A stretch of DNA of 51,159 bases from NCBI GenBank assembly GCA_016182655.1, contig JACPGB010000021.1, positions 1-51,159 of the forward strand, written 5' to 3'. The position numbers were made by a program, and so were the translations under genes. Shown in pieces: positions 1 through 51,159 of this stretch (positions within the stretch are counted from its first letter, which is position 1; each line of letters opens with the position of its first letter). Source of the DNA: Deltaproteobacteria bacterium (lineage in GTDB: Bacteria; Desulfobacterota; GWC2-55-46). The notes beneath the pieces are model-generated. The model was not told where the DNA came from and ran no database searches. It saw nothing but the letters and a program-made list of their open reading frames with translations.

Positions 1-42
1 AAAACCAAAAAGGCCCGGCTTTCGCCGGGCCTTTTTGGTTTT
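1..42 (-). terminator. Strong intrinsic terminator after gatB
   Basis: A perfect 19-bp inverted repeat (1-19 and 24-42) closes on a TTTC loop; the GC core is GGCCCGGC and the outer stem is A/T-rich, ending in TTTT in both directions. It lies 15 bp past the gatB stop, so it should end the gatCAB transcript. Its symmetry means it could also stop transcription entering from the other side. Confidence 0.9.
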
Positions 43-57
43 TAAAATCGGTAGATT

Positions 58-1494
58 TTACTTGTCGAGCTTCTCCTTGAGGAGCTTGTTTATCACCTGA
101 GGGTTCGCCTGCCCCTTCGTCGCCTTCATCGTCTCTCCGACAAAGAAACCAAAGAGCTGTACCCGGCCCGCCTTGTACCTCGCGAAGTTATCGGGGTTAC
201 CGGCGATGACGCCGTCTATTATCCTCGATAGCTCGTCCTCGTTCGATATCTGGGCCATGCCCTTGGATTTCACTATCTCCCTCGGCGCTTTCCCGGTCTT
301 GTACATCTCCTCGAAGACCTCTTTGGCCATCTTGCCGCTTATCTCGCCATTCTTTATCATCCCGATAAGCCCGGCTATGGAAGCGGGGGTGACGGCGCAG
401 TCCTTCACATCCCGCGCGTCTTCCTTAAGCAACCTCAAGAGCTCGCCCATGACCCAGTTGGATGATACCTTCGGTTCATTGGTGGCCTTTACGACCTCTT
501 CATAATAGTTGGCGAGGTCTTTCGAGGCCGTTAGGACTCCGGCGTCGTACGCGGGGATGGCGTAGTCCTTTATGAAGCGCTGTCTTTTGGCCTCCGGTAG
601 CTCGGGTAGGGTCTTCCTCTGCTCTTCGATCAGGCCGGTGCTTACGACAAGCGGCAGGAGATCCGGGTCCGGGAAGTAGCGGTAGTCGTGCGCCTCCTCC
701 TTGGACCGCATCGAGGCAGTTATTCCCCTGGCTGAATCGAAGAGGCGCGTCTCCTGCACGACCTTGCCGCCGGATTCGACTACGTCTATCTGCCGCTCTA
801 TCTCGTACTCTATCGCTTCTTTGACGAATTTGAAGGAGTTCATGTTCTTGAGCTCGGCCTTTGTGCCGAGCTTCTCCGCTCCGATGGGCCTTATGGAAAC
901 GTTCGCGTCGCAACGGAAACTCCCCTCTTCCATGTTGCCGCTGCATATCTCGAGATAGACGAGTATGTCGCGGAGCGATTTCAAGTAAGCCTGCGCCTCG
1001 TCCGCCGAGCGCATGTCGGGCTCGCTCACGATCTCGATAAGCGGCACGCCCGCCCTGTTGAGGTCGACAAAGCTCGATCCCGCGTCCTCCGGCCCTTCGC
1101 CGTGAATGAGCTTCCCCGCGTCCTCTTCCATATGTATGCGTGTTATGCCTATTCGCTTCCCGCCGTTCGTGTCAATGTCCAAGTAGCCGTGCTCGGCGAG
1201 CGGCTCTGTATATTGGGATATCTGGTAGCCCTTCGGGAGGTCCGGGTAGAAGTAGTTCTTCCTCGCGAAGACGCTCTTCTCGTTCACCCGGCAGTTGACC
1301 GCAAGGGCCATCTTTACCGCGTACTCGACGGAGCGCCTGTTGAGCACCGGGAGCACGCCGGGGAGACCCAGGCAGACCGGACAGACCTGCGTATTTGGCC
1401 CGGAGCCGAACTTCGTCGAGCAGGTACAGAAGAGCTTGGACTCGGTAAGGAGCTGGGCGTGGACCTCAAGACCTATGACGGATTCGTATTTCAT
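58..1494 (-). CDS. gatB: Asp-tRNA(Asn)/Glu-tRNA(Gln) amidotransferase subunit B
   Basis: GatB activates misacylated Glu-tRNA(Gln) or Asp-tRNA(Asn) with ATP and receives ammonia from GatA, giving Gln-tRNA(Gln) or Asn-tRNA(Asn) in the cytoplasm. The 478-residue length is normal. The GLEVHAQL signature sits at residues 8-15, followed by four cysteines (C23, C25, C38, C41) at the family's metal-binding site and the conserved [17 protein letters not shown] segment near 145-160. The C-terminal ~140 residues form the helical, YqeY-like tRNA-binding tail. It is the last gene of gatC-gatA-gatB, 25 bp after gatA, and ends at the terminator at 1-42. The ATG at 1494 has only a weak AAGGG upstream, so translation may be coupled to gatA. 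Confidence 0.97.
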
Positions 1495-1519
1495 CCCTTG
1501 ATAATCCTCGTTTGGATTT

Positions 1520-2980
1520 TTAAAGCGCCGGGGCCTTTAAGGAAGCCCCCGAAGCGCGCTCGTACGCGCGCGCGGCGCGGAGCACCGTAGCCTCATCCAG
1601 AGACTTCCCGAGTATCTGAAGGCCTATGGGCAAATTATCTTTCGTGAACCCGCACGGGATCGATATGCCCGGGATGCCAGCGAGATTGCACGAAATAGTG
1701 AATATGTCGGATAGATACATCGTAAGCGGGTCCGCGACCTTTTCCCCGAACCTGAATGCGGGAGTAGGCGAGGTCGGCGTGACGATAACGTCGCAGTCCT
1801 TGAACGCCGCTTCAAAGTCGTTTTTTATGAGTGTCCGCACCTCGGACGCCTTCTTGTAGTACGCGTCGTAGTATCCCGCTGAAAGCGAGTAGGTGCCGAG
1901 CATTATCCTCCTCTTTACCTCGCCCCCGAAGCCCCTGTCGCGGGTCTTCTTGTACATGTCGAGGAGGTTGCCCGACTCGTTCACGCGGAGGCCATATTTT
2001 ACGCCGTCGTATCTCGCGAGGTTGCTCGACGCCTCTGCTGTGGCAACGAGGTAGTAGACCGCTACCGCATACTCTGTATGAGGTAGCGTAATCGGCACGA
2101 GGACCGCGCCTTCCTTCTCAAGTATCTTCAAAGCCTCTCTCACGGAGGATTCTACCTCCGCGTCCATGCCCTCGATGAAGTATTCCTTGGGGATGCCTAT
2201 CCGCAAACCCTTAACGCCCTTTTCCATCTCGGAGAGATAGTCGGGCACAGGCGCGTCGATGGATGTCGAGTCCCTGGGGTCAAAGCCCGCGAGAGTCCTC
2301 AGCATGATGGCGGAGTCACGCGTGTCTCTCGTGAACGGCCCCGCCTGGTCGAGGGACGACGCGAAGGCAAGCATGCCGAACCTCGATACCCTCCCGTAGG
2401 TGGGTTTGAAGCCGACGACGCCGCAGAGCGCCGCGGGCTGTCTGATCGAGCCGCCGGTGTCGGTGCCGACGGATGCCGCGCACTCAAGCGCCGCAACGGA
2501 GGCCGCCGAGCCGCCCGACGAGCCGCCGGGGACGCGGTCGAGCGCCCAGGGGTTTGCCGTCTTCTGGAAGGCCGAGTTCTCGGTGGAGGAGCCCATCGCG
2601 AACTCGTCCATGTTGTTCTTGCCGAGGATGACTGCGCCCGCCTCTTTAAGCCTCGCTACGACAGTCGAATCATACGGAGGGACGAAGCCCTCGAGTATCT
2701 TTGACGCGCATGTAGTCCTTATGCCTTTTGTGCAGAATATGTCCTTTACGGAAACCGGGACGCCGGTCAGCGGCGTGACATTATTATTTTGCGCGCGCCT
2801 CTTGTCGGCCTCTTCGGCCTGCCTCAAGGCATTATCCGCCGTTACGATGAGGAATGCCTTTATCCGGGCGTCGACCGCGCCTATCCTTTCAAGATATGCC
2901 TTCGTAGCCTCGACAGAGGAGACCTCTTTCTTCGAGAGCTTTTCCGAGAGCACGTGTATGGTAAGAGAGTTCAGGTCCAA
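1520..2980 (-). CDS. gatA: Asp-tRNA(Asn)/Glu-tRNA(Gln) amidotransferase subunit A
   Basis: GatA is the glutaminase of the GatCAB complex and belongs to the amidase-signature family. At 486 residues it is full length. The Ser-cisSer-Lys triad is visible: K79 in the [10 protein letters not shown] segment, the cis-Ser in GGSSGGS (152-158), and S178 in [12 protein letters not shown]. These numbers match the known Staphylococcus aureus GatA residues. The start is TTG at 2980: AAAGGAG lies seven bases upstream and the reading begins directly with the family N-terminus ([11 protein letters not shown]). It lies 24 bp after gatC and 25 bp before gatB, clearly one operon. Presence of GatCAB implies that Gln- and/or Asn-tRNA is made by transamidation here. 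Confidence 0.97.
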
Positions 2981-3004
2981 TTGAAGGCTCCTTTGGTATC
3001 TTCC

Positions 3005-3292
3005 TTATTCGATTATCTTGGGTACTTTGAAGCAGTCCTTGTCGGAGTCCGGCGCGTTCGAAAGCGCCTCCCCGTGCGAGAGGGACGGCTTCGCCTCATC
3101 CGCGCGCATTACTGTCTTAAGCGGCACGGTGTAGGTCGTGGGCGCCACTCCCTTTGTATCGAGCTCCGAGAGCTTCTCCACATAGTTGAGTATGCGCGAG
3201 AGCTGTTCCGTGTAGAGGTCCTGCTCCTCCGCCGTGAGCTCCAGTCGGGCGAGCTCAGCCGCATGGAGTACGTCCTTTTTCGTGATAGACAT
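3005..3292 (-). CDS. gatC: Asp-tRNA(Asn)/Glu-tRNA(Gln) amidotransferase subunit C
   Basis: GatC is the small belt subunit that wraps and stabilises the GatA-GatB interface. It has 95 residues, the usual length, and the family pattern: an N-terminal helix (HAAELARLELTAEEQDLY) and a C-terminal stretch rich in charged residues and Pro. It is the first gene of the operon. The ATG at 3292 is preceded by GAGGTG at a suitable distance. A promoter candidate lies 35-63 bp upstream at 3327-3355. Confidence 0.95.
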   Translation of the reverse strand: MSITKKDVLHAAELARLELTAEEQDLYTEQLSRILNYVEKLSELDTKGVAPTTYTVPLKTVMRADEAKPSLSHGEALSNAPDSDKDCFKVPKIIE

Positions 3293-3326
3293 GCTTCACA
3301 CCTCGTTCAACAGAAAATATTTTTTC

Positions 3327-3355
3327 AAGTTAACACACAAAGGGTCCTTCTGCAA
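3327..3355 (-). promoter_or_regulatory. Candidate sigma-70 promoter for gatCAB
   Basis: Read on the minus strand: TTGCAG (3350-3355), 17 bp, TAACTT (3327-3332). The predicted start point near 3320 gives a short leader before the gatC ATG at 3292. Position and spacing fit; the hexamers match consensus only partly. Confidence 0.4.
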
Positions 3356-3386
3356 GCGGGCAGTGGGCGGGAAAGCCTATTTCATG

Positions 3387-3415
3387 TTGACACATTTTTT
3401 TATTAGTGATAAAAA
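3387..3415 (+). promoter_or_regulatory. Candidate sigma-70 promoter for the H1-like micro-gene
   Basis: A perfect TTGACA (3387-3392) is followed after 17 bp by TAAAAA (3410-3415) within an A/T-rich tract. The leader to the ATG at 3469 would be about 45 nt. It diverges from the gatC promoter across about 30 bp. Confidence 0.5.
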
Positions 3416-3468
3416 AATATTGAAGTACAAGGGTTTTTGAACGGAACTCAAACCTAAGGAGGAGAGAA

Positions 3469-3567
3469 ATGGCAACCGCAAAGAAGCCTGCAAAGAAGAA
3501 GACGACAACGGCGGCGAAGAAGACCACGGCAAAGAAGACGACCAAGAAGTCGGGCTGCTGCCGCTAA
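3469..3567 (+). CDS. 32-residue lysine/alanine-rich histone-H1-like micro-protein
   Basis: A complete small gene. TAAGGAGG lies 5-12 bases upstream of the ATG and a near-consensus promoter at 3387-3415. The product alternates Lys pairs with Ala, Thr and Pro (ATAKKPAKKKTTTAAKKTT, then AKKTTKK) and ends in SGCCR. Thirteen of 32 residues are Lys and there is no acidic residue. This is the composition of the C-terminal tail of histone H1-like bacterial proteins (HctB or AlgP-like), which bind DNA or RNA non-specifically through charge. Here the tail stands alone with a terminal Cys-Cys that could bind metal or form disulfides. A nucleoid- or nucleic-acid-binding role is inference from composition. 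It is monocistronic and followed by a GC-rich hairpin at 3582-3608. Confidence 0.75.
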   Translation: MATAKKPAKKKTTTAAKKTTAKKTTKKSGCCR

Positions 3568-3581
3568 GGGTTTCAACGGAC

Positions 3582-3608
3582 GGAGAGGGGAGCGAGCCTC
3601 CCCTCTCC
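3582..3608 (+). terminator. GC-rich hairpin after the H1-like gene
   Basis: A perfect 11-bp stem (GGAGAGGGGAG, 3582-3592, with 3598-3608) and a CGAGC loop lie 14 bp after the micro-gene stop. No T-run follows, so it may be a weak terminator or an mRNA 3' stabiliser. Confidence 0.45.
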
Positions 3609-3731
3609 ACTGGATACCGTGGCGAGTTTAGATTGGCGGGGTCGAGAGCATCGTCGGCAGAAAAGTAAAGTCATAATACCAATCAGCAGACCAGTAGCAT
3701 CCTCCTTTCAGATTTTTTAATCACTTCCCTT

Positions 3732-3762
3732 AGCGGGCTCAGGTTTGTACCCTGAACCCGCT
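3732..3762. repeat. Intergenic palindrome of the GGGTTCAGG...CCTGAACCC family, copy 1
   Basis: AGCGGGCTCAGG (3732-3743) pairs with CCTGAACCCGCT (3751-3762) with one mismatch. The same palindrome recurs at 4281-4308, is split by a mobile element at 16049-16271, and has its left half at 51025-51044. It ends four bases before the ribosome site of the HEPN-like gene, so its hairpin would sit in that gene's leader. Confidence 0.8.
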
Positions 3763-3777
3763 TGAAGGAGGAAAATC

Positions 3778-4269
3778 TTGGCAGAGTACAATCTTGGCTT
3801 CAGCCAAAAACTTATAGAAGCGGCCCGCATGGTAGCCGAAGATGATTTGGATTCTGAGGATGCAGCACGGACCGTCCTTTACCTCAGTCTTCTTTCCTGT
3901 GAAATCACTCTCAAATCATTATTGGAGCATGCTGGTTTTTCAGTAAAGGAAATAAGCAAATGTTCTCATGATTTCAATAAGTTATTATTATGTATCGGTA
4001 AATGCCGGATAAAAAAAGAAATTGGCAATGGTGTATATAGATGGGTGCCCGCGACAAGAATTCGTTCAATACCTGTTGACCCTGTGTATGGCAATGCGAC
4101 TATAGGCACCCTTCTTGAGGCAGGAGACTGTGGTGCATCGGTGTACCCAAATCAAATCAGATACGGAGATAAGGTTCGGCATTTTCCACCAAAGCTAATG
4201 CTGAGCGCTGCAGAGAACCTACTTCATCATGCAAAAGGATATTGGATTACTATCCGAATTTGTCAATAA
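3778..4269 (+). CDS. HEPN-like protein of unknown function
   Basis: A 163-residue soluble protein. The N-terminal ~60 residues are helical and resemble HEPN domains: a helix with AARTVLYLSLLSCEITLKSLLEHAG, then SHDFNKLL, recalling the R/D/H-containing second half seen in HEPN proteins. The canonical R-x4-6-H RNase motif is not clear, so catalysis cannot be claimed. The start is TTG at 3778, eight bases after AAGGAGG; no ATG lies nearby. Codon use and base composition are AT-richer than in the neighbours, and palindrome copies lie on both sides (3732-3762 and 4281-4308), both pointing to acquisition. No partner antitoxin-like gene is adjacent. The HEPN call is fold-level inference; no specific function is proposed. 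Confidence 0.6.
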   Translation: MAEYNLGFSQKLIEAARMVAEDDLDSEDAARTVLYLSLLSCEITLKSLLEHAGFSVKEISKCSHDFNKLLLCIGKCRIKKEIGNGVYRWVPATRIRSIPVDPVYGNATIGTLLEAGDCGASVYPNQIRYGDKVRHFPPKLMLSAAENLLHHAKGYWITIRICQ

Positions 4270-4280
4270 GCATTTATGTC

Positions 4281-4308
4281 GCGGGTTCAGGCTTGCAACC
4301 TGAACCCG
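4281..4308. repeat. Intergenic palindrome, copy 2
   Basis: CGGGTTCAGG (4282-4291) and CCTGAACCCG (4299-4308) form a perfect 10-bp stem with a CTTGCAA loop, 12 bp after the HEPN-like stop. The tail that follows (AATTCGTAATCCGGAAAACG, 4311-4330) is shared in degenerate form with the copies near 16272 and 50594, so the repeat unit is longer than the palindrome. Confidence 0.8.
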
Positions 4309-4375
4309 AAAATTCGTAATCCGGAAAACGCTCCACCTGCTAAACGACAAATATTACTGAAGAGCGAGCTAACAA

Positions 4376-5860
4376 TTATTTGTCCTTCCTCCTCGCCCCC
4401 CGCAACCACAATAACTCCAATATAAACACAACCACCACGGCCCCTGCCGCCCATGCATAAGGCGATCCACCTTCTCCTCCTCCGAGCACAAGACTGTTCC
4501 ACCCGGTCATGGTATGCCTTCCGCCCTTCTCTCCGTTCGAGCCGTCCCAGAGCGCAAAGGCTACTGGCACGAACCTTTGCGCGTCCTCTTCCCTCCACTC
4601 GCGCTTCAAAGGCCCTTTGAAGACCACTTGCCGGGTCCCTTTCTCGTACATGCCCCTCGCGCTCACCCCGTTAGATACGTCCTGCACGATTGAGGCCCCC
4701 TTTGCCTTTATCGCTCTCACCGTCCCGTCGTTCTGCCAAAACCAGATGTCTACCGGCTTTGAGGCTGACCCCATCCCGAAGTACGGTTTTTCTCCCATCG
4801 ACGACGGAAACTCCACCGCCGCCCCGTCCTTGAACACCTCCCCGTCCGACAAATCCACGGCGGATGCATCCCCGGGGACGGAATCCGTCGGGTCGTCCCA
4901 CTCGATGAGGAACGCGATCTCATCGTCGTTGAAGAGCGTCTTGACCGAAACGGAAGCCAGCGTCGGCGTAAAGAGCCGCTCCCCCTCTATTATCTGCGGC
5001 ACGAGATAGAAGCTCTCGAAGGCGGCCTTGTCCCACTCCGCGCCGGGTGAGTCCGGCAAAGGCCCATCGACCTTCACAGCCTTTATCACCGCCCCCTCGC
5101 CCGGCTTCTTGTAAGGCGCATCAAGTGAGGCAACGTAGTTCGCTACATCCCATCTCTCATCATCGGAAAGCGTCTTTTTGGACTGCGGGTCGGCGAAGGA
5201 CGGCATCTGCGTGCCGGGTATCCCGACCGTCAAGCGCGCATAGATATCAACGGGCGCGCTCCCTGCCCTGAAGGTCCACGGCTTTGTAAGGTCCCTCGGC
5301 CAGGTCCGCGCCCCCAAATCATCCTTGAGCTTCTTTCTACCGTCACCGCGCCCCTCGTCGCCGTGGCACTCCGAGCAGACGTCCCCGAATATCTTTTTCC
5401 CGCGCGCGATAGATTCCTTCGAAGGCGCAACCTTCACTTTTAAATCTATCGGCGGCTTCTCAGGCGCTTCGAGTCCCGATAAACCCTTAAGATACGCGAT
5501 AACGTCCTTCGTATCGTTATCCCCCAATACATCCGCCCACCCAGGCATCGATGTGCCGTTGAGGCCATCCCATCCGGGGACCGTGTTGTGCGCTGGCCAA
5601 CCCTTTATCATCTTTATAAAGTCTTCGTCAGACGGCGACAACTCGTCAAACGGCGTCGTCTTCCACTTGTATATGCCCAAGGTGAAGTCCCTCGGGGGCG
5701 GGTTGAGGTATTGGGCCGCAGGCCCGTCTCCCGCGCCGTCCTTGCCGTGGCACTGCCGACAGTATTTCTCATAGACGGGCTTTCCTTGCTCAACGTCGCC
5801 GGAGGCAAAGGCTGTCGCTGAAAAGAGAAGGATAGATATAAATATAAAAACCGTTCTCAT
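4376..5860 (-). CDS. Di-heme cytochrome c with C-terminal EB_dh-like domain and membrane anchor
   Basis: A 494-residue periplasmic electron carrier. A signal peptide (residues 1-20, ending AFAS) is followed by two cytochrome c domains with CRQCH at 34-38 and CSECH at 162-166. Candidate distal Met ligands lie in MPGW (~105) and MPSF (~216). Residues ~265-455 resemble the heme-binding domain of ethylbenzene-dehydrogenase gamma subunits (NDDEIAFLIEWDDPT, then IWFWQNDG), often found attached to multiheme or bd-associated cytochromes. One transmembrane helix near 468-486 is followed by a basic cytoplasmic tail (RGARRKDK). The ATG at 5860 has GGAGAG three bases upstream. It is the last gene of the bd-like oxidase operon, but a 219-bp repeat-filled gap separates it from the preceding gene, so it may have its own transcript. 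Confidence 0.85.
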   Translation of the reverse strand: MRTVFIFISILLFSATAFASGDVEQGKPVYEKYCRQCHGKDGAGDGPAAQYLNPPPRDFTLGIYKWKTTPFDELSPSDEDFIKMIKGWPAHNTVPGWDGLNGTSMPGWADVLGDNDTKDVIAYLKGLSGLEAPEKPPIDLKVKVAPSKESIARGKKIFGDVCSECHGDEGRGDGRKKLKDDLGARTWPRDLTKPWTFRAGSAPVDIYARLTVGIPGTQMPSFADPQSKKTLSDDERWDVANYVASLDAPYKKPGEGAVIKAVKVDGPLPDSPGAEWDKAAFESFYLVPQIIEGERLFTPTLASVSVKTLFNDDEIAFLIEWDDPTDSVPGDASAVDLSDGEVFKDGAAVEFPSSMGEKPYFGMGSASKPVDIWFWQNDGTVRAIKAKGASIVQDVSNGVSARGMYEKGTRQVVFKGPLKREWREEDAQRFVPVAFALWDGSNGEKGGRHTMTGWNSLVLGGGEGGSPYAWAAGAVVVVFILELLWLRGARRKDK

Positions 5861-5910
5861 GAACTCTCCAAAAAACTTTCCATCTTAAAAAAGAGGGTGC
5901 AATCTTTTTA

Positions 5911-6013
5911 CCCCCACCCCAACCCTCCCCCGTCAAAGGGGGGGGTAGTCAACTACGATGCGCACCTCAAAAATCTCCCCTCCCTCGACGGGAGGGGATT
6001 AAGGGGAGGGTGG
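5911..6013. repeat. Two GA-rich intergenic repeats in tandem
   Basis: 5911-5946 and 5974-6013 are copies of a C-rich/G-rich imperfect inverted repeat with core CTCCCTCGACGGGAGGGG. It recurs at 11041, 14905, 16001, 20524, 22868, 50515 and 50946. They fill the gap between two cytochrome genes, the region 5861-6079, which holds no other recognisable feature. Confidence 0.8.
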
Positions 6014-6079
6014 TCTCTTTCACTACCATTTACACCCATTCAAGGGACAACAGTCTTGATTCAAAAGCTACGGTAGAGC

Positions 6080-6847
6080 TTACTTCTCACGCGCCCACTC
6101 CCTCGGTCTGTTCCCCGTAAAGTCATAGAGGAAGAGTATCACCTTCCAGACCTCTTCCTCTGTAAGCTTGCCCTCCCACGCGGGCATCGACGAGTTCGCG
6201 GGCCCGCCTTCGGCAGGCAGGCCGGGACCGCCCTTCACGACCCTCCAGAATACATATGACTCCGACAACTGCGCTATCGTGTCCTTGCCCTTGAACGGTA
6301 GCGGCCTCGGAGAAAGCCCGTGCGCGTAATGCCCCCTGCCGTCGAGCTTGTCCCCGTGGCAGAAAAAACAGTTCTTGAAGTATATTTCAGCGCCCTCGGC
6401 CACATACGATCTAAAAAGCTCCGCATCCTCCTTCTCCGTTCTCCGAAGCGGGTTTTCAAGTGTGGCGATATCGTACGGCCTCCCGTACGCGCTCATCCTT
6501 GAAGGCGGCGCGGGGTGTATGGAGCGGAGCTCCGCCGGGGGCTCGCCCCCCCTGGACGCAAGCCCATACGCGATGTACCCGGCAATAAGCGGCGTAACAG
6601 CGAATACGATGTTCCTTACAAAAGCCTTCTTCGGGTCTTCGACAAGCGCCCTTATGGGGCGAAAGAGCTCCTCGGTCGATTCGTCGGTCGAGGTCATGAC
6701 AAGGAGGACGGTCGCCACGATCAAGACCATGTACATGAATATCAGGGACTCGGGGATGGGTTTTCCAAGGAAGATCCCCGGCGTCTTAAGTAGCCCGTAT
6801 ATGACCCCAACGATGATTATAAACTGCGCGAGCTTCGGGAGCCTCAT
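6080..6847 (-). CDS. Membrane-anchored mono-heme cytochrome c
   Basis: A 255-residue protein with three predicted N-terminal transmembrane segments (about 7-22, 33-51 and 78-97) and a periplasmic cytochrome c domain. Heme c attaches at CFFCH (160-164) and SSMPAW near 222 supplies the probable Met ligand. It likely passes electrons in the membrane plane to the CydA-like subunit encoded two genes upstream. The ATG overlaps the previous stop as ATGA (6844-6847), so the two cytochromes are translationally coupled. The membrane domain is not one I can name. Confidence 0.85.
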   Translation of the reverse strand: MRLPKLAQFIIIVGVIYGLLKTPGIFLGKPIPESLIFMYMVLIVATVLLVMTSTDESTEELFRPIRALVEDPKKAFVRNIVFAVTPLIAGYIAYGLASRGGEPPAELRSIHPAPPSRMSAYGRPYDIATLENPLRRTEKEDAELFRSYVAEGAEIYFKNCFFCHGDKLDGRGHYAHGLSPRPLPFKGKDTIAQLSESYVFWRVVKGGPGLPAEGGPANSSMPAWEGKLTEEEVWKVILFLYDFTGNRPREWAREK

Positions 6848-7398
6848 CTCGCCCCCTCCGAGTCCGTGGTCGCCTCAATTGCCCCGCTTACATCAATCCC
6901 CCCTGCCTCCCCCGTTACCGTCACATCGACACCGGATAATCTCTGTAGATACGCGATGACGGAATCGACCTCCTGAGCGCTCAATCCTATCGCCCCGGTC
7001 GTCACGTCAGGCATGGGCGAGGTCAACTCGTCCCCAGCCATTCCATACCCCGGCACTACATACGCCGACGGGCTCGCAAGCGACTCGCGGATGTACTCTT
7101 CGGCTGTCTTTGCCGAGCCGTGATAGTCTATTGAAGCGATGCGCGTATTGGCGGCTTCCATTATATTATCAAGGAGCGGGGCCCTGCCGGCGGCGTTGTG
7201 ACAGAGCGCGCACGCGCCCTTGCCCTTGAATACCTTCTCTCCGAGCGAGATGAGCCCCTCGACACCGACTGCGTGAACGGCCTCAAGAGACGGCGGCTCC
7301 TCCGGCTTCATCGGCGGCACATAGAGAGAAGAAAATAGCGTGTACGCCGCGATGATCGCGACAGAGAAAGCGGCTACCTTTAAAAACCTCTTATTCAC
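6844..7398 (-). CDS. Membrane-anchored mono-heme cytochrome c
   Basis: A 184-residue protein with one N-terminal hydrophobic helix (8-27) that may be an uncleaved anchor, then a class-I-like cytochrome c domain with CALCH at 63-67. MPDV or GYGM near 125-140 are candidate Met ligands. The family's C-terminal helix (SAQEVDSVIAYLQRLSG) is present. The start is GTG at 7398, overlapping the TAA of the oxidase gene by eight bases. Its place directly after the oxidase subunit makes it the first candidate for the oxidase's electron donor. Confidence 0.85.
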   Translation of the reverse strand: MNKRFLKVAAFSVAIIAAYTLFSSLYVPPMKPEEPPSLEAVHAVGVEGLISLGEKVFKGKGACALCHNAAGRAPLLDNIMEAANTRIASIDYHGSAKTAEEYIRESLASPSAYVVPGYGMAGDELTSPMPDVTTGAIGLSAQEVDSVIAYLQRLSGVDVTVTGEAGGIDVSGAIEATTDSEGAR

Positions 7399-9199
7399 CG
7401 AAGTCCGCGCCCTTCCGTCCGCTCAGCCAAAATATGAAGACCACGAGCGCCATGAAGATTATCGTCCCTACGGATACCACATTCGCGGCATACCCTATGG
7501 TCGGGGTGAAGGCGTCGGCTGACGCGTCCCGCATCACCGAAAACACATGCCAGTGCTGGCGTATCGCGGCCCTGACATAACCCATAAGCCCCATGAGCCA
7601 GGTGAACGAAACGGTTATAAGGAATATCGCGTACTGGCTCCTCTCGGGCATCCGCCCCCATCTATAAACCCCGGCCTCTTTGGCCCCCCTGTAGATAAAG
7701 AACTCGATAACAAGGCAGGCGATGATGGCAAATAAGGTCGTCGCCACCTGCGGAACGGACGACGCCACCTTATATACCGTATTCGCAAAGTACCCGTAAT
7801 AGACACCGAGAAAAACAATATTGAGGATGGCGGCGGAGAATATCGCCGCCTGCGCCGCCTTGCCGTAGGGGGCCCATGAGACGACCGCCACCCTGTTCGC
7901 GCGCCTGTAAAAGAGGAAGCTCAAAAAAGTAAAGAGGAGCATGATGTTGACGGCCGTGTTCTTCGCGGGCATGAGGCCAAGCGGCCCGAGGTACGGATGG
8001 TACTGCCCGCCGAGCGCGCTCGCCTCCCAGGGTTTCAAGATGAGCGTGTGCGGCGTGAACCAGACGATGAACGAGACGGCGACCATGAAGGCTATGTACT
8101 TTATGTATGGAGTGTAGCGTCTGCCGCCTTCGCTCCTTGAAAGCCCGCACCAGAGGTAGTAGTTCGCGGCGAGGAACAACGCCCCTATGATGACCGCCTG
8201 TATGATAAAGAGCCACGCGAAGACCCCGCCCATGAGCGTTATCCCCATCTGCTGGCTGTAGGCGTAGATCTCCGCGGTCAGCCAGTACCCGGCGAACGGG
8301 AGCGGCAGGAGCGCGCCTATGGAGACGAGGTTCGCCGTGTACCCCATCCAGTCGTAGTGGGCCTTTTCTTCCTCCGTAGTAGAGCTTAAAAACCTGTACG
8401 CCGCGTACGAGCCGACGATAGACCCGCCGTACGCGATGTTAGCGATGAACCTGTGGAGGTTCATCGGGTTCCAGAGGTTATTGTGCACCGCCGCCCATAT
8501 GTCCCCCTGGAACGCGCCCTTGATATCCACGCCAGCCGGTGACATCATGAAGGTCACCCAAGCGTTCGCGACGAACATTATCGCGGTCCCGGCGAGGTTC
8601 AGCGCGATGCCGATGCAAAGGTGCGCAATCTTTCCCGCCCCGGTCTTTAGCCTCTTCCAGAGGCGGAAATACAGGATAAGCGCCGCGTTCTCCAGAATGA
8701 AAAACAGGAAGTACAGAAAGACCGTCGGCTTGAATATCGAGAGGAGATACTTCATCAAGTGCGGGTAGAATGCGAATAGGACGACCGTGAAGAGGACTCC
8801 TGTGACGGCGGTGAGCGTATACGCCGTCATCGAGACCCTGATGAACTCGTATGCCATCCTGTCGTAGCGCTCGTCCTTCTTCACTATCCCTATCGCCTCG
8901 ATGATCACGACGAATATCGGGACCGCAAGGACGAACGCCGCGAACCATAGGTGCATCTGCGCCGCCATCCATACCGCGACCCTCGGGCGGACGACGGATG
9001 ACGCCGGGTAATCGTCTTTCGTAAGCCTCGGAGCGGAGCTCTCTGCCCCGGCAGGGGCCGCCTCTCCGGAGATAACAGATGAGCCCGCCCCCTCGCCTGC
9101 AAAGGCCGAAGGGAGAAAGGTCTGAGAACATGCGAGGATGACGAGGAGGAGAGCGAAAACCCTCAGGAGCCCCGGGATGTGCTTGCGCATTGTCTTCAC
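7391..9199 (-). CDS. CydA-like (cytochrome bd superfamily) oxidase subunit without the quinol motif
   Basis: A 602-residue polytopic membrane protein. H83 in AAQMHLWF matches the first-helix heme-ligand His of CydA, H249 in NLHRFIANIAYGG matches the second heme-b His, E170 in FFILENAALILYF matches the conserved proton-channel Glu (E107 in E. coli), and VANAW matches VANGW. The GRQPW quinol-loop signature is absent, and the residue equivalent to the other channel Glu (E99) is Leu. The extended N-terminus (1-34) looks like a signal peptide, unusual for CydA. No cydB follows; cytochromes c do. This fits bd-superfamily members described from Nitrospirota and relatives (OR-N/OR-C groups), thought to take electrons from c-type hemes. 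The start is GTG at 9199, five bases after AAGGGG; ATG 9190 is an alternative. Confidence 0.85.
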   Translation of the reverse strand: MKTMRKHIPGLLRVFALLLVILACSQTFLPSAFAGEGAGSSVISGEAAPAGAESSAPRLTKDDYPASSVVRPRVAVWMAAQMHLWFAAFVLAVPIFVVIIEAIGIVKKDERYDRMAYEFIRVSMTAYTLTAVTGVLFTVVLFAFYPHLMKYLLSIFKPTVFLYFLFFILENAALILYFRLWKRLKTGAGKIAHLCIGIALNLAGTAIMFVANAWVTFMMSPAGVDIKGAFQGDIWAAVHNNLWNPMNLHRFIANIAYGGSIVGSYAAYRFLSSTTEEEKAHYDWMGYTANLVSIGALLPLPFAGYWLTAEIYAYSQQMGITLMGGVFAWLFIIQAVIIGALFLAANYYLWCGLSRSEGGRRYTPYIKYIAFMVAVSFIVWFTPHTLILKPWEASALGGQYHPYLGPLGLMPAKNTAVNIMLLFTFLSFLFYRRANRVAVVSWAPYGKAAQAAIFSAAILNIVFLGVYYGYFANTVYKVASSVPQVATTLFAIIACLVIEFFIYRGAKEAGVYRWGRMPERSQYAIFLITVSFTWLMGLMGYVRAAIRQHWHVFSVMRDASADAFTPTIGYAANVVSVGTIIFMALVVFIFWLSGRKGADFGE

Positions 9200-9201
9200 T
9201 G

Positions 9202-9315
9202 CTACCCCTTGAATATGAACGAGAGCCCCTGAAGGCTAAGGAACGCGATATCGAGCGCGAAAAACGCGAGCGCTGAGGCGGCAAAGGTTATTACGAACGC
9301 AATGATCTTCTTCAT
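9202..9315 (-). CDS. 37-residue single-helix membrane peptide, candidate small oxidase subunit
   Basis: A small gene just upstream of the CydA-like gene: its TAG ends two bases before the GTG start of that gene and supplies the AAGGGG ribosome site. The peptide begins MKKIIAFVITFAASALAF and continues FALDIAFLSLQGLSFIFKG, forming one or two hydrophobic stretches with Lys only at the ends. CydX and CydS, the small subunits of classical bd oxidases, also have about 30-40 residues and one helix, and CydX has 37 in E. coli. Sequence similarity to CydX is not evident, so the role is inferred from size, topology and operon position. The ATG at 9315 is the first start after the promoter at 9377-9406; GAGGTTGTC lies just upstream. 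Confidence 0.75.
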   Translation of the reverse strand: MKKIIAFVITFAASALAFFALDIAFLSLQGLSFIFKG

Positions 9316-9356
9316 GACAACCTCTTCTTTTGACTTAAAAAGGCACTTGCATCTTC

Positions 9357-9384
9357 TTGACGCGAGCCCGCCCGTGATTATATC
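9357..9384 (+). promoter_or_regulatory. Candidate promoter for the hyp operon
   Basis: TTGACG (9357-9362), 16 bp, TATATC (9379-9384) on the plus strand, about 75 bp before the first hyp-operon gene. Its -10 overlaps the -10 of the opposing oxidase promoter, so the two may exclude each other. Confidence 0.35.
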
Positions 9385-9406
9385 CTCTTACCTCTATTTT
9401 TTTCAA
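9377..9406 (-). promoter_or_regulatory. Sigma-70 promoter for the bd-like oxidase operon
   Basis: On the minus strand TTGAAA (9401-9406), 18 bp, and a perfect TATAAT (9377-9382). The start point near 9370 leaves a leader of about 55 nt before the small-peptide ATG at 9315. Confidence 0.6.
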
Positions 9407-9459
9407 TCTTTTGGCTCATGTCCTATGGATATATTTCATTTTTTTTGTTAAAATAGAGG

Positions 9460-10002
9460 ATGAAAACAGTCCAAAAACTTCCAACATACAAATTGGCGCG
9501 AAAGACAAAGAAGAGGGCTCTCGTCCTCGGGGTCGGCAACATACTCCTCAAGGACGACGGGCTCGGCGTAAGGACGGCCGAGTTCTTCTCTCATTCATAC
9601 TCATTCGGCAGCGATGTCTCCTGTCTCGACGGCGGAACGGCAGGCGCGGGCCTCCTCCCGCTCTTCAGCGAATTCAGCCACATAATCATCATCGACGCCC
9701 TCTCGTCCGACTCTCCACCCGGCACCATCTATAAATTCAGCGGGGAGGACCTGAAAAAAAAAGGTGCGCGCCTCAAGACCACCGCTCACTCCATAGGCGT
9801 AAAGGACTTGCTCGACCTTGCGGCGTTCGAGGGTTCTCATCCTGTAGTCTCGATAATAGGCATCGTACCCTCGGACATATCCCCCGGCCTCGATATCTCG
9901 GACCCGGTGCGGGAAAAGCTCCCCGAGGCGGCAGGACAAATATCAGATACGCTCAAACGGTTCGGTTTCAAGACGGCAAAGAGGAAGAGAAAAGATGCAT
10001 GA
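9460..10002 (+). CDS. Hydrogenase maturation endopeptidase (HyaD/HycI family)
   Basis: A nickel-dependent protease that removes the C-terminal extension of a [NiFe]-hydrogenase large subunit after the metal centre is inserted. The family nucleotide-like motif LGVGNILLKDDGLGV is at 23-37. The three nickel-sensing ligands of the family correspond to D33, D79 in IIIIDALSS and H110 in TTAHSIG. At 180 residues it is a little long because of basic tails at both ends. The ATG at 9460 has no well-spaced ribosome site; an in-frame TTG at 9493 would give the more typical N-terminus (MARKTKKRALVLGVGN) but also lacks one. Its stop overlaps hypA by eight bases, and it opens the hyp operon. Confidence 0.9.
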   Translation: MKTVQKLPTYKLARKTKKRALVLGVGNILLKDDGLGVRTAEFFSHSYSFGSDVSCLDGGTAGAGLLPLFSEFSHIIIIDALSSDSPPGTIYKFSGEDLKKKGARLKTTAHSIGVKDLLDLAAFEGSHPVVSIIGIVPSDISPGLDISDPVREKLPEAAGQISDTLKRFGFKTAKRKRKDA

Positions 10003-10336
10003 GATGGGAATAGCCAAAAGCCTCCTTGAGATAATCAAGAGGGAGATGAAGAAGTCGAAGGTAAAGAGGCTTAAAAAGGTCAGGGTCAAGATAGGCGAGC
10101 TGACGGCGGTGGAGCCCGAGGCCCTGCGGTTCTGCTTCGAGGCTTCCATAAAGGACACGGCCCTCGACGGCGCGAGGCTCGAGATAGAAGACGTGCCGCT
10201 GACCGGCAAGTGCCATGATTGCAGGACCAGGTTCCGCTTCCAGCACTTTGTGAGCCTCTGCCCGGTCTGCGGCGGAAAGAAGATAGAAAAACTCACCGGG
10301 ACCGAGCTCGACCTCGTATCGATCGAGGCGGTATAG
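9995..10336 (+). CDS. hypA: Hydrogenase nickel-insertion protein HypA
   Basis: HypA, with HypB, delivers Ni to the [NiFe]-hydrogenase large subunit. It has 113 residues. The N-terminal MHEMGIAKSLL contains the invariant His2 nickel ligand, and the zinc site is formed by C73/C76 (GKCHDC) and C89/C92 (LCPVC). The ATG at 9995 overlaps the end of the protease gene, indicating coupled translation. HypB follows nine bases after the stop. Confidence 0.96.
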   Translation: MHEMGIAKSLLEIIKREMKKSKVKRLKKVRVKIGELTAVEPEALRFCFEASIKDTALDGARLEIEDVPLTGKCHDCRTRFRFQHFVSLCPVCGGKKIEKLTGTELDLVSIEAV

Positions 10337-10345
10337 GATAAAAAA

Positions 10346-11026
10346 ATGCACGACATACTTATTGAAGAAAAGATACTCTCGGAGAACGACGCGATAGCAG
10401 AAGCGAACAGGCACGCCTTCAACGAAAAAGGCGTCTTCGTCATCAACATGGTTAGCTCCCCAGGAGCGGGCAAGACGACCCTTATAGAGAAGATGACGCC
10501 TGTCCTGCTCGATAAGCTCGGCAGGTTCGCCGTTATCGAGGGCGACCTCGAAGGCGACCTCGACGCCGTGCGCATCGCAAAATACGGCGTACCGGTCAAG
10601 CAGATAACGACCGGAAAGGCCTGCCACCTGGATGCCCATAACATCGCCCATGTGCTTTCATGGACGCTCGATCAGGACGCAAGGCTACTTATAATTGAAA
10701 ATGTCGGCAACATGGTCTGCCCGGCCGAGTACGACCTTGGCGAGGACATGATGGTCACTATCTTGAGCGCCGCCGAGGGGGACGACAAGCCCCTTAAGTA
10801 TCCCGCGATATTCAACGCGTCATCCGCCCTCATCATAAGCAAGACCGACCTCGCGCCCCATACGGATTTTAATATCTCCACAGCGAGGACGAACGCCCTT
10901 TCCATAAACCCGGAGCTTCAAATCTTCGAGACATCATGCAGGAACGGAGAAGGCATAAAGGAATGGTGCAAATACCTTTGCTCAAGAGTGCTCGCTCTGC
11001 GTGGTCCGGTTAAAACGAACCGCTAA
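10346..11026 (+). CDS. hypB: Hydrogenase nickel-insertion GTPase HypB
   Basis: HypB is a SIMIBI-class GTPase that powers nickel transfer with HypA. The 226 residues contain the P-loop SSPGAGKTTL (from 37), the EGDLEGDLDAVRI switch segment with the family's acidic residues, and ENVGNMVCPAEYDLG, where the Cys belongs to the metal-binding GTPase-domain site. The N-terminus lacks both the His-rich tract and the CxxCGC motif present in some HypB proteins, so this is the short form without nickel-storage capacity. Part of the operon with hypA. Confidence 0.96.
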   Translation: MHDILIEEKILSENDAIAEANRHAFNEKGVFVINMVSSPGAGKTTLIEKMTPVLLDKLGRFAVIEGDLEGDLDAVRIAKYGVPVKQITTGKACHLDAHNIAHVLSWTLDQDARLLIIENVGNMVCPAEYDLGEDMMVTILSAAEGDDKPLKYPAIFNASSALIISKTDLAPHTDFNISTARTNALSINPELQIFETSCRNGEGIKEWCKYLCSRVLALRGPVKTNR

Positions 11027-11040
11027 GGGTTTGTTTTTTA

Positions 11041-11079
11041 CCTCCCCTCCCTCGACGGGAGGGGATTGAGGGGAGGGTG
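11041..11079. repeat. GA-rich intergenic repeat between hypB and hypF
   Basis: A full copy of the CTCCCTCGACGGGAGGGG repeat that ends in GGGAGGGTG. It fills most of the 95-bp gap inside the hyp operon and creates the misleading GTG start of the longer hypF reading frame at 11077. Confidence 0.85.
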
Positions 11080-11121
11080 AAAAATAACCCTTACCATCCA
11101 CTTACCGGACATTTACTATTT

Positions 11122-13440
11122 ATGAACAAGGCCCGCATACAGATAACCGGCATAGTACAGGGCGTAGGCTTCAGGCCCTTTGTATACAACCTTGCCGCAA
11201 CCCACGGCCTCAAGGGCTACTGCCTTAATGACTCCGAGGGTGTGGTCATCGAGGCCGAGGGCGCGAGCCTCGACGAGTTCATCCGGGACTTGAGACTCAA
11301 GGCCCCGCCGCTCTCTAAAATAGAAACGATAACCGTCACCGATTCGAGTGAGCGCGGCTTCAGCGGCTTCACCATAAGGGAGAGTGTGGCGGTCACCGGC
11401 AAATCCGTCCTCGTCTCCCCTGACATTTCCATCTGCGGCGACTGTTTAAGAGAATTATTCGACCCAATGGACAGGCGTCACTTATATCCGTTCATAAACT
11501 GCACCAACTGCGGGCCGAGGTACTCGATAGTTAAGGACATCCCCTACGACCGGCCGCGCACCACGATGGCGCGCTTCACCCTCTGCCCGGAATGCGACAA
11601 GGAGTACCACGATCCCTCGAACAGGCGCTTCCACGCCCAACCCAACGCGTGCGCGAAATGCGGCCCGAAGGTATGGCTCGCTAACAGGGACGGGTCCAAG
11701 ACAGACGCTGGCGTGAACTTCAACGCCATAAAAGAGGCCCAGCGATTATTAAAGGAAGGGTATATCCTCGCCATAAAGGGGCTCGGCGGTTTCCACCTCG
11801 CCTGTGACGCCTCAAACGACGACGCGGCAAAGAGGCTCCGCGAAAAGAAACGCAGGTCGTTTATAAAGGGCGGCTCGTCGAACAAGCCCTTTGCCGTGAT
11901 GTCGCCGGATATGGAGTCCATCCAGTCTTTCGCGCTCGTCGAAGAAAAAGAGGAAGCGGCGCTCAAACACAGGACGCACCCCATAGTCCTCCTCAGAAAG
12001 TCCGCCTCAACACTTTCGCCCCATGTCGCGCCCGGCAACAACAGGTACGGCGTTATGCTCCCGTACACGCCGCTCCACTTTTTACTGTTCCATGGGGCTG
12101 GTTTCAAGGCCCTTGTCATGACGAGCGGGAACCTCTCTGACGAGCCCATCGTCATATCGAATGAAGAGGCAATCGCGCGCTTATCAATGATCGCCGACTA
12201 CATGCTCCTCCACGACCGCGACATATACATGCGGGTCGACGATTCGATCGTCAGGGTCGATAACGGCGTGCAGAGGGTATTACGCCGCGCGCGCGGATTT
12301 ACGCCCGAGGCGATACCGCTCGGCGAGGAGATGGACGAGATATTCGCGGCAGGCCCGCTCCTCAAGAACACATTCACGATCACGAAGGGGCGGAACGCCA
12401 TCGTCGGCCAGCACATGGGCGACCTCGAAAATATGGATGCGCTCGAGTTCTACAAGGAGACGCTCCGGAACCTCAAAAACACATTCAAGTCCGAGCCTAT
12501 GGCCGTAGCCCTCGACATGCACCCGGATTACATGAACTCTGCGTTCGCAAGGGAGTACGCGGAATCCCACGGCATAAAGATCGACAGGATAATCCCGGTC
12601 CAGCACCACCATGCCCACATAGCAAGCGTCATGGCCGAGCACGGCCTGACGGACGAGGTAATAGGCATAGCTTTCGACGGCACCGGTTTGGGTGTTGACG
12701 GCGAGGTCTGGGGCGGCGAGTTCCTCGTCTCTTCAAGGTCGTCGTTCACCCGCTCCGCCCATCTATCTTATGTGAGGCTCCCCGGTGGGGACGCGGCTGT
12801 AAGGGAGCCGTGGAGGATGGCGCTATCTTACCTCATCGCCTCGTTCAGTGAGAACGCTGAAAAAGAGGCCCCTTTCTTCTTCGAAAGGAGGGAGGCGAAA
12901 GAGGCCGCGATAGTCAAAAGGATGGTCGAGACCGGCCTCAACTCCCCGCTCACCTCGAGCGCCGGAAGGCTCTTCGACGCGGTCGCCTCCATCATAGGCC
13001 TCAGGGACAGGATATCCTTCGAGGCCGAGGCCGCGATAGAGCTTGAGTCGATTGCAGAGATAAGAGAGGGTCTTGACCCTTACCCGTTCGGGATAAAAGA
13101 AGAAAAACCCGCGATAATCGACACGGCTCCTTTGATAAGGGCTATTGTAGAAGATGTACGGCGCGGGGTCTCAAAAGCTGAAATATCCGGCAGGTTCCAC
13201 CTGACAATGGCGGAGGCGATAGCGGCTACCGCCAAAGGCATAAGGGAAAAGATGGGGATAACAAAAGCGGCCTTGAGCGGCGGGGTCTTCCAGAACGCGA
13301 CACTTCTTTCTCTCTCGACAGAAAGGCTTGAGAAGGCTGGGTTTAAATGTTACACCAACGAGAGGGTGCCGGCGAACGACGGCGGCGTATCCCTCGGCCA
13401 GGCGGTCATCGCCTGGGAAAAGATAAAGAAAGGCAACTGA
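11122..13440 (+). CDS. hypF: Carbamoyltransferase HypF
   Basis: HypF makes the CN precursor of the [NiFe] active site: it converts carbamoyl phosphate and ATP to carbamoyl-AMP and transfers the group to the C-terminal Cys of HypE. Domains in order: acylphosphatase (VQGVGFRPFVYNLA near 10-25), two Cys4 zinc fingers (CGDC...CTNC and CPEC...CAKC, about 110-190), a YrdC-like domain (IKGLGGFHLACDA), and a Kae1-like domain with VQHHHAHIASVMAEHG, GIAFDGTGLG and LSGGVFQN. The start is taken as ATG 11122 (772 residues), because the alternative GTG at 11077 lies in an intergenic repeat and adds 15 residues foreign to the family. A good ribosome site is lacking for both. Confidence 0.95.
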   Translation: MNKARIQITGIVQGVGFRPFVYNLAATHGLKGYCLNDSEGVVIEAEGASLDEFIRDLRLKAPPLSKIETITVTDSSERGFSGFTIRESVAVTGKSVLVSPDISICGDCLRELFDPMDRRHLYPFINCTNCGPRYSIVKDIPYDRPRTTMARFTLCPECDKEYHDPSNRRFHAQPNACAKCGPKVWLANRDGSKTDAGVNFNAIKEAQRLLKEGYILAIKGLGGFHLACDASNDDAAKRLREKKRRSFIKGGSSNKPFAVMSPDMESIQSFALVEEKEEAALKHRTHPIVLLRKSASTLSPHVAPGNNRYGVMLPYTPLHFLLFHGAGFKALVMTSGNLSDEPIVISNEEAIARLSMIADYMLLHDRDIYMRVDDSIVRVDNGVQRVLRRARGFTPEAIPLGEEMDEIFAAGPLLKNTFTITKGRNAIVGQHMGDLENMDALEFYKETLRNLKNTFKSEPMAVALDMHPDYMNSAFAREYAESHGIKIDRIIPVQHHHAHIASVMAEHGLTDEVIGIAFDGTGLGVDGEVWGGEFLVSSRSSFTRSAHLSYVRLPGGDAAVREPWRMALSYLIASFSENAEKEAPFFFERREAKEAAIVKRMVETGLNSPLTSSAGRLFDAVASIIGLRDRISFEAEAAIELESIAEIREGLDPYPFGIKEEKPAIIDTAPLIRAIVEDVRRGVSKAEISGRFHLTMAEAIAATAKGIREKMGITKAALSGGVFQNATLLSLSTERLEKAGFKCYTNERVPANDGGVSLGQAVIAWEKIKKGN

Positions 13441-13441
13441 C

Positions 13442-13654
13442 ATGTGTCTCGGCATACCGGGAAAGATAATAGAGATAAAGGGCGTCAAGGCGACAATCGA
13501 TGTGGCGGGCACGAGGAAGGAAGTCAACATGAAGCTCCTGCCTGACGCGAAGACCGGCGAGTTCGTAATCGTCCACGCAGGGTTCGCCATAGAGAAGGTC
13601 GACGAGGAAAAGGCCAGAGAGGCCCTCGAATTGATAGACGGGATCATAAAATGA
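13442..13654 (+). CDS. hypC: Hydrogenase assembly chaperone HypC
   Basis: HypC carries the iron being fitted with CN and CO ligands, together with HypD, and hands it to the hydrogenase large subunit. The 70 residues begin MCLGIPGKIIEI, containing the invariant Cys2 exposed after Met removal. Its ATG comes one base after the hypF stop and its end overlaps hypD by four bases (ATGA), so HypC and HypD are coupled. Confidence 0.96.
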   Translation: MCLGIPGKIIEIKGVKATIDVAGTRKEVNMKLLPDAKTGEFVIVHAGFAIEKVDEEKAREALELIDGIIK

Positions 13655-14742
13655 AATACATAGACGAATTTCGCGGCAGACGCCGGGCCGAAGGGCTCAT
13701 AAACGAAATACGCCGCATCTCCCGCAAGGATGTCAGCATCATGGAGATATGCGGCACCCACACCCAATCGATATCCAAGTACGGGATACGGGACGCGCTC
13801 CCCAGGAACATCCGGCTCATCTCCGGGCCGGGCTGTCCGGTCTGCGTCACGTCCGCTTCCGACATAAACAGGATAATCGCCTTCAGCAGGTCGAGGAAGG
13901 ATTCGATCATAGCCACCTTCGGCGACATGATGAGGGTCCCGGGGTCGAACTCGTCCCTTCAGGACGAAAAGGCCCGGGGCGGAGACATCCGCGTAGTGTA
14001 CTCTCCGACAAATTCGCTCGACATGGCGAGGGCAAACCCGGATAAAGAGGTCGTCCTCTACGCAGTAGGCTTCGAGACTACGGCCCCGGCCGTTGCCGCG
14101 ACCATACTTGCGGCAAAGGAGGAGGGGTTAAAGAACCTCTCGGTACTCTCTCTCCACAAGCTCACGCCCCCGGCAATGAGGGCCTTGCTCGATTCCGGCG
14201 AGGTAAAAATAGACGGCTTCATAGCACCCGGCCATGTGACCGCCATCATCGGCGCGCACTCGTACGAGTTCTTATCCAAAGACTACAACTCGCCCTGCGT
14301 CGTAGCCGGGTTCGAGCCGCTCGACGCGCTCTTCGGCATCTACATGCTCGTAAAACAGCTCGAAGAGGGCAGGTGCGAGATCGAGATTCAGTACAAGCGG
14401 GTCGTCAGATGGGAGGGGAACAGGAAGGCGCAGGAGGTCTTGAGCGAGGTCTTCGAGCCGGCCGACAGCCTCTGGCGCGGGATAGGCAACATCCCGAAGA
14501 GCGGGCTTGCCATAAAAGACGCCTACGCCTCGTTTGACGCCGAGAGGAAGTTCACCATCCCGGCGGGCGAGGACGCGGAGCCGAAGGGGTGCAGGTGCGG
14601 GCTTGTGTTGAAGGGGATAGTCACGCCTGACGAGTGCCCTTTATTCGGGAACGCTTGCACGACAGAGACCCCGGTAGGCCCGTGCATGGTCTCGTCTGAA
14701 GGCACATGCGCGGCGTTCTATAAGTACAGGAAGGTGGCCTGA
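13651..14742 (+). CDS. hypD: Hydrogenase Fe-ligand assembly protein HypD
   Basis: HypD is the [4Fe-4S] scaffold on which Fe(CN)2CO is assembled with HypC. At 363 residues it is full length. The active-site CGTHTQS follows MEI near 33, the redox pair GPGCPVC is near 60, and the C-terminal cluster ligands lie in GCRCGLVLKG and in DECPLFGNAC with CMVSSEGTCAA. The ATG overlaps hypC. Downstream the operon is interrupted by about 230 bp of repeats before hypE. Confidence 0.96.
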   Translation: MKYIDEFRGRRRAEGLINEIRRISRKDVSIMEICGTHTQSISKYGIRDALPRNIRLISGPGCPVCVTSASDINRIIAFSRSRKDSIIATFGDMMRVPGSNSSLQDEKARGGDIRVVYSPTNSLDMARANPDKEVVLYAVGFETTAPAVAATILAAKEEGLKNLSVLSLHKLTPPAMRALLDSGEVKIDGFIAPGHVTAIIGAHSYEFLSKDYNSPCVVAGFEPLDALFGIYMLVKQLEEGRCEIEIQYKRVVRWEGNRKAQEVLSEVFEPADSLWRGIGNIPKSGLAIKDAYASFDAERKFTIPAGEDAEPKGCRCGLVLKGIVTPDECPLFGNACTTETPVGPCMVSSEGTCAAFYKYRKVA

Positions 14743-14752
14743 ACTCTGAATG

Positions 14753-14940
14753 GCAGGGCGCGGCTCGATTAACCACTCCCAAAACTTTAATGGAGAGCCG
14801 CCTCTCTCTTTCTCCCGCTCGGCGCGGGGCCAATGTTCTTCGGAAACTATCGAGGCAAGTGTAAGCAAGTCATCTCGATATGAACTTTGCCCGTCCGGCG
14901 AGGACCTCCCTCGACAAGAGGGATAGAGGGAAGGGTGGAC
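14753..14940. repeat. Intergenic repeats between hypD and hypE
   Basis: 14814-14905 is a copy of a ~95-bp repeat that opens CCCGCTCGGCGCGGGGCCAA and closes TTTGCCCGTCCGG-GAGGACC; other copies lie at 41495-41584 (inverted) and 50703-50796. It is joined at 14905-14939 by a GA-rich repeat. I see no gene in 14743-14972. Confidence 0.7.
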
Positions 14941-14972
14941 AAATCAAATTTCAAAAGGACAGATAAACAATA

Positions 14973-15986
14973 ATGAAAAAGAACAACAACATCCTCCTCG
15001 GGCACGGTAGCGGCGGAAAGCTCACCCGAAGGCTCATCGAAGACGTCTTCGCTACAGCCTTCAAGAACGACCTCCTCGCGCCGTTGAACGACCAGGCGAT
15101 ATTCAGCCTGCCCCCGGGCAGGCTCGCCTTCACGACGGACTCCTATGTGGTGAATCCAATCGTCTTCCCCGGCGGCGACATCGGCAAGCTCTCGGTCTGC
15201 GGCACGATAAACGACCTCGCGGTCGGCGGCGCGGAGCCCGCTTATTTAAGCGCCTCGTTCATCATAGAGGAAGGCATGGAGATGGACGAGCTCTCGGAAA
15301 TAGTCCGCTCCATGGCAGAGACCGCCGCCTCTTCGGGCGTATCAATAGTCACGGGAGACACCAAGGTCGTCGAGCGCGGCAAGGGGGATAGGGTGTTTAT
15401 TACCACAACGGGCATTGGGGTTGTAAGGGACTCAATCGACTTAAGCCCCTCGCACATACGCCACGGCGACGCGGTCATCCTCTCGGGCTCTATCGGCGAC
15501 CACGGGATAGCTATCATGACGAAGCGCGAAGGTATAGAGATGGACGTCCCGGTAGAGAGCGACTGCGCCGCCCTCCACACGCTAACGAGGGACATGCTAT
15601 CGACGGGCGGCGAGATACGCGCCATGAGGGACCCGACAAGGGGCGGGCTCGCTACGGTGCTTAATGAATTTGCGGCAAGCTCCGGAACAGCCATTGCCGT
15701 CCGCGAGGACTCCATCCCGGTAAAGGAGGCCGTCAAGGGCGCGTGCGAGATATTGGGATTCGACCCGCTTTATCTGGCGAACGAAGGCAAGCTCGTCGCG
15801 GTCGTAGCGAAGGGTTCGGCTGAAAAAATACTCTCGGCAATGAAAAAGAACCCGCTTGGCAGGGATGCGGCGATCATCGGAGAGGTCAGGGAGGCCCCGA
15901 GGGGCAAGGTGCTCCTCGAGACCTCAATAGGCAACATGAGGATAATCGACATGCTCTCAGGCGAGCAACTGCCGAGGATATGCTGA
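14973..15986 (+). CDS. hypE: Hydrogenase maturation protein HypE
   Basis: HypE dehydrates the carbamoyl group received from HypF to a thiocyanate and donates CN to the HypC-HypD iron. It is a 337-residue PurM/AIR-synthase-like ATPase: LGHGSGGKLT near 9-18, DSYVVNPIVFPGGDIG, GTINDLAVGGA, MRDPTRGGLATVLNE and, decisively, the C-terminal PRIC whose last Cys carries the carbamoyl group. AAAGGAC lies 10-16 bases before the ATG, rather far. It closes the hyp gene set. No large- or small-subunit hydrogenase gene is in the window. Confidence 0.96.
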   Translation: MKKNNNILLGHGSGGKLTRRLIEDVFATAFKNDLLAPLNDQAIFSLPPGRLAFTTDSYVVNPIVFPGGDIGKLSVCGTINDLAVGGAEPAYLSASFIIEEGMEMDELSEIVRSMAETAASSGVSIVTGDTKVVERGKGDRVFITTTGIGVVRDSIDLSPSHIRHGDAVILSGSIGDHGIAIMTKREGIEMDVPVESDCAALHTLTRDMLSTGGEIRAMRDPTRGGLATVLNEFAASSGTAIAVREDSIPVKEAVKGACEILGFDPLYLANEGKLVAVVAKGSAEKILSAMKKNPLGRDAAIIGEVREAPRGKVLLETSIGNMRIIDMLSGEQLPRIC

Positions 15987-16000
15987 GGCCGAGCCGTCAA

Positions 16001-16035
16001 TTCCCCTCCTTACCAAGGAGGGGATAGGGGAGGTC
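16001..16035. repeat. GA-rich intergenic repeat after hypE
   Basis: A variant copy (CCCCTCCTTACCAAGGAGGGG followed by ATAGGGGAGG) able to form a hairpin just past the hypE stop. Confidence 0.7.
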
Positions 16036-16068
16036 ATAGTTTCTAATTGCGGGTTCAGGTTTGCAACC

Positions 16069-16252
16069 AGTAGTGTCCGGTAAAAATTGAAAATTTCTTT
16101 AAAAATATGGGGCCTTATCTGGCTCTTTTATTAGCCGGACAGCATGTAGTAACCCTTAAAATAGCCCAAGACCTAACTTCTTGAAAAATAAGCAATTTAT
16201 TTTTCTCGATAAGCCTCTACCGATGAACTTGAAAATTTAACCGGACAGTACT
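16069..16252. mobile_element. 184-bp MITE inserted in the intergenic palindrome
   Basis: A non-coding element with inverted ends: AGTAGTGTCCGGTAAAAATT on the left, and on the right (reverse complement) AGTACTGTCCGGTTAAATTT. It splits a GGGTTCAGG...CCTGAACCC palindrome. GGTTTGCAACC is present on both sides (16058-16068 and 16253-16263), an 11-bp direct repeat that matches a target-site duplication. The first 96 bp match the element entering at 51045 with one mismatch, then diverge, so this is probably an internally deleted derivative of an insertion sequence. An 11-bp duplication is within the range of IS4-type elements; the family is not proven. The rest of 15987-16387 holds the palindrome's tail (16264-16350) and no gene. 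Confidence 0.8.
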
Positions 16253-16387
16253 GGTTTGCAACCTGAACCCATAAATTCGTGACCCGAAAAACGCTCGCCG
16301 GGCTATTGGAATCCTTTGCCTAAAGCGATGAAGTAATCCGCGCAAGCCTTGAACACCCCCGGATGCATACGGGAATAAGTCCCCCCT

Positions 16388-16783
16388 TCACGCCTCCTCA
16401 TCCACCAAATGCCTTTTGCCCTCCAGAAACTCTTCGAGCCTCTTAAGGTCTTCCTTCGAGCAGTTTATGAACTTCACATGCATGCCTTTCGGGTAGCGTG
16501 TATCCGTGTTCACGCCGACGACGCGCCCCTCGAACTCGCTCAGGACCTCCACGGGCGGGATGTAGAATTTCAGATATATCTCCGAGCCCGTCTCAAGCGG
16601 CCTCTCGGTCATTATGAAGACCCCGCCCCTGCCGGTGTTGAGTATAAAGTCAACGCACTCGTCCGTCTCCCTGCCGTTGACCCTGACCTCAAGGCAGACC
16701 GGGAAACGGACATGGGCTCGTCTCTCCCTGCCCTCTACCTCCTCGACATCCCCGCCCTTATCGAGAAATATCTTGTCGGCCAT
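16388..16783 (-). CDS. PilZ-domain protein
   Basis: A 131-residue single-domain protein that probably binds cyclic di-GMP and passes the signal by protein contact. The PilZ arginine motif is RRAHVR (21-26) and the second motif is NTGRGG (49-54), where Gly replaces the usual Ser of (D/N)xSxxG. The downstream beta-strand pattern (GSEIYLKFYIPP, then GRVVGVNTDTRY) is typical. Its ATG comes two bases after the stop of the dehydrogenase, so the two are co-transcribed. Confidence 0.85.
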   Translation of the reverse strand: MADKIFLDKGGDVEEVEGRERRAHVRFPVCLEVRVNGRETDECVDFILNTGRGGVFIMTERPLETGSEIYLKFYIPPVEVLSEFEGRVVGVNTDTRYPKGMHVKFINCSKEDLKRLEEFLEGKRHLVDEEA

Positions 16784-16785
16784 AG

Positions 16786-17739
16786 CTATTCGACCTTCAG
16801 AAGCACCTTCAAAACGCCGTTTTGAGAGGCGTAGCTCACCGCCTCGATACCCTCTTCGAGCGGGAATACCCTGCTCACGAGAGGGGCCACGTCTACTGAC
16901 TTCTCTTTAAGCGCGGCGATCGCAGGCTTGAACGGGCCGCACCTGGAGCCTATTATGGTAACCTCGTTTATGACCGCGCGGTTCAGGTCCGCGGAGTTCC
17001 GCTCGGCGACGGTGGTCTTCAAGACTATCGTCCCCCTCGGCCTTACGATATCGAGCGCGGTCGAAAGCCCTTCCCCCCTGCCCGTGCACTCGACGACTAT
17101 GTCGAACCCGCCCCTCATGCCTTCGCCGACTATGGCCGTCTCTATCCCGATCGCCTTTAATATCGCGAGCTTCTCCTCGTGCCTTCCGATAGCCGTAAGC
17201 GAACACCCGGAGAGCCGTAAAACCTCTGCCGTGAGCAGGCCGAGCCTCCCGTCGCCGAGGACCGCCGCCCTGGTCCCCTTCCCGACCTTAATCTGCGAGA
17301 GTATCTCGAATGCCGCGGCGAGCGGCTCTACGAAAACGCCCTCCTCGTCCGAGACCTCATCCGGGAGCACGTGCAGGTTGTCCACCGGCAGCGTCAGATA
17401 CTCCGCGAACGCCCCGTCCTTCTTGAATATCCCGAGGACGGTCCGTTCCGGGCAATGAGTCCTCAAGCCCCTTCTGCAATAATCGCACTCCCCGCATGAG
17501 AGGTTTATCTCTCCGGTGACGCGCTTGCCGATGAGCCCGGGTATCCCGCACGCCTCGACGACACCAGAGAACTCATGCCCCGGCACTCCCCTGAAGCCCA
17601 TGTAGCCCTTCGTTATCTCTATGTCGGTAGCGCAGACTCCGGCGTACTTTACGCGGATGAGCGCCTCGTTTTCCTTAAGTCCCGGTGCGGGATAGTCGAG
17701 AACCAATTTAAGCCTTTTGTCGAATACGAGCGCCTTCAA
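16786..17739 (-). CDS. Zinc-binding medium-chain alcohol/threonine-type dehydrogenase
   Basis: A 317-residue MDR-family NAD(P)-dependent oxidoreductase. The catalytic zinc ligands are C36 (GVCATD) and H55-E56 (PGHEFSG). The structural zinc lobe has C82, C85, C88 and C96. The nucleotide-binding fold starts at AAVLGDGRLGLLTAEVL (~158). It is shorter than the usual ~340-350 residues, with loss in the substrate loop before the Rossmann domain. The substrate cannot be told. The start is TTG at 17739, with a strong GGAGGGGG a few bases upstream. It forms an operon with the PilZ gene. A CRP-type palindrome lies about 50 bp upstream. Confidence 0.85.
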   Translation of the reverse strand: MKALVFDKRLKLVLDYPAPGLKENEALIRVKYAGVCATDIEITKGYMGFRGVPGHEFSGVVEACGIPGLIGKRVTGEINLSCGECDYCRRGLRTHCPERTVLGIFKKDGAFAEYLTLPVDNLHVLPDEVSDEEGVFVEPLAAAFEILSQIKVGKGTRAAVLGDGRLGLLTAEVLRLSGCSLTAIGRHEEKLAILKAIGIETAIVGEGMRGGFDIVVECTGRGEGLSTALDIVRPRGTIVLKTTVAERNSADLNRAVINEVTIIGSRCGPFKPAIAALKEKSVDVAPLVSRVFPLEEGIEAVSYASQNGVLKVLLKVE

Positions 17740-17789
17740 AAACCCCCTCCGGAAAAAAATAACTCAGCCCTCAAAAAACCCGCGCCTGG

Positions 17790-17803
17790 GTGACACAGGT
17801 CAC
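17790..17803. promoter_or_regulatory. CRP/FNR-family operator-like palindrome
   Basis: GTGA-CACAGG-TCAC, the exact half-sites of the CRP-type consensus with a 6-bp spacer, sits between the divergent dehydrogenase and ABC-exporter genes. No regulator of this family is encoded in the window, and the exact protein (CRP, HcpR, CooA or other) cannot be told. Confidence 0.4.
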
Positions 17804-17937
17804 ATGAGGCGCGCCGTATTTAATATATCCTATAACCACTTGTTTTACAAAAAGTATATCTATTGCATCCGCCGGAAAACCCGCTCATCCACCGCTGAAA
17901 ACGACTGGCCGGAGAACCTCGATACCCAGGTGAAGCT

Positions 17938-19698
17938 TTGCGTTTGATCGACGGGAAGAGAAAAAAGAACCTTAAAAGGGCGCTCTTGTTCGTCGCCCCC
18001 CACAAGGGGGCGCTCGCGATAGTCATGTGTATGACGCTCTCTGTCGCCGCCCTCGGGGCCGTCGAGCCGCTCGTCATGAAGTACATATTCGACGAGCTCG
18101 GGACAAAGGTCACGGCCACGCTCCTTACGGGCGTGGCCATGCTCATTGGTCTCAACGTCGCGAGAGAGGCCGTGGGCGGCGTCTCCAACTGGCTCACCTG
18201 GAGGGTGCGGCTCGACATAAACTACGAGCTCCTCGACGCCACCGTCGGACGCCTCCATTCGCTCCCCATGACCTTCCACAGGGAGGAGACCGTAGGCGGC
18301 ATAATGACGAAGCTCGACAAGGGCATAAACGGGCTCGTCGCCGCGCTCTCCGAGGTCGCCTTCAACGTATTCCCCGGCCTCGTCTACCTCGCCATCTCGC
18401 TCGCCGTGATGTTCAATCTGGATTTCAGGCTTTCGCTCATCGTCCTCTTCTTCGCGCCCGTGCCTGCGCTCATCGGCATGTGGGCCGCCGACGAGCAGAC
18501 CGAGCGGGACAAGGCCCTGCTTGAAAAATGGACCTCCATATTCTCCCGCTTCAACGAGGTCCTCTCGGGCATGGTAACGGTCAAGAGCTTCGTTTCCGAA
18601 GATCGCGAGAAGTCCCGCTTCACCGCCGGGGTACGGGCCGCCAACTCCCTCGTATTGAAGGGAGTCGGCTTGGACACAGGCGTCGGCGCAACCAAGAACA
18701 TCATAGGGATGCTCGCAAAGGTCCTGTCTCTCGGGGTCGGCGGCTGGCTCGCCATACAGGGAGAGATAACCGCCGGGACGCTCGTCGCGTTCCTCGGATA
18801 TTCCGGCGGGCTCTTCGGCCCTGTCCAGAACCTCACCGGCGTCTACCAGACACTCCGGCGCGCGGCAGTCTCGCTCGATACCGTTTATTCGATACTCGAC
18901 GCTAAGGACTCGATAACAGACCGCCCGGAGGCGAAGACGCTTCACTCGATCGAAGGCCGGGTATCGTTCGAGGGCGTGAGTTTTTCGTACAAGAGGGAGA
19001 TACCGATACTTACCAACATCAACCTCGATATCAGGCCCGGAGAGACCATCGCCCTCGTCGGCCCGAGCGGCGCGGGAAAAACCACGCTCGTCGCCCTCAT
19101 CCAGCGGCTCTACGACCCGGACGAGGGGGTAGTGCGTATCGACGGCATGGACATCAAGGAGCTCAACCAGAGGTGGCTCCGCAAAAACATCGGCGTCGTC
19201 TCGCAGGACGCGCTCCTCTTTAACGATACCGTAAGGAACAACATCGCATACGGGAGACCGGAATCCGGCATTCGCGAGATAACCGACGCCGCGCGGGCCG
19301 CGAACGCACTCGGTTTCATTACGAGACTCCCCGAGGGCTTCAATACCCTCATAGGCGAGCGCGGGGGCAGGCTTTCCGCCGGGGAGAGACAGCGCCTGTC
19401 GATCGCCCGCGCCCTCATAAAAGACCCGCCGATACTCATACTCGATGAGGCGACCTCGGCGCTTGACGCCGAGTCCGAAGCCCTCGTCCAGGATGCCATG
19501 TCACGCCTCATGAGGGGGCGCACCACCTTCGTCATCGCCCACCGCCTGTCCACCGTCGTCAACGCCGACAGGATCCTTGTCCTTAAGGATGGCGGCATCG
19601 TCGAGGAAGGGAGCCATCGCGAACTCGTGAAGGCGGAAGGATACTACGCCTCGCTCGTGGAGTGCCAGACGAGAGGGCTCCTCATAGACGCCGCCTGA
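17938..19698 (+). CDS. ABC exporter, fused membrane and ATPase domains (MsbA-like)
   Basis: A 586-residue half-transporter acting as a homodimer in the inner membrane. The N-terminal ~320 residues have six predicted transmembrane helices (first at about 20-45). The ATPase domain has Walker A GPSGAGKTT (~376), Q-loop SQDALLF, signature LSAGERQRLSIARAL, Walker B ILILDEATSALD and H-loop IAHRLST. The ABCB type fits export of lipid, lipid A or peptide; the substrate is unknown. The start is TTG at 17938 and no in-frame ATG precedes the first helix; the ribosome site is weak (CAGGTGAAG). It stands alone, divergent from the dehydrogenase, with a CRP-like site between. Confidence 0.9.
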   Translation: MRLIDGKRKKNLKRALLFVAPHKGALAIVMCMTLSVAALGAVEPLVMKYIFDELGTKVTATLLTGVAMLIGLNVAREAVGGVSNWLTWRVRLDINYELLDATVGRLHSLPMTFHREETVGGIMTKLDKGINGLVAALSEVAFNVFPGLVYLAISLAVMFNLDFRLSLIVLFFAPVPALIGMWAADEQTERDKALLEKWTSIFSRFNEVLSGMVTVKSFVSEDREKSRFTAGVRAANSLVLKGVGLDTGVGATKNIIGMLAKVLSLGVGGWLAIQGEITAGTLVAFLGYSGGLFGPVQNLTGVYQTLRRAAVSLDTVYSILDAKDSITDRPEAKTLHSIEGRVSFEGVSFSYKREIPILTNINLDIRPGETIALVGPSGAGKTTLVALIQRLYDPDEGVVRIDGMDIKELNQRWLRKNIGVVSQDALLFNDTVRNNIAYGRPESGIREITDAARAANALGFITRLPEGFNTLIGERGGRLSAGERQRLSIARALIKDPPILILDEATSALDAESEALVQDAMSRLMRGRTTFVIAHRLSTVVNADRILVLKDGGIVEEGSHRELVKAEGYYASLVECQTRGLLIDAA

Positions 19699-19704
19699 CA
19701 GGCC

Positions 19705-19814
19705 GCTCAAAAATTCCATCTGCTTTGTTGTCTTCGTCATTCGTCACTGCGGCGTACAACGGAGTACGCCTCGTACCGCATTCCTCGACGCCTCGCATCT
19801 GGAGCTTTTTGAGC
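19705..19814. repeat. 110-bp palindromic element with GTAC core
   Basis: GCTCAAAAA ... CATCTGC at the left pairs with GCATCTGGAGCTTTTTGAGC at the right, and GCGTAC/GTACGC form an inner stem. It fills the gap between the exporter and endonuclease III genes. The right half (GATGCGAGGCGTCGAGGA on the minus strand) recurs at 39727-39744, and a related GTAC-core hairpin lies in 37200-37403. Confidence 0.65.
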
Positions 19815-19836
19815 AACCTAAAGATCGCCCACGCGG

Positions 19837-20490
19837 CTATCCTTTCCGTATCCGTTTGTACTCCGTCTTATAGTAAACGCTGTAGTCCTTTATCGGGCAG
19901 GTCTCGCACTTAGGTGAAGCCGCCTTGCAGGTCGTCCTCCCGTGCATGATGAAGAGGTGCGTCGTCCTGGTCCATCTCTCGGGCGGGATGATCTTGCAGA
20001 GGTCCGCCTCTATCCTGTCGGGGTCGTCGTTTTCGGTAAGCCCCAATCTCTGAGCTACTCTCTTTACGTGGGTGTCTACGGCAAGGGCGTTTTTTCCGAA
20101 GGCGTTCCCGAGGACGATGTTCGCCGTCTTCCTGCCTACTCCCGGCAGCTCCGTAAGCTCTTCGAGCTTATCCGGCACCTTGCCGTTGTGTACTTCGGCT
20201 ATCCTGGAGGCGCAGGCCTTTATGTTCCGGGCCTTGTTCCTGAAGAAGTTCACCGAGCCTATCATCCGCTCGATCTCCTCTATAGGAGCGAGCGCGTAGT
20301 CCTTTGCCGATTTGTATTTTTTGAAGAGCTCGGGCGTGACCCTGTTTACGAGCTTGTCTGTGGCCTGGGCGGAGAGGATGGTAGCTATGAGTAATTCGAG
20401 CGGGTTTTTGAATTCGAGCGCGGACTTTGCCTCGGGGAATTCCTGCTCGAGTATGTCGAGGACTTTTTTCGCCTTCTCGCGCTTGTCCAT
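19837..20490 (-). CDS. nth: Endonuclease III with an altered iron-sulfur site
   Basis: A 217-residue base-excision-repair glycosylase/AP lyase for oxidised pyrimidines. The helix-hairpin-helix is LPGVGRKTANIVLG, with catalytic K121, and D139 lies in VDTHVKR. The C-terminal [4Fe-4S] loop should read C-x6-C-x2-C-x5-C; here C188, C195 and C198 are present but the fourth position is S204 (AGC instead of TGC). The cluster may be absent, ligated by Ser, or altered; alternatively this is a sequencing error. The ATG at 20490 matches the family start. Confidence 0.93.
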   Translation of the reverse strand: MDKREKAKKVLDILEQEFPEAKSALEFKNPLELLIATILSAQATDKLVNRVTPELFKKYKSAKDYALAPIEEIERMIGSVNFFRNKARNIKACASRIAEVHNGKVPDKLEELTELPGVGRKTANIVLGNAFGKNALAVDTHVKRVAQRLGLTENDDPDRIEADLCKIIPPERWTRTTHLFIMHGRTTCKAASPKCETCPIKDYSVYYKTEYKRIRKG

Positions 20491-20523
20491 CTATACCTCG
20501 AAGAGAATGAAAGTACCATTAAA

Positions 20524-20562
20524 TCTCCCCTCCCTCGACGGGAGGGGACAAAGGGGAGGGTG
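20524..20562. repeat. GA-rich intergenic repeat
   Basis: A full copy of CTCCCTCGACGGGAGGGG with the ACAAAGGGGAGGGTG ending, shared with the copy at 50515. Confidence 0.85.
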
Positions 20563-20632
20563 AACAGTATCTTCTCGCGCTCCTCTTCCAATTAAAAAGC
20601 AGGAAGGTTTTCGGCTTTAAATTTGATTATAC

Positions 20633-20670
20633 CTCAAAAAAAAAGGGGGGCCTCTTCGAGGCCCCCCTTT
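20633..20670 (-). terminator. Intrinsic terminator after the polyprenyl synthase gene
   Basis: GGGGGGCCTC (20645-20654) pairs perfectly with 20658-20667 across a 3-base loop and is extended by A/T pairs. On the minus strand it is followed by a run of nine or more T. It begins 18 bp after the gene's stop. Confidence 0.92.
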
Positions 20671-20688
20671 GCACGCATTCCCTGAAAC

Positions 20689-21663
20689 CTAATAAGTCCT
20701 CTCTATCACATAATCCGCGAGCGCGAGCAACCCCGCCCTGTTGGAGTCCGGCTCGAAGTGGTCGAGGTTTTTCCTCGCGTCCTCTATATGGAGGCGCGCC
20801 CTGTTTATCGTGTACTCTATGCCGTGGTACTTGTTGATGATGGTGATGACCTCTTTGAGTTTCTCATCCTCGATCTCGTCGGACTCCACCGCCTTCTTTA
20901 TAAGCGCCCTCTCGGCGTCGGTCGCCTTCTTCGACGCGTAGATGAGCGGCATCGTCACCTTGCCCTCGCGTAGGTCGTTGCCGACGCATTTGCCGAGGTC
21001 TTCGTCGGTCGAAATATAATCGAAACAGTCGTCCATGAGCTGATAAGCGATGCCCAACCCCATGCCGTAGTTTGCGAGCGCGACTTCCTTTTCCAATGAC
21101 ACCTCTCCGAGGATTCCGGCCACCTGCGAGGCCGCTGAGATGAGAACAGCCGTCTTGTTCGTGACGACCTCCATGTATTCTTTTTCCGTAGTCTCGGCGT
21201 CGCTGTGCTTGAGTAACTGCAACACCTCGCCCTCCGCCATCCGGGTCGTCGTGTGCGAGAGAACCTTCAAAATCCGCATGTCCCCGTGGAGGACTGCGAG
21301 CGAAAAGGCCTTTGACAAAAGGTAGTCGCCGACGAGGATGGAAGCCCCCTCGCCCCAGACGGTATTGGCGGAAGCGTTCCCGCGCCTCAAGTTGGCGTTA
21401 TCCACGACGTCGTCGTGGAGGAGTGTCGCCGTGTGGATGAACTCCACGACGCCTGCGAGCGGGATGTGCTTGTCTCCCTTGTAGCCGCAGAGCCGGGCGG
21501 ACAAGAGGAGCACCATCGGACGGAACCTCTTGCCGCCGCTTTTAAGTATGTACTCTCCGACCTTTGATACGAGGAAGACGTCGGAGTTGAGGTTCTTCTT
21601 GAACCCATCCTCCATCCCCTGTATGTCGCCCCTCACAAGGTCGAAAACTTCCTGGATGTGCAT
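20689..21663 (-). CDS. Long-chain trans-polyprenyl diphosphate synthase
   Basis: A 324-residue class-I prenyltransferase that extends farnesyl diphosphate with isopentenyl diphosphate, probably for the side chain of a respiratory quinone (IspB/HepT-like). The first aspartate-rich motif is LLHDDVVD (D84, D85, D88), the second is LMDDCFDY near 217, and the substrate-binding GGKRFRP is at 43-49. The chain length made cannot be read with confidence. It is monocistronic, with its own terminator. A quinone side-chain enzyme fits an organism with a respiratory chain. Confidence 0.92.
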   Translation of the reverse strand: MHIQEVFDLVRGDIQGMEDGFKKNLNSDVFLVSKVGEYILKSGGKRFRPMVLLLSARLCGYKGDKHIPLAGVVEFIHTATLLHDDVVDNANLRRGNASANTVWGEGASILVGDYLLSKAFSLAVLHGDMRILKVLSHTTTRMAEGEVLQLLKHSDAETTEKEYMEVVTNKTAVLISAASQVAGILGEVSLEKEVALANYGMGLGIAYQLMDDCFDYISTDEDLGKCVGNDLREGKVTMPLIYASKKATDAERALIKKAVESDEIEDEKLKEVITIINKYHGIEYTINRARLHIEDARKNLDHFEPDSNRAGLLALADYVIERTY

Positions 21664-21823
21664 TCAGCTCTCCGTCGGGCTTGAAATAGCAAAACCCGTT
21701 TGGGACTTGTCCCAAGGGTCCGCGATAATACAGCCGTTATATTTGGGAATTCGGCTAATGTTACCCCATATATCCGAATCTGTCAAAGACATATTTCCTG
21801 CCAGGAGGGCCGGAAAATAACCC

Positions 21824-22684
21824 TTACAACACGCATAGTTCCCTTATGAGGCAGGCCTCGCACTTGTCCCTGTCAGCCCTTGCCGGGCACTTGTCCAGTA
21901 TCCCCAGCCTGCATAAGGCGAAGTCGTACTTTACGGGGTCTTTAGGGTCGAGCGCGGCAAGGGACGCGGTTATCTCCTCTGCCATCTTCCAGTCGGCCGA
22001 CGCCCTTTTGGTGAGCCCGATGTTCTTCGATATTCGTGCTATGTGCGTGTCGAGCGGGATGACGAGCTTTGCCGGGTCGACCCCCTTCCACTGGCCGAAG
22101 TCGAGGCTGTCCCCTCTCCTTACCATCCACCTTAAATAGAGGTTCAGCCTCTTGCAGGGGGACCCGTCCAACGGGTTCGGAAAGAAAAACCTCACCCCGG
22201 CGTTCTTGGGGAGCGTCTTTTTCCCGTATATCGGGGAGGTATCGAGTCCGAGCGCGCTCTCTGAAAAGACGGAGAGCGCCTCTTTTATATTCCGGTGATC
22301 GGGAGAGTACCCCTTCATGAAGAACGCGCCGATGGAACCCGCCTCCTCTATCATCTGCTTCGCTATATAGAGGAGGGCTACGATGTCCTTTCCGTCGTTG
22401 AACCTGTGCTTGAAGCCGCTTAAGTCCCTGAGCGTTTTGTCGACATAGAGCCTTTTGACGAACCGTGCCGGGTGCGGCCCCGTAGTCTCCATCACGCGCG
22501 CGATGCTCTTCTTTATCGTCGCGACCTTCCCGTATGCGAGCGACGAGCTTACGAGCCCGACAATCTCCCTGTCCTCGGGTGTTTTGTACCTGTGGACGAA
22601 TTCGAGCGGGTCTGTCGACAGGAACTCGAGATCGAATGTCCTGTAGAGCCTATTTAGCTGTGTTTTGAGTGCTGTTTTTTCCAT
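21824..22684 (-). CDS. Conserved DUF2400/TIGR02757 family protein
   Basis: A 286-residue protein of a family found across deltaproteobacteria and Bacteroidetes; its biochemical function is not established. Typical features are SLAYGKVATIKKSI near 45-58, FKHRFNDGKDIVALL, NAGVRFFFPNPLDGSPCKRLNLYLRWMVR (a K/R-rich central block), and LDTHIARISKNIGLT. These recall helix-hairpin-helix DNA glycosylases. The C-terminus has a Cys cluster (C-x5-C...C-x2-C) reminiscent of their iron-sulfur loop. A DNA-related role is inference. ATG 22684 is preferred to the upstream TTG at 22729, which adds residues unlike the family. Confidence 0.85.
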   Translation of the reverse strand: MEKTALKTQLNRLYRTFDLEFLSTDPLEFVHRYKTPEDREIVGLVSSSLAYGKVATIKKSIARVMETTGPHPARFVKRLYVDKTLRDLSGFKHRFNDGKDIVALLYIAKQMIEEAGSIGAFFMKGYSPDHRNIKEALSVFSESALGLDTSPIYGKKTLPKNAGVRFFFPNPLDGSPCKRLNLYLRWMVRRGDSLDFGQWKGVDPAKLVIPLDTHIARISKNIGLTKRASADWKMAEEITASLAALDPKDPVKYDFALCRLGILDKCPARADRDKCEACLIRELCVL

Positions 22685-22763
22685 GGACGTTCCGGGCCGA
22701 AGCATACACCAAAAGGCAGGGTTAATCAAGCGGAGGACGCTTTTAACTCCCCTCGTATTGGTG

Positions 22764-22907
22764 TCATTCCCGAGGTTTTAATCGGGAATCCAGTCTTTTT
22801 GCCAGTACAGGGAGAGGTAAACAGTTAACGGATGTACCGGACACATGGGTAACACCTATTGGTTTTAACCTCCCCTCCCTCGACGGGAGGGGATTGAGGG
22901 GATGGTG
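22764..22907. repeat. Two intergenic repeats between DUF2400 and cupredoxin genes
   Basis: 22764-22795 is CATTCCCGAGG-TTTTAA-TCGGGAATCCAG, a hairpin repeated at 49604-49635. 22868-22907 is a GA-rich repeat copy. The rest of 22730-23027 shows nothing recognisable. Confidence 0.75.
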
Positions 22908-23027
22908 AAATATTCTTCCGACACTGGCAAACAGCTAAAAACAGGCTACAATTGATTGCCCCCTCCCATTGGATAGCGGGCGGAACGTGAGGGCCTTTTC
23001 ACCTTTGTAGCCCCCTTTTTAAAAGAC

Positions 23028-23057
23028 TTGCAACCCGGCATTGAAATCATCTATTAT
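23028..23057 (+). promoter_or_regulatory. Candidate sigma-70 promoter for the cupredoxin gene
   Basis: TTGCAA (23028-23033), 18 bp, TATTAT (23052-23057), with a leader of about 45 nt. AGGAGGT precedes the ATG at 23109. Confidence 0.5.
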
Positions 23058-23108
23058 GGGCGCATCATCCATATTATCTAAATATATCCGCAAGTAGGAG
23101 GTCTTCTG

Positions 23109-23744
23109 ATGAAAAGACTCGGCGTTGCGGCACTCCTTATCCTTACCGCATTCGGCTCGCAGGCCTTCGCTTCCGAGTTTACCGATAAGTACGAATCGGC
23201 GCTCGAAGCGAACGACATGATACTCCAGCAACAACTCCTCGAAGAGAACAAGGCGAAGCTCCCCGACGAGATCGGCGCACTCGTTAAGGATGGCCTCTCG
23301 CCCGATACGCCAAAGGAGCTCCGGCAGGGCAAGTTCTTCCTCGCCGAGACCCTCGCCCGCGCCCACAAGGACTTTACCGGGGACGTCGAGCCGCTAAAGA
23401 ACGTGAAGAAGAAGTCGTTCGACGCCCAGCTCTCCGCGCCCGTGCGCCCGACGGCTGTGAGCGGCGTCTACACCATAGAGATGCCCAAGGCGACTGATTC
23501 GGTAAAGAACGTCTTCGCGCCCGACAACATCGTCATAAAAAAGGGCGAGACTGTGAAATGGGTGAATACCGACGCGATCGCCCACGTCTTCTCGGCGATG
23601 CCTGTAATAAGCGCGGGCTCTTTCTCGTCAAAGAGCGTTCCGGCCGGCGGCTCTTTCGAGTACAAGTTTGAAAAACCCGGCGAGTATTTTTACCTCTGCT
23701 TCATCCACCACGCGATGGTGGGCAAGGTGACGGTGGAGGAATGA
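23109..23744 (+). CDS. Periplasmic cupredoxin-domain protein
   Basis: A 211-residue secreted blue-copper protein. A signal peptide (1-22, ending AFAS) is followed by a helical region (~25-95) without a known domain and a C-terminal cupredoxin domain. The copper ligands are H159 (AIAHVF), C197, H200 and M203 in CFIHHAM. The C-x2-H-x2-M spacing is that of amicyanin-type domains. It probably carries single electrons in the periplasm or binds copper. It is a possible donor to the CydA-like oxidase or another reductase, but it is not linked to that operon. A terminator at 23837 follows it. Confidence 0.88.
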   Translation: MKRLGVAALLILTAFGSQAFASEFTDKYESALEANDMILQQQLLEENKAKLPDEIGALVKDGLSPDTPKELRQGKFFLAETLARAHKDFTGDVEPLKNVKKKSFDAQLSAPVRPTAVSGVYTIEMPKATDSVKNVFAPDNIVIKKGETVKWVNTDAIAHVFSAMPVISAGSFSSKSVPAGGSFEYKFEKPGEYFYLCFIHHAMVGKVTVEE

Positions 23745-23755
23745 TATTTTCACAT

Positions 23756-23824
23756 CCCCCTTTTCTAAAGGGGGACTGAGGGGGATTACAATAAGCTGTC
23801 ATTGCGAGCTCAGCGAAGCAATCC
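23756..23824. repeat. Two short intergenic repeats
   Basis: 23756-23788 has CCCCCTTTTCTAAAGGGGGA plus GAGGGGGATTA, repeated at 49655-49687. 23799-23824 has the TCATTGCGAG...CGAAGCAATCC motif, a palindromic-type repeat common in environmental genomes. Confidence 0.7.
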
Positions 23825-23836
23825 TATCTTTAAAGC

Positions 23837-23872
23837 AAAACCGGGGTTGGCCGAAAGGCCAACCCCGGTTTT
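23837..23872. terminator. Bidirectional intrinsic terminator
   Basis: A perfect 16-bp stem (AAAACCGGGGTTGGCC and complement) with a GAAA tetraloop and a T-rich tract on both sides. It can serve the cupredoxin gene (plus) and the accessory genes reading toward it (minus). Confidence 0.9.
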
Positions 23873-23881
23873 AATTTTTAA

Positions 23882-23949
23882 GGTAGGGTGCGCCGTGCGC
23901 ACCATTTGATATATTTTGAATTAATTCTGGTGGGCCGAGCCCACCCTAC
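23882..23949. repeat. Inverted repeat GGTAGGGTG...CCACCCTAC
   Basis: GTAGGGTGCGCCGTGCGCACC at the left and GGTGGGCCGAGCCCACCCTAC at the right form an imperfect long hairpin around an AT-rich centre. It is an intergenic repeat at the edge of the AT-richer block. Confidence 0.65.
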
Positions 23950-23964
23950 AGGCTAAAATACGTG

Positions 23965-24522
23965 CTATTTCAAGATGATCTTCAAAGAATTAAGATATTT
24001 TATTATGTCGGGTTCGGTAGTCTTCTCTTTTTGGGGGCAAGTAATCATAATATTATATAGCGTATCCCCGACGACCTGTATGCGTGTGATACCATACCAA
24101 ATATGCCCTTTCTGCGTGGTCATTGTCGTTCCGAATTCTATCGCTGGCACACCGTTCATAAGTACATTTTTTTGCGAAAAAACTTTTGTTTTCCCGCTCT
24201 GTTCAATTCCTTTACGTAATTCAGAGGCTTGTTGAATAACCGAAAAAGCACGAAGGCCTCCATCTTTCAGACGGGTAACTTCAATTGAACCGTTTGTACC
24301 ATCTTCCATAAACCCAATATGCCAAACCACTCTCACGGCGTCGGCGCTGTCGAACTTTCGCTCTTGCGGGGCAGTTAATGAAAGGAACTCTATGTTAAAT
24401 TCCTGACTCTTATAAACCTGCCACTTTACCTCATCGGCTTGAGCTGTAATTGGTAGCCATATACAAATGAGCCAGATTACAATCATAAACGGTGACAGGA
24501 TGTCCAGTTGATTTGTTTTCAT
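23965..24522 (-). CDS. Hypothetical secreted or membrane-anchored protein
   Basis: A 185-residue product. An N-terminal hydrophobic stretch (~12-28, ending PITAQA) looks like a signal peptide, followed by a mostly beta domain (VKWQVYKSQEFNIEFL, VRVVWHIGFMEDG, HIWYGITRIQVVGDTLYNI). The pattern recalls PsbP-like or DUF1795-like folds, but I do not recognise the family. ATG 24522 is chosen because AAGGGTG lies six bases upstream; a GTG at 24531 is possible. The gene is AT-richer than the genome average here, like the next two, which suggests acquired DNA. Confidence 0.7.
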   Translation of the reverse strand: MKTNQLDILSPFMIVIWLICIWLPITAQADEVKWQVYKSQEFNIEFLSLTAPQERKFDSADAVRVVWHIGFMEDGTNGSIEVTRLKDGGLRAFSVIQQASELRKGIEQSGKTKVFSQKNVLMNGVPAIEFGTTMTTQKGHIWYGITRIQVVGDTLYNIMITCPQKEKTTEPDIIKYLNSLKIILK

Positions 24523-24654
24523 AAGTTGCACCCTTTACACCTGGCACATGAAATCAGCGGCACCGTTCTATTCATATCCGATGGGACAATTTAATATAAC
24601 TCTCTTTTGCATATCTGACTTGGAAAGTCTCTATTTTTACATTTCTACAGGCTT

Positions 24655-25032
24655 TTACCAGTTTCTATAACGCCATTGTCTCAATAGTTTTGTTTGCTTA
24701 TCAAATGTCAGCAGTACATTTTCACCGTGAGAAACCTTAATTGAGTATAGCATTAATACTTGTTCTGCGCTAAGACCTAATAAATCTTTAGGATCGGCCT
24801 TGACGCCTTGACTTGTCCATGTCCATGAAGCAACAAATATCTCCTCGCCGTGGGTAATAGACTCTGGTGCCCCAAATGCCATGAGTGCTTCATCAAATGT
24901 CATTTCGCCTATTGCGCTGTCCAAGGTTTTAGACATCTGTTGAAGGACCACAGTGGAATCGTCAGCAATTCCGATATTGTGCCAAACCACTAGACTAATA
25001 ATACTCATTGCAATGAAAACCAACTTTTTCAT
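24655..25032 (-). CDS. Hypothetical secreted protein
   Basis: A 125-residue product with a signal peptide (1-23, ending GIADD) and a small domain with GEMTFDEALMAFGAPESITHG, then FVASWTW. This is the G-x-P...W layout of small BamE/SmpA-like outer-membrane proteins, but no lipobox is seen. ATG 25032 has GGAGGG five bases upstream; the longer reading frame to 25077 adds 15 unlikely residues. It lies between two AT-rich genes; the function is unknown. Confidence 0.65.
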   Translation of the reverse strand: MKKLVFIAMSIISLVVWHNIGIADDSTVVLQQMSKTLDSAIGEMTFDEALMAFGAPESITHGEEIFVASWTWTSQGVKADPKDLLGLSAEQVLMLYSIKVSHGENVLLTFDKQTKLLRQWRYRNW

Positions 25033-25082
25033 CCACCCTCCATGAATCGCACTTGTGTTAAACAGCGTCGGGCGCAAATTAA

Positions 25083-25718
25083 TTATTCATAGTAACTGTC
25101 CATATCAGCCTTTATAGAAAGGTGTTCGCTAATTTTGGCATCGGCACCATCTATAATTGTAGCAATCCTGCCTATAACATCTCGGACTCTCCTAATATTG
25201 ATATGGGGCATGCCTGTAAGTGAAGAGATACCCTTCCTATCTTCAGGATACCTAAATGCCATTGATTGTGGATCGACCTTGCAAAATTCTGAAATGAGTC
25301 TCCCAATCTGTCTAACCTCTTCAACGGAGTCGTTTGGGGATATTTCATGCAGCAATTGGCTGCAAATCTGCCAAAGAGAACCAATATCATGTGTTTGTGG
25401 AAAAGGTTCACGGTTATTTTGAAGCCTTCTTCCATTTCGGATTAAGCCCTTCAACGCGAGCTCAAGATATTGCCGATACAGGAATAAGATGGGATAGACA
25501 AGCGCATCCTGATGATGTTCTTGTTCTTCTATATGCGCAACAAGAATATTAGCTGCATCTTGATAACCAATAGCATAAATTGACCACCCATCATTACCAA
25601 AATTAAGGATAGCGTTGCTCCATCCGTCTTCAACGGGAGTAAATACTTTATCCTCAGCGGATGGTAAAGAAAGAATTTCAATAAAATTTAATTTCATATT
25701 ATGTTTTGAATTTTCCAT
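25083..25718 (-). CDS. HEPN-like hypothetical protein
   Basis: A 211-residue soluble protein. ALVYPILFLYRQYLELALKGLI followed by QTHDIGSLWQIC is a long helix and a His-containing turn characteristic of HEPN-type helical bundles found in defence and toxin-related proteins. The strict R-x4-6-H nuclease motif is not seen. The ATG at 25718 has TGGAGG five bases upstream. It is AT-rich, is followed downstream by the two secreted hypotheticals, and lies 430 bp from tRNA-Pro. A defence role is only a possibility. Confidence 0.65.
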   Translation of the reverse strand: MENSKHNMKLNFIEILSLPSAEDKVFTPVEDGWSNAILNFGNDGWSIYAIGYQDAANILVAHIEEQEHHQDALVYPILFLYRQYLELALKGLIRNGRRLQNNREPFPQTHDIGSLWQICSQLLHEISPNDSVEEVRQIGRLISEFCKVDPQSMAFRYPEDRKGISSLTGMPHINIRRVRDVIGRIATIIDGADAKISEHLSIKADMDSYYE

Positions 25719-25911
25719 ACGCCTCCAATATTACTTATTTTATTCTATGAGAAAACACTTTTTTTGTCTATAGCCTTATTAAATGATATTTGTGGCTTGT
25801 CTTGCAGTTGGAGCTTACTCATGATTACATCTGAGTTATTCTGAGGACTTGTGTATCGACTCAGACAGGCTCTGTCAACCAGTACAACTTAAATATTTTA
25901 TTTAGAGCAAC

Positions 25912-25971
25912 AAAAAACGGACCGCCTTCCGGCCAATCCGTTTTTTAATTCTGGTCGGGGCGAGAGGATTC
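25912..25971 (-). repeat. Duplicated tRNA-Pro 3' end with its own terminator
   Basis: 25938-25971 repeats 34 bases of 26131-26164 without a mismatch: the terminator's right arm, TTTTTTAATT, the encoded CCA and the last ~17 bases of tRNA-Pro. The left arm of a second hairpin (AAAAAACGGA, 25912-25921) completes a terminator-like structure. It may be a recombination (att-like) scar or a decayed second tRNA gene. Between the copies (25972-26101) lies repeat-like sequence without a gene; 25719-25911 shows nothing. Confidence 0.75.
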
Positions 25972-26101
25972 TGGCTTCCGCTCATCGCCTTCCTGTCTCT
26001 TCGCTCCAGCCGCGCCTCCTCGCTTTCGGCCGCGTCCATGCGGCCTTTTCCTCGCACTTGCTCGGCGCTCGGCGGCTTTCGAATCCTGCCCATCCGAAAT
26101 T

Positions 26102-26139
26102 AAAAAACGGGTTGGCGAAAATACGCCAACCCGTTTTTT
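26102..26139 (-). terminator. Terminator of tRNA-Pro
   Basis: A 16-bp perfect stem (AAAAAACGGGTTGGCG, 26102-26117, with 26124-26139) and a 6-base loop, ending in six T on the minus strand, five bases after the encoded CCA. Confidence 0.9.
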
Positions 26140-26144
26140 AATTC

Positions 26145-26221
26145 TGGTCGGGGCGAGAGGATTCGAACCTCCGGCCCCCGCGTCCCGAACGCGGTGCTCT
26201 ACCAGGCTGAGCCACGCCCCG
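26145..26221 (-). tRNA. tRNA-Pro (anticodon CGG)
   Basis: A 77-base cloverleaf on the minus strand. The acceptor stem is CGGGGCG/CGCCCCG. The D arm has GCTC...GAGC. The anticodon stem CCGCG/CGCGG encloses the loop TTCGGGA, giving CGG. The T arm is GGAGG-TTCGAAT-CCTCT with one G-U pair, followed by A73 and an encoded CCA. The discriminator A, the proline-type 1-72 C-G pair and the anticodon fit tRNA-Pro reading CCG codons. A terminator follows directly, so it is transcribed alone. Confidence 0.95.
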
Positions 26222-26427
26222 ACATTAAAGGCGCAAGGTATTTTCCACACCCCCCCGCGCCGTTTAAAACAATTGAGTCATTTATAATAGCATTTCCTTT
26301 ACGCATTTCAAGTCTGTTTTTTAAGGCTGCTCTAAAAACAGGATTTTTTATAAAAAAGAAATGGGGAGCGCCCCCTGGTGGTCAGGGGGCGGCGGGTAGT
26401 CCGGCTCGGGGGTTTATGCGGGAGAAC

Positions 26428-28440
26428 CTAAGCGTTCTCTATTTTAAGCAGGTGGGGTACAAACTTGCGGTTTGAAGAGCTCTTTATCCGTTCGGGCCTG
26501 GCCTCTACGGCCTCCCTCTCGGCTTTGGCGTTGACCTTGAAGTTCGACACAAGTTCCTTTAATTCGGAAGCGAGCCTCGCGAGGTCGTCCGTCGCGTGAG
26601 TCACCTCGGCTATGGTCCCCACGTTCGCCATGGCGACCCCGGCGATCGAATCCATCGACCGGGTTATCTCGTCGGTCGTCGCGCTCTGTTCTTCTGCTGA
26701 AGTCGCAATCTGCCCTATCATCTCGGTGACGTTCTCGACGCCGCTTACTATCTGATTCAGGGCCTCTCCGGCCTCGTTCGCGAGCTTCACTCCGTTTTCG
26801 ACCTTCGCGACACCGGAGTTCATCGCACCGACCGCCTTGCCGGTCTCTTCCTGGATGGCCGTTATCATCCCGCTTATCTCCCTGGTGGCCTTCGAAGTCC
26901 TCTCCGCGAGCCTCCGGACCTCGTCGGCAACGACCGCGAAGCCCCTGCCCTGTTCCCCGGCTCTGGCCGCCTCTATGGCGGCGTTCAGCGCAAGGAGGTT
27001 AGTCTGGTCGGCGATGTCGTTTATGACCGAGACGATGGACCCTATTTCCTCGGACCTCTTCCCGAGGCTCTTTACGGTCCCGGCGCTTACGGTCGTCGAC
27101 TCCGCGACCTCCTTCATCGCCTCGATCGCCTGCCCCACGATCACGCCGCCCTGGGCGGCGGTCCTCTGGGCAATCCTCGCGGATTCAGAGGCCTGTTGTG
27201 AGTTCTTCGCCACCTCTATTACGGTCGCGCTCATCTCTTCCATGGCCGTCGCCACCTGCGATGTCTGCCCGGACTGCCTGTCGGCACCCTCGGTTATGAG
27301 AGAGGACGAGGCGGAGAGCTCCTCCGAGGCCGAGGCGAGATGGCTCGACGACTCGGCTATCCTCCCGATTATCACGGACATCTCTCCGGCCATCCTGTCA
27401 ACGCTCTCGCCCAGTCCGGATACCTCGTCCTTGATCTCATGGCCGAGGAATCTGATCTTCAGGTCGGCGCGCCTGGAAAGGTCTCCGTTCGCTATCTCCT
27501 CGACCGTTTCCTTTACCCTGATTATGGGCTTTATGAGGTGGTCGTTCGCTATCCAGATGAAAAATACCGTGAACGCGGCGCAGATGAGAGCCGACGCCGT
27601 AAGGGTCGCAAGCCCCCTCATCGCCGCGCCGCGCGCTTCCGCCGCTATCGCGCTCGTCATCTCATTTGCGGCCGCCACTATCCTCGGGGTGTGGGTGTAG
27701 ACGAGCGTCTGCATCTCCTTGTGATAAGCCTCGTTCGACTTCATCCCCCCGGAAAGCCGCTCCTTCCTCTCGTCCCACATATTCAATAACGCCGCGCCGC
27801 CTGCGGCGTTTTTAAGCTCATCTATGTCCTTGTCGAACCCGGCGATAGTATCCTTGAGGCCGGAAGCGATCTCTTCCTTGTCGTCATACGAGATGATATA
27901 GCGCTCGAAGAGGTAAGAGAGCTTGACGGTCTTTACCTTCGCGTCCGTCGCCGTGTCCGAGAGCCTTCCGCCGAGCGTCTTGCCCGCCGCGTTCAGCCTG
28001 TCGACAAGCGGAAAGGTCGTCTCCTCTATGCCCGCCTTGTCAACGCGGAGCGCGTCGCCGTACTCCATGGCCTTGTCAAGGGAAGCGCGCATGGATACCC
28101 ATTCGCCTTCTATTACCGAGAGCTTCTCAAGCATCTCGCGGCTCTTAAGCGGCTCCACGCCGCGAGAGCCGGTTTTCAGCCCGTCGATTACCTCGCCGAA
28201 CTCCTTTTTCTTGGCCTGGAAGTCCTTTTCGAGCTCCTCGTTCCCGGTGATTATATGCCTGTTGAGTATCTCGGCCATCTCAACGGTCCGCTTCCGTAGT
28301 GACCCCGCCTCGTCGACCTGGGCGTATCTCCTGCTCATGCCGCCTATGAGGTAATATGTCACGGGTATCTGGATGATAAGGAGCAGGAGAAGAAAGATAT
28401 AGCTCCCTATGAACCTTGTTTTGAGCGAATGTATATTCAT
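26428..28440 (-). CDS. Methyl-accepting chemotaxis protein
   Basis: A 670-residue transmembrane chemoreceptor. Helix 1 is at ~12-34, a periplasmic helical-bundle sensor at ~35-275 (no named family recognised), helix 2 at ~280-303, HAMP at ~300-355, and the signalling domain follows, with the hairpin tip near residue 510 ([40 protein letters not shown]). The long all-helical sensor has two similar halves, as in PilJ-type receptors. There is no C-terminal NWETF-like CheR/CheB tether. No cheA or cheW lies in the window; the lone CheR at 44538 may modify it. It lies just after a degenerate receiver gene (28454-28828), 13 bp apart. Confidence 0.93.
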
Positions 28441-28453
28441 CCTCGTCCCCTCT

Positions 28454-28828
28454 TTAGGTTGTCGCGCGTCTTACCGAATCAAGAAGCTCGTTCACCGTAA
28501 ACGGCTTCACTATACAGCCTGTCGCGCCGGCGTTTTTCCACTCATGTTCCCTGTTAAGCCTGTACTCGGACGCCATTATGATGACCGGCAGATGATAAGT
28601 GGCCGGGTTGGACCTTATCTTTCTGGCGAGGTCCGCGCCGTCGAGGCCGCCGCGCTCCATGTCGAACTCCGCAATTATCAGGTCGGGCCTCATGCCCGCC
28701 TCTATCATCTCGAGCGCCTCGACGGCTGAGCCGGCGGAGACGACCCCGTAGTGTTCGAGCACCAGCGTGTGGGATATCATCGACCTTATCCCGTGGTTCT
28801 CATCGACGACCATTATTGTTTTGTCCAT
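28454..28828 (-). CDS. Single-domain receiver protein with altered phosphoacceptor
   Basis: A 124-residue CheY-like protein. The acid pair is D9-E10 and the conserved Lys is in IVKPF. At the phosphoacceptor position, by alignment with CheY (DWNMPNMDG), the sequence reads E54[10 protein letters not shown]: Glu replaces Asp, Glu replaces the following Pro, and two residues are inserted. The Thr/Ser switch position is Ala-Ser (IIMAS). It may be locked in an active-like state or use D56. ATG 28828 matches the receiver N-terminus; the longer frame to 28933 adds 35 non-family residues. It reads into the chemoreceptor gene 13 bp downstream, probably one operon. Confidence 0.8.
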
Positions 28829-29119
28829 CACGAATTTATCCGCAAAAGAAAAGTTTTTAAGGGTCCTTTGCATGCCGTGTCCTATCCCGTATAGGAAATA
28901 TATCGGAGAGGACCGTATTTGCTCAATGGCCACTATGGTCTATTTTGGATTGTCCAAAGGGTTGATTTTCGGAGTAGTCCCTGCGGCCAGCGCCATGCAC
29001 TACAAGCATTAGAATGAAATACGCTGAGCGTCGGCTTACCCGCCGGGGGCCTGTCTCTTAACTGATAACTTGGGTATTTACAACGAAAACCGAAGGGGAG
29101 GAACGGGTGGGGAGGCCTT

Positions 29120-29779
29120 TCAGTCCGGCTTTACCATGCCTTTTTTTATCGCTATCTTTATGAGGTTCGCCATGTCGTTCACCTTGAGCTTCTTCATTAT
29201 GTTGTTCCTGTGGCTCTTGACCGTGGACACCGATATGAAGAGCTTGTCGGCTATCATCTTGCTCGTCGAGCCGTCGGCGATGAGCTTCAATATCTCCTTT
29301 TCCCTCGCGCTCAATGAGTCGAACGGGTCCTGCGACTGGTCCTTCTTTATAATATCCACGAAGTCGTTGAAGAGCTCCTCGGAGACCGCCGGGGACGCGT
29401 ACTTCGACCCGGATGAGACCTTGGCGACCGCCTTAAGGAGCTCATCCGTCGCCGAGTCCTTGAGCACATAGGCCATGGCCCCGGCCCTGAAGGCGTCTAT
29501 GGCGTGGAAGACGTCGGCGTGCATGGAGAGTATTATGACCTTCGTCTCCGGGAACTCCTCCATGACCCGCTTCGTCGCGACTATGCCGTCAAGGTCGGGC
29601 ATGGTAATGTCCATGATGACGATGTCGGGCTTTAAGTTGGCTATCTCCCTGAGCGCGGTAAGGCCGTTGTCGGCCTCTCCGGCGACCGTGTACTCGGGGA
29701 AGGGGGCGAAAAGGGACCTTATCCCGCTTCGAAGGACGGGGTGGTCGTCTGCTATGAATACCTTGATGGGTTTTTTCAT
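29120..29779 (-). CDS. NarL/FixJ-family response regulator
   Basis: A 220-residue transcription factor. The receiver has VFIADDHPVLRSG (acid pair D10-D11), the phosphoacceptor in PDIVIMDITMPDLDG, switch Ser in VIILSMH and the Lys in YVLKDS. The LuxR-type helix-turn-helix is SAREKEILKLIADGSTSKMIADKLFISVSTVKSHRNNIMKKL. All phosphorylation residues are present, unlike the two other small regulators here. The ATG at 29779 fits the family; no ribosome site is clear, and an upstream extension to 29836 is unlikely. The cognate kinase is not adjacent. The region 28829-29119 shows no gene. Confidence 0.92.
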   Translation of the reverse strand: MKKPIKVFIADDHPVLRSGIRSLFAPFPEYTVAGEADNGLTALREIANLKPDIVIMDITMPDLDGIVATKRVMEEFPETKVIILSMHADVFHAIDAFRAGAMAYVLKDSATDELLKAVAKVSSGSKYASPAVSEELFNDFVDIIKKDQSQDPFDSLSAREKEILKLIADGSTSKMIADKLFISVSTVKSHRNNIMKKLKVNDMANLIKIAIKKGMVKPD

Positions 29780-29872
29780 TCTAAGGAGGGGCGATATGGC
29801 CCATAACAGTATAGTTTCAAATCGAAAAAATTGCAAGCGGTGGTAAAAAATAGGCGGGACGGGTTGAGATCC

Positions 29873-31783
29873 TTAAGCCGGGGCGTGCATGCCCCTTCTC
29901 GACTCCTCGACTATCCTGTCGACGTCGGCCTTATCGAGAGACTCTTCCTTAAGAAGCGCTTCAGCCAGGGATTCAAGCGCGAATCTATTCACGGAGAGCA
30001 CCGCGTCGGCCTTAGCCTCGGCCTCCATTATGAACTTCCTTATCTCCTGGTCCATTAGCCAGGCCATGTCCTCGCTGTACCTCTTCGGCACGCCGAGATC
30101 CCTGCCGAGGAACGGGTGCTCCTCGCCCCTCCCGAGGTTCACGGGCCCTATCTCATCGCTCATGCCCCACTGGGCGACCATCTTCTCTGCGAGGAAGGTC
30201 GCGTTCTTGAGGTCGTCCTGCGCGCCTGTGCTGACGTCGTTGAATATGAGCTTTTCCGCGGCCCTCCCGGCAAGCGCCACCGCGAGCTTGTTCACAAGGT
30301 ACTTCCTCGGGTAGTAGTGCCGCTCCTCCTCGGGGAGGAACTGAGTGACGCCCATGGCCATGCCTCTGGGGATTATCGAGACCTTGTGTATGGGGTCGGT
30401 GAACGGGAGCTCCCTGGAGACCAGCACGTGGCCGGACTCGTGGAACGCGGTTATGCGCTTCTCCTCGGCCGAGAGCTCGCTCTCTCTCTTCGACCCCATC
30501 ATTATCCTGTCTATCGCCTCGTCGAAGTCTACCTGCTCGATCCATTCCTTTTTTTTCTTGACCGCCTCGAGGGCCGCCTCGTTCGCCAGGTTCTCAAGGT
30601 CCGCTCCGGTCATGCCCGGGGTCCCCCTCGCAATTTTATCCATATCCACATCCGGGGAGACCTTCTTGCCCCTCGTGTGGACCTCGAGTATCGCAAGCCT
30701 CTCCTTCCACCCGGGCCTCTCAACGACTATGTGCCTGTCGAAGCGCCCGGGCCTTAGGAGCGCAGGGTCGAGGACGTCGGGCCTGTTCGTCGCGGCCATG
30801 ACGACTATCTCCTCGTGCGGCTCAAACCCGTCCATCTCGCTTAAAAGCTGGTTTAATGTCTGCTCCCGCTCGTCATGCCCGCCGCCGAGCCCGGCGCCGC
30901 GGGTCCTGCCGACCGAGTCTATCTCGTCGATGAATATTATCGAGGGCTTCGTCTCCCGCGCCCTCCTGAACATGTCGCGCACGCGCGAAGCCCCCACGCC
31001 CACGAACATCTCTATGAACTCGGAGGCGCTTATGCTGTAGAACGGCACCCCGGCCTCTCCGGCGACGGCCTTGGCGAGGAGCGTCTTCCCCGTCCCCGGC
31101 GGCCCGACAAGGAGTATCCCCTTCGGCACCTTCGCCCCGAGCTTCGCGAACCTCGCGGGGTCCTTGAGGAATTCGACGGTCTCGGTAAGCTCCTGCTTGG
31201 CGTTCTCGAGCCCGGCGACGTTCTTGAACGTGACGCCCGGCTTCTTCGCGTTAAAGAGCTTCGCCTTGCTGAGGCCGAAGTTGAAGACCCCTCCCCCGCC
31301 TCCCCCTCCGCCCTGGGCCTGGGAGACCCTCCTCATAAGGAAGACCCAGACCCCTATGATAAGGACCCAGGGGAGCGCGATGATCAACGCCTGCCACAGG
31401 AACGCCCCCCCTTCGGGCTCCACCCTTACGGTAATCCCCTTCTCCTCGAACTCGTTTATAATTTCGCTACCCTGGAAAGGCGGCAGATTCGTCTGGAAGT
31501 TGAAGACGTCCCTCGGCCCTCCCTCCCCCGGAGGGCTGACGGTGACCGGTTTCTTAAGCTCGCCTTTTACATGCAGCCCTTTCAGGGTTACGGACTCTAT
31601 ATTCCCGGCCTTGAGCTCAGCCATGAACTCGCTATAGCTTATCTCATAGGTGCGCTCAAGGCTGTCCGACGAGACGACCTCGCCCCAGATATAGATGAGC
31701 CCCGCGAACGCGATCAGTATGACAAGCGCCTTCCAGAGCGGGTTCTTATCTTCGGCATCCCTTGTCCTCGTCCCGTCTGCCAT
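29873..31783 (-). CDS. ftsH: ATP-dependent zinc metalloprotease FtsH
   Basis: A hexameric inner-membrane AAA+ protease that degrades misfolded membrane proteins and selected regulators. It has 636 residues. Transmembrane helices lie at ~16-34 and ~128-147 with a periplasmic domain between. The Walker A is [11 protein letters not shown] (~220), Walker [13 protein letters not shown], the SRH ends [18 protein letters not shown], and the zinc site is HESGH, with the third ligand in the DDLKNAT segment. A Gly-rich linker (GGGGGGG) precedes the ATPase domain. The ATG at 31783 lacks a clear ribosome site. It appears monocistronic. Confidence 0.96.
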
Positions 31784-31891
31784 ATATTAATTCTACAGGA
31801 GAACCCGGCATAAGCAAATCGAGCTATAATTATAGAAGGGGGTTGACAAATCGGTTTATCGAGGTTTTTTTTCAACCCCGAGGAGGGTCCC

Positions 31892-32182
31892 ATGGAGACC
31901 AGAAAATCCTATCATGACAGGAAAGAGGAGCTCTTCCGGGAGCTCGACTCCAGGATAGAAGTCTTGAAAAAGGCCTTTGACCAGAGCAGGTCGGAAGTGA
32001 AGCTTAAATACCGGGAGCAGATAGAGACCTTGAGAAAGAAACAGGAGACGCTCGGGGTGAGGCTCCGGGAGCTCAAGGACGCCGGCGAGGACAGGTGGGA
32101 GGGCCTGAAAGACGGTGTCGAGGGCGCGTACGAGGACTTGAGAAAATATTTCGACGGGCTTGCCGGAAGGTTCCGGCGCTGA
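31892..32182 (+). CDS. Small coiled-coil protein
   Basis: A 96-residue, highly charged protein predicted to be almost wholly helical, with heptad-like spacing from residue ~8 to ~60 (KEELFRELDSRIEVLKKAF, then YREQIETLRKKQETLGVRL). The end is Arg-rich (AGRFRR). GAGGAGGG lies eight bases before the ATG. TTGACA at 31843-31848 could be a -35, but no good -10 follows. It resembles small stress- or membrane-associated coiled-coil proteins of environmental bacteria; I cannot name a family. It ends two bases before the convergent gene at 32184. Confidence 0.75.
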   Translation: METRKSYHDRKEELFRELDSRIEVLKKAFDQSRSEVKLKYREQIETLRKKQETLGVRLRELKDAGEDRWEGLKDGVEGAYEDLRKYFDGLAGRFRR

Positions 32183-32183
32183 A

Positions 32184-33284
32184 TCAAAGCCCGGCGAGCA
32201 CGATGGCTATGTCCACGACGAAGAGAAGGAATATGCCGAGTTCGAGCATGTAGGCCCGCTTCGAGGCTATTTCGTCGTGGAGCATCTTGTAGGTGTCCAT
32301 GACTATCTGCAGCTTCTCGCGTATCCCCACTTCGAGGTCGCGGCTCCGGAGGAGCGCCATGAAGGTCCGGTATATCCTCGCGTAATAGACGTCCTCCGTC
32401 ACCTTAAGGGAGTTGTTCACCCGTTCGGTTATCTCCGTTATTTCGGTCACGGTCCGGGTGATCTTCCTCGCGAGCCTCTCGAAAAGCCGGAGCCGGAGCA
32501 CGGAGACCCTTTTCCCCGCGAGTGTCGCGTATATCGATTTGAGCTCCTTGTCTATGACCCCGTCATAGTACCTGAGCTCGAATATCTGGGCGTTCGCGAA
32601 TTCCAGCAGGTCCGGCAGGTCGAAACTCCCGGACGGGTCTATTATGAAGGCGTTATCGAGGTGGACTATGATGAGGTCGTCCGGGTAGTAGCTGAAGCTG
32701 TGGCGGAGCGTCTCCTGCTTGGTAAAACGGCTCAACTCCCTCGTCTCGTAGAGGAGCAGTCTCGTTGGGTCGTACCTTGAGAGGAACTCGGAGATCTTAA
32801 GCTCTTCCCCGAGCGCTTCTATGTAGATTATCGCGTAGTCCTCCGCGAACCCTTCCTTTATCTCGCGCGCCGATATCGCGTCCGAAATGGACTCCGAGAG
32901 CTGTCCGACGTAGTCCCTCGCCAGGGCGTCGATCGACCTGTCGGCGTCGAGCGCCTGAGAGGCCTTTTCGAGCTCGTCGAAGGTGGCGCCCGGCGGTATC
33001 GGGATGTCGAAGGCGATCGACAGGACGCCGAAATCGAAGGCCTTGGCAACGACGTTCACCTTCGTATCCCTGCCGAAGAGGGGTTTTACGAACGGCTGGA
33101 GGTCGAATGAGATAGGCGGGTTCGCGAACTGGAGCGCCTTCATGTACGGGTACCTGGAGAACTGGAGCCTCCTTGCGCCCTCCTTTGCGTCCTTCTCGAT
33201 CCTGCCGAGGTCTATTTCGAGGCCCACGTCAAAGAGCCTGTAGATGACTATCCTGCCTTTTTGTATGGAAAGCATACCTTGCAC
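32184..33284 (-). CDS. Tail-anchored protein of unknown function (RMD1/DUF155-like layout)
   Basis: A 366-residue protein: a large soluble N-terminal domain (~1-250), a long helical segment (~250-340, RVSVLRLRLFERLARKITRT then EKLQIVMDTYKML), and one C-terminal transmembrane helix (~347-364, LELGIFLLFVVDIAIVLAG). The order 'alpha/beta domain, coiled segment, C-terminal membrane anchor' resembles the RMD1/DUF155 family; this is fold-level inference. The start is GTG 33284 or ATG 33275; neither has a strong ribosome site. Its neighbours are a coiled-coil gene (convergent) and a kinase gene, which do not reveal its role. Confidence 0.75.
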   Translation of the reverse strand: MQGMLSIQKGRIVIYRLFDVGLEIDLGRIEKDAKEGARRLQFSRYPYMKALQFANPPISFDLQPFVKPLFGRDTKVNVVAKAFDFGVLSIAFDIPIPPGATFDELEKASQALDADRSIDALARDYVGQLSESISDAISAREIKEGFAEDYAIIYIEALGEELKISEFLSRYDPTRLLLYETRELSRFTKQETLRHSFSYYPDDLIIVHLDNAFIIDPSGSFDLPDLLEFANAQIFELRYYDGVIDKELKSIYATLAGKRVSVLRLRLFERLARKITRTVTEITEITERVNNSLKVTEDVYYARIYRTFMALLRSRDLEVGIREKLQIVMDTYKMLHDEIASKRAYMLELGIFLLFVVDIAIVLAGL

Positions 33285-33342
33285 GCCGCTATGCCCATTT
33301 CTGATAAAAATCGCTCAAATATGTGTCTGCCGCTTCCGCCGC

Positions 33343-35706
33343 TCAGGCGGCCGGGAGCCTTACCATGGCCCTTGTGCCTTTGCCGGGGGCGGAATCGAAC
33401 TCGAGCGTGCCTTTGTGCTCCTTTACGATGGAGTATGAGATGGAGAGCCCGAGCCCCGTGCCGCCGGAGTCCGACCTTGTAGTAAAGAACGGTTCGGTGA
33501 TCCTTTCGAGCACCTCCTTCGTCATGCCTTCGCCCTCGTCCGCTACCGTTATGACGACGGAGCGGCCTTCCTTGTCGTGGTGCGTGGAGACGAAGACGCC
33601 CCGCGACCTCTCGGGCAGGGCATGGAGCGCGTTAAGTATCAGGTTTATGACGACCTGCTCTATCTTCTGCTCGCTCCCCCTTACGCAGGGTATGCCTTCC
33701 CCGCATGAGACATCGAACCTGTCCGTGTGCTTGTTTATCTGCGTGTTCAGGATAGATACCGCCGCAAGGACCGCCCTGTTCGCGTCGAGCTCCCCGTCGG
33801 CGGCCGCTCTCCCGGTACGCGAGAAGTCCTTGAGGTTGTCGACTATCCCCTTTATCCTCCTCGACCCGTCCGTTATGCCGGAGAGGAGCTCCGGGATCAC
33901 TTCGCACATCTCGGAGTACGGCAGGCCCCCGAGCGAAAAGTCGCCGTTCGCCATGTAATAGTCGCCGAGTATGCGGGAAGCGTCCTTCCAGGCGTCGGAG
34001 AGGAGAGTGGAGTTGAAGAGTATGAAGTTGTTCGGGTTGTTTATCTCGTGGGCCACCCCGGAGGCGAGCGTACCGATGGATGTCATCTTGTTCGCATGGA
34101 TGAGCTTTGCCTGCATGATCCTGTTCTTCTCCTCCATGCAGACTCTCACGGTTATGTCCCTCACGGTGCAGTACGCGACGGCCCCGTCCTTGAGCCTTAT
34201 GATCTGCGCCCGTATGGAGTTTACGAGCCTCTCGCCGTCCTTCCTCATGTTCTCGACGGGCTCGGCGGCATAGTAGCCCTTTGTCTTAAGCTCTACGGCC
34301 ACCCTCTCGCACTCGTCCTTGTTCCCGCCGAAGATGAGAGCGGCCCCGGCCTCGATTATCTCCTCCTTCGAGTACCCGAAAAGGGCTTCCGCCGCCGGGT
34401 TCACCCCGAGTATCCTGCACGAGCCGGGCTCGATGATGAACTGGGCGTCCTGGTTCTGCTCGAATATCAGACGGAACCTCTCCTCGCTCTCCCTTACGGC
34501 CTCCTCCGAGCGCCGCCTCTCCGTCACGTCGCGCTTCACACCGAGGGCGAAGTCCTTGTCCCCTATCCGGAGCGGGGTTATCGCCATGTCTACCCAGACC
34601 TCTTCCCCGTCCTTCCTCCGGAGCCTCATCTCCGGCACTAAGGCGCCCGTCTTCCAGTAGGCCTTGTGGGTCTCTATATTATCGACCGATTCAGGGAATA
34701 TGAGGAGGCGCACGTCGGATGAAAGGAGTTCCTCTCTTGAGTAGCCGAACATGCTGAGGCCCGCCTGGTTTACGTCTATGTACCTGCCTTCCATGTCGAT
34801 GATGAACATCCCGTCCATGGCGGTCTCGAAGACGGTGCGGAGCCTGCCCTCGCTCTCGCGCAGCGCCGCCAGAGCCGCTTTTTTCTCGGCCGCTTCCTCG
34901 ATTGCGGAAAGCGCGTACGCTATATTGTCGGCGAGGTTCTGGAGCAGGTCATTGAAGCCGGGCCTGAGGGGCGCGGGACCCGGGGGGTAGACGACGAGCG
35001 AGCCGGAGGTATTGCCGAAACGGAACGGGAACAAAGAGGCCTTGAGGTCAGCCTCCTTGCCCGGGGGTGCGGCCCCTTCAGCCCCGGAGGGCGCATCCGT
35101 CGACTCAGGGGCGCCGGACCCGTCGAGCATTACGACGGCCTTCCTGAAGCCGCCCTTTTCCGAGAGTATCCGGCAGGTCTCGCTTAAAAGGGACGAGGGG
35201 TCTTTTTCCCTCACTATGAGCTGGTTTACTTCTGATACCGTGCCGATGAGCTGTGATAAGAGCCTTCCTTCCTCCTCGGCTGATTTAAGCCTTTTCCTGT
35301 AACCGTACTCATTCAGTTCCCTGCGGACCGCGGCCGGCAGCACCGAGATGCTGGACTTGCAGAGGTAATCGTTCGCGCCGGCCTTCATAGCCGCTATGGC
35401 GAGCGCCTCGCCCTCGAGCCCCGAGACCATTATCGCCGGACACTCGACACCCGCGGCGCGTATCTCCCTCAATGCCTCGATGCCGCTCCACCCGGGTATC
35501 AGGCAGTCGATGAGTACGAGGTCCCATTCCGTTCCGAGCGCGGAGGCGAGCTCTTCGCGATTTTTTACGGTCGAGGAGGAAAGGCGCATCCCGCCCATCT
35601 CAAGCTCGCTCTTCATGAGGACGGCGTCGGACTCCGAGTCCTCGACGATGAGCACGCGGGCGCACTCTGGGCTTTCGCTTTTCAGGACCTGCTCGTCAGT
35701 CCGCAC
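33343..35706 (-). CDS. Receiver-GAF-PAS-PAS histidine kinase
   Basis: A 787-residue soluble kinase with an N-terminal receiver instead of a membrane sensor. The receiver (18-140) has ED(22-23) and phosphoacceptor D67 (LVLIDCLIPGWSG). A GAF-like segment (~150-285), two PAS domains (about 292-400 and 412-530; FETAMDGMFIIDMEGRYIDV and FEQNQDAQFIIEPGSCRIL), a dimerisation helix with the phosphoacceptor His in SGVAHEINNPNN, and an ATPase domain (NLILNAL, DEGEGM, GGTGLGLSISYSIV) follow. It could relay a signal from another kinase. The start is GTG 35706 with AAGGGGAG upstream, overlapping the pyrophosphatase gene by 11 bases. Confidence 0.93.
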   Translation of the reverse strand: MRTDEQVLKSESPECARVLIVEDSESDAVLMKSELEMGGMRLSSSTVKNREELASALGTEWDLVLIDCLIPGWSGIEALREIRAAGVECPAIMVSGLEGEALAIAAMKAGANDYLCKSSISVLPAAVRRELNEYGYRKRLKSAEEEGRLLSQLIGTVSEVNQLIVREKDPSSLLSETCRILSEKGGFRKAVVMLDGSGAPESTDAPSGAEGAAPPGKEADLKASLFPFRFGNTSGSLVVYPPGPAPLRPGFNDLLQNLADNIAYALSAIEEAAEKKAALAALRESEGRLRTVFETAMDGMFIIDMEGRYIDVNQAGLSMFGYSREELLSSDVRLLIFPESVDNIETHKAYWKTGALVPEMRLRRKDGEEVWVDMAITPLRIGDKDFALGVKRDVTERRRSEEAVRESEERFRLIFEQNQDAQFIIEPGSCRILGVNPAAEALFGYSKEEIIEAGAALIFGGNKDECERVAVELKTKGYYAAEPVENMRKDGERLVNSIRAQIIRLKDGAVAYCTVRDITVRVCMEEKNRIMQAKLIHANKMTSIGTLASGVAHEINNPNNFILFNSTLLSDAWKDASRILGDYYMANGDFSLGGLPYSEMCEVIPELLSGITDGSRRIKGIVDNLKDFSRTGRAAADGELDANRAVLAAVSILNTQINKHTDRFDVSCGEGIPCVRGSEQKIEQVVINLILNALHALPERSRGVFVSTHHDKEGRSVVITVADEGEGMTKEVLERITEPFFTTRSDSGGTGLGLSISYSIVKEHKGTLEFDSAPGKGTRAMVRLPAA

Positions 35707-36214
35707 CCGGCTCCCCTTCCTTAAGCCTCCTCGAGGCCGCCTCTATCGCCTTGAGCGCCGCGTCGGCCCCTTCCCACCCCTCAATGCCCGTCTTCTTCTC
35801 TTCGAGGTCCTTGTATATCCTGAAAAAGTGCTCTATTTCCTTCAAAAGGTGGGGCGGGGCGTCGCCCAGGCCCCTTATGTAGTTCCAGAACGGGTCGTTG
35901 ACCGGCACGCAGAGTATCTTCTCGTCCGGCCCCTTCTCGTCCCACATCCTGAAGAGCCCCACGGGCCGCGCCTCTATGAGGCACCCGGGGAAGGTCGGCT
36001 CCCAGACGAGGACGAGCGCGTCGAGCGCGTCTCCGTCCTCGGCGAGCGTATCGAGTATGAACCCGTAGTCGCTCGGGTAATGGACGGCGGAGAAGAGCAT
36101 CCTGTCGAAGCGGATGGCCTTACGTTCCTTGTCGTACTCGTATTTGTTCCTGCACCCCTTGGGGATCTCGATCATCACCTGAACCGTAAAGTCGGACAAG
36201 GCGGACTCCTCCAT
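35696..36214 (-). CDS. ppa: Inorganic pyrophosphatase, family I
   Basis: Hydrolyses pyrophosphate to drive biosynthetic reactions in the cytoplasm. It has 172 residues. Family-I residues are visible in EIPKGCRNKYEYD, the motif YPSDYGFILDTLAEDGDALDALVL (the DGDALD acidic box) and the C-terminal IEHFFRIYKDLEEKK. It overlaps the kinase gene by 11 bases, which suggests coupled translation of a housekeeping enzyme and a signalling protein. Confidence 0.95.
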   Translation of the reverse strand: MEESALSDFTVQVMIEIPKGCRNKYEYDKERKAIRFDRMLFSAVHYPSDYGFILDTLAEDGDALDALVLVWEPTFPGCLIEARPVGLFRMWDEKGPDEKILCVPVNDPFWNYIRGLGDAPPHLLKEIEHFFRIYKDLEEKKTGIEGWEGADAALKAIEAASRRLKEGEPGAD

Positions 36215-36302
36215 GGGGCCCGGGCGGCAGGCCTTTTCCCGTGTGCTATTCAGGTGATTTGAAAAAGTCTACAGGATAGGAGGTTGGCTGTCAAACGGAA
36301 AG

Positions 36303-36485
36303 TTACCGGAGTCTGCCGCGGGACGTCTGCGAGGGTAAGGGGATCACATTGCCGCCCTCGCGCGTCCGCTCGCCCGTCTCCTTCGGCTCGAGCGCGCCGT
36401 CGCAGACCGGGCAGGCGAGCCGCTCATGCGCGCTCGACGCGCTCCAAAGGTCGGCTCCGCATCCCAGGCATTTGAACGCAAACAT
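36303..36485 (-). CDS. 60-residue zinc-ribbon protein
   Basis: A small protein with CLGC (6-9) and CPVC (25-28), a zinc-ribbon pair like those of small regulatory or FmdB-like proteins, and a basic, Ser/Arg-rich tail. GGAGGGGGAGAG directly before the ATG is a very strong ribosome site and supports a real gene despite the size. The role is unknown. It lies between ppa and a response regulator, all on the minus strand. Confidence 0.7.
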   Translation of the reverse strand: MFAFKCLGCGADLWSASSAHERLACPVCDGALEPKETGERTREGGNVIPLPSQTSRGRLR

Positions 36486-36543
36486 CTCTCCCCCTCCCGC
36501 TGGCCATGTGTAGCGCCTGGCGTGGCCGTCTTCGGCGCCCCTT

Positions 36544-37197
36544 CTACCCGGCGGCCCCCGCCTCCGGGAGCTCGTTCGAGTATCTTATGGCGAATGTGAT
36601 GAGCTGGGGCCTGTTCCTGATGTCGAGCTTGTGAAAAATCCGCTGGAGGTGGGTCTTAACAGTCGGCTCGCTTATGCAGAGCTTTTCCGCTATCTCCCTG
36701 TTCCTTAAGCCCTGCCCCACGAGCGAGACGACCTCCCATTCCCGATCGGAAAGCGCCGGCCTCTTTCTCTTCCTGATGGTATGGAGCCCCGCAAGGAGGC
36801 TCTTTATATCGAGCTTGTCGAGCCACACCTCCCCGGATGCCGCGGCCCGTATCGCCTTTTTGAGCGCGCTCGGGGCCGAGCTCGCCGAGACCACCCCTTT
36901 TACGCCCTTCGAGATGACGGCCGAGATTATGTTCTCATCGCCGCACCCGGTGTCTATGAGGACGAGCTTCATCTGCTGGGGCGGAGCCTCTTCGCCGAAC
37001 GTGCCGTAGAGTGTGGCGAAGTCGAGGACGAGCACGTCCGGCCTCGACGACTCGTTAGCTCTGGCCGGGCTCGCGCCGGGCCTCACTATCTCAGTCACCC
37101 TTATTTCGTCCGAACCGTCGAGGAGCTTCTTTATGCCTTCCGAAAAGAGCGCGTTAGAAAGCGCCACAGCGACCTTTATACTCATGCCCCATCCCAT
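36544..37197 (-). CDS. NarL-type regulator with degenerate receiver
   Basis: A 213-217-residue LuxR-family transcription factor. The C-terminal helix-turn-helix is intact (SDREWEVVSLVGQGLRNREIAEKLCISEPTVKTHLQRIFHKL). In the receiver the phosphoacceptor Asp is present (PDVLVLDF), but the acid pair that binds magnesium is replaced (VALSNALF in place of VDDHPLF) and the conserved Lys is lost (GVVSASS). It is therefore probably not controlled by ordinary phosphorylation. The start may be ATG 37185 (MSIKVAVA) or 37197. Its upstream region is filled by a 204-bp palindromic element. Confidence 0.88.
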   Translation of the reverse strand: MGWGMSIKVAVALSNALFSEGIKKLLDGSDEIRVTEIVRPGASPARANESSRPDVLVLDFATLYGTFGEEAPPQQMKLVLIDTGCGDENIISAVISKGVKGVVSASSAPSALKKAIRAAASGEVWLDKLDIKSLLAGLHTIRKRKRPALSDREWEVVSLVGQGLRNREIAEKLCISEPTVKTHLQRIFHKLDIRNRPQLITFAIRYSNELPEAGAAG

Positions 37198-37199
37198 GG

Positions 37200-37403
37200 C
37201 GAACGCGATAAATGTTCTTTATACTGCGTTCCGCTCCTCGGAAAATCCTCGACGTACGCAACAAGTACGCCTGCGGTTTTCCTCGTCGCGCGCCTTGTCT
37301 AAAGCCATTTCTCGCGTTCGAACAAATCTTTTTTTTCAACCAGCCGACACTTTTCCGGCGCACTTCGCGTCAGAACGCCGTATAAAGACATTTATCGCAT
37401 TCG
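37200..37403. repeat. 204-bp element with ~31-bp inverted ends
   Basis: 37200-37231 (CGAACGCGATAAATGTTCTT...) and 37373-37403 (...AAGACATTTATCGCATTCG) are imperfect inverted repeats. An inner hairpin GGAAAA...CGTAC / GTACG...TTTTCC is centred near 37259. It begins directly after the sigma-factor stop at 37404 and ends three bases before the regulator's ATG, as a MITE might. No coding capacity. Confidence 0.7.
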
Positions 37404-38387
37404 TTATATGGAGTCGAACGTGGCGATGTCCGACTGCTTTATGATCCTCTTGAGCTTATCGAGCGCCTTTACCTCTATCTGCCTCACGCGCTCGCGCGTC
37501 ACGCCGAAGGACCTGCCGATGGACTCAAGTGTTTGAGGGTCGTCCTCGTCGAGGCCGAACCTGAGCCTTATTATCGTCCGTTCGTTGTCGTCGAGCATCC
37601 CGAGCCACCCGTTTATCCTCTCCTGCCTCCGGGACTCGTCGATTATGTCCATCGGCGCCGGGAACCTGTCGTCCTCCAACCTGTCGAGCAACGATTGGTC
37701 CGTCTCACGGGATGCGCGCGTCAGCCTCGATATGTCGGCCGTAACGTGTATCGGGAGCCGGACGATCGACGACTGGTTGGCTATCGCCCTCTCTATCGCC
37801 TGCTTTATCCAGTAGGTCGCGTAGGTCGAGAACTTACACCCCTTCGTCGCCTTGAACCTCTCCACCGACTTTATAAGGCCGATGTTCCCCTCTTCTATCA
37901 GGTCCTGCAGGGGGAGCCCCCTGTTAAGGTATCTCTTGGCGATATTGACGACGAGCCTAAGGTTCGCCTCTATCATCTGTCTCCGCGAGTCGTTGTCGCC
38001 TTTCGCGATCTTCCTCGCGAGATATTTTTCCTCGTCGGAGGTGAGGAGCGCGAACTTCTTTATGCCGCTGAAGTACACCTTCACCGAATCGCTCGCGGCG
38101 TTCTCCCTGCCGTCCTTCTCATCCCTCCTGCCGCGCCTCCTGCCCCTTGCAACCGGCTCGGCCTTGTCGGGTACCGGCGAGTCCTTGACCGCGATCTTCT
38201 CCGCGTCGGGCGCGAAGGGGGTCTGCTCTCTCTTGGCCTTGCCGTCCCCTTTTTCGGAGAACCTGTACGGCAAAGGCCACTTCGGCTCATGGGTGTCGCC
38301 CTGGGGGACCTTCCTTACCGGAACGAACCCGCGCTTCCCCTCATTACCGCCGAAACCAACGAATTTCTTCTCCCTTTTGTTAGGCAT
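37404..38387 (-). CDS. Sigma-70 family factor (RpoS/RpoH-like, group 2)
   Basis: A 327-residue alternative primary-type sigma factor. The N-terminal ~95 residues are basic and unstructured. Region 1.2/2 begins at YFSGIKKFALLTSDEEKYLAR. Region 2 has EANLRLVVNIAKRYLNRGLPLQDLIEEGNIGLIKSVERF and STYATYWIKQAIERAI. Region 4 has ERTIIRLRFGLDEDDPQTLESIGR and VTRERVRQIEVKAL. This fits group-2 factors such as RpoS. GGAGGGG eight bases before the ATG is a strong ribosome site. It lies between two response-regulator genes, which suggests a stress-response locus. Confidence 0.92.
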   Translation of the reverse strand: MPNKREKKFVGFGGNEGKRGFVPVRKVPQGDTHEPKWPLPYRFSEKGDGKAKREQTPFAPDAEKIAVKDSPVPDKAEPVARGRRRGRRDEKDGRENAASDSVKVYFSGIKKFALLTSDEEKYLARKIAKGDNDSRRQMIEANLRLVVNIAKRYLNRGLPLQDLIEEGNIGLIKSVERFKATKGCKFSTYATYWIKQAIERAIANQSSIVRLPIHVTADISRLTRASRETDQSLLDRLEDDRFPAPMDIIDESRRQERINGWLGMLDDNERTIIRLRFGLDEDDPQTLESIGRSFGVTRERVRQIEVKALDKLKRIIKQSDIATFDSI

Positions 38388-38435
38388 CAGCCCCTCCTAT
38401 GTAAATGGTTTTCTGTCGTTTTTAACCCCGGCGCC

Positions 38436-39164
38436 TCAGACCGCCTTCGCGGGTATGACGTTCACTATCGACGAGACCGGCATGGGCTCGTCGAACCTTA
38501 TGCCGGCCGCGCTCCTTTTGGCGTCCACGGGCCTCGACCAGACGACCTTCGCGTACCTGTGGATATTGAGGCCGTTTACGCTCAAGTAGACGCTCACCGC
38601 CTCTCCCTCCTGGAACGGCGCCCCCTCGTAGACGATCTTTATCCCGTTCCTCGAGACGTTCTCGGTCATCGAGACTATGTACCGCTCCCTGTAGAGCCCC
38701 TCCTCGAAGACGTCGCAGTCGGCCGAGAGCGTGAACCTCGCCTCTTCCCGTTTGCCTATCTCGTTTTTCATAAAGGTCCCGGAGAGCTCTCTGGCAAGGA
38801 CGTCGTCGACGCCCGCGAGGAGCTCGGCTATCCTGAATGGTTTCACAAGGTATTTGAGTTCTTCGACCGTGAATGCGCTCTCGAGCTCGGGGGTCAAGTC
38901 CCCTGTCATGAATATGAACCTGCCCTTGAGCGCCGGGAAATCGCGGAGCGCCTGGGAGTAGAGGTCGATGCCGCCGACCTCCGGCATGGCTACGTCCGTT
39001 ATCACCATGTCCATCCTCGACCTCTTAATGAGGTCGAGGGCCTCTGCCCCGTTCGACGCGGCCCTCACCTGGTAACCGGCCACCGACAGCACCTCGACGC
39101 ACAGGCTCCTTATGTTCTCGTCGTCGTCGACGACGAGTATCTTCCTGGAGCCGTTATCGCGCAT
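38436..39164 (-). CDS. Response regulator with C-terminal PilZ domain
   Basis: A 242-residue two-domain protein. The receiver has VVDDDE (D13, D14), phosphoacceptor D57 (MVITDVAMP), Thr in IFMTGD and Lys in YLVKPF. The PilZ domain (~138-235) has an RxxxR in KREEARF and NVSRNG as the second cyclic-di-GMP motif. It probably links a phosphorelay to cyclic di-GMP, as in surface or motility control. ATG 39164 follows GAGGAGG by six bases; the extension to 39206 is unlikely. It is just upstream of the sigma-factor gene (48 bp), probably one operon. Confidence 0.9.
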   Translation of the reverse strand: MRDNGSRKILVVDDDENIRSLCVEVLSVAGYQVRAASNGAEALDLIKRSRMDMVITDVAMPEVGGIDLYSQALRDFPALKGRFIFMTGDLTPELESAFTVEELKYLVKPFRIAELLAGVDDVLARELSGTFMKNEIGKREEARFTLSADCDVFEEGLYRERYIVSMTENVSRNGIKIVYEGAPFQEGEAVSVYLSVNGLNIHRYAKVVWSRPVDAKRSAAGIRFDEPMPVSSIVNVIPAKAV

Positions 39165-39206
39165 GGCCGGCCTCCTCTCTGAAAATGCAAATACCAATTC
39201 CGTCAT

Positions 39207-39811
39207 ATCGCCGCCTTTCCGCGAGCAACCGGCTCGAAACAGAGTAAAATCAGATTCGAAATGAGAGGGGAGTATCGCTTTCGGACTTCAGGGAACCTTG
39301 AAGGGTTTCTGCCTTGCCTTCATTCCAACATTCCAAGAACTCGCGCACATCTCATCTTGTCCATGACATGACAAGTGCAGGAAGCGTGCCACTGAAAAGG
39401 GGCGTCGGTTTGGATAAGCCAGTCGTGCGAATCGTGAATTTCCGATTGATGCGGAACTCATCACGCGGGGTGGGACGAAATTTACCCGGGCTTAAGGCGA
39501 GGGCTCAAAAACGCAACGCCTGCGCGGTCTTTAGGCGGATGCAAAAAAAATCGCAGGAGCAAAAAATGTCCCATGGGTCGGGGGTTTTAAGGGGTATAAG
39601 GGACGTTTCGAGGGGGAAAAGAGGTTACGGCTATGATATTTTTTTTAAAGCGGCCGAGAGGCCCCGCGCGGTTTTTAGAGATTGCTGAAAACGCGGTTTT
39701 TGTGAGGCTTCAAATAAACTCCGGGTGCGAGGCGTCGAGGAGCGAGGCGACTCTTTTGCACGCCGGGGGCTCCGATTGATGCCGGCAAAGCAGAAACTTC
39801 GGGAGCAAGCC
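39207..39811. other. 605-bp intergenic region
   Basis: It separates the response-regulator/PilZ operon from the sigma-54 activator. A plus-strand reading frame at 39314-39688 has a basic, low-complexity product, no ribosome site and no family likeness, so I do not call it. From about 39690 to 39790 lies a partial GTAC-family repeat (GGTGCGAGGCGTCGAGGAG). I see no riboswitch or RNA gene. Confidence 0.6.
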
Positions 39812-41224
39812 TTATGCCTCGAACCTCTTCCTGTTAAGCCGCTTGTTCAGCGCCTGCCGGGTGAGTCCGAGGAGGGAGGCGGCTATGCCCTGGTTGCCGT
39901 TCGATATCTCGAGCGCTCTCGTTATGAGCCTCTCCTCCATTTCCTTGAGCGTCGGGAACCCGTCCGGGCCGAAAGGGGCCTGCTCCTCGGAGGCATGGAC
40001 GGCGGTCTCCTTGAAGGCGCGCTCGTAGCCTATGATGTCCTTGAAGCTCTCCATGGAGAGGACCCCTCCCTTGTGCCTGGCCACGGCGTCGTAGACCATG
40101 GCCTGGAGCTCCCTGACGTTGCCCGGGAAGTGGTACGTGGACATGAGTGTGGCGAGCTCCGGCGGGGCCGTCGGCTTTCTCTTGCCCATCTCGGCGGCGG
40201 CGTCGGCGAGGAAGCTGTTAAGGAGGAGCGCGATGTCTCCGGCGCGCTCGCGCAAGGGCGGTATCTGCACCTGGTGCGCCCGAAGTCTGTAGTAGAGGTC
40301 CTTTCTGAACTTCCCGTCGGCTATGAGTTTTTGCAGGTCCCTGTTGGTGGCGACGACTATGCGGACGTCGCTCCCCTTCGGCACATCCGACCCCAGAGGA
40401 TAATACTTCTGCTCCTGAAGGAGCCGGAGGAGCTTCACCTGGGATGATTCGCTCGTGTCCCCTATCTCGTCCAGGAAGAGCGTCCCGCCCGCGGCCTGCG
40501 CAATGAGCCCCTCGCGGGCCTCCTCGGCCCCGGTATACGCCCCTTTCTTGTGGCCGAAGAGGGTGTCCGAGAACATGGTGTCGTCAAGACCGGCGACGTT
40601 CACGGCTATGAACGCGCCCTTCCTGCCGCTTATGTCGTGGACGGCTCTGGCGAAGAGCTCCTTTCCGACACCCGTCTCGCCTATTATGAGGACCGGCTGG
40701 TTCGTCGCGGCTATGACCTCTACGTACTGGAAGACCGCCCTCATCCGCTCGTCCGCCGTGATGATGGAGGAGAACGCGCCCTCGTTTTCGATCCCGCCCT
40801 TAAGGAGCCTCTGCTTTAAAGACGAGACCTCGGCCCGAAGCGACGAGAGCTCCATCGCCCTTTTTACCGTGGATTCGAACCTCTCCCTCTCGACCGGTTT
40901 TACGAGATAATCGAAGGCTCCGGCCCTCATGCACCCGACCGCCGTCTCCAACTCGTTTATCGCCGACATTATCACGACCGGGACGAGCGGGTGCCGGTCG
41001 TTTATCTCCGAGAGGATGTCGAGCCCCGAGACGCGCGGCATGGAGAGGTCGAGGATTACGGCCGAGACCGCGTTGCCTTCGAGGAACGGGAGCACCTTGG
41101 TCCCGTCGTCGAGGGTGGCGACCTCCTTTATGCCGGAGGACCGTAGCATGAGGCTGAAGCTTTTCAGTATCTGTTGCTCGTCGTCGACGAGCAGCACCGG
41201 CGGGGCTGAGAGCAACTTTTTCAT
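39812..41224 (-). CDS. NtrC-family sigma-54 response regulator
   Basis: A 470-residue activator of RpoN-dependent promoters. The receiver has LLVDDEQQIL and phosphoacceptor in VILDLSMPRVSG. The AAA+ domain has Walker A GETGVGKELFA (~172), the sigma-54 contact loop as GAYTGA (Tyr for Phe, a known functional variant), Walker B GGTLFLDEIGD and the arginine finger region RKDLYYRL. A Fis-type helix-turn-helix closes the protein (NQGIAASLLGLTRQALNKRL). It probably pairs with the membrane kinase encoded just upstream (41629-44532), which has the same orientation, although a MITE-like element separates them. Confidence 0.94.
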   Translation of the reverse strand: MKKLLSAPPVLLVDDEQQILKSFSLMLRSSGIKEVATLDDGTKVLPFLEGNAVSAVILDLSMPRVSGLDILSEINDRHPLVPVVIMSAINELETAVGCMRAGAFDYLVKPVERERFESTVKRAMELSSLRAEVSSLKQRLLKGGIENEGAFSSIITADERMRAVFQYVEVIAATNQPVLIIGETGVGKELFARAVHDISGRKGAFIAVNVAGLDDTMFSDTLFGHKKGAYTGAEEAREGLIAQAAGGTLFLDEIGDTSESSQVKLLRLLQEQKYYPLGSDVPKGSDVRIVVATNRDLQKLIADGKFRKDLYYRLRAHQVQIPPLRERAGDIALLLNSFLADAAAEMGKRKPTAPPELATLMSTYHFPGNVRELQAMVYDAVARHKGGVLSMESFKDIIGYERAFKETAVHASEEQAPFGPDGFPTLKEMEERLITRALEISNGNQGIAASLLGLTRQALNKRLNRKRFEA

Positions 41225-41392
41225 CGATGAGGGGTCCGGGCCTTTCGGAGGAAATATGTGCCGTGTCGAAACGCGGGCCTTAAAGCGGGTCGTCAGGTCT
41301 TTCGGCGGAGGGGCCCCCTTTCACTTCGTCCGGGTTTCCCGCTCCACCACGTACAACGCCGCGTCAAAAGGCCGCATTGTAATTATAGGGTG

Positions 41393-41610
41393 CCTCTAAA
41401 AATTAGGAATTTTTTCTGAGGTCAAGGAAGGGCGGAAATAAAAAACGCAGCATATATGGTAATATGTGAGCATTTTTATTTCCGCGCCTACGCAGTCCTG
41501 GCCGGACGGGCAAATCCGTATCGAACGGCTGGTGAACTGGTCTGGCCAGAGACTCCCTACCAACTTTGGCCCTGCGCCGAGCAGTCAGGAAAAATAACAA
41601 TTTTTAGAGG
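41393..41610. repeat. 218-bp MITE-like element with nested hairpins
   Basis: Inverted ends CCTCTAAAAATT (41393-41404) and AATTTTTAGAGG (41599-41610) are perfect over 12 bp and extend imperfectly to ~30 bp. Inside, GCGGAAATAAAAA (41432-41444) pairs perfectly with 41473-41485, and CATATAT/ATATGTG form the tip. The right half (41495-41584) is an inverted copy of the ~95-bp repeat also found at 14814 and 50703. No coding capacity. The adjoining 41225-41392 shows nothing. Confidence 0.7.
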
Positions 41611-41628
41611 TAGCCTGTATGCGTTTTT

Positions 41629-44532
41629 TCAGAAGATTAGCCTGGAGATCACCTCGTTCAGCTGGTCGACCGTAAACGGCTTATTGAGCGACAGGTTCCC
41701 GGTCTCACGTAGAAACTGCTGGGTCTCCTTGTTCAGGCTGTCGCCGGATATGAATACTATCCTCTTCCGGGCGTCGGGGCGCACGCCGCTGACCGCGTTG
41801 TAGAACCCCTTGCCGTCGAGCCCCGGCATCTTGATGTCGCTTATTATGAGGTCGTAGTCGGTCTCCTTGAGCTTGCTGAGAGCGTCCTCGCCCGAGGAGG
41901 TCTTGTCGACCAGGAACCCGGAGTAAGAAAGCGAGTCGTAGAGGAGGTCCAATACTATCGCCTCGTCGTCGAGTATTAGCGCGCGGAGTCCCCGTTCACG
42001 GAGCTTCTCGGAGTCTATCCTCCTGACAGTGACTTGCCTTGCGCCCTCCTCGGCCCTCCTCGGCGGATCAATGACCGGGAGTTCCACGACGAACGTCGAG
42101 CCGTACCCGGGCGTGGACGAGGCGTAGATCGCCCCTCCGTGCTCGTTTATTATGCCGTAGGAGATGGACAGCCCGAGCCCGGTCCCCTTGCCGACGCCCT
42201 TTGTCGTGAAGAACGGGTCGAATATCCTCCCCGCTACCTCGTCCGGCATACCCTGCCCGGTGTCCTCGAACTTGACGATTATCCTGCCGCCCGAGTGCCT
42301 GGAGGTTATCCTTATCCTGCCGCTCTCGCCCTTCTCCTTTATGGCGTCGCGGGCGTTGTTTATGAGGTTCAGGAAGACCTGGTGGATCTGGTCCTCGTCG
42401 AGCATGGTATCGGGCACGGCGTCGTCGAGGTCGAAGACGAGCTCGATGTTGTCGACCTTCAACTGGTAGGACCTTAAGTCCACCGACTCCCTGACGACCT
42501 TGTTCACGCTCTCGTACTTCTTTTCCGGCCTCTTCCAGCGCGCGAAAGTGAGGAGGTTGTCTATTATCTTCTTGCACCTGTGGGAGGCGTCGTTTATCTT
42601 CTTGAGCTTCCCCTTGACCTCGTCGGAGAGCCTGTCCTCGAGGAGTAGCTCGGAGAAGCACATGATCCCGGTAAGGGGGTTGTTGAGCTCGTGCGCAACG
42701 CCCGAGACGAGCTCGCCCAGGGATGAGAGCTTGTCGGTCTGCATGAGCTTGTTCTGCATCATCCTCTGCTCGGTTATGTCCTTAATGTAGACGACCGCCC
42801 TCCTCGGGCTCTCGTTCTCGTTCACCGACGGGTAGACGTGCCAGGTGAAGACCCTGCCGTCGGCTGTGGTCAGCTCGGTCTCGACGGGCATCGAGGTCTG
42901 GATGGACCTCATTATGGGACAGTTCTTCGGCGTCTCCATGGACATCACCTGAAATATCTTCTCGCCGGCGACCGCGGACTCGGTCGTCCTGAACCGTTCG
43001 GTAAAGAACCTGTTCGCCTCCAGTATCCTGTGGTCGTAGTCGACGAGGAGTATGAAGTCCGTGATGCTGTCGTATATGAACCGGAGCTTTTCCTTGGCGC
43101 TCCTTACCTCTTCCTCCTCCTCGGTTATTATCCTGTTCGCCCTCTGGAGCTCGAGGTTTTTCCTGTCGAGGTCCTCGTTCAGTAGTTTGAGTTCCTCGTT
43201 TATGGCGTGGAGCTCCTCGGTCTGGCTCTGCGTCTCCTCGTAGGCGACTTCCAGGCTCTCGTTGGAGATCTTGAGCTCGTCGTTCAGCTCGACGAACTCC
43301 TTGTTCTTCTCCTCGATCTCCCTTAAGTACCTCTCCTTTTCCTCCTCGCGTCTCTCGACCCCGTCCATCATGGAGTTGAAGGCCCTCCCGAGCGTCTTTA
43401 TCTCGTCCAGGGTCTCGCCGCTCCCGGCAGCCACCCGCACGCGCAGGTCCCCCCTCGCGAACTCCTCTATCTTGTCCTTTAGGGATTTAAGCGGCCTCGT
43501 TATCTCGTTTGTGGATACGAGGGCCGCGAGCAGCGAGAACGTAAGCCCGACGACGGTTATGAGCGCGATTATCCACTGCGTCTCCTCCTGTATCTCCCAG
43601 AGATGCTCCTTCGAGATGCCGACGCTCAAGGAGCCTATCACAGCCCCCTCGGAGTTCCTTATGGGCTCGAACATGGTAATGAGGGTCGCGCCGGTCAACT
43701 CCCACTCCGTGAATACGGGCTTCCCGGCGCTCACGGCCCGGAGCGCGTCCGCGGGCAGGCTCGTCCCTTTAACCGACCTGCCGCTTAAATCCACTATGTT
43801 GGAGGATATCCTTTTGTCACCGGCTGAAATGGAGGTAAGCAACCCCGGTATCTTGCTTGAGACCGTGTGCGGGATGTAATCGTCGCCGTTCAGTATGTCC
43901 GCCGTTATTATCGCGCCAAGGGGCCTGCGCCTTCCGTCGAAGACCGGGGTCGCTACGACGAGAGCCATGACTGGCGCGGATTCTTCCACGCCGCCCTCCA
44001 GCCTCGCGCGCCCTTCATTATTGAGGAGCGGGGCGCCCTCGTTCCGGAGCACATCCCTTGACAGTATCTCGCTCGATATCCTCGGCTCGCCGGTCTCGAC
44101 CGCCCTCTCCACCATCCCGCCTATCCTGACCGTGTCGCCCGACGATTCGCTGTTCAGCCTCGCTATCACGCGCCCCCGCGTGTCCGTGACTATCCAGATG
44201 TCGACGTAGGGCCTCATCTCCTTCCACGCCAATACCATCCGCCGAAGATACTGCTTGTCGCCCCTCCTTACCGCGGACCTTATCTCCTCCATCGAGGCGG
44301 CCTGGAGCATGCCGTAGCGCATCTGGTCGCCTCTGACATAATATTCGGTCCAGGCGGATTTAAGCCCCATGCTTATCTTCTCGTGGGCCTCCTTATGGAG
44401 CCTCGAGTCTATTACCCTGTAGGAGATGTACGCCAGTAGCGTCATCGGTATGAGGATGACGGAGAGGAAGACGATCGTGAGCTTCACGCCCATCGTCATG
44501 TTGGAGAACTTCCTTACGAACGGCAGTTTCAT
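41629..44532 (-). CDS. Membrane hybrid sensor histidine kinase (Cache-HAMP-PAS-HK-receiver)
   Basis: A 967-residue protein. Helix 1 at ~18-38, a periplasmic Cache-like sensor (~40-320), helix 2 at ~322-345, HAMP (~345-400), a long coiled coil (~405-480), PAS (~485-600; FIYDSITDFILLVDYDHRIL), a kinase core with His in SGVAHELNNPLTG, ATPase boxes NLINNARDAI, DTGQGMP and GKGTGLGLSISYGI, and a C-terminal receiver (LILDDEAIV, phosphoacceptor in LIISDIKMPGLDG, Lys in LNKPF). The Cache domain probably senses a small periplasmic ligand. CheR is encoded five bases upstream in the same operon. The sigma-54 regulator downstream is the likely output. Confidence 0.93.
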   Translation of the reverse strand: MKLPFVRKFSNMTMGVKLTIVFLSVILIPMTLLAYISYRVIDSRLHKEAHEKISMGLKSAWTEYYVRGDQMRYGMLQAASMEEIRSAVRRGDKQYLRRMVLAWKEMRPYVDIWIVTDTRGRVIARLNSESSGDTVRIGGMVERAVETGEPRISSEILSRDVLRNEGAPLLNNEGRARLEGGVEESAPVMALVVATPVFDGRRRPLGAIITADILNGDDYIPHTVSSKIPGLLTSISAGDKRISSNIVDLSGRSVKGTSLPADALRAVSAGKPVFTEWELTGATLITMFEPIRNSEGAVIGSLSVGISKEHLWEIQEETQWIIALITVVGLTFSLLAALVSTNEITRPLKSLKDKIEEFARGDLRVRVAAGSGETLDEIKTLGRAFNSMMDGVERREEEKERYLREIEEKNKEFVELNDELKISNESLEVAYEETQSQTEELHAINEELKLLNEDLDRKNLELQRANRIITEEEEEVRSAKEKLRFIYDSITDFILLVDYDHRILEANRFFTERFRTTESAVAGEKIFQVMSMETPKNCPIMRSIQTSMPVETELTTADGRVFTWHVYPSVNENESPRRAVVYIKDITEQRMMQNKLMQTDKLSSLGELVSGVAHELNNPLTGIMCFSELLLEDRLSDEVKGKLKKINDASHRCKKIIDNLLTFARWKRPEKKYESVNKVVRESVDLRSYQLKVDNIELVFDLDDAVPDTMLDEDQIHQVFLNLINNARDAIKEKGESGRIRITSRHSGGRIIVKFEDTGQGMPDEVAGRIFDPFFTTKGVGKGTGLGLSISYGIINEHGGAIYASSTPGYGSTFVVELPVIDPPRRAEEGARQVTVRRIDSEKLRERGLRALILDDEAIVLDLLYDSLSYSGFLVDKTSSGEDALSKLKETDYDLIISDIKMPGLDGKGFYNAVSGVRPDARKRIVFISGDSLNKETQQFLRETGNLSLNKPFTVDQLNEVISRLIF

Positions 44533-44537
44533 GATGG

Positions 44538-45338
44538 TCAGGTCCTCTTTCTGAAGGTGCTGAGCCTCGTTCCCAATGGCGCGTACTTATGAGCGAAAAG
44601 GGGCGGTATGACCTCGGCCTTGCCGAGGACGAGAAGCCCCCCGGGTTTCAGCGAATAATCGAGCTTTTCGAAGACCTGGGCCTGCAGTGATTTATTGAAA
44701 TAGATGAAGAGGTTCCGGCAGAAGAGGACCTCTACCCCGGAAATAGAGGGGCTCCGCACTATGTCGAGGACGCCGAACTTCACAAGGTCCCTTATGTTGT
44801 ACTTCACCTTGTAAAGGCCGTCGGTCTTCGTAAAATATCTGTCGAGGACCTCCGGGCGCACGTTTTTAAGCGCCTCGTCCCTGTAGAGCGCCTTTCTCGC
44901 GTTGTCGAGCGCCTCGGGGTCTATGTCGGTAGCGAAGAGCTTCGTGTTCTTTATAGCCTCGAAAGAGAGGCACTCTGCAAGCGATATGGCGATCGAGTAC
45001 GCCTCCTCGCCGTAGCCGCACCCGCAACACCAGACCTTCAGGACCTTGTCGCGCCAGCTCTCCCTTATCGCTTCGCAGAGCCTCTCGAAGACCTCGGGCT
45101 CCCTGAAAAACTCGCTTACTTTTATGGTGAGATTTGCGAAGAGCCTGTCGTATTCGGAAGGGTCCCTGCCGAGGAGGCTCGCGTACTCTCCGTATGAGGC
45201 GAGTTCGAGGAGCATGAGCCTCTTGGATATCCTCCTCATGACGCTCGACCGCTTGTAGTTGCGAAAATCCCAACCTCTTTCGTTGTAAATCCTCTCAAGC
45301 AGCATATCGAGGTCACCGTTGCGGTCTTTTACGGGCAT
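44538..45338 (-). CDS. CheR-type protein-glutamate methyltransferase
   Basis: A 266-residue S-adenosylmethionine-dependent methyltransferase that would methylate glutamates of chemoreceptors. The N-terminal helical domain includes YKRSSVMRRISKRL and the FREPEVF segment. The SAM site is KVWCCGCGYGEEAYSIAI (CheR consensus WSAGCSTGEEPYSIAM, here with CGCGYGEEA). The FATDIDPEALDNARKA motif and the FCRNLFIYF signature complete it. The gene lies alone with a hybrid kinase (5-bp gap) and without cheB or cheA. The substrate may be the chemoreceptor at 26428-28440 or the kinase partner. Confidence 0.9.
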   Translation of the reverse strand: MPVKDRNGDLDMLLERIYNERGWDFRNYKRSSVMRRISKRLMLLELASYGEYASLLGRDPSEYDRLFANLTIKVSEFFREPEVFERLCEAIRESWRDKVLKVWCCGCGYGEEAYSIAISLAECLSFEAIKNTKLFATDIDPEALDNARKALYRDEALKNVRPEVLDRYFTKTDGLYKVKYNIRDLVKFGVLDIVRSPSISGVEVLFCRNLFIYFNKSLQAQVFEKLDYSLKPGGLLVLGKAEVIPPLFAHKYAPLGTRLSTFRKRT

Positions 45339-45475
45339 TAGGCGCTCTTTGGGAAGACTGAAGATGCTGTCCTATATTAGCACACTAAACAAGTTCTTTC
45401 AAAACAAATCCCGAGCGTACGTGGAGGTCTCCGTAATGTCTCGTTTTTTAATGATATTTTCCAGGCCGGCGCTCC

Positions 45476-45504
45476 TTGCCTTAATAACGGTCCTCCGATA
45501 TGCT
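45476..45504 (+). promoter_or_regulatory. Candidate promoter for the EIIA-ATPase gene
   Basis: TTGCCT (45476-45481), 17 bp, TATGCT (45499-45504). The start point would be only ~5-8 bases before ATG 45517, implying a nearly leaderless message; none of the nearby ATG codons has a ribosome site. Confidence 0.3.
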
Positions 45505-45516
45505 ATGCTCAAGTCC

Positions 45517-48500
45517 ATGGAGATATCAAGGCTTCTTAAGGCAGTGATACTCAACATAAAGGCGCGGGACCATGCCTCCGTACTTAACGATATGACCCGC
45601 CGCATCCTCCCGGAAGGCCGCGCCCCCGGGGCCGGGGCGATCTGCGACCTCAAGGGGCACGAATCGACCGAGGGCATACTCTCGGGCACGGGCGCGGCGA
45701 TATTCCACTGCCTCTCCGAAGAGGTCACGGATACGGCCATTGCCCTCGCCGTGTCGAGCCGCCCTCTGCCGCACCCTTCGAGGAAGACGCGCGTAAGGAT
45801 ATTCTTCCTCATAATCTCCCCCATAAAAGAGAGCGGCTCTCATTTACAGCTCTTATCCAAGCTCGAGGGGCTCGTCCTCGACCCGGCCTTCCGCCATGCA
45901 GTCCTCCTTGCCTCGTCGGATGAAGAGGCTATAAGGGCCGTAAGAAGGGCCGAGGCCTCCGCGCGCTCCATGTACATGCCACTTCCAAGGGAGGACCTCT
46001 TTTCCGAGCTCGGCTCTTCCCCCGCGGGCTTGACGGAAACCGCCGCCGAGGCGCGCCTGAAGCTTACCGGCCCGAACTCGATCAAGCGAATAGAGAAGAG
46101 GATGCTCCTAAGGGACTTCCTCCACAACATGTTCCTGAACCTCTTCGCAGTGCTCCTCTGGGCGGGCGGCTTCATGTCGTTCGTCGCCGGCATGCCCGAG
46201 CTCGGCTGGGCCATATTCCTCGTCATCGTCATAAACGCCGCCTTCAGCTTCTGGCAGGAGTACAAGGCCGAGAGGGCGGTCGAGGCCCTTAAAAACCTCC
46301 TCCCCCAAAAGGTCCGCGTCGTCCGGGACGGCCGGGAGCGGGAGACAGACGCGGCCTCGCTCGTCCCCGGAGACCTCATAAGATTGTCCGAAGGGGACAG
46401 CGTCCCCGCAGACGGAAGACTCGTCGCCTCCGAAGCGATGCGGGTAGACAACAGCCCGCTTACCGGGGAGTCCCGCCCCATATACAAGGTCTCGGAGCCG
46501 CTCGCAAACGGCAAGGGCTTCATCTGGACGGAAGTGCCGAACATGGTATTCGCGGGCACGACCGTCCTTTCCGGAGACGGCGCGATGATAGTCACTGCCA
46601 CGGGCATGGATACCGAGATAGGCCGCGTCGCCTACCTTACGCAGGCGATAAAGGCCGAGATGAGCCCGCTCCAAAAAGAGATAGTGAGCATCACCAAGGT
46701 CGTGACCGGCATAGCCCTGTTTCTCGGGGTCTCCTTCTTCCTCCTCGGCATCGGTCTTGCCGGGCTCACATACGCCGAGAGCTTCATATTCGCCATAGGC
46801 ATAATCGTCGCGAATGTGCCGGAGGGGCTCCTTCCCACGGTCTCCCTCTCGCTTGCGATGGGCGTTCAGAGGATGGCCGGGAAAAAGGCGATAGTAAAGA
46901 AGCTCTCCGCGGTTGAGACGCTCGGCAGCGCGACCGTCATCTGCACGGACAAGACCGGGACGCTCACGCAGAACCGGATGTGCGCGACAAAGCTCTTCGT
47001 GAACGGCAAGACGATAGAGGTCACGGGCGCCGGTTACGCGCCCGAGGGCGGCTTCGTCATCGGAAAAGAGCGGATGACGCGGGACGGGCTTAAGAAGGAA
47101 GGCGCGCTCGACCTCCTCGCCATCATGGCCCTTTGCAACAACGCGAAGCTCCACCCCCCGGCAAAGGAAGGAGACTGGACCGTCACCGGCGACCCGACCG
47201 AAGGCGCGCTTTTGACTGCCGCCGCAAAGGCCGGGCTCGACCTCGCATCCCTTGAGAAAAATTACAAGCGCTCCGGCCACCTCCCGTTCGAGAGGATCCG
47301 GAAGAGGATGACGACCATACACGAGGCCGGAGGGGGCCTCAGGGCGTTCGTAAAAGGCTCTCCCAAAGAGGTCCTCGCTCTCTGCACGCGCATGAGCAAG
47401 GGCGGCAAGGCCGTCCAGTTAAGCGACGAAGAACGCGCTCTGATACTCCGGGAGAACGACTCTATGGCGTCAAAAGGCCTCCGGGTGCTCGCCGCGGCGT
47501 ACAGGGAGGTCGGGAAAAAAGACGCATACCGGCCAAACGAGGTCGAGCAGGACCTCGTCTTCGCGGGGCTCGTCGCCATGCTCGACCCGCCGAGGCCGGG
47601 CGTCAGGGAAGCCGTCGCCGAATGCCGCACCGCCGGCATAAAAGTAGTCATGGTCACCGGAGACTACGGGCTTACCGCCAAATCGATCGCCGAGGAGGTC
47701 GGCATCGCAAAAGACGCCCGCCTCATAACAGGCGACGAGCTCGGGGCGATGTCCGCCGGGGAACTGCGCGAGGCGCTTAAGAAAGGCGAGGCGATATTCG
47801 CGCGCGTCGCCCCGGCCGACAAGCTGAGAGTCGTCGAAGCCCTCCAGGCGAACGGCGAGATAGTCGCGGTCACGGGCGACGGGGTCAACGACGCCCCGGC
47901 GCTTAAAAAAGCCGACATAGGTGTCGCGATGGGGCTCCGGGGGTCTGACGCCGCAAAGGAGTCGGCCGAGATCGTCCTTGCGGACGACAACTTCGCCTCC
48001 ATCGTCGACGCCATCCGCGAGGGCAGGGCCGTCTACGCGAACATACGGAAGTTCGTGACCTACATATTCGCCTCGAACATCCCGGAGCTCGTCCCGTTCA
48101 TAGCATTCGTAATATTCAAGATACCGCTCCCCCTTACCGTCATGCAGATACTCGCCGTCGACCTCGGGACCGACGTCCTACCGGCGCTCGGGCTCGGGGT
48201 AGAGCCGCCCGAGGCAGGCATCATGAAGGAGCCGCCGAGACCCAGGGGGAAAAGGTTGCTGGACTTCGGTACCCTCGCCCGCGCCTATCTCTTTCTGGGG
48301 CCTATTGAGGCCGTGCTTGCCATGTCCGCCTTCTTCTTCGCCTATTGGATAAGGGGCTGGACGCCGGGAGACGGCATGGCGTCGGCCGGGGCGATATACG
48401 CCTCCGCCACTACCATGACATTCGCCGGGATAGTCGCCTCGCAGATAGGCAATGTCTTCGCCTGCAGGACCGGCACTCTCTCGGTCTTCTCCGCCGGGTT

Positions 48501-48726
48501 CTTCCGTAACCGCTTCGTCCTCTTTGCCATAGCGGCGGAGATTGTCCTCGCGCTGGTCCTCGTCTACGCGCCGTACCTGAACCGCGTCTTCGGTTTTGCG
48601 CCTCTCGGCCTCTACGACTGGGCCTTTCTCTCGGCCTTCCCGTTCATAATGCTCATCGCCGAGGAGCTCAGAAAGTCCGTAATGAGGAAGGCCCGCCCGC
48701 TTGCGCCATCCCATCAAAAGGCTTGA
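45517..48726 (+). CDS. P2C-type cation ATPase with N-terminal PTS EIIA-Ntr-like domain
   Basis: A 1069-residue fusion. Residues ~1-150 look like a PTS EIIA (PtsN/fructose type) domain: LNIKARDHASVLNDM, GTGAAIFHC with the phosphorylatable His at H64 (Phe for the usual Pro before it), then HLQLLSKLEGLVLDPAFR. The rest is a P-type ATPase: TGES at 316-319, catalytic DKTGTLTQ at D478, TGDGVNDAP at 786-794, ten predicted transmembrane helices. NVPEGLLPTVS, KKLSAVETLGS and NIPELVPF...ILAVDLGTD are closest to Na+/K+-ATPase-like P2C pumps rather than Ca2+ pumps. ATG 45517 is chosen because the EIIA domain starts there; the longer frame to 45319 runs into antisense cheR. EIIA-Ntr controls K+ transport in proteobacteria, so phosphorylation-dependent control of this pump is an attractive inference. 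Confidence 0.88.
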   Translation: MEISRLLKAVILNIKARDHASVLNDMTRRILPEGRAPGAGAICDLKGHESTEGILSGTGAAIFHCLSEEVTDTAIALAVSSRPLPHPSRKTRVRIFFLIISPIKESGSHLQLLSKLEGLVLDPAFRHAVLLASSDEEAIRAVRRAEASARSMYMPLPREDLFSELGSSPAGLTETAAEARLKLTGPNSIKRIEKRMLLRDFLHNMFLNLFAVLLWAGGFMSFVAGMPELGWAIFLVIVINAAFSFWQEYKAERAVEALKNLLPQKVRVVRDGRERETDAASLVPGDLIRLSEGDSVPADGRLVASEAMRVDNSPLTGESRPIYKVSEPLANGKGFIWTEVPNMVFAGTTVLSGDGAMIVTATGMDTEIGRVAYLTQAIKAEMSPLQKEIVSITKVVTGIALFLGVSFFLLGIGLAGLTYAESFIFAIGIIVANVPEGLLPTVSLSLAMGVQRMAGKKAIVKKLSAVETLGSATVICTDKTGTLTQNRMCATKLFVNGKTIEVTGAGYAPEGGFVIGKERMTRDGLKKEGALDLLAIMALCNNAKLHPPAKEGDWTVTGDPTEGALLTAAAKAGLDLASLEKNYKRSGHLPFERIRKRMTTIHEAGGGLRAFVKGSPKEVLALCTRMSKGGKAVQLSDEERALILRENDSMASKGLRVLAAAYREVGKKDAYRPNEVEQDLVFAGLVAMLDPPRPGVREAVAECRTAGIKVVMVTGDYGLTAKSIAEEVGIAKDARLITGDELGAMSAGELREALKKGEAIFARVAPADKLRVVEALQANGEIVAVTGDGVNDAPALKKADIGVAMGLRGSDAAKESAEIVLADDNFASIVDAIREGRAVYANIRKFVTYIFASNIPELVPFIAFVIFKIPLPLTVMQILAVDLGTDVLPALGLGVEPPEAGIMKEPPRPRGKRLLDFGTLARAYLFLGPIEAVLAMSAFFFAYWIRGWTPGDGMASAGAIYASATTMTFAGIVASQIGNVFACRTGTLSVFSAGFFRNRFVLFAIAAEIVLALVLVYAPYLNRVFGFAPLGLYDWAFLSAFPFIMLIAEELRKSVMRKARPLAPSHQKA

Positions 48727-48784
48727 AGAAGACTCCCCCTGTAAGTTAAAATGTAATGAGTAACTTCCATAGGGGTGTTTGCTT

Positions 48785-49276
48785 ATGAGCGACGTTAAAA
48801 ACAAGGGTTCTGTCACGATAGTCCTCTTTAGCGGCGAGATGGACAAGGCGATAGCGGCGTTCGTCATCGCGACAGCCGCGGCCTCGATGTCCATGCAGGT
48901 AAACATCTTCTTCACCTTCTGGGGCTTGAAGGCCATCAGGAAGGAAGGCGGCCTCATAAAGGGGCAGAACTGGATGCAGAAGATGCTGAACATCATGAAC
49001 TACGGCCACGCGAAGAAGCTCGCCATATCCAAGCTCAACATGATGGGCATGGGCCCTATGATGCTGAAGTCCATGATGTCGCAAAAGAGGGTCCCTTCGC
49101 TCCACGAGTTCATAAAGACCGCGCACGCGCTCGGAGTAAAGTTCTACCCGTGCGAGATGTCCATGACCGTCATGGGCCTTAAGAAAGAGGACTTCATCGA
49201 AGAGTGCGGGGAGATCATCGGGGCCGTTTCGTACCTCGCAAAAGCAAAGGAATCGAATATAAACCTTTTCATATAA
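48785..49276 (+). CDS. DsrE2-like (DsrE/DsrF/DrsH) sulfur-carrier protein
   Basis: A 163-residue protein of the DsrE family: TIVLFSGEMDKAIAAFVIATAAASM at the N-terminus, a central FFTFWGL, and PCEMSMTVMGL near 125, where the Cys is the family's persulfide-carrying residue. A Met/Lys-rich middle (KLNMMGMGPMMLKSMM) is typical of DsrE2 proteins. Members carry sulfane sulfur to or from TusA, often at the membrane. ATG 48785 is chosen (AGGGG nine bases upstream). TusA follows ten bases later, so the pair forms a sulfur-transfer operon; no rhodanese or sox/hdr genes are here. Confidence 0.88.
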   Translation: MSDVKNKGSVTIVLFSGEMDKAIAAFVIATAAASMSMQVNIFFTFWGLKAIRKEGGLIKGQNWMQKMLNIMNYGHAKKLAISKLNMMGMGPMMLKSMMSQKRVPSLHEFIKTAHALGVKFYPCEMSMTVMGLKKEDFIEECGEIIGAVSYLAKAKESNINLFI

Positions 49277-49286
49277 GGAAGGAAAC

Positions 49287-49520
49287 ATGGAATTCGAAAT
49301 CGACAAGACCCTCGATGCCAGGGGCCTCTCGTGCCCCATGCCGTCCGTAAAAACCGCGCTCGCGCTCGAACAGATGGGTGTAGGAGAGGTGCTTGAGGTG
49401 CTGACCGACGACCCTGTCTCAAAGCGGGACCTCCCTGTCTGGGCCGAGTCCACCGGGAACAAGCTCCTCGGCATAAAGGAAGAGGAAAAGACCATAAAAA
49501 TATATCTCAGGAAGGCGTGA
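49287..49520 (+). CDS. TusA/SirA-family sulfur-transfer protein
   Basis: A 77-residue protein. The family motif LDARGLSCPMPSVKTALAL holds the active Cys at 17, and the small alpha/beta fold ends TIKIYLRKA. TusA-like proteins accept persulfide sulfur for tRNA thiolation, molybdenum cofactor or sulfur metabolism. The preceding DsrE2 gene (10 bp upstream) is its likely partner. AAGGAAG precedes the ATG. Confidence 0.92.
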   Translation: MEFEIDKTLDARGLSCPMPSVKTALALEQMGVGEVLEVLTDDPVSKRDLPVWAESTGNKLLGIKEEEKTIKIYLRKA

Positions 49521-49603
49521 CAAAATCACCTCCCCCTGACAAAGAGACCATTGCACAAGACACCGGATCCCCGCTTTCGCGAGGATGACAGTATGGATCG
49601 TTT

Positions 49604-49687
49604 GTCATTCCCGAGGTCTTAATCGGGAATCCAGTTCTGTTATCAAAGCTTTTCTCCCCCTTTTCTAAGGGGGATCGAGGGGGATTA
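49604..49687. repeat. Two intergenic repeats after tusA
   Basis: 49604-49635 is the CATTCCCGAGG...TCGGGAATCCAG hairpin (see 22764). 49655-49687 is the CCCCCTTTTCTAAGGGGGA repeat (see 23756). The remainder of 49521-49741 has nothing recognisable. Confidence 0.75.
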
Positions 49688-49741
49688 TGAAAATCCCCTT
49701 GCTTCGCATATCCCCAAAACAAAATCCAGTAAGGAGCCCTC

Positions 49742-50506
49742 ATGCCGAAGGTCTACCACCTCGACCTTGAAAAGAAGGACATCAAGGGGGCAAAAGTCGC
49801 TCTCCTGCCCGGAGACCCGGGAAGGGTAGAGGCAATAGCCCGCGCAGTCGCCTCCGAATACTCCACCACCTTCAAAAAACTCGCCTCGAAAAGAGAGTTC
49901 ACCACCTTTTTCTCATCCTTCAAAGGCGCGAACCTCCTCGTCGCCTCGACCGGCATCGGCGGCCCCTCTGCATCCATTGCAATCGACGAGCTCGCGCAAC
50001 TCGGCGTAACCACCTTTATCCGCGTCGGCACGACCGGCGCGATACAGGACTTCATAAAAGACGGCGACTGCGTCATAACGACCGGCTCGGTCAGGTTCGA
50101 CGGGGCTTCGACCCACTACGCGCCGATAGAATACCCGGCCGTGGCAGACCACAACCTTACGGCCGCGCTCGTCAAAGGGGCGCAGATTGCGAATGTCAGA
50201 TACCACCTCGGCGTCACCGCCTCTTCCGACACATTCTATCCCGGAGAGGAGAGGACCGACTCGTTCAGAAAATATAAAATGAGAAAATTCCGTGGCGTGA
50301 CCGAAGAGCTACGCGCCCTGCATGTCCTCAACTACGAGATGGAGTCTTCAACGGTGCTCACCCTTACCGCGTCGATGGGCTTGAAGGGCGCGTGCATAAC
50401 GGGGGTCGTCAACAGGGGGTCTGTAGGCAGGATCACTCCGGGGTCTCTCAAGAAGGGCGAGGAGAGCGCGGTAAAGGCGGCGGTCGCGGCCCTCAGGTTT
50501 TTGTAA
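49742..50506 (+). CDS. udp: Uridine phosphorylase
   Basis: A 254-residue purine/uridine phosphorylase that splits uridine into uracil and ribose-1-phosphate. Phosphate-site residues occur in LLPGDPGRVE, and the family core is STGIGGPSASIAIDELAQLG followed by FIRVGTTGAIQ. NYEMESSTVLTL has the ribose-binding MES, and CITGVVNRG follows. The Udp-like insertion (PGEERTDSFRKYKMRKF) supports uridine rather than purine specificity. AAGGAG lies six bases before the ATG. It is monocistronic between repeat blocks. Confidence 0.92.
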   Translation: MPKVYHLDLEKKDIKGAKVALLPGDPGRVEAIARAVASEYSTTFKKLASKREFTTFFSSFKGANLLVASTGIGGPSASIAIDELAQLGVTTFIRVGTTGAIQDFIKDGDCVITTGSVRFDGASTHYAPIEYPAVADHNLTAALVKGAQIANVRYHLGVTASSDTFYPGEERTDSFRKYKMRKFRGVTEELRALHVLNYEMESSTVLTLTASMGLKGACITGVVNRGSVGRITPGSLKKGEESAVKAAVAALRFL

Positions 50507-50514
50507 ATTATTAT

Positions 50515-50552
50515 CTCCCCTCCCTTGATGGGAGGGGACAAAGGGGAGGGTG
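50515..50552. repeat. GA-rich intergenic repeat
   Basis: CTCCCTTGATGGGAGGGG with ACAAAGGGGAGGGTGG, matching the copy at 20524; a hairpin directly after udp. Confidence 0.85.
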
Positions 50553-50571
50553 GAAAAGCTCCGCGAATGCC

Positions 50572-50660
50572 GGTTTGCAACCTGCCACACACACAATTCG
50601 TAACTCCACATTCGCTTGTCTGGCTATTCGTACCACTTGCCTGAAGCCTTTTTGCGCGCT
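50572..50660. repeat. Degenerate intergenic palindrome, copy 4, and its tail
   Basis: GGTTTGCAACCTG keeps the core of the palindrome family but the outer arms are lost. The following AATTCGTAA, TGGCTATTCG and TTGCCTGAAGC correspond in order to the tail after the palindrome at 16264-16330, so the unit is about 100 bp long. Confidence 0.6.
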
Positions 50661-50702
50661 CCGCGCGCTTATTCGCATGGCTCCAAGCGCTTCCTTCCTC
50701 CC

Positions 50703-50796
50703 CCCGCTCGGCGCGGGGCCAATTTCAAATCGGATTGCTTGGTGCTAAACGAAGCACAAACGCCCGATACGGATTTGCCAGTCCAGCCAGGACCGT
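50703..50796. repeat. ~95-bp interspersed repeat
   Basis: Opens CCCGCTCGGCGCGGGGCCAA, closes GATACGGATTTGCC then CCAGCCAGGACCG. Copies at 14814-14905 and (inverted) 41495-41584. The rest of 50797-50945 shows no gene. Confidence 0.7.
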
Positions 50797-50945
50797 TCGC
50801 TCGCCCCTTGCGCGCTCATTTCATAGTTGTTTGCGCGCCGAGCGCAAACGTCTATCCTCCCTCGGCTCGCTCACCCCGGCCTCCCTTATGCGCTCTCCGC
50901 CATGAGCCCTTTTGTTTGTAAAGACAATACAAAAGACTCGTTTTA

Positions 50946-50984
50946 CCTCCCCTCCCTTGACGGGAGGGGATTGAGGGGAGGGTG
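50946..50984. repeat. GA-rich intergenic repeat
   Basis: CTCCCTTGACGGGAGGGG with ATTGAGGGGAGGGTG, close to the copies at 11041 and 22868. Confidence 0.85.
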
Positions 50985-51044
50985 CGTTTTTATTTTTTTG
51001 TTTTCAAAAACTCCACCGGCTCTTGCGGGTTCAGGTTTGCAACC

Positions 51045-51159
51045 AGTAGTGTCCGGTAAAAATTGAAAATTTCTTTGAAAATATGGGGCCTTATCTGGCT
51101 CTTTTATTAGCCGGACAGCATGTAGTAACCCTTAAAATAGCTATAAGAGCCTATTTGCA
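51045..51159. mobile_element. Left end of an insertion sequence, cut by the window edge
   Basis: It begins AGTAGTGTCCGGTAAAAATT directly after GCGGGTTCAGG-TTTGCAACC (51025-51044), exactly the junction seen at 16068/16069. 96 bases match the MITE at 16069 with one mismatch (51077), then the sequence departs (from 51141). The longer, different interior suggests a fuller copy, possibly with a transposase outside the window. No coding sequence is visible in the 115 bp present. Confidence 0.75.

What the first reader, a model, noticed from the sequence alone, without database searches (positions are those of the whole stretch)
7391..9315. bd-superfamily oxidase operon with cytochromes c in place of cydB and quinol motif
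The CydA-like protein keeps heme-ligand histidines (H83, H249) and one channel Glu (E170) but lacks GRQPW. It has an N-terminal signal-like extension, no cydB follows, and three c-type cytochromes are co-encoded. This suggests an oxidase or other reductase fed by heme c rather than by quinol, like the OR-N/OR-C groups described in comparative work on the bd superfamily.
Basis: partly seen in the sequence, partly recalled or inferred. Interest (0 to 1): 0.65.

Follow-up and report, generated by a model that had tools for sequence, protein, structure and literature searches.

The report
Cytochrome-c-linked bd-like oxidase operon
A respiratory gene cluster in an uncultured bacterium encodes a relative of the cytochrome bd oxygen-using enzyme that has lost its quinol site and is paired instead with c-type cytochromes; it is one of a widespread, biochemically unstudied family that also travels with an overlooked tiny membrane protein and a predicted heme-modifying enzyme.

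Summary
Confirmed. Window 7391-9199(-) encodes a CydA-fold protein (Pfam E 5e-19; model pLDDT 86, Z 35.7 to E. coli bd-II) with the heme d and b558 histidines but without the quinol-loop Lys/Glu, and without the heme b595 ligand Glu445 or Glu99. CydB is absent from the operon and from the 97.6%-complete genome. Three c-type cytochromes follow (1+1+2 heme motifs); the last also has an NxrC/ethylbenzene-dehydrogenase-gamma-like heme b domain. I did not find two things in print: (1) a 37-residue single-helix protein (9202-9315) just upstream, present in 72 of 80 related loci and in Nitrospira, under purifying selection; (2) near-perfect co-occurrence, often side by side, with a NirJ/AhbD-like radical-SAM protein carrying a protochlorophyllide-reductase (PCP_red) domain: 61 of 67 genomes with the oxidase-like protein against 2 of 279 without. 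Best reading: cytochrome-c-fed oxygen reductase, possibly with a specially modified heme. Oxygen reduction and the heme are inferred, not shown.

The parts
9202..9315 (-). 37-aa single-helix membrane protein (MKKIIAFVITFAASALAFFALDIAFLSLQGLSFIFKG); purine-rich ribosome-binding-like stretch about 6 bases upstream (9321-9330); ends 2 bases before the GTG of the CydA-like gene
   Evidence: Homologue upstream of the gene in 72 of 80 named loci; of 12,600 ORFs one other hit above 15 bits. pN < pS in 153 of 153 pairs in the 60-95% identity band. Also upstream of Nitrospira bd-like_3. No Pfam or NCBIfam match.
7391..9199 (-). CydA-like subunit, 602 aa, signal-like N-terminus, CydA fold with extra helices in place of the Q-loop
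   Evidence: PF01654 E 4.9e-19; model pLDDT 86.0, pTM 0.84; VIA-align Z 35.7, rmsd 3.6, 354 aligned to 7ose_A; tree.
6844..7398 (-). cytochrome c 1: 184 aa, one CXXCH, N-terminal hydrophobic segment; overlaps the CydA-like gene by 8 bases
   Evidence: Cytochrom_C E 1.5e-4; one CXXCH; homologue in 55 of 60 loci with enough sequence, mostly with 2 hemes there.
6080..6847 (-). cytochrome c 2: 255 aa, one CXXCH, about 3 predicted membrane segments
   Evidence: Cytochrome_CBB3 E 8.6e-10; in 60 of 60 loci (separate, or fused to the next protein in 14 of 60).
4376..5860 (-). diheme cytochrome c with a heme-b-binding EB_dh / NxrC-like domain and a hydrophobic C-terminal segment, 494 aa
   Evidence: Cytochrom_C E 6.8e-23 and EB_dh E 2.2e-12; TIGR03477 type II DMSO reductase heme b subunit E 6.5e-29, below its cut-off; PDB 2ivf_C EBDH gamma and 7b04_C NxrC; present in 59 of 60 loci.

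Best explanation
The five genes (9315 to 4376, minus strand) encode one membrane complex: a quinol-site-less CydA homologue of the OR-N kind, a single-helix small subunit, and three c-type cytochromes, the last with a heme b domain like the gamma subunit of nitrite oxidoreductase. Electrons enter from periplasmic donors at cytochrome c potential (soluble cytochrome c or, in some organisms, a type II molybdoenzyme), pass through the heme b domain and heme c chain to the low-spin heme of the CydA homologue (H249, probably M410) and then to a high-spin site at H83, where a substrate, most likely O2, is reduced. The 37-aa protein probably packs against the CydA homologue and stabilises its hemes, as CydX/CydS do in canonical bd. 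A NirJ/AhbD-like radical-SAM protein with a PCP_red domain, encoded elsewhere in this genome and often next to the operon in others, probably matures the tetrapyrrole of the active site. SHOWN: gene order, homology, fold, residue losses, the small gene and its conservation, co-occurrence. INFERRED: complex formation, electron direction, O2 as substrate, the role of the small protein and of the radical-SAM enzyme.
For: CydA fold and family. Conserved H19, H186, W441 and E107 equivalents, lost Q-loop K252/E257 (ligand roles from passages of PMC8324918). No CydB, single copy. Cytochromes follow in 54 of 60 loci; cytc2 and cytcEB fused into one protein in 14 of 60 named loci and in L039, which supports a physical complex. 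Tree next to Nitrospira bd-like_3. In L188 alpha, beta and gamma subunits of a type II molybdoenzyme, cytochromes, the CydA homologue, a Usp protein and the radical-SAM/PCP_red gene form one run on one strand. Small protein. Radical-SAM/PCP_red co-occurrence 12 of 13 against 0 of 185, and 49 of 54 against 2 of 94.
Against: The heme b595 ligand E445 is Leu in 80 of 80 and E99 is Tyr in 80 of 80 operon proteins, so the canonical diheme O2 site is not intact and O2 reduction is not assured. The genome already has a caa3-like and a cbb3 oxidase and two more COX1-family proteins, so another oxidase is not obviously needed. Nothing biochemical exists for this family in the passages I read. The small protein was missing in 3 Nitrospinota loci with ample upstream sequence (L105, L106, L108). 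Co-occurrence counts are not independent of phylogeny.
Confidence: 0.6

Rival explanations
1. [quoted passage not shown]
For: Proposed in print for the Nitrospira/Nitrospina versions (passages of PMC3578206 and PMC6606698). E445 and E99 are lost. NxrC-like domain on the last cytochrome. Separate heme-copper oxidases in the genome.
Against: All quinol-site residues tested (K252, E257) are Gly. This genome has no nitrite oxidoreductase: the 5 PF00384 matches are NarG (over its narG cut-off), a formate-dehydrogenase-like protein, an ActB/QrcB-like protein of an alternative complex III and two pieces beside nuo genes, so an NXR anchor cannot be its role here; the alternative complex III already covers the quinone link.
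Confidence: 0.2
2. The CydA homologue reduces another small molecule (for example NO, nitrite or peroxide) with cytochrome c electrons.
For: The high-spin site has lost E99 and E445 and gained invariant H551, R543, M536, M539. The diheme half of the last cytochrome resembles PDB 6h5l_B at E 2.2e-43 (I recall this as the partner of an anammox nitrite reductase, from memory). Relatives live in anammox and denitrifying settings.
Against: No linkage to a substrate-specific gene set was seen among clusters present in at least 4 of 80 loci; the genome has two further COX1-family proteins that look like NO reductases (one search gives no strong NCBIfam match for one and none for the other).
Confidence: 0.12
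3. A divergent quinol-oxidising cytochrome bd that lost CydB and keeps another quinol site.
For: CydA fold, conserved H19, H186 and E107.
Against: Outside qOR with support 100/100, Q-loop replaced by helices, K252/E257 lost, no CydB, conserved heme c partners.
Confidence: 0.03

Closest known systems
Nitrospira moscoviensis bd-like_3 cluster (bd-like oxidase, alt_NxrC_2, two membrane cytochromes c; PMC6606698) and its Nitrospina and anammox counterparts (PMC3578206, PMC8026999)
   Same: Same gene order CydA-like, cytc1, cytc2, cytcEB in unnamed Nitrospirota genomes that I take for Nitrospira from this gene order; both have the upstream small protein.
   Different: 48% identity; Nitrospira carries 5 or more paralogues and nitrite oxidoreductase, this genome one copy and no nitrite oxidoreductase. 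The 37-aa protein was not mentioned in the passages I read.
OR-N family of the cytochrome bd superfamily (Murali et al. 2021, paper not held; seen through PMC10839748, PMC12342949)
   Same: Quinol site lost, putative cytochrome c donor, no CydB.
   Different: Only one CydA-like protein in the genome, so no separate CydA' partner; sub-group number not assigned.
Canonical cytochrome bd (E. coli CydABX, qOR)
   Same: Fold, H19, H186, W441, E107; a 37-aa single-helix small protein in the operon.
   Different: No CydB, no Q-loop, no E445 or E99, extra helices; the small protein shows no family match to CydX.
NirJ2 / AhbD radical-SAM enzymes (heme d1 and alternative heme synthesis)
   Same: Best NCBIfam matches of the linked radical-SAM protein (TIGR04055 E 1.1e-87, TIGR04545 E 2.2e-82).
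   Different: Both below cut-off (500 bits); carries an extra C-terminal PCP_red domain and coexists with a second AhbD/NirJ-type gene in G000 (2 matches).

Membership tests
OR-N (bd-like, cytochrome-c-linked CydA family) | CydA homologue outside quinol-oxidising CydA and grouped with Nitrospira bd-like proteins | tested here: met
   Tree of 55 rows: qOR apart at 100/100; window in a 37-row clade with Nitrospira bd-like_3/4 at 100/99. OR-C rows were not available.
OR-N (bd-like, cytochrome-c-linked CydA family) | Quinol-binding residues absent | tested here: met
   K252 and E257 positions are Gly in 80 of 80 operon proteins.
OR-N (bd-like, cytochrome-c-linked CydA family) | Cytochrome c as electron donor | not testable with these tools
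   Only gene context: cytochromes c in 54 of 60 loci.
OR-N (bd-like, cytochrome-c-linked CydA family) | Distinct from OR-C by phylogeny | not tested
   No OR-C reference at hand; Murali et al. not held.
OR-N (bd-like, cytochrome-c-linked CydA family) | CydAA' pair (two CydA-like subunits), as proposed for OR-N1/OR-N2 | tested here: not met
   One match in the genome with the family and with the protein itself, up to E 10. This is a feature of the OR-N1/OR-N2 complex, not of all OR-N.
Canonical quinol-oxidising cytochrome bd (qOR) | CydB partner | tested here: not met
   PF02322: 0 matches in the genome, control rings in 10 of 14.
Canonical quinol-oxidising cytochrome bd (qOR) | Q-loop with K252/E257 | tested here: not met
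Canonical quinol-oxidising cytochrome bd (qOR) | Heme ligands H19, H186, M393, E445, E99 | tested here: not met
   H19 and H186 kept; E445 Leu and E99 Tyr in 80 of 80. M393: aligned to V485 by MAFFT, but the helix starting M410-P-A-K-N directly precedes the last two helices in the shorter relatives, so M410 is the likelier equivalent (inference).
CydX (canonical bd small subunit) | Sequence match to the CydX family | tested here: not met
   No Pfam or NCBIfam family for the window protein at E up to 1 and 0.01. Size and single helix alike; it lies upstream of the CydA-like gene, cydX downstream of cydB.
Type II DMSO reductase gamma subunit / NxrC | EB_dh heme b domain | tested here: met
   EB_dh over its Pfam cut-off; 2ivf_C and 7b04_C matches over residues 305-453 and 301-381.
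Type II DMSO reductase gamma subunit / NxrC | Encoded with a type II molybdoenzyme alpha/beta pair | tested here: not met
   None in the window operon; no type II molybdoenzyme other than NarG found by PF00384 in the genome.

The most novel reading that the evidence does not exclude
OR-N-type bd-like enzymes carry a not yet described modified heme in place of the b595/d pair, made or finished by a dedicated NirJ/AhbD-like radical-SAM enzyme with a PCP_red domain together with a Usp-PCP_red protein, and contain an overlooked single-helix subunit.
Probability: 0.33. Interest if true: 0.87.

Novelty: new member of a known kind. Interest (0 to 1): 0.6.

Why it matters
OR-N-type bd-like proteins are proposed as the terminal oxidase of Nitrospira and Nitrospina, important nitrite oxidisers, but what they do has been open since 2010-2013. 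The operon studied here shows the same module in an organism without nitrite oxidoreductase and across Alpha-, Beta-, Gamma- and Deltaproteobacteria, so it is not a nitrite-oxidation accessory. The loss of E445 and E99 together with strict co-occurrence of a tetrapyrrole-type radical-SAM enzyme gives a concrete, testable idea of what sits in the active site, and the conserved 37-aa protein names a missing subunit that any attempt to express the complex should include.

Tried and rejected
Rejected: canonical cytochrome bd; a role as anchor of nitrite oxidoreductase in this organism (no such enzyme); a CydAA' pair within this genome; CydX homology of the small protein; the small ORF as chance.

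A plasmid search with the protein gave 2 records, both canonical-type hits over 26-27% of the query.

Results against my reading: 8 of 80 loci lack the small protein (3 or 4 because the contig starts near the gene; L105, L106 and L108 have room); the second small ORF is in 49 of 80 loci but not in the window; PF08369 is also in 50 of the 185 genomes of the phylum without the operon, so the co-occurrence holds for the full-length radical-SAM/PCP_red protein, not for the PCP_red domain; 6 genomes with the oxidase-like protein lack a full-length radical-SAM/PCP_red match and 2 have it without; 3 of 49 named genomes lack PCP_red. The E-value borders used for the 2x2 tables (1e-100 and 1e-95) were set by me after seeing the gap in the tables.

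Rows dropped: one search kept 49 of 80 proteins (length 560-690, under 85% identity) for alignment A2, to which window and 4 unnamed paralogues were added; the tree used 26 of 80 named loci; one search used 54 small-protein sequences and only the 153 of 1431 pairs with 60-95% DNA identity (L048 is out of register by one residue and dropped out this way); one search covered 49 of 50 genomes asked (L064 not held).
Full report
WHAT IS THERE. The minus strand from 9315 to 4376 holds five genes in a row: a 37-aa ORF (9202-9315), a 602-aa CydA-like protein (7391-9199), and three c-type cytochromes of 184 aa (6844-7398), 255 aa (6080-6847) and 494 aa (4376-5860). The first stop lies 2 bases before the next start, and two further pairs overlap by 8 and 4 bases, as in a translationally coupled operon.

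THE CYDA-LIKE PROTEIN. PF01654 matches residues 73-305 at E 4.9e-19. The AlphaFold model (54-row alignment, pLDDT 86.0, pTM 0.84) aligns best with CydA chains: 7ose_A Z 35.7, rmsd 3.6, 354 aligned residues; the next group, a subunit of alternative complex III, is at Z 22.2. Against E. coli CydA, over 80 operon proteins: H19 is His in 77 with 3 gaps, H186 His in 80, E107 Glu in 79, W441 Trp in 80; E99 is Tyr in 80, E445 Leu in 80, K252 and E257 Gly in 80. By PMC8324918 (passages) H186/M393 bind b558, E445 binds b595, H19 binds heme d and E99 sits on its other side. So the low-spin site is kept (M410 is the likely methionine: the helix beginning M-P-A-K-N directly precedes the last two helices in the short relatives, inference), while two carboxylates of the high-spin pair are lost. 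GRQPW is degenerate, with six residues inserted between G540 and R547. Residues invariant here and absent from qOR include R543 and H551 (80 of 80).

NO QUINOL PARTNER. No CydB (PF02322) and no second CydA-like protein exist in the genome. Passages of PMC3578206 say the same of the Nitrospina bd-like protein: three helices in place of the Q-loop and no quinol-binding residues.

THE CYTOCHROMES. Of 80 named relatives (535 confirmed relatives, best 80 kept), 60 have at least 4.5 kb after the gene. Cytc1 is found in 55, cytc2 in 60, cytcEB in 59 and all three in 54; cytc2 and cytcEB are one fused protein in 14. The diheme half of cytcEB matches PDB 6h5l_B ('conserved hypothetical cytochrome protein') at E 2.2e-43; its C-terminal half matches EBDH gamma (2ivf_C) and Kuenenia NxrC (7b04_C) (the organism of 7b04 is recalled).

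PLACE IN THE FAMILY. In a 55-row tree the 4 qOR rows stand apart (100/100). The window lies in a 30-row clade of Proteobacteria, Nitrospinota and Nitrospirota operons (96/83), sister to a 7-row clade with the tandem bd-like proteins of genomes I take for Nitrospira (together 100/99). The identification rests on gene order as in PMC6606698 (passages): a bd-like gene with alt_NxrC and two cytochromes, duplicated a few genes away, and two more bd-like genes around a complex III cluster. Nitrospira bd-like proteins are published as OR-N (passages of PMC12342949 and PMC10839748). Several joins involve long branches, so the deep order is unsure. The cluster 'bd-like oxidase, diheme and triheme cytochrome c, membrane NxrC' is in print as conserved in Nitrospinae, Nitrospirae and anammox bacteria (passage of PMC8026999). 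I therefore call this a new member of a known kind.

FIRST UNREPORTED PART: A SMALL SUBUNIT. The 37-aa ORF has homologues directly upstream of the gene in all 12 relatives first examined (11 plus the window) and in 72 of 80 named loci; among 12,600 ORFs of these loci only one other scores above 15 bits (28.5, in L094, next to a copy of the second small ORF), all others 7.3 or less. Asp is at one helix position in 69 of 72 (Asn in 3), Gly of the QGL motif in 72 of 72. pN is below pS in 153 of 153 pairs of 60-95% DNA identity (median 0.26 against 0.63). It also precedes bd-like_3 in the four such Nitrospira-like loci examined (25.7 to 30.0 bits) but not bd-like_1, 2, 4 or the deeper groups. A second ORF of about 32 aa with one helix is upstream in 49 of 80 loci, not in the window. 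Neither matches Pfam or NCBIfam. Two library searches listed no paper on such a subunit; that is weak evidence of absence.

SECOND UNREPORTED PART: A TETRAPYRROLE-TYPE RADICAL-SAM PROTEIN. Clustering the neighbours of the 80 operons gave, besides the operon genes, two families in 28 loci each within 8 kb: a radical-SAM/SPASM protein with a C-terminal PCP_red domain, and a universal-stress-protein pair of domains with a PCP_red domain. The window's genome has both side by side on contig C23; the radical-SAM protein is closest to NirJ2 (E 1.1e-87) and AhbD (2.2e-82), below both cut-offs. In 198 genomes of the phylum, full-length matches at E 1e-95 or better occur in 12 of 13 genomes with the CydA-like family and in 0 of 185 others (next best E 2e-72, without the PCP_red end). 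In 148 genomes of a second phylum (Nitrospirota, by the title of L109): 49 of 54 against 2 of 94. In 49 named genomes with the operon 46 have PCP_red, whereas 1 of 14 control genomes does (a cyanobacterium). Related genomes share both by descent, so the Fisher values (2e-18 and 8e-31) overstate the case, but the pattern recurs in two phyla and the genes are often neighbours. In L188 the pair, the CydA homologue, two cytochromes and a type II molybdoenzyme (alpha, beta, gamma) form one run. Two searches and an earlier one listed no paper that joins these genes to bd-like oxidases.

HOW IT MOST LIKELY WORKS. See Best explanation. The steps that rest on sequence are the absence of a quinol site and of CydB, the retained low-spin site, the heme c chain and the heme b domain. 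Direction of electron flow, O2 as acceptor and a special heme are inference. The strongest argument for a changed active site is that two lost ligands and a dedicated tetrapyrrole enzyme coincide.

CONTEXT. The genome also has a caa3-like oxidase, a cbb3 oxidase, two further COX1-family proteins, NarG with its partners and an alternative complex III, and no nitrite oxidoreductase. The module is thus one of several respiratory ends, and its wide spread in sulfur- and iron-oxidiser lineages (for example Thiodiazotropha, Mariprofundus, Gallionellales; lifestyles recalled) fits a donor at cytochrome c potential.

Noticed in passing
window 9460-15986 (+): Hydrogenase maturation genes (HycI/HybD-type protease, HypA, HypB, HypF, HypD, HypE) lie divergently next to the operon; the same neighbours recur in 5 to 7 of the 80 named loci.
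   Followed up: partly
L030, L032-L038 and 49 of 80 named loci, upstream of the small ORF: A second short single-helix ORF (about 32 aa, GP..F....FF.WF) is common upstream of the operon but absent in the window; in L081 and a few relatives it is the start of a cytochrome c protein.
   Followed up: partly
L094, about 7.8 kb after the CydA-like gene: Copies of both small ORFs occur together a second time at the end of the locus, perhaps the start of a second operon.
   Followed up: no
L188 18-11449 (-): Type II molybdoenzyme alpha, beta, gamma, two cytochromes c, CydA-like, Usp and radical-SAM/PCP_red genes in one run: a likely direct donor for this kind of complex.
   Followed up: partly
L040, L042, L043, L189: Longer CydA-like paralogues (706-764 aa, about 13-16 predicted helices) with the same cytochromes but without the small ORF; two of them in one genome (G016) beside a standard copy.
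   Followed up: partly
window 4376-5860, first half: The diheme part matches the solved cytochrome 6h5l_B far better (E 2.2e-43) than any oxidase cytochrome.
   Followed up: no
50 of 185 phylum genomes without the operon: PCP_red domains also occur in ORFs of mostly 260-310 aa of unknown make-up in non-photosynthetic genomes.
   Followed up: no
28 of 80 named loci, about 1.6 kb before the CydA-like gene: A further diheme cytochrome c (about 220-230 aa) is a frequent upstream neighbour in Proteobacteria.
   Followed up: no
window 3778-4269 (+): 163-aa ORF downstream of the operon without a Pfam match.
   Followed up: no

Follow-up and report, generated by a model that had tools for sequence, protein, structure and literature searches.

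A type-2 EIIA domain fused to a Na,K-ATPase-like pump in Deltaproteobacteria and its possible gating by the PEP-dependent phosphorelay

The window, the whole stretch of 51,159 nucleotides of a deltaproteobacterial contig that was analyzed, encodes a protein in which a PTS domain precedes a cation pump. This locus raises two questions, namely, whether the two parts form a genuine single protein and, if so, whether the PTS domain controls the pump. A sequence-only reading had proposed an EIIA-Ntr-like domain joined to a Na+/K+-type P-type ATPase, an arrangement that would place ion pumping under the control of PTS or nitrogen status. The gene is one unbroken open reading frame without an internal stop; an alternative in-frame ATG is possible at 45505, four codons 5' of the start at 45517.

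45517..48726, forward strand: EIIA-P2C ATPase fusion gene, 1069 amino acids plus the stop codon TGA at 48724-48726

The N-terminal part contains the following features.

45541..45942, forward strand: PTS_EIIA_2 domain, residues 9-142 (Pfam E 9e-15; AlphaFold model)
45706..45708, forward strand: H64 (codon CAC), aligned with the phospho-accepting His of PtsN
45841..45843, forward strand: H109, the second EIIA active-site His

The assignment of the N-terminal ~150 residues to EIIA holds: a profile search matches Pfam PTS_EIIA_2 (PF00359) to residues 9-142, with E 3.7e-13 when the whole protein is searched and 9.3e-15 when only residues 1-164 are, and the score of 55.3 bits compares with a gathering score of 27. 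The AlphaFold model of residues 1-157 (pLDDT 82, pTM 0.81) has its nearest PDB match in EIIA-Ntr 1a6j (Z 17.9, rmsd 2.4 Å over 142 residues) and also matches EIIA-Mtl 1a3a (Z 13.4); the full-length model is of only moderate confidence (pLDDT 73, pTM 0.57). The "EIIA-Ntr-like" label stands for the fold but not for the family. The domain, which is moreover fused, scores 18 bits against the cut-off of 138.7 of the NCBIfam PtsN equivalog TIGR01419, a model of the stand-alone protein, and 40.6 bits against the cut-off of 103.5 of the NCBIfam fructose-EIIA model. It is a distant type-2 EIIA with an Ntr-like fold, and "EIIA-Ntr" is wrong as a family name. The domain shares with PtsN (E. coli 1a6j, Neisseria 2a0j) the fold and the aligned catalytic His pair, but it is covalently joined to a transporter, has IFHC in place of IPHG, falls below the PtsN cut-off and co-exists with a separate PtsN, to which it is about 24% identical in the same genome.

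H64 aligns with the active-site His (IPHG) of PtsN proteins from the same genomes, and H109, within SGSHLQLLSK, aligns with the second EIIA His, which places H64 at the predicted phosphorylation position, as originally proposed. A full-length alignment of 22 members has just four invariant positions in residues 1-150, namely, H64, P102, H109 and L113 (both histidines in 22/22); the chance that both fall among these four is ~5e-4, assuming equivalent positions. Both histidines are constant across 43 distinct fused domains, while the motif around H64 drifts from IPH to IFH, ILH and LPH; nearly all fused domains have Phe or Leu immediately before H64, and a few have Pro. One domain (L157), read separately, has LPHF and GHLKLL and keeps both histidines. 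Both the Pro that precedes H64 and the canonical Arg (RE to HE) are replaced in the class to which the window belongs, so that the phosphotransfer chemistry or the partner could differ. Two of the domains are altered. In L021 (G008), an insertion lies between the two histidines, and in the 43-domain comparison this domain was matched as two pieces, each with its His; in L025 (G055), some 40 residues that follow the second His are apparently missing, and its frame is reported to contain a stop codon.

Two artefacts could mimic a fusion, namely, a real start downstream of the EIIA domain and a frameshift or assembly join of two separate genes. The former is unlikely because the protein is conserved in orthologues from residue 1 on, the codon-position identities in the EIIA part (0.93/0.96/0.70) are similar to those in the pump part, and the 66 codons 5' of the start have a non-coding appearance, with an omega of 0.79 when the window is compared with its closest sister. 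The latter is unlikely as well, given that the fusion lies in a single open frame in most full-length relatives and that this uninterrupted frame is found in many independent assemblies, including the single-contig G265 and G214. Neither of these doubts, both raised by the sequence-only reading, survives the comparison.

The fusion is not an artefact: in a survey of 395 genomes of one phylum, it recurs in at least seven families, both halves have the same dN/dS of 0.11, and a single old fusion with one loss fits the tree of the pump. The same chain is present in relatives from the family, order and class, with EIIA identities of 40 to 90%, and families f57, f19, f62 and f79 contain fused forms as well; in three of these, Pfam confirms the EIIA domain (G117, E 2e-30; G265, 3e-10; G214, 7e-9). 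In named genomes, the domain is encoded at 36 loci, labeled only as Deltaproteobacteria, Nitrospinota or unclassified bacterium. Comparison of the window with its nearest sister gives a dN/dS of 0.109 for EIIA and 0.110 for the pump; the two halves are under the same constraint. In the pump-half tree, all fused rows belong to one group of 21 (SH-aLRT 95), the only EIIA-less members of which are four rows from f96/f99, and the data do not reject a topology in which the fused rows stay together (p-AU 0.33). This is a quick tree with long branches, a fit and no proof, and it would be compatible with one gain and one loss of EIIA; the fusion appears to be old and conserved.

The four f96/f99 pumps (L153, L154, L155 and L156) are nested in the fused group and have no EIIA match, an apparent domain loss. 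Three of their frames (G414, G343 and G332) are 1014-1043 aa long; in G414 and G343, inspection of the extra residues by eye found no recognizable EIIA, and these residues resemble upstream read-through. These families keep HPr, yet their closely related pump lacks EIIA, so that the domain is dispensable there. Conversely, the MAGs JACPZB and JACRNI each encode two fused EIIA copies on different contigs (L101 and L107; L100 and L109).

The features of the pump half are listed below.

45985..46179, forward strand: Cation_ATPase_N, residues 157-221, with a short linker to EIIA (Pfam)
46297..46881, forward strand: E1-E2_ATPase (actuator, TGES 316-319) and M3-M4 with VANVPEGLL (E436) (Pfam, alignment with structural relatives, 22-member alignment)
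46948..46962, forward strand: P-type catalytic motif DKTGT (D478), invariant in the 22-member alignment
48073..48087, forward strand: M5 ion-site residues S853, N854 and E857 (SNIPE), aligned with Na,K-ATPase SNIPE
48160..48174, forward strand: M6 ion-site residues D882 and D886 (DLGTD), invariant in 22/22 and aligned with Na,K-ATPase DLGTD
48124..48678, forward strand: Cation_ATPase_C, residues 870-1054 (Pfam)

Residues ~157-1058 comprise a complete P2-type ATPase: after EIIA, Pfam finds Cation_ATPase_N, E1-E2_ATPase, Cation_ATPase, Hydrolase and Cation_ATPase_C, all above the cut-off, the P-type ATPase superfamily model TIGR01494 scores 315 bits against a cut-off of 62.3, and the DKTGT, TGES and TGDGVNDAP motifs are invariant or nearly so in the 22-member alignment. 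With ion-site residues as in Na,K-ATPase in M4 (E436), M5 (S853/N854/E857) and M6 (D882/D886), the remaining ~900 residues form the complete P2C-like pump that had been claimed. The P2C subfamily model TIGR01106, probably one centered on alpha subunits of the animal type, gives 614.9 bits against a cut-off of 946. Judged by its sequence, the pump is Na,K-ATPase-like (P2C): it is ~33% identical to the Na,K-ATPase alpha subunit over the pump and has the same catalytic motifs and the same residues at ion sites I and II. Unlike Na,K-ATPase, the protein has an N-terminal EIIA domain and no beta subunit among the identified neighboring genes, and Na+ site III is partly changed (Thr to A852, Asp to N979), so that the stoichiometry or the ion could differ. 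The genome also encodes a second, unfused P2-type ATPase (L034, G000:C33), ~41% identical to the pump half.

The fusion gene has conspicuous neighbors. Divergently upstream, at 41629-45338 on the reverse strand, lie a gene for a hybrid sensor histidine kinase with sCache, HAMP, PAS, HisKA and receiver domains and one for a CheR-type methyltransferase, an order that recurs in about 15 related loci. Directly downstream on the same strand, at 48785-49276, is a gene for a DsrE/DsrF-like protein (Pfam DrsE_2, E 2e-51), which recurs downstream of the fusion in about 11 related loci; a nucleoside phosphorylase is next. We considered these neighbors as a functional clue and set them aside because the CheR-like, sensor-kinase and DsrE-like genes recur in close relatives only; comparison across lineages found no universal partner gene next to the fusion.

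Control by phosphorylation would require a donor, and a full phosphorelay is encoded in the window's genome in one cluster, rpoN-hpf-ptsN-hprK-rapZ-EIIA-Man-EIIB-further EII genes-HPr-EI, in which EI, HPr, HprK, EIIA-Man and the separate PtsN are confirmed by Pfam and the others were read from sequence. The regions usual for His15 and Ser46 are present in HPr as GLHARAA and KSIMGI, respectively. In EI, which is 589 aa long, Pfam detects no N-terminal GAF domain, so that it is PtsI-like rather than PtsP. Mannose-type PTS genes lie within this rpoN-ptsN-hprK-rapZ-HPr-EI cluster at L033:4994-9794. Among 59 relatives, 54 have HPr and 55 have EI; all four carriers examined in other families encode both, and HPr is present in the carrier G214 as well. 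Two near-complete carriers seemingly without a PTS (G010 and G048) are uninformative as counter-evidence because the surrounding contig is missing: G010 also lacks rapZ and the stand-alone ptsN, and the G048 contig stops just past rapZ. The suggestion of PTS or nitrogen status as the input fares unevenly in this light: the PTS relay is encoded, but the case for nitrogen is weakly based. The lack of GAF in EI, the HPr kinase, the mannose-type PTS cluster and the separate PtsN together make carbon/PEP status appear the likelier input.

We propose that the N-terminal EIIA domain may serve the pump as an internal sensor of the PEP-dependent phosphorelay. Phosphate would pass from PEP via EI to HPr, and HPr~P would phosphorylate H64. 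From its position immediately N-terminal to the actuator and M1, EIIA could gate the pump by its state: when unphosphorylated, it would dock on the neighboring A, P and N domains on the cytoplasmic side and restrain the E1-E2 cycle, and phosphorylation of H64 would lift the restraint. Pumping, which costs ATP, would then run when PEP is plentiful, most likely exporting Na+. There are precedents for both steps, namely, LacS, in which a fused EIIA-Glc-like domain is phosphorylated by HPr (PMC10710835), and the K+/H+ antiporter YcgO, which unphosphorylated PtsN inhibits via direct contact (PMC11808508); more generally, PtsN is an established regulator of the ion transporters TrkA, KdpD and YcgO (PMC13104625, PMC11808508). 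Together with these precedents, the invariant His pair, the equal constraint on both halves, the EIIA-Ntr fold and the presence of the donors in the genome lead us to favor, with some reserve, control of the pump by H64 phosphorylation. Given such control, the direction in which unphosphorylated EIIA inhibits and phosphorylation releases is only slightly preferred.

The main competing explanation, which we consider unlikely, is that the EIIA fold is a structural, dimerizing or protein-docking regulatory domain without phosphotransfer, like the cytoplasmic domain of SLC4 transporters (band 3, NDCBE). The EIIA model does match SLC4 cytoplasmic domains (BTR1 at Z 16.6, band 3 at about 12), the structural homology between these and IIA-Ntr is published (PMC5608694), and the motif around H64 has drifted; nevertheless, both histidines are strictly invariant over a large divergence while their neighbors vary, and the phosphorelay donors co-occur with the fusion. 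Invariant histidines could also, together with their neighbors, bind a divalent metal or another ligand and make the domain an ion sensor of the pump, as the frequent C65 (21/44 rows) and the E49 kept in most fused domains might suggest. This is highly improbable: position 65 is not conserved, with T, S, N, I, A or F in the other rows, and the two conserved histidines are precisely those that align with PtsN as the catalytic pair of EIIA. Scarcely credible is a role in which EIIA passes phosphate on, or competes with PtsN and EIIA-Man for HPr~P, the pump being a mere membrane anchor. EIIA domains normally donate to EIIB, and EIIA-Man and PtsN of this genome are fed by the single HPr detected, but no partner gene is conserved beside the fusion across lineages, and a costly complete pump is improbable as an anchor.

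A further alternative, which overlaps with the preferred explanation, concerns the ion: under the same EIIA control, the pump might be a Ca2+/Mn2+ (P2A/PMR1-like) exporter. The best NCBIfam total is indeed that of the PMR1-type P2A model TIGR01522, 627 bits versus 615 for P2C, a near tie in which neither reaches its family cut-off and which leaves the ion to be inferred from other evidence. The fold search ranks Na,K-ATPase first, as does the search for sequence relatives with solved structures (Na,K-ATPase alpha, 539 bits; LMCA1, 511; SPCA1, 489), and M4 VANVPEGLL, M5 SNIPE and M6 DLGTD are the P2C forms, whereas in SERCA the first of the M6 positions is Asn. A Ca2+/Mn2+ exporter therefore seems doubtful, and Na+ is, with reasonable probability, the exported ion.

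Fusions of EIIA-like domains with transporters are not without parallel. The fusion, a primary ion pump with an N-terminal type-2 EIIA, differs from LacS, a secondary sugar transporter, the EIIA-Glc-like domain of which belongs to a different fold family. SLC4 proteins (band 3, NDCBE, BTR1) have an EIIA-Ntr-like fold as the cytoplasmic N-terminal domain of an ion transporter, so that an EIIA fold preceding an ion transporter parallels these exchangers; unlike the fusion, they are eukaryotic secondary transporters, not PTS-linked and with a different membrane domain. The likeness to LacS of streptococci and lactobacilli lies in the combination of a transporter with a fused EIIA-type domain, in that case controlled by HPr phosphorylation (PMC10710835). 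A search of the open-licence literature found no described EIIA-P-type ATPase protein, in line with the initial statement that no characterized example is known, and the architecture may stand unremarked in public databases.

We know of no P-type ATPase that is controlled by histidine phosphorylation of its own domain; if the proposed control is correct, the fusion would be the first such pump known to us. The mechanism by which PtsN controls ion transport has long been disputed because PtsN acts via transient contacts with several partners. The fusion fixes the partner and the stoichiometry, which makes phosphorylation-dependent gating directly testable in one purified protein. The full proposal, one-chain gating of a primary ion pump by a PTS phosphohistidine, such that the PEP/pyruvate ratio, via HPr, would set the sodium or ionic balance of these anaerobic bacteria, strikes us as evenly poised. 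In the bacteria that carry the fusion, ion pumping is probably switched by the PEP state of the cell.
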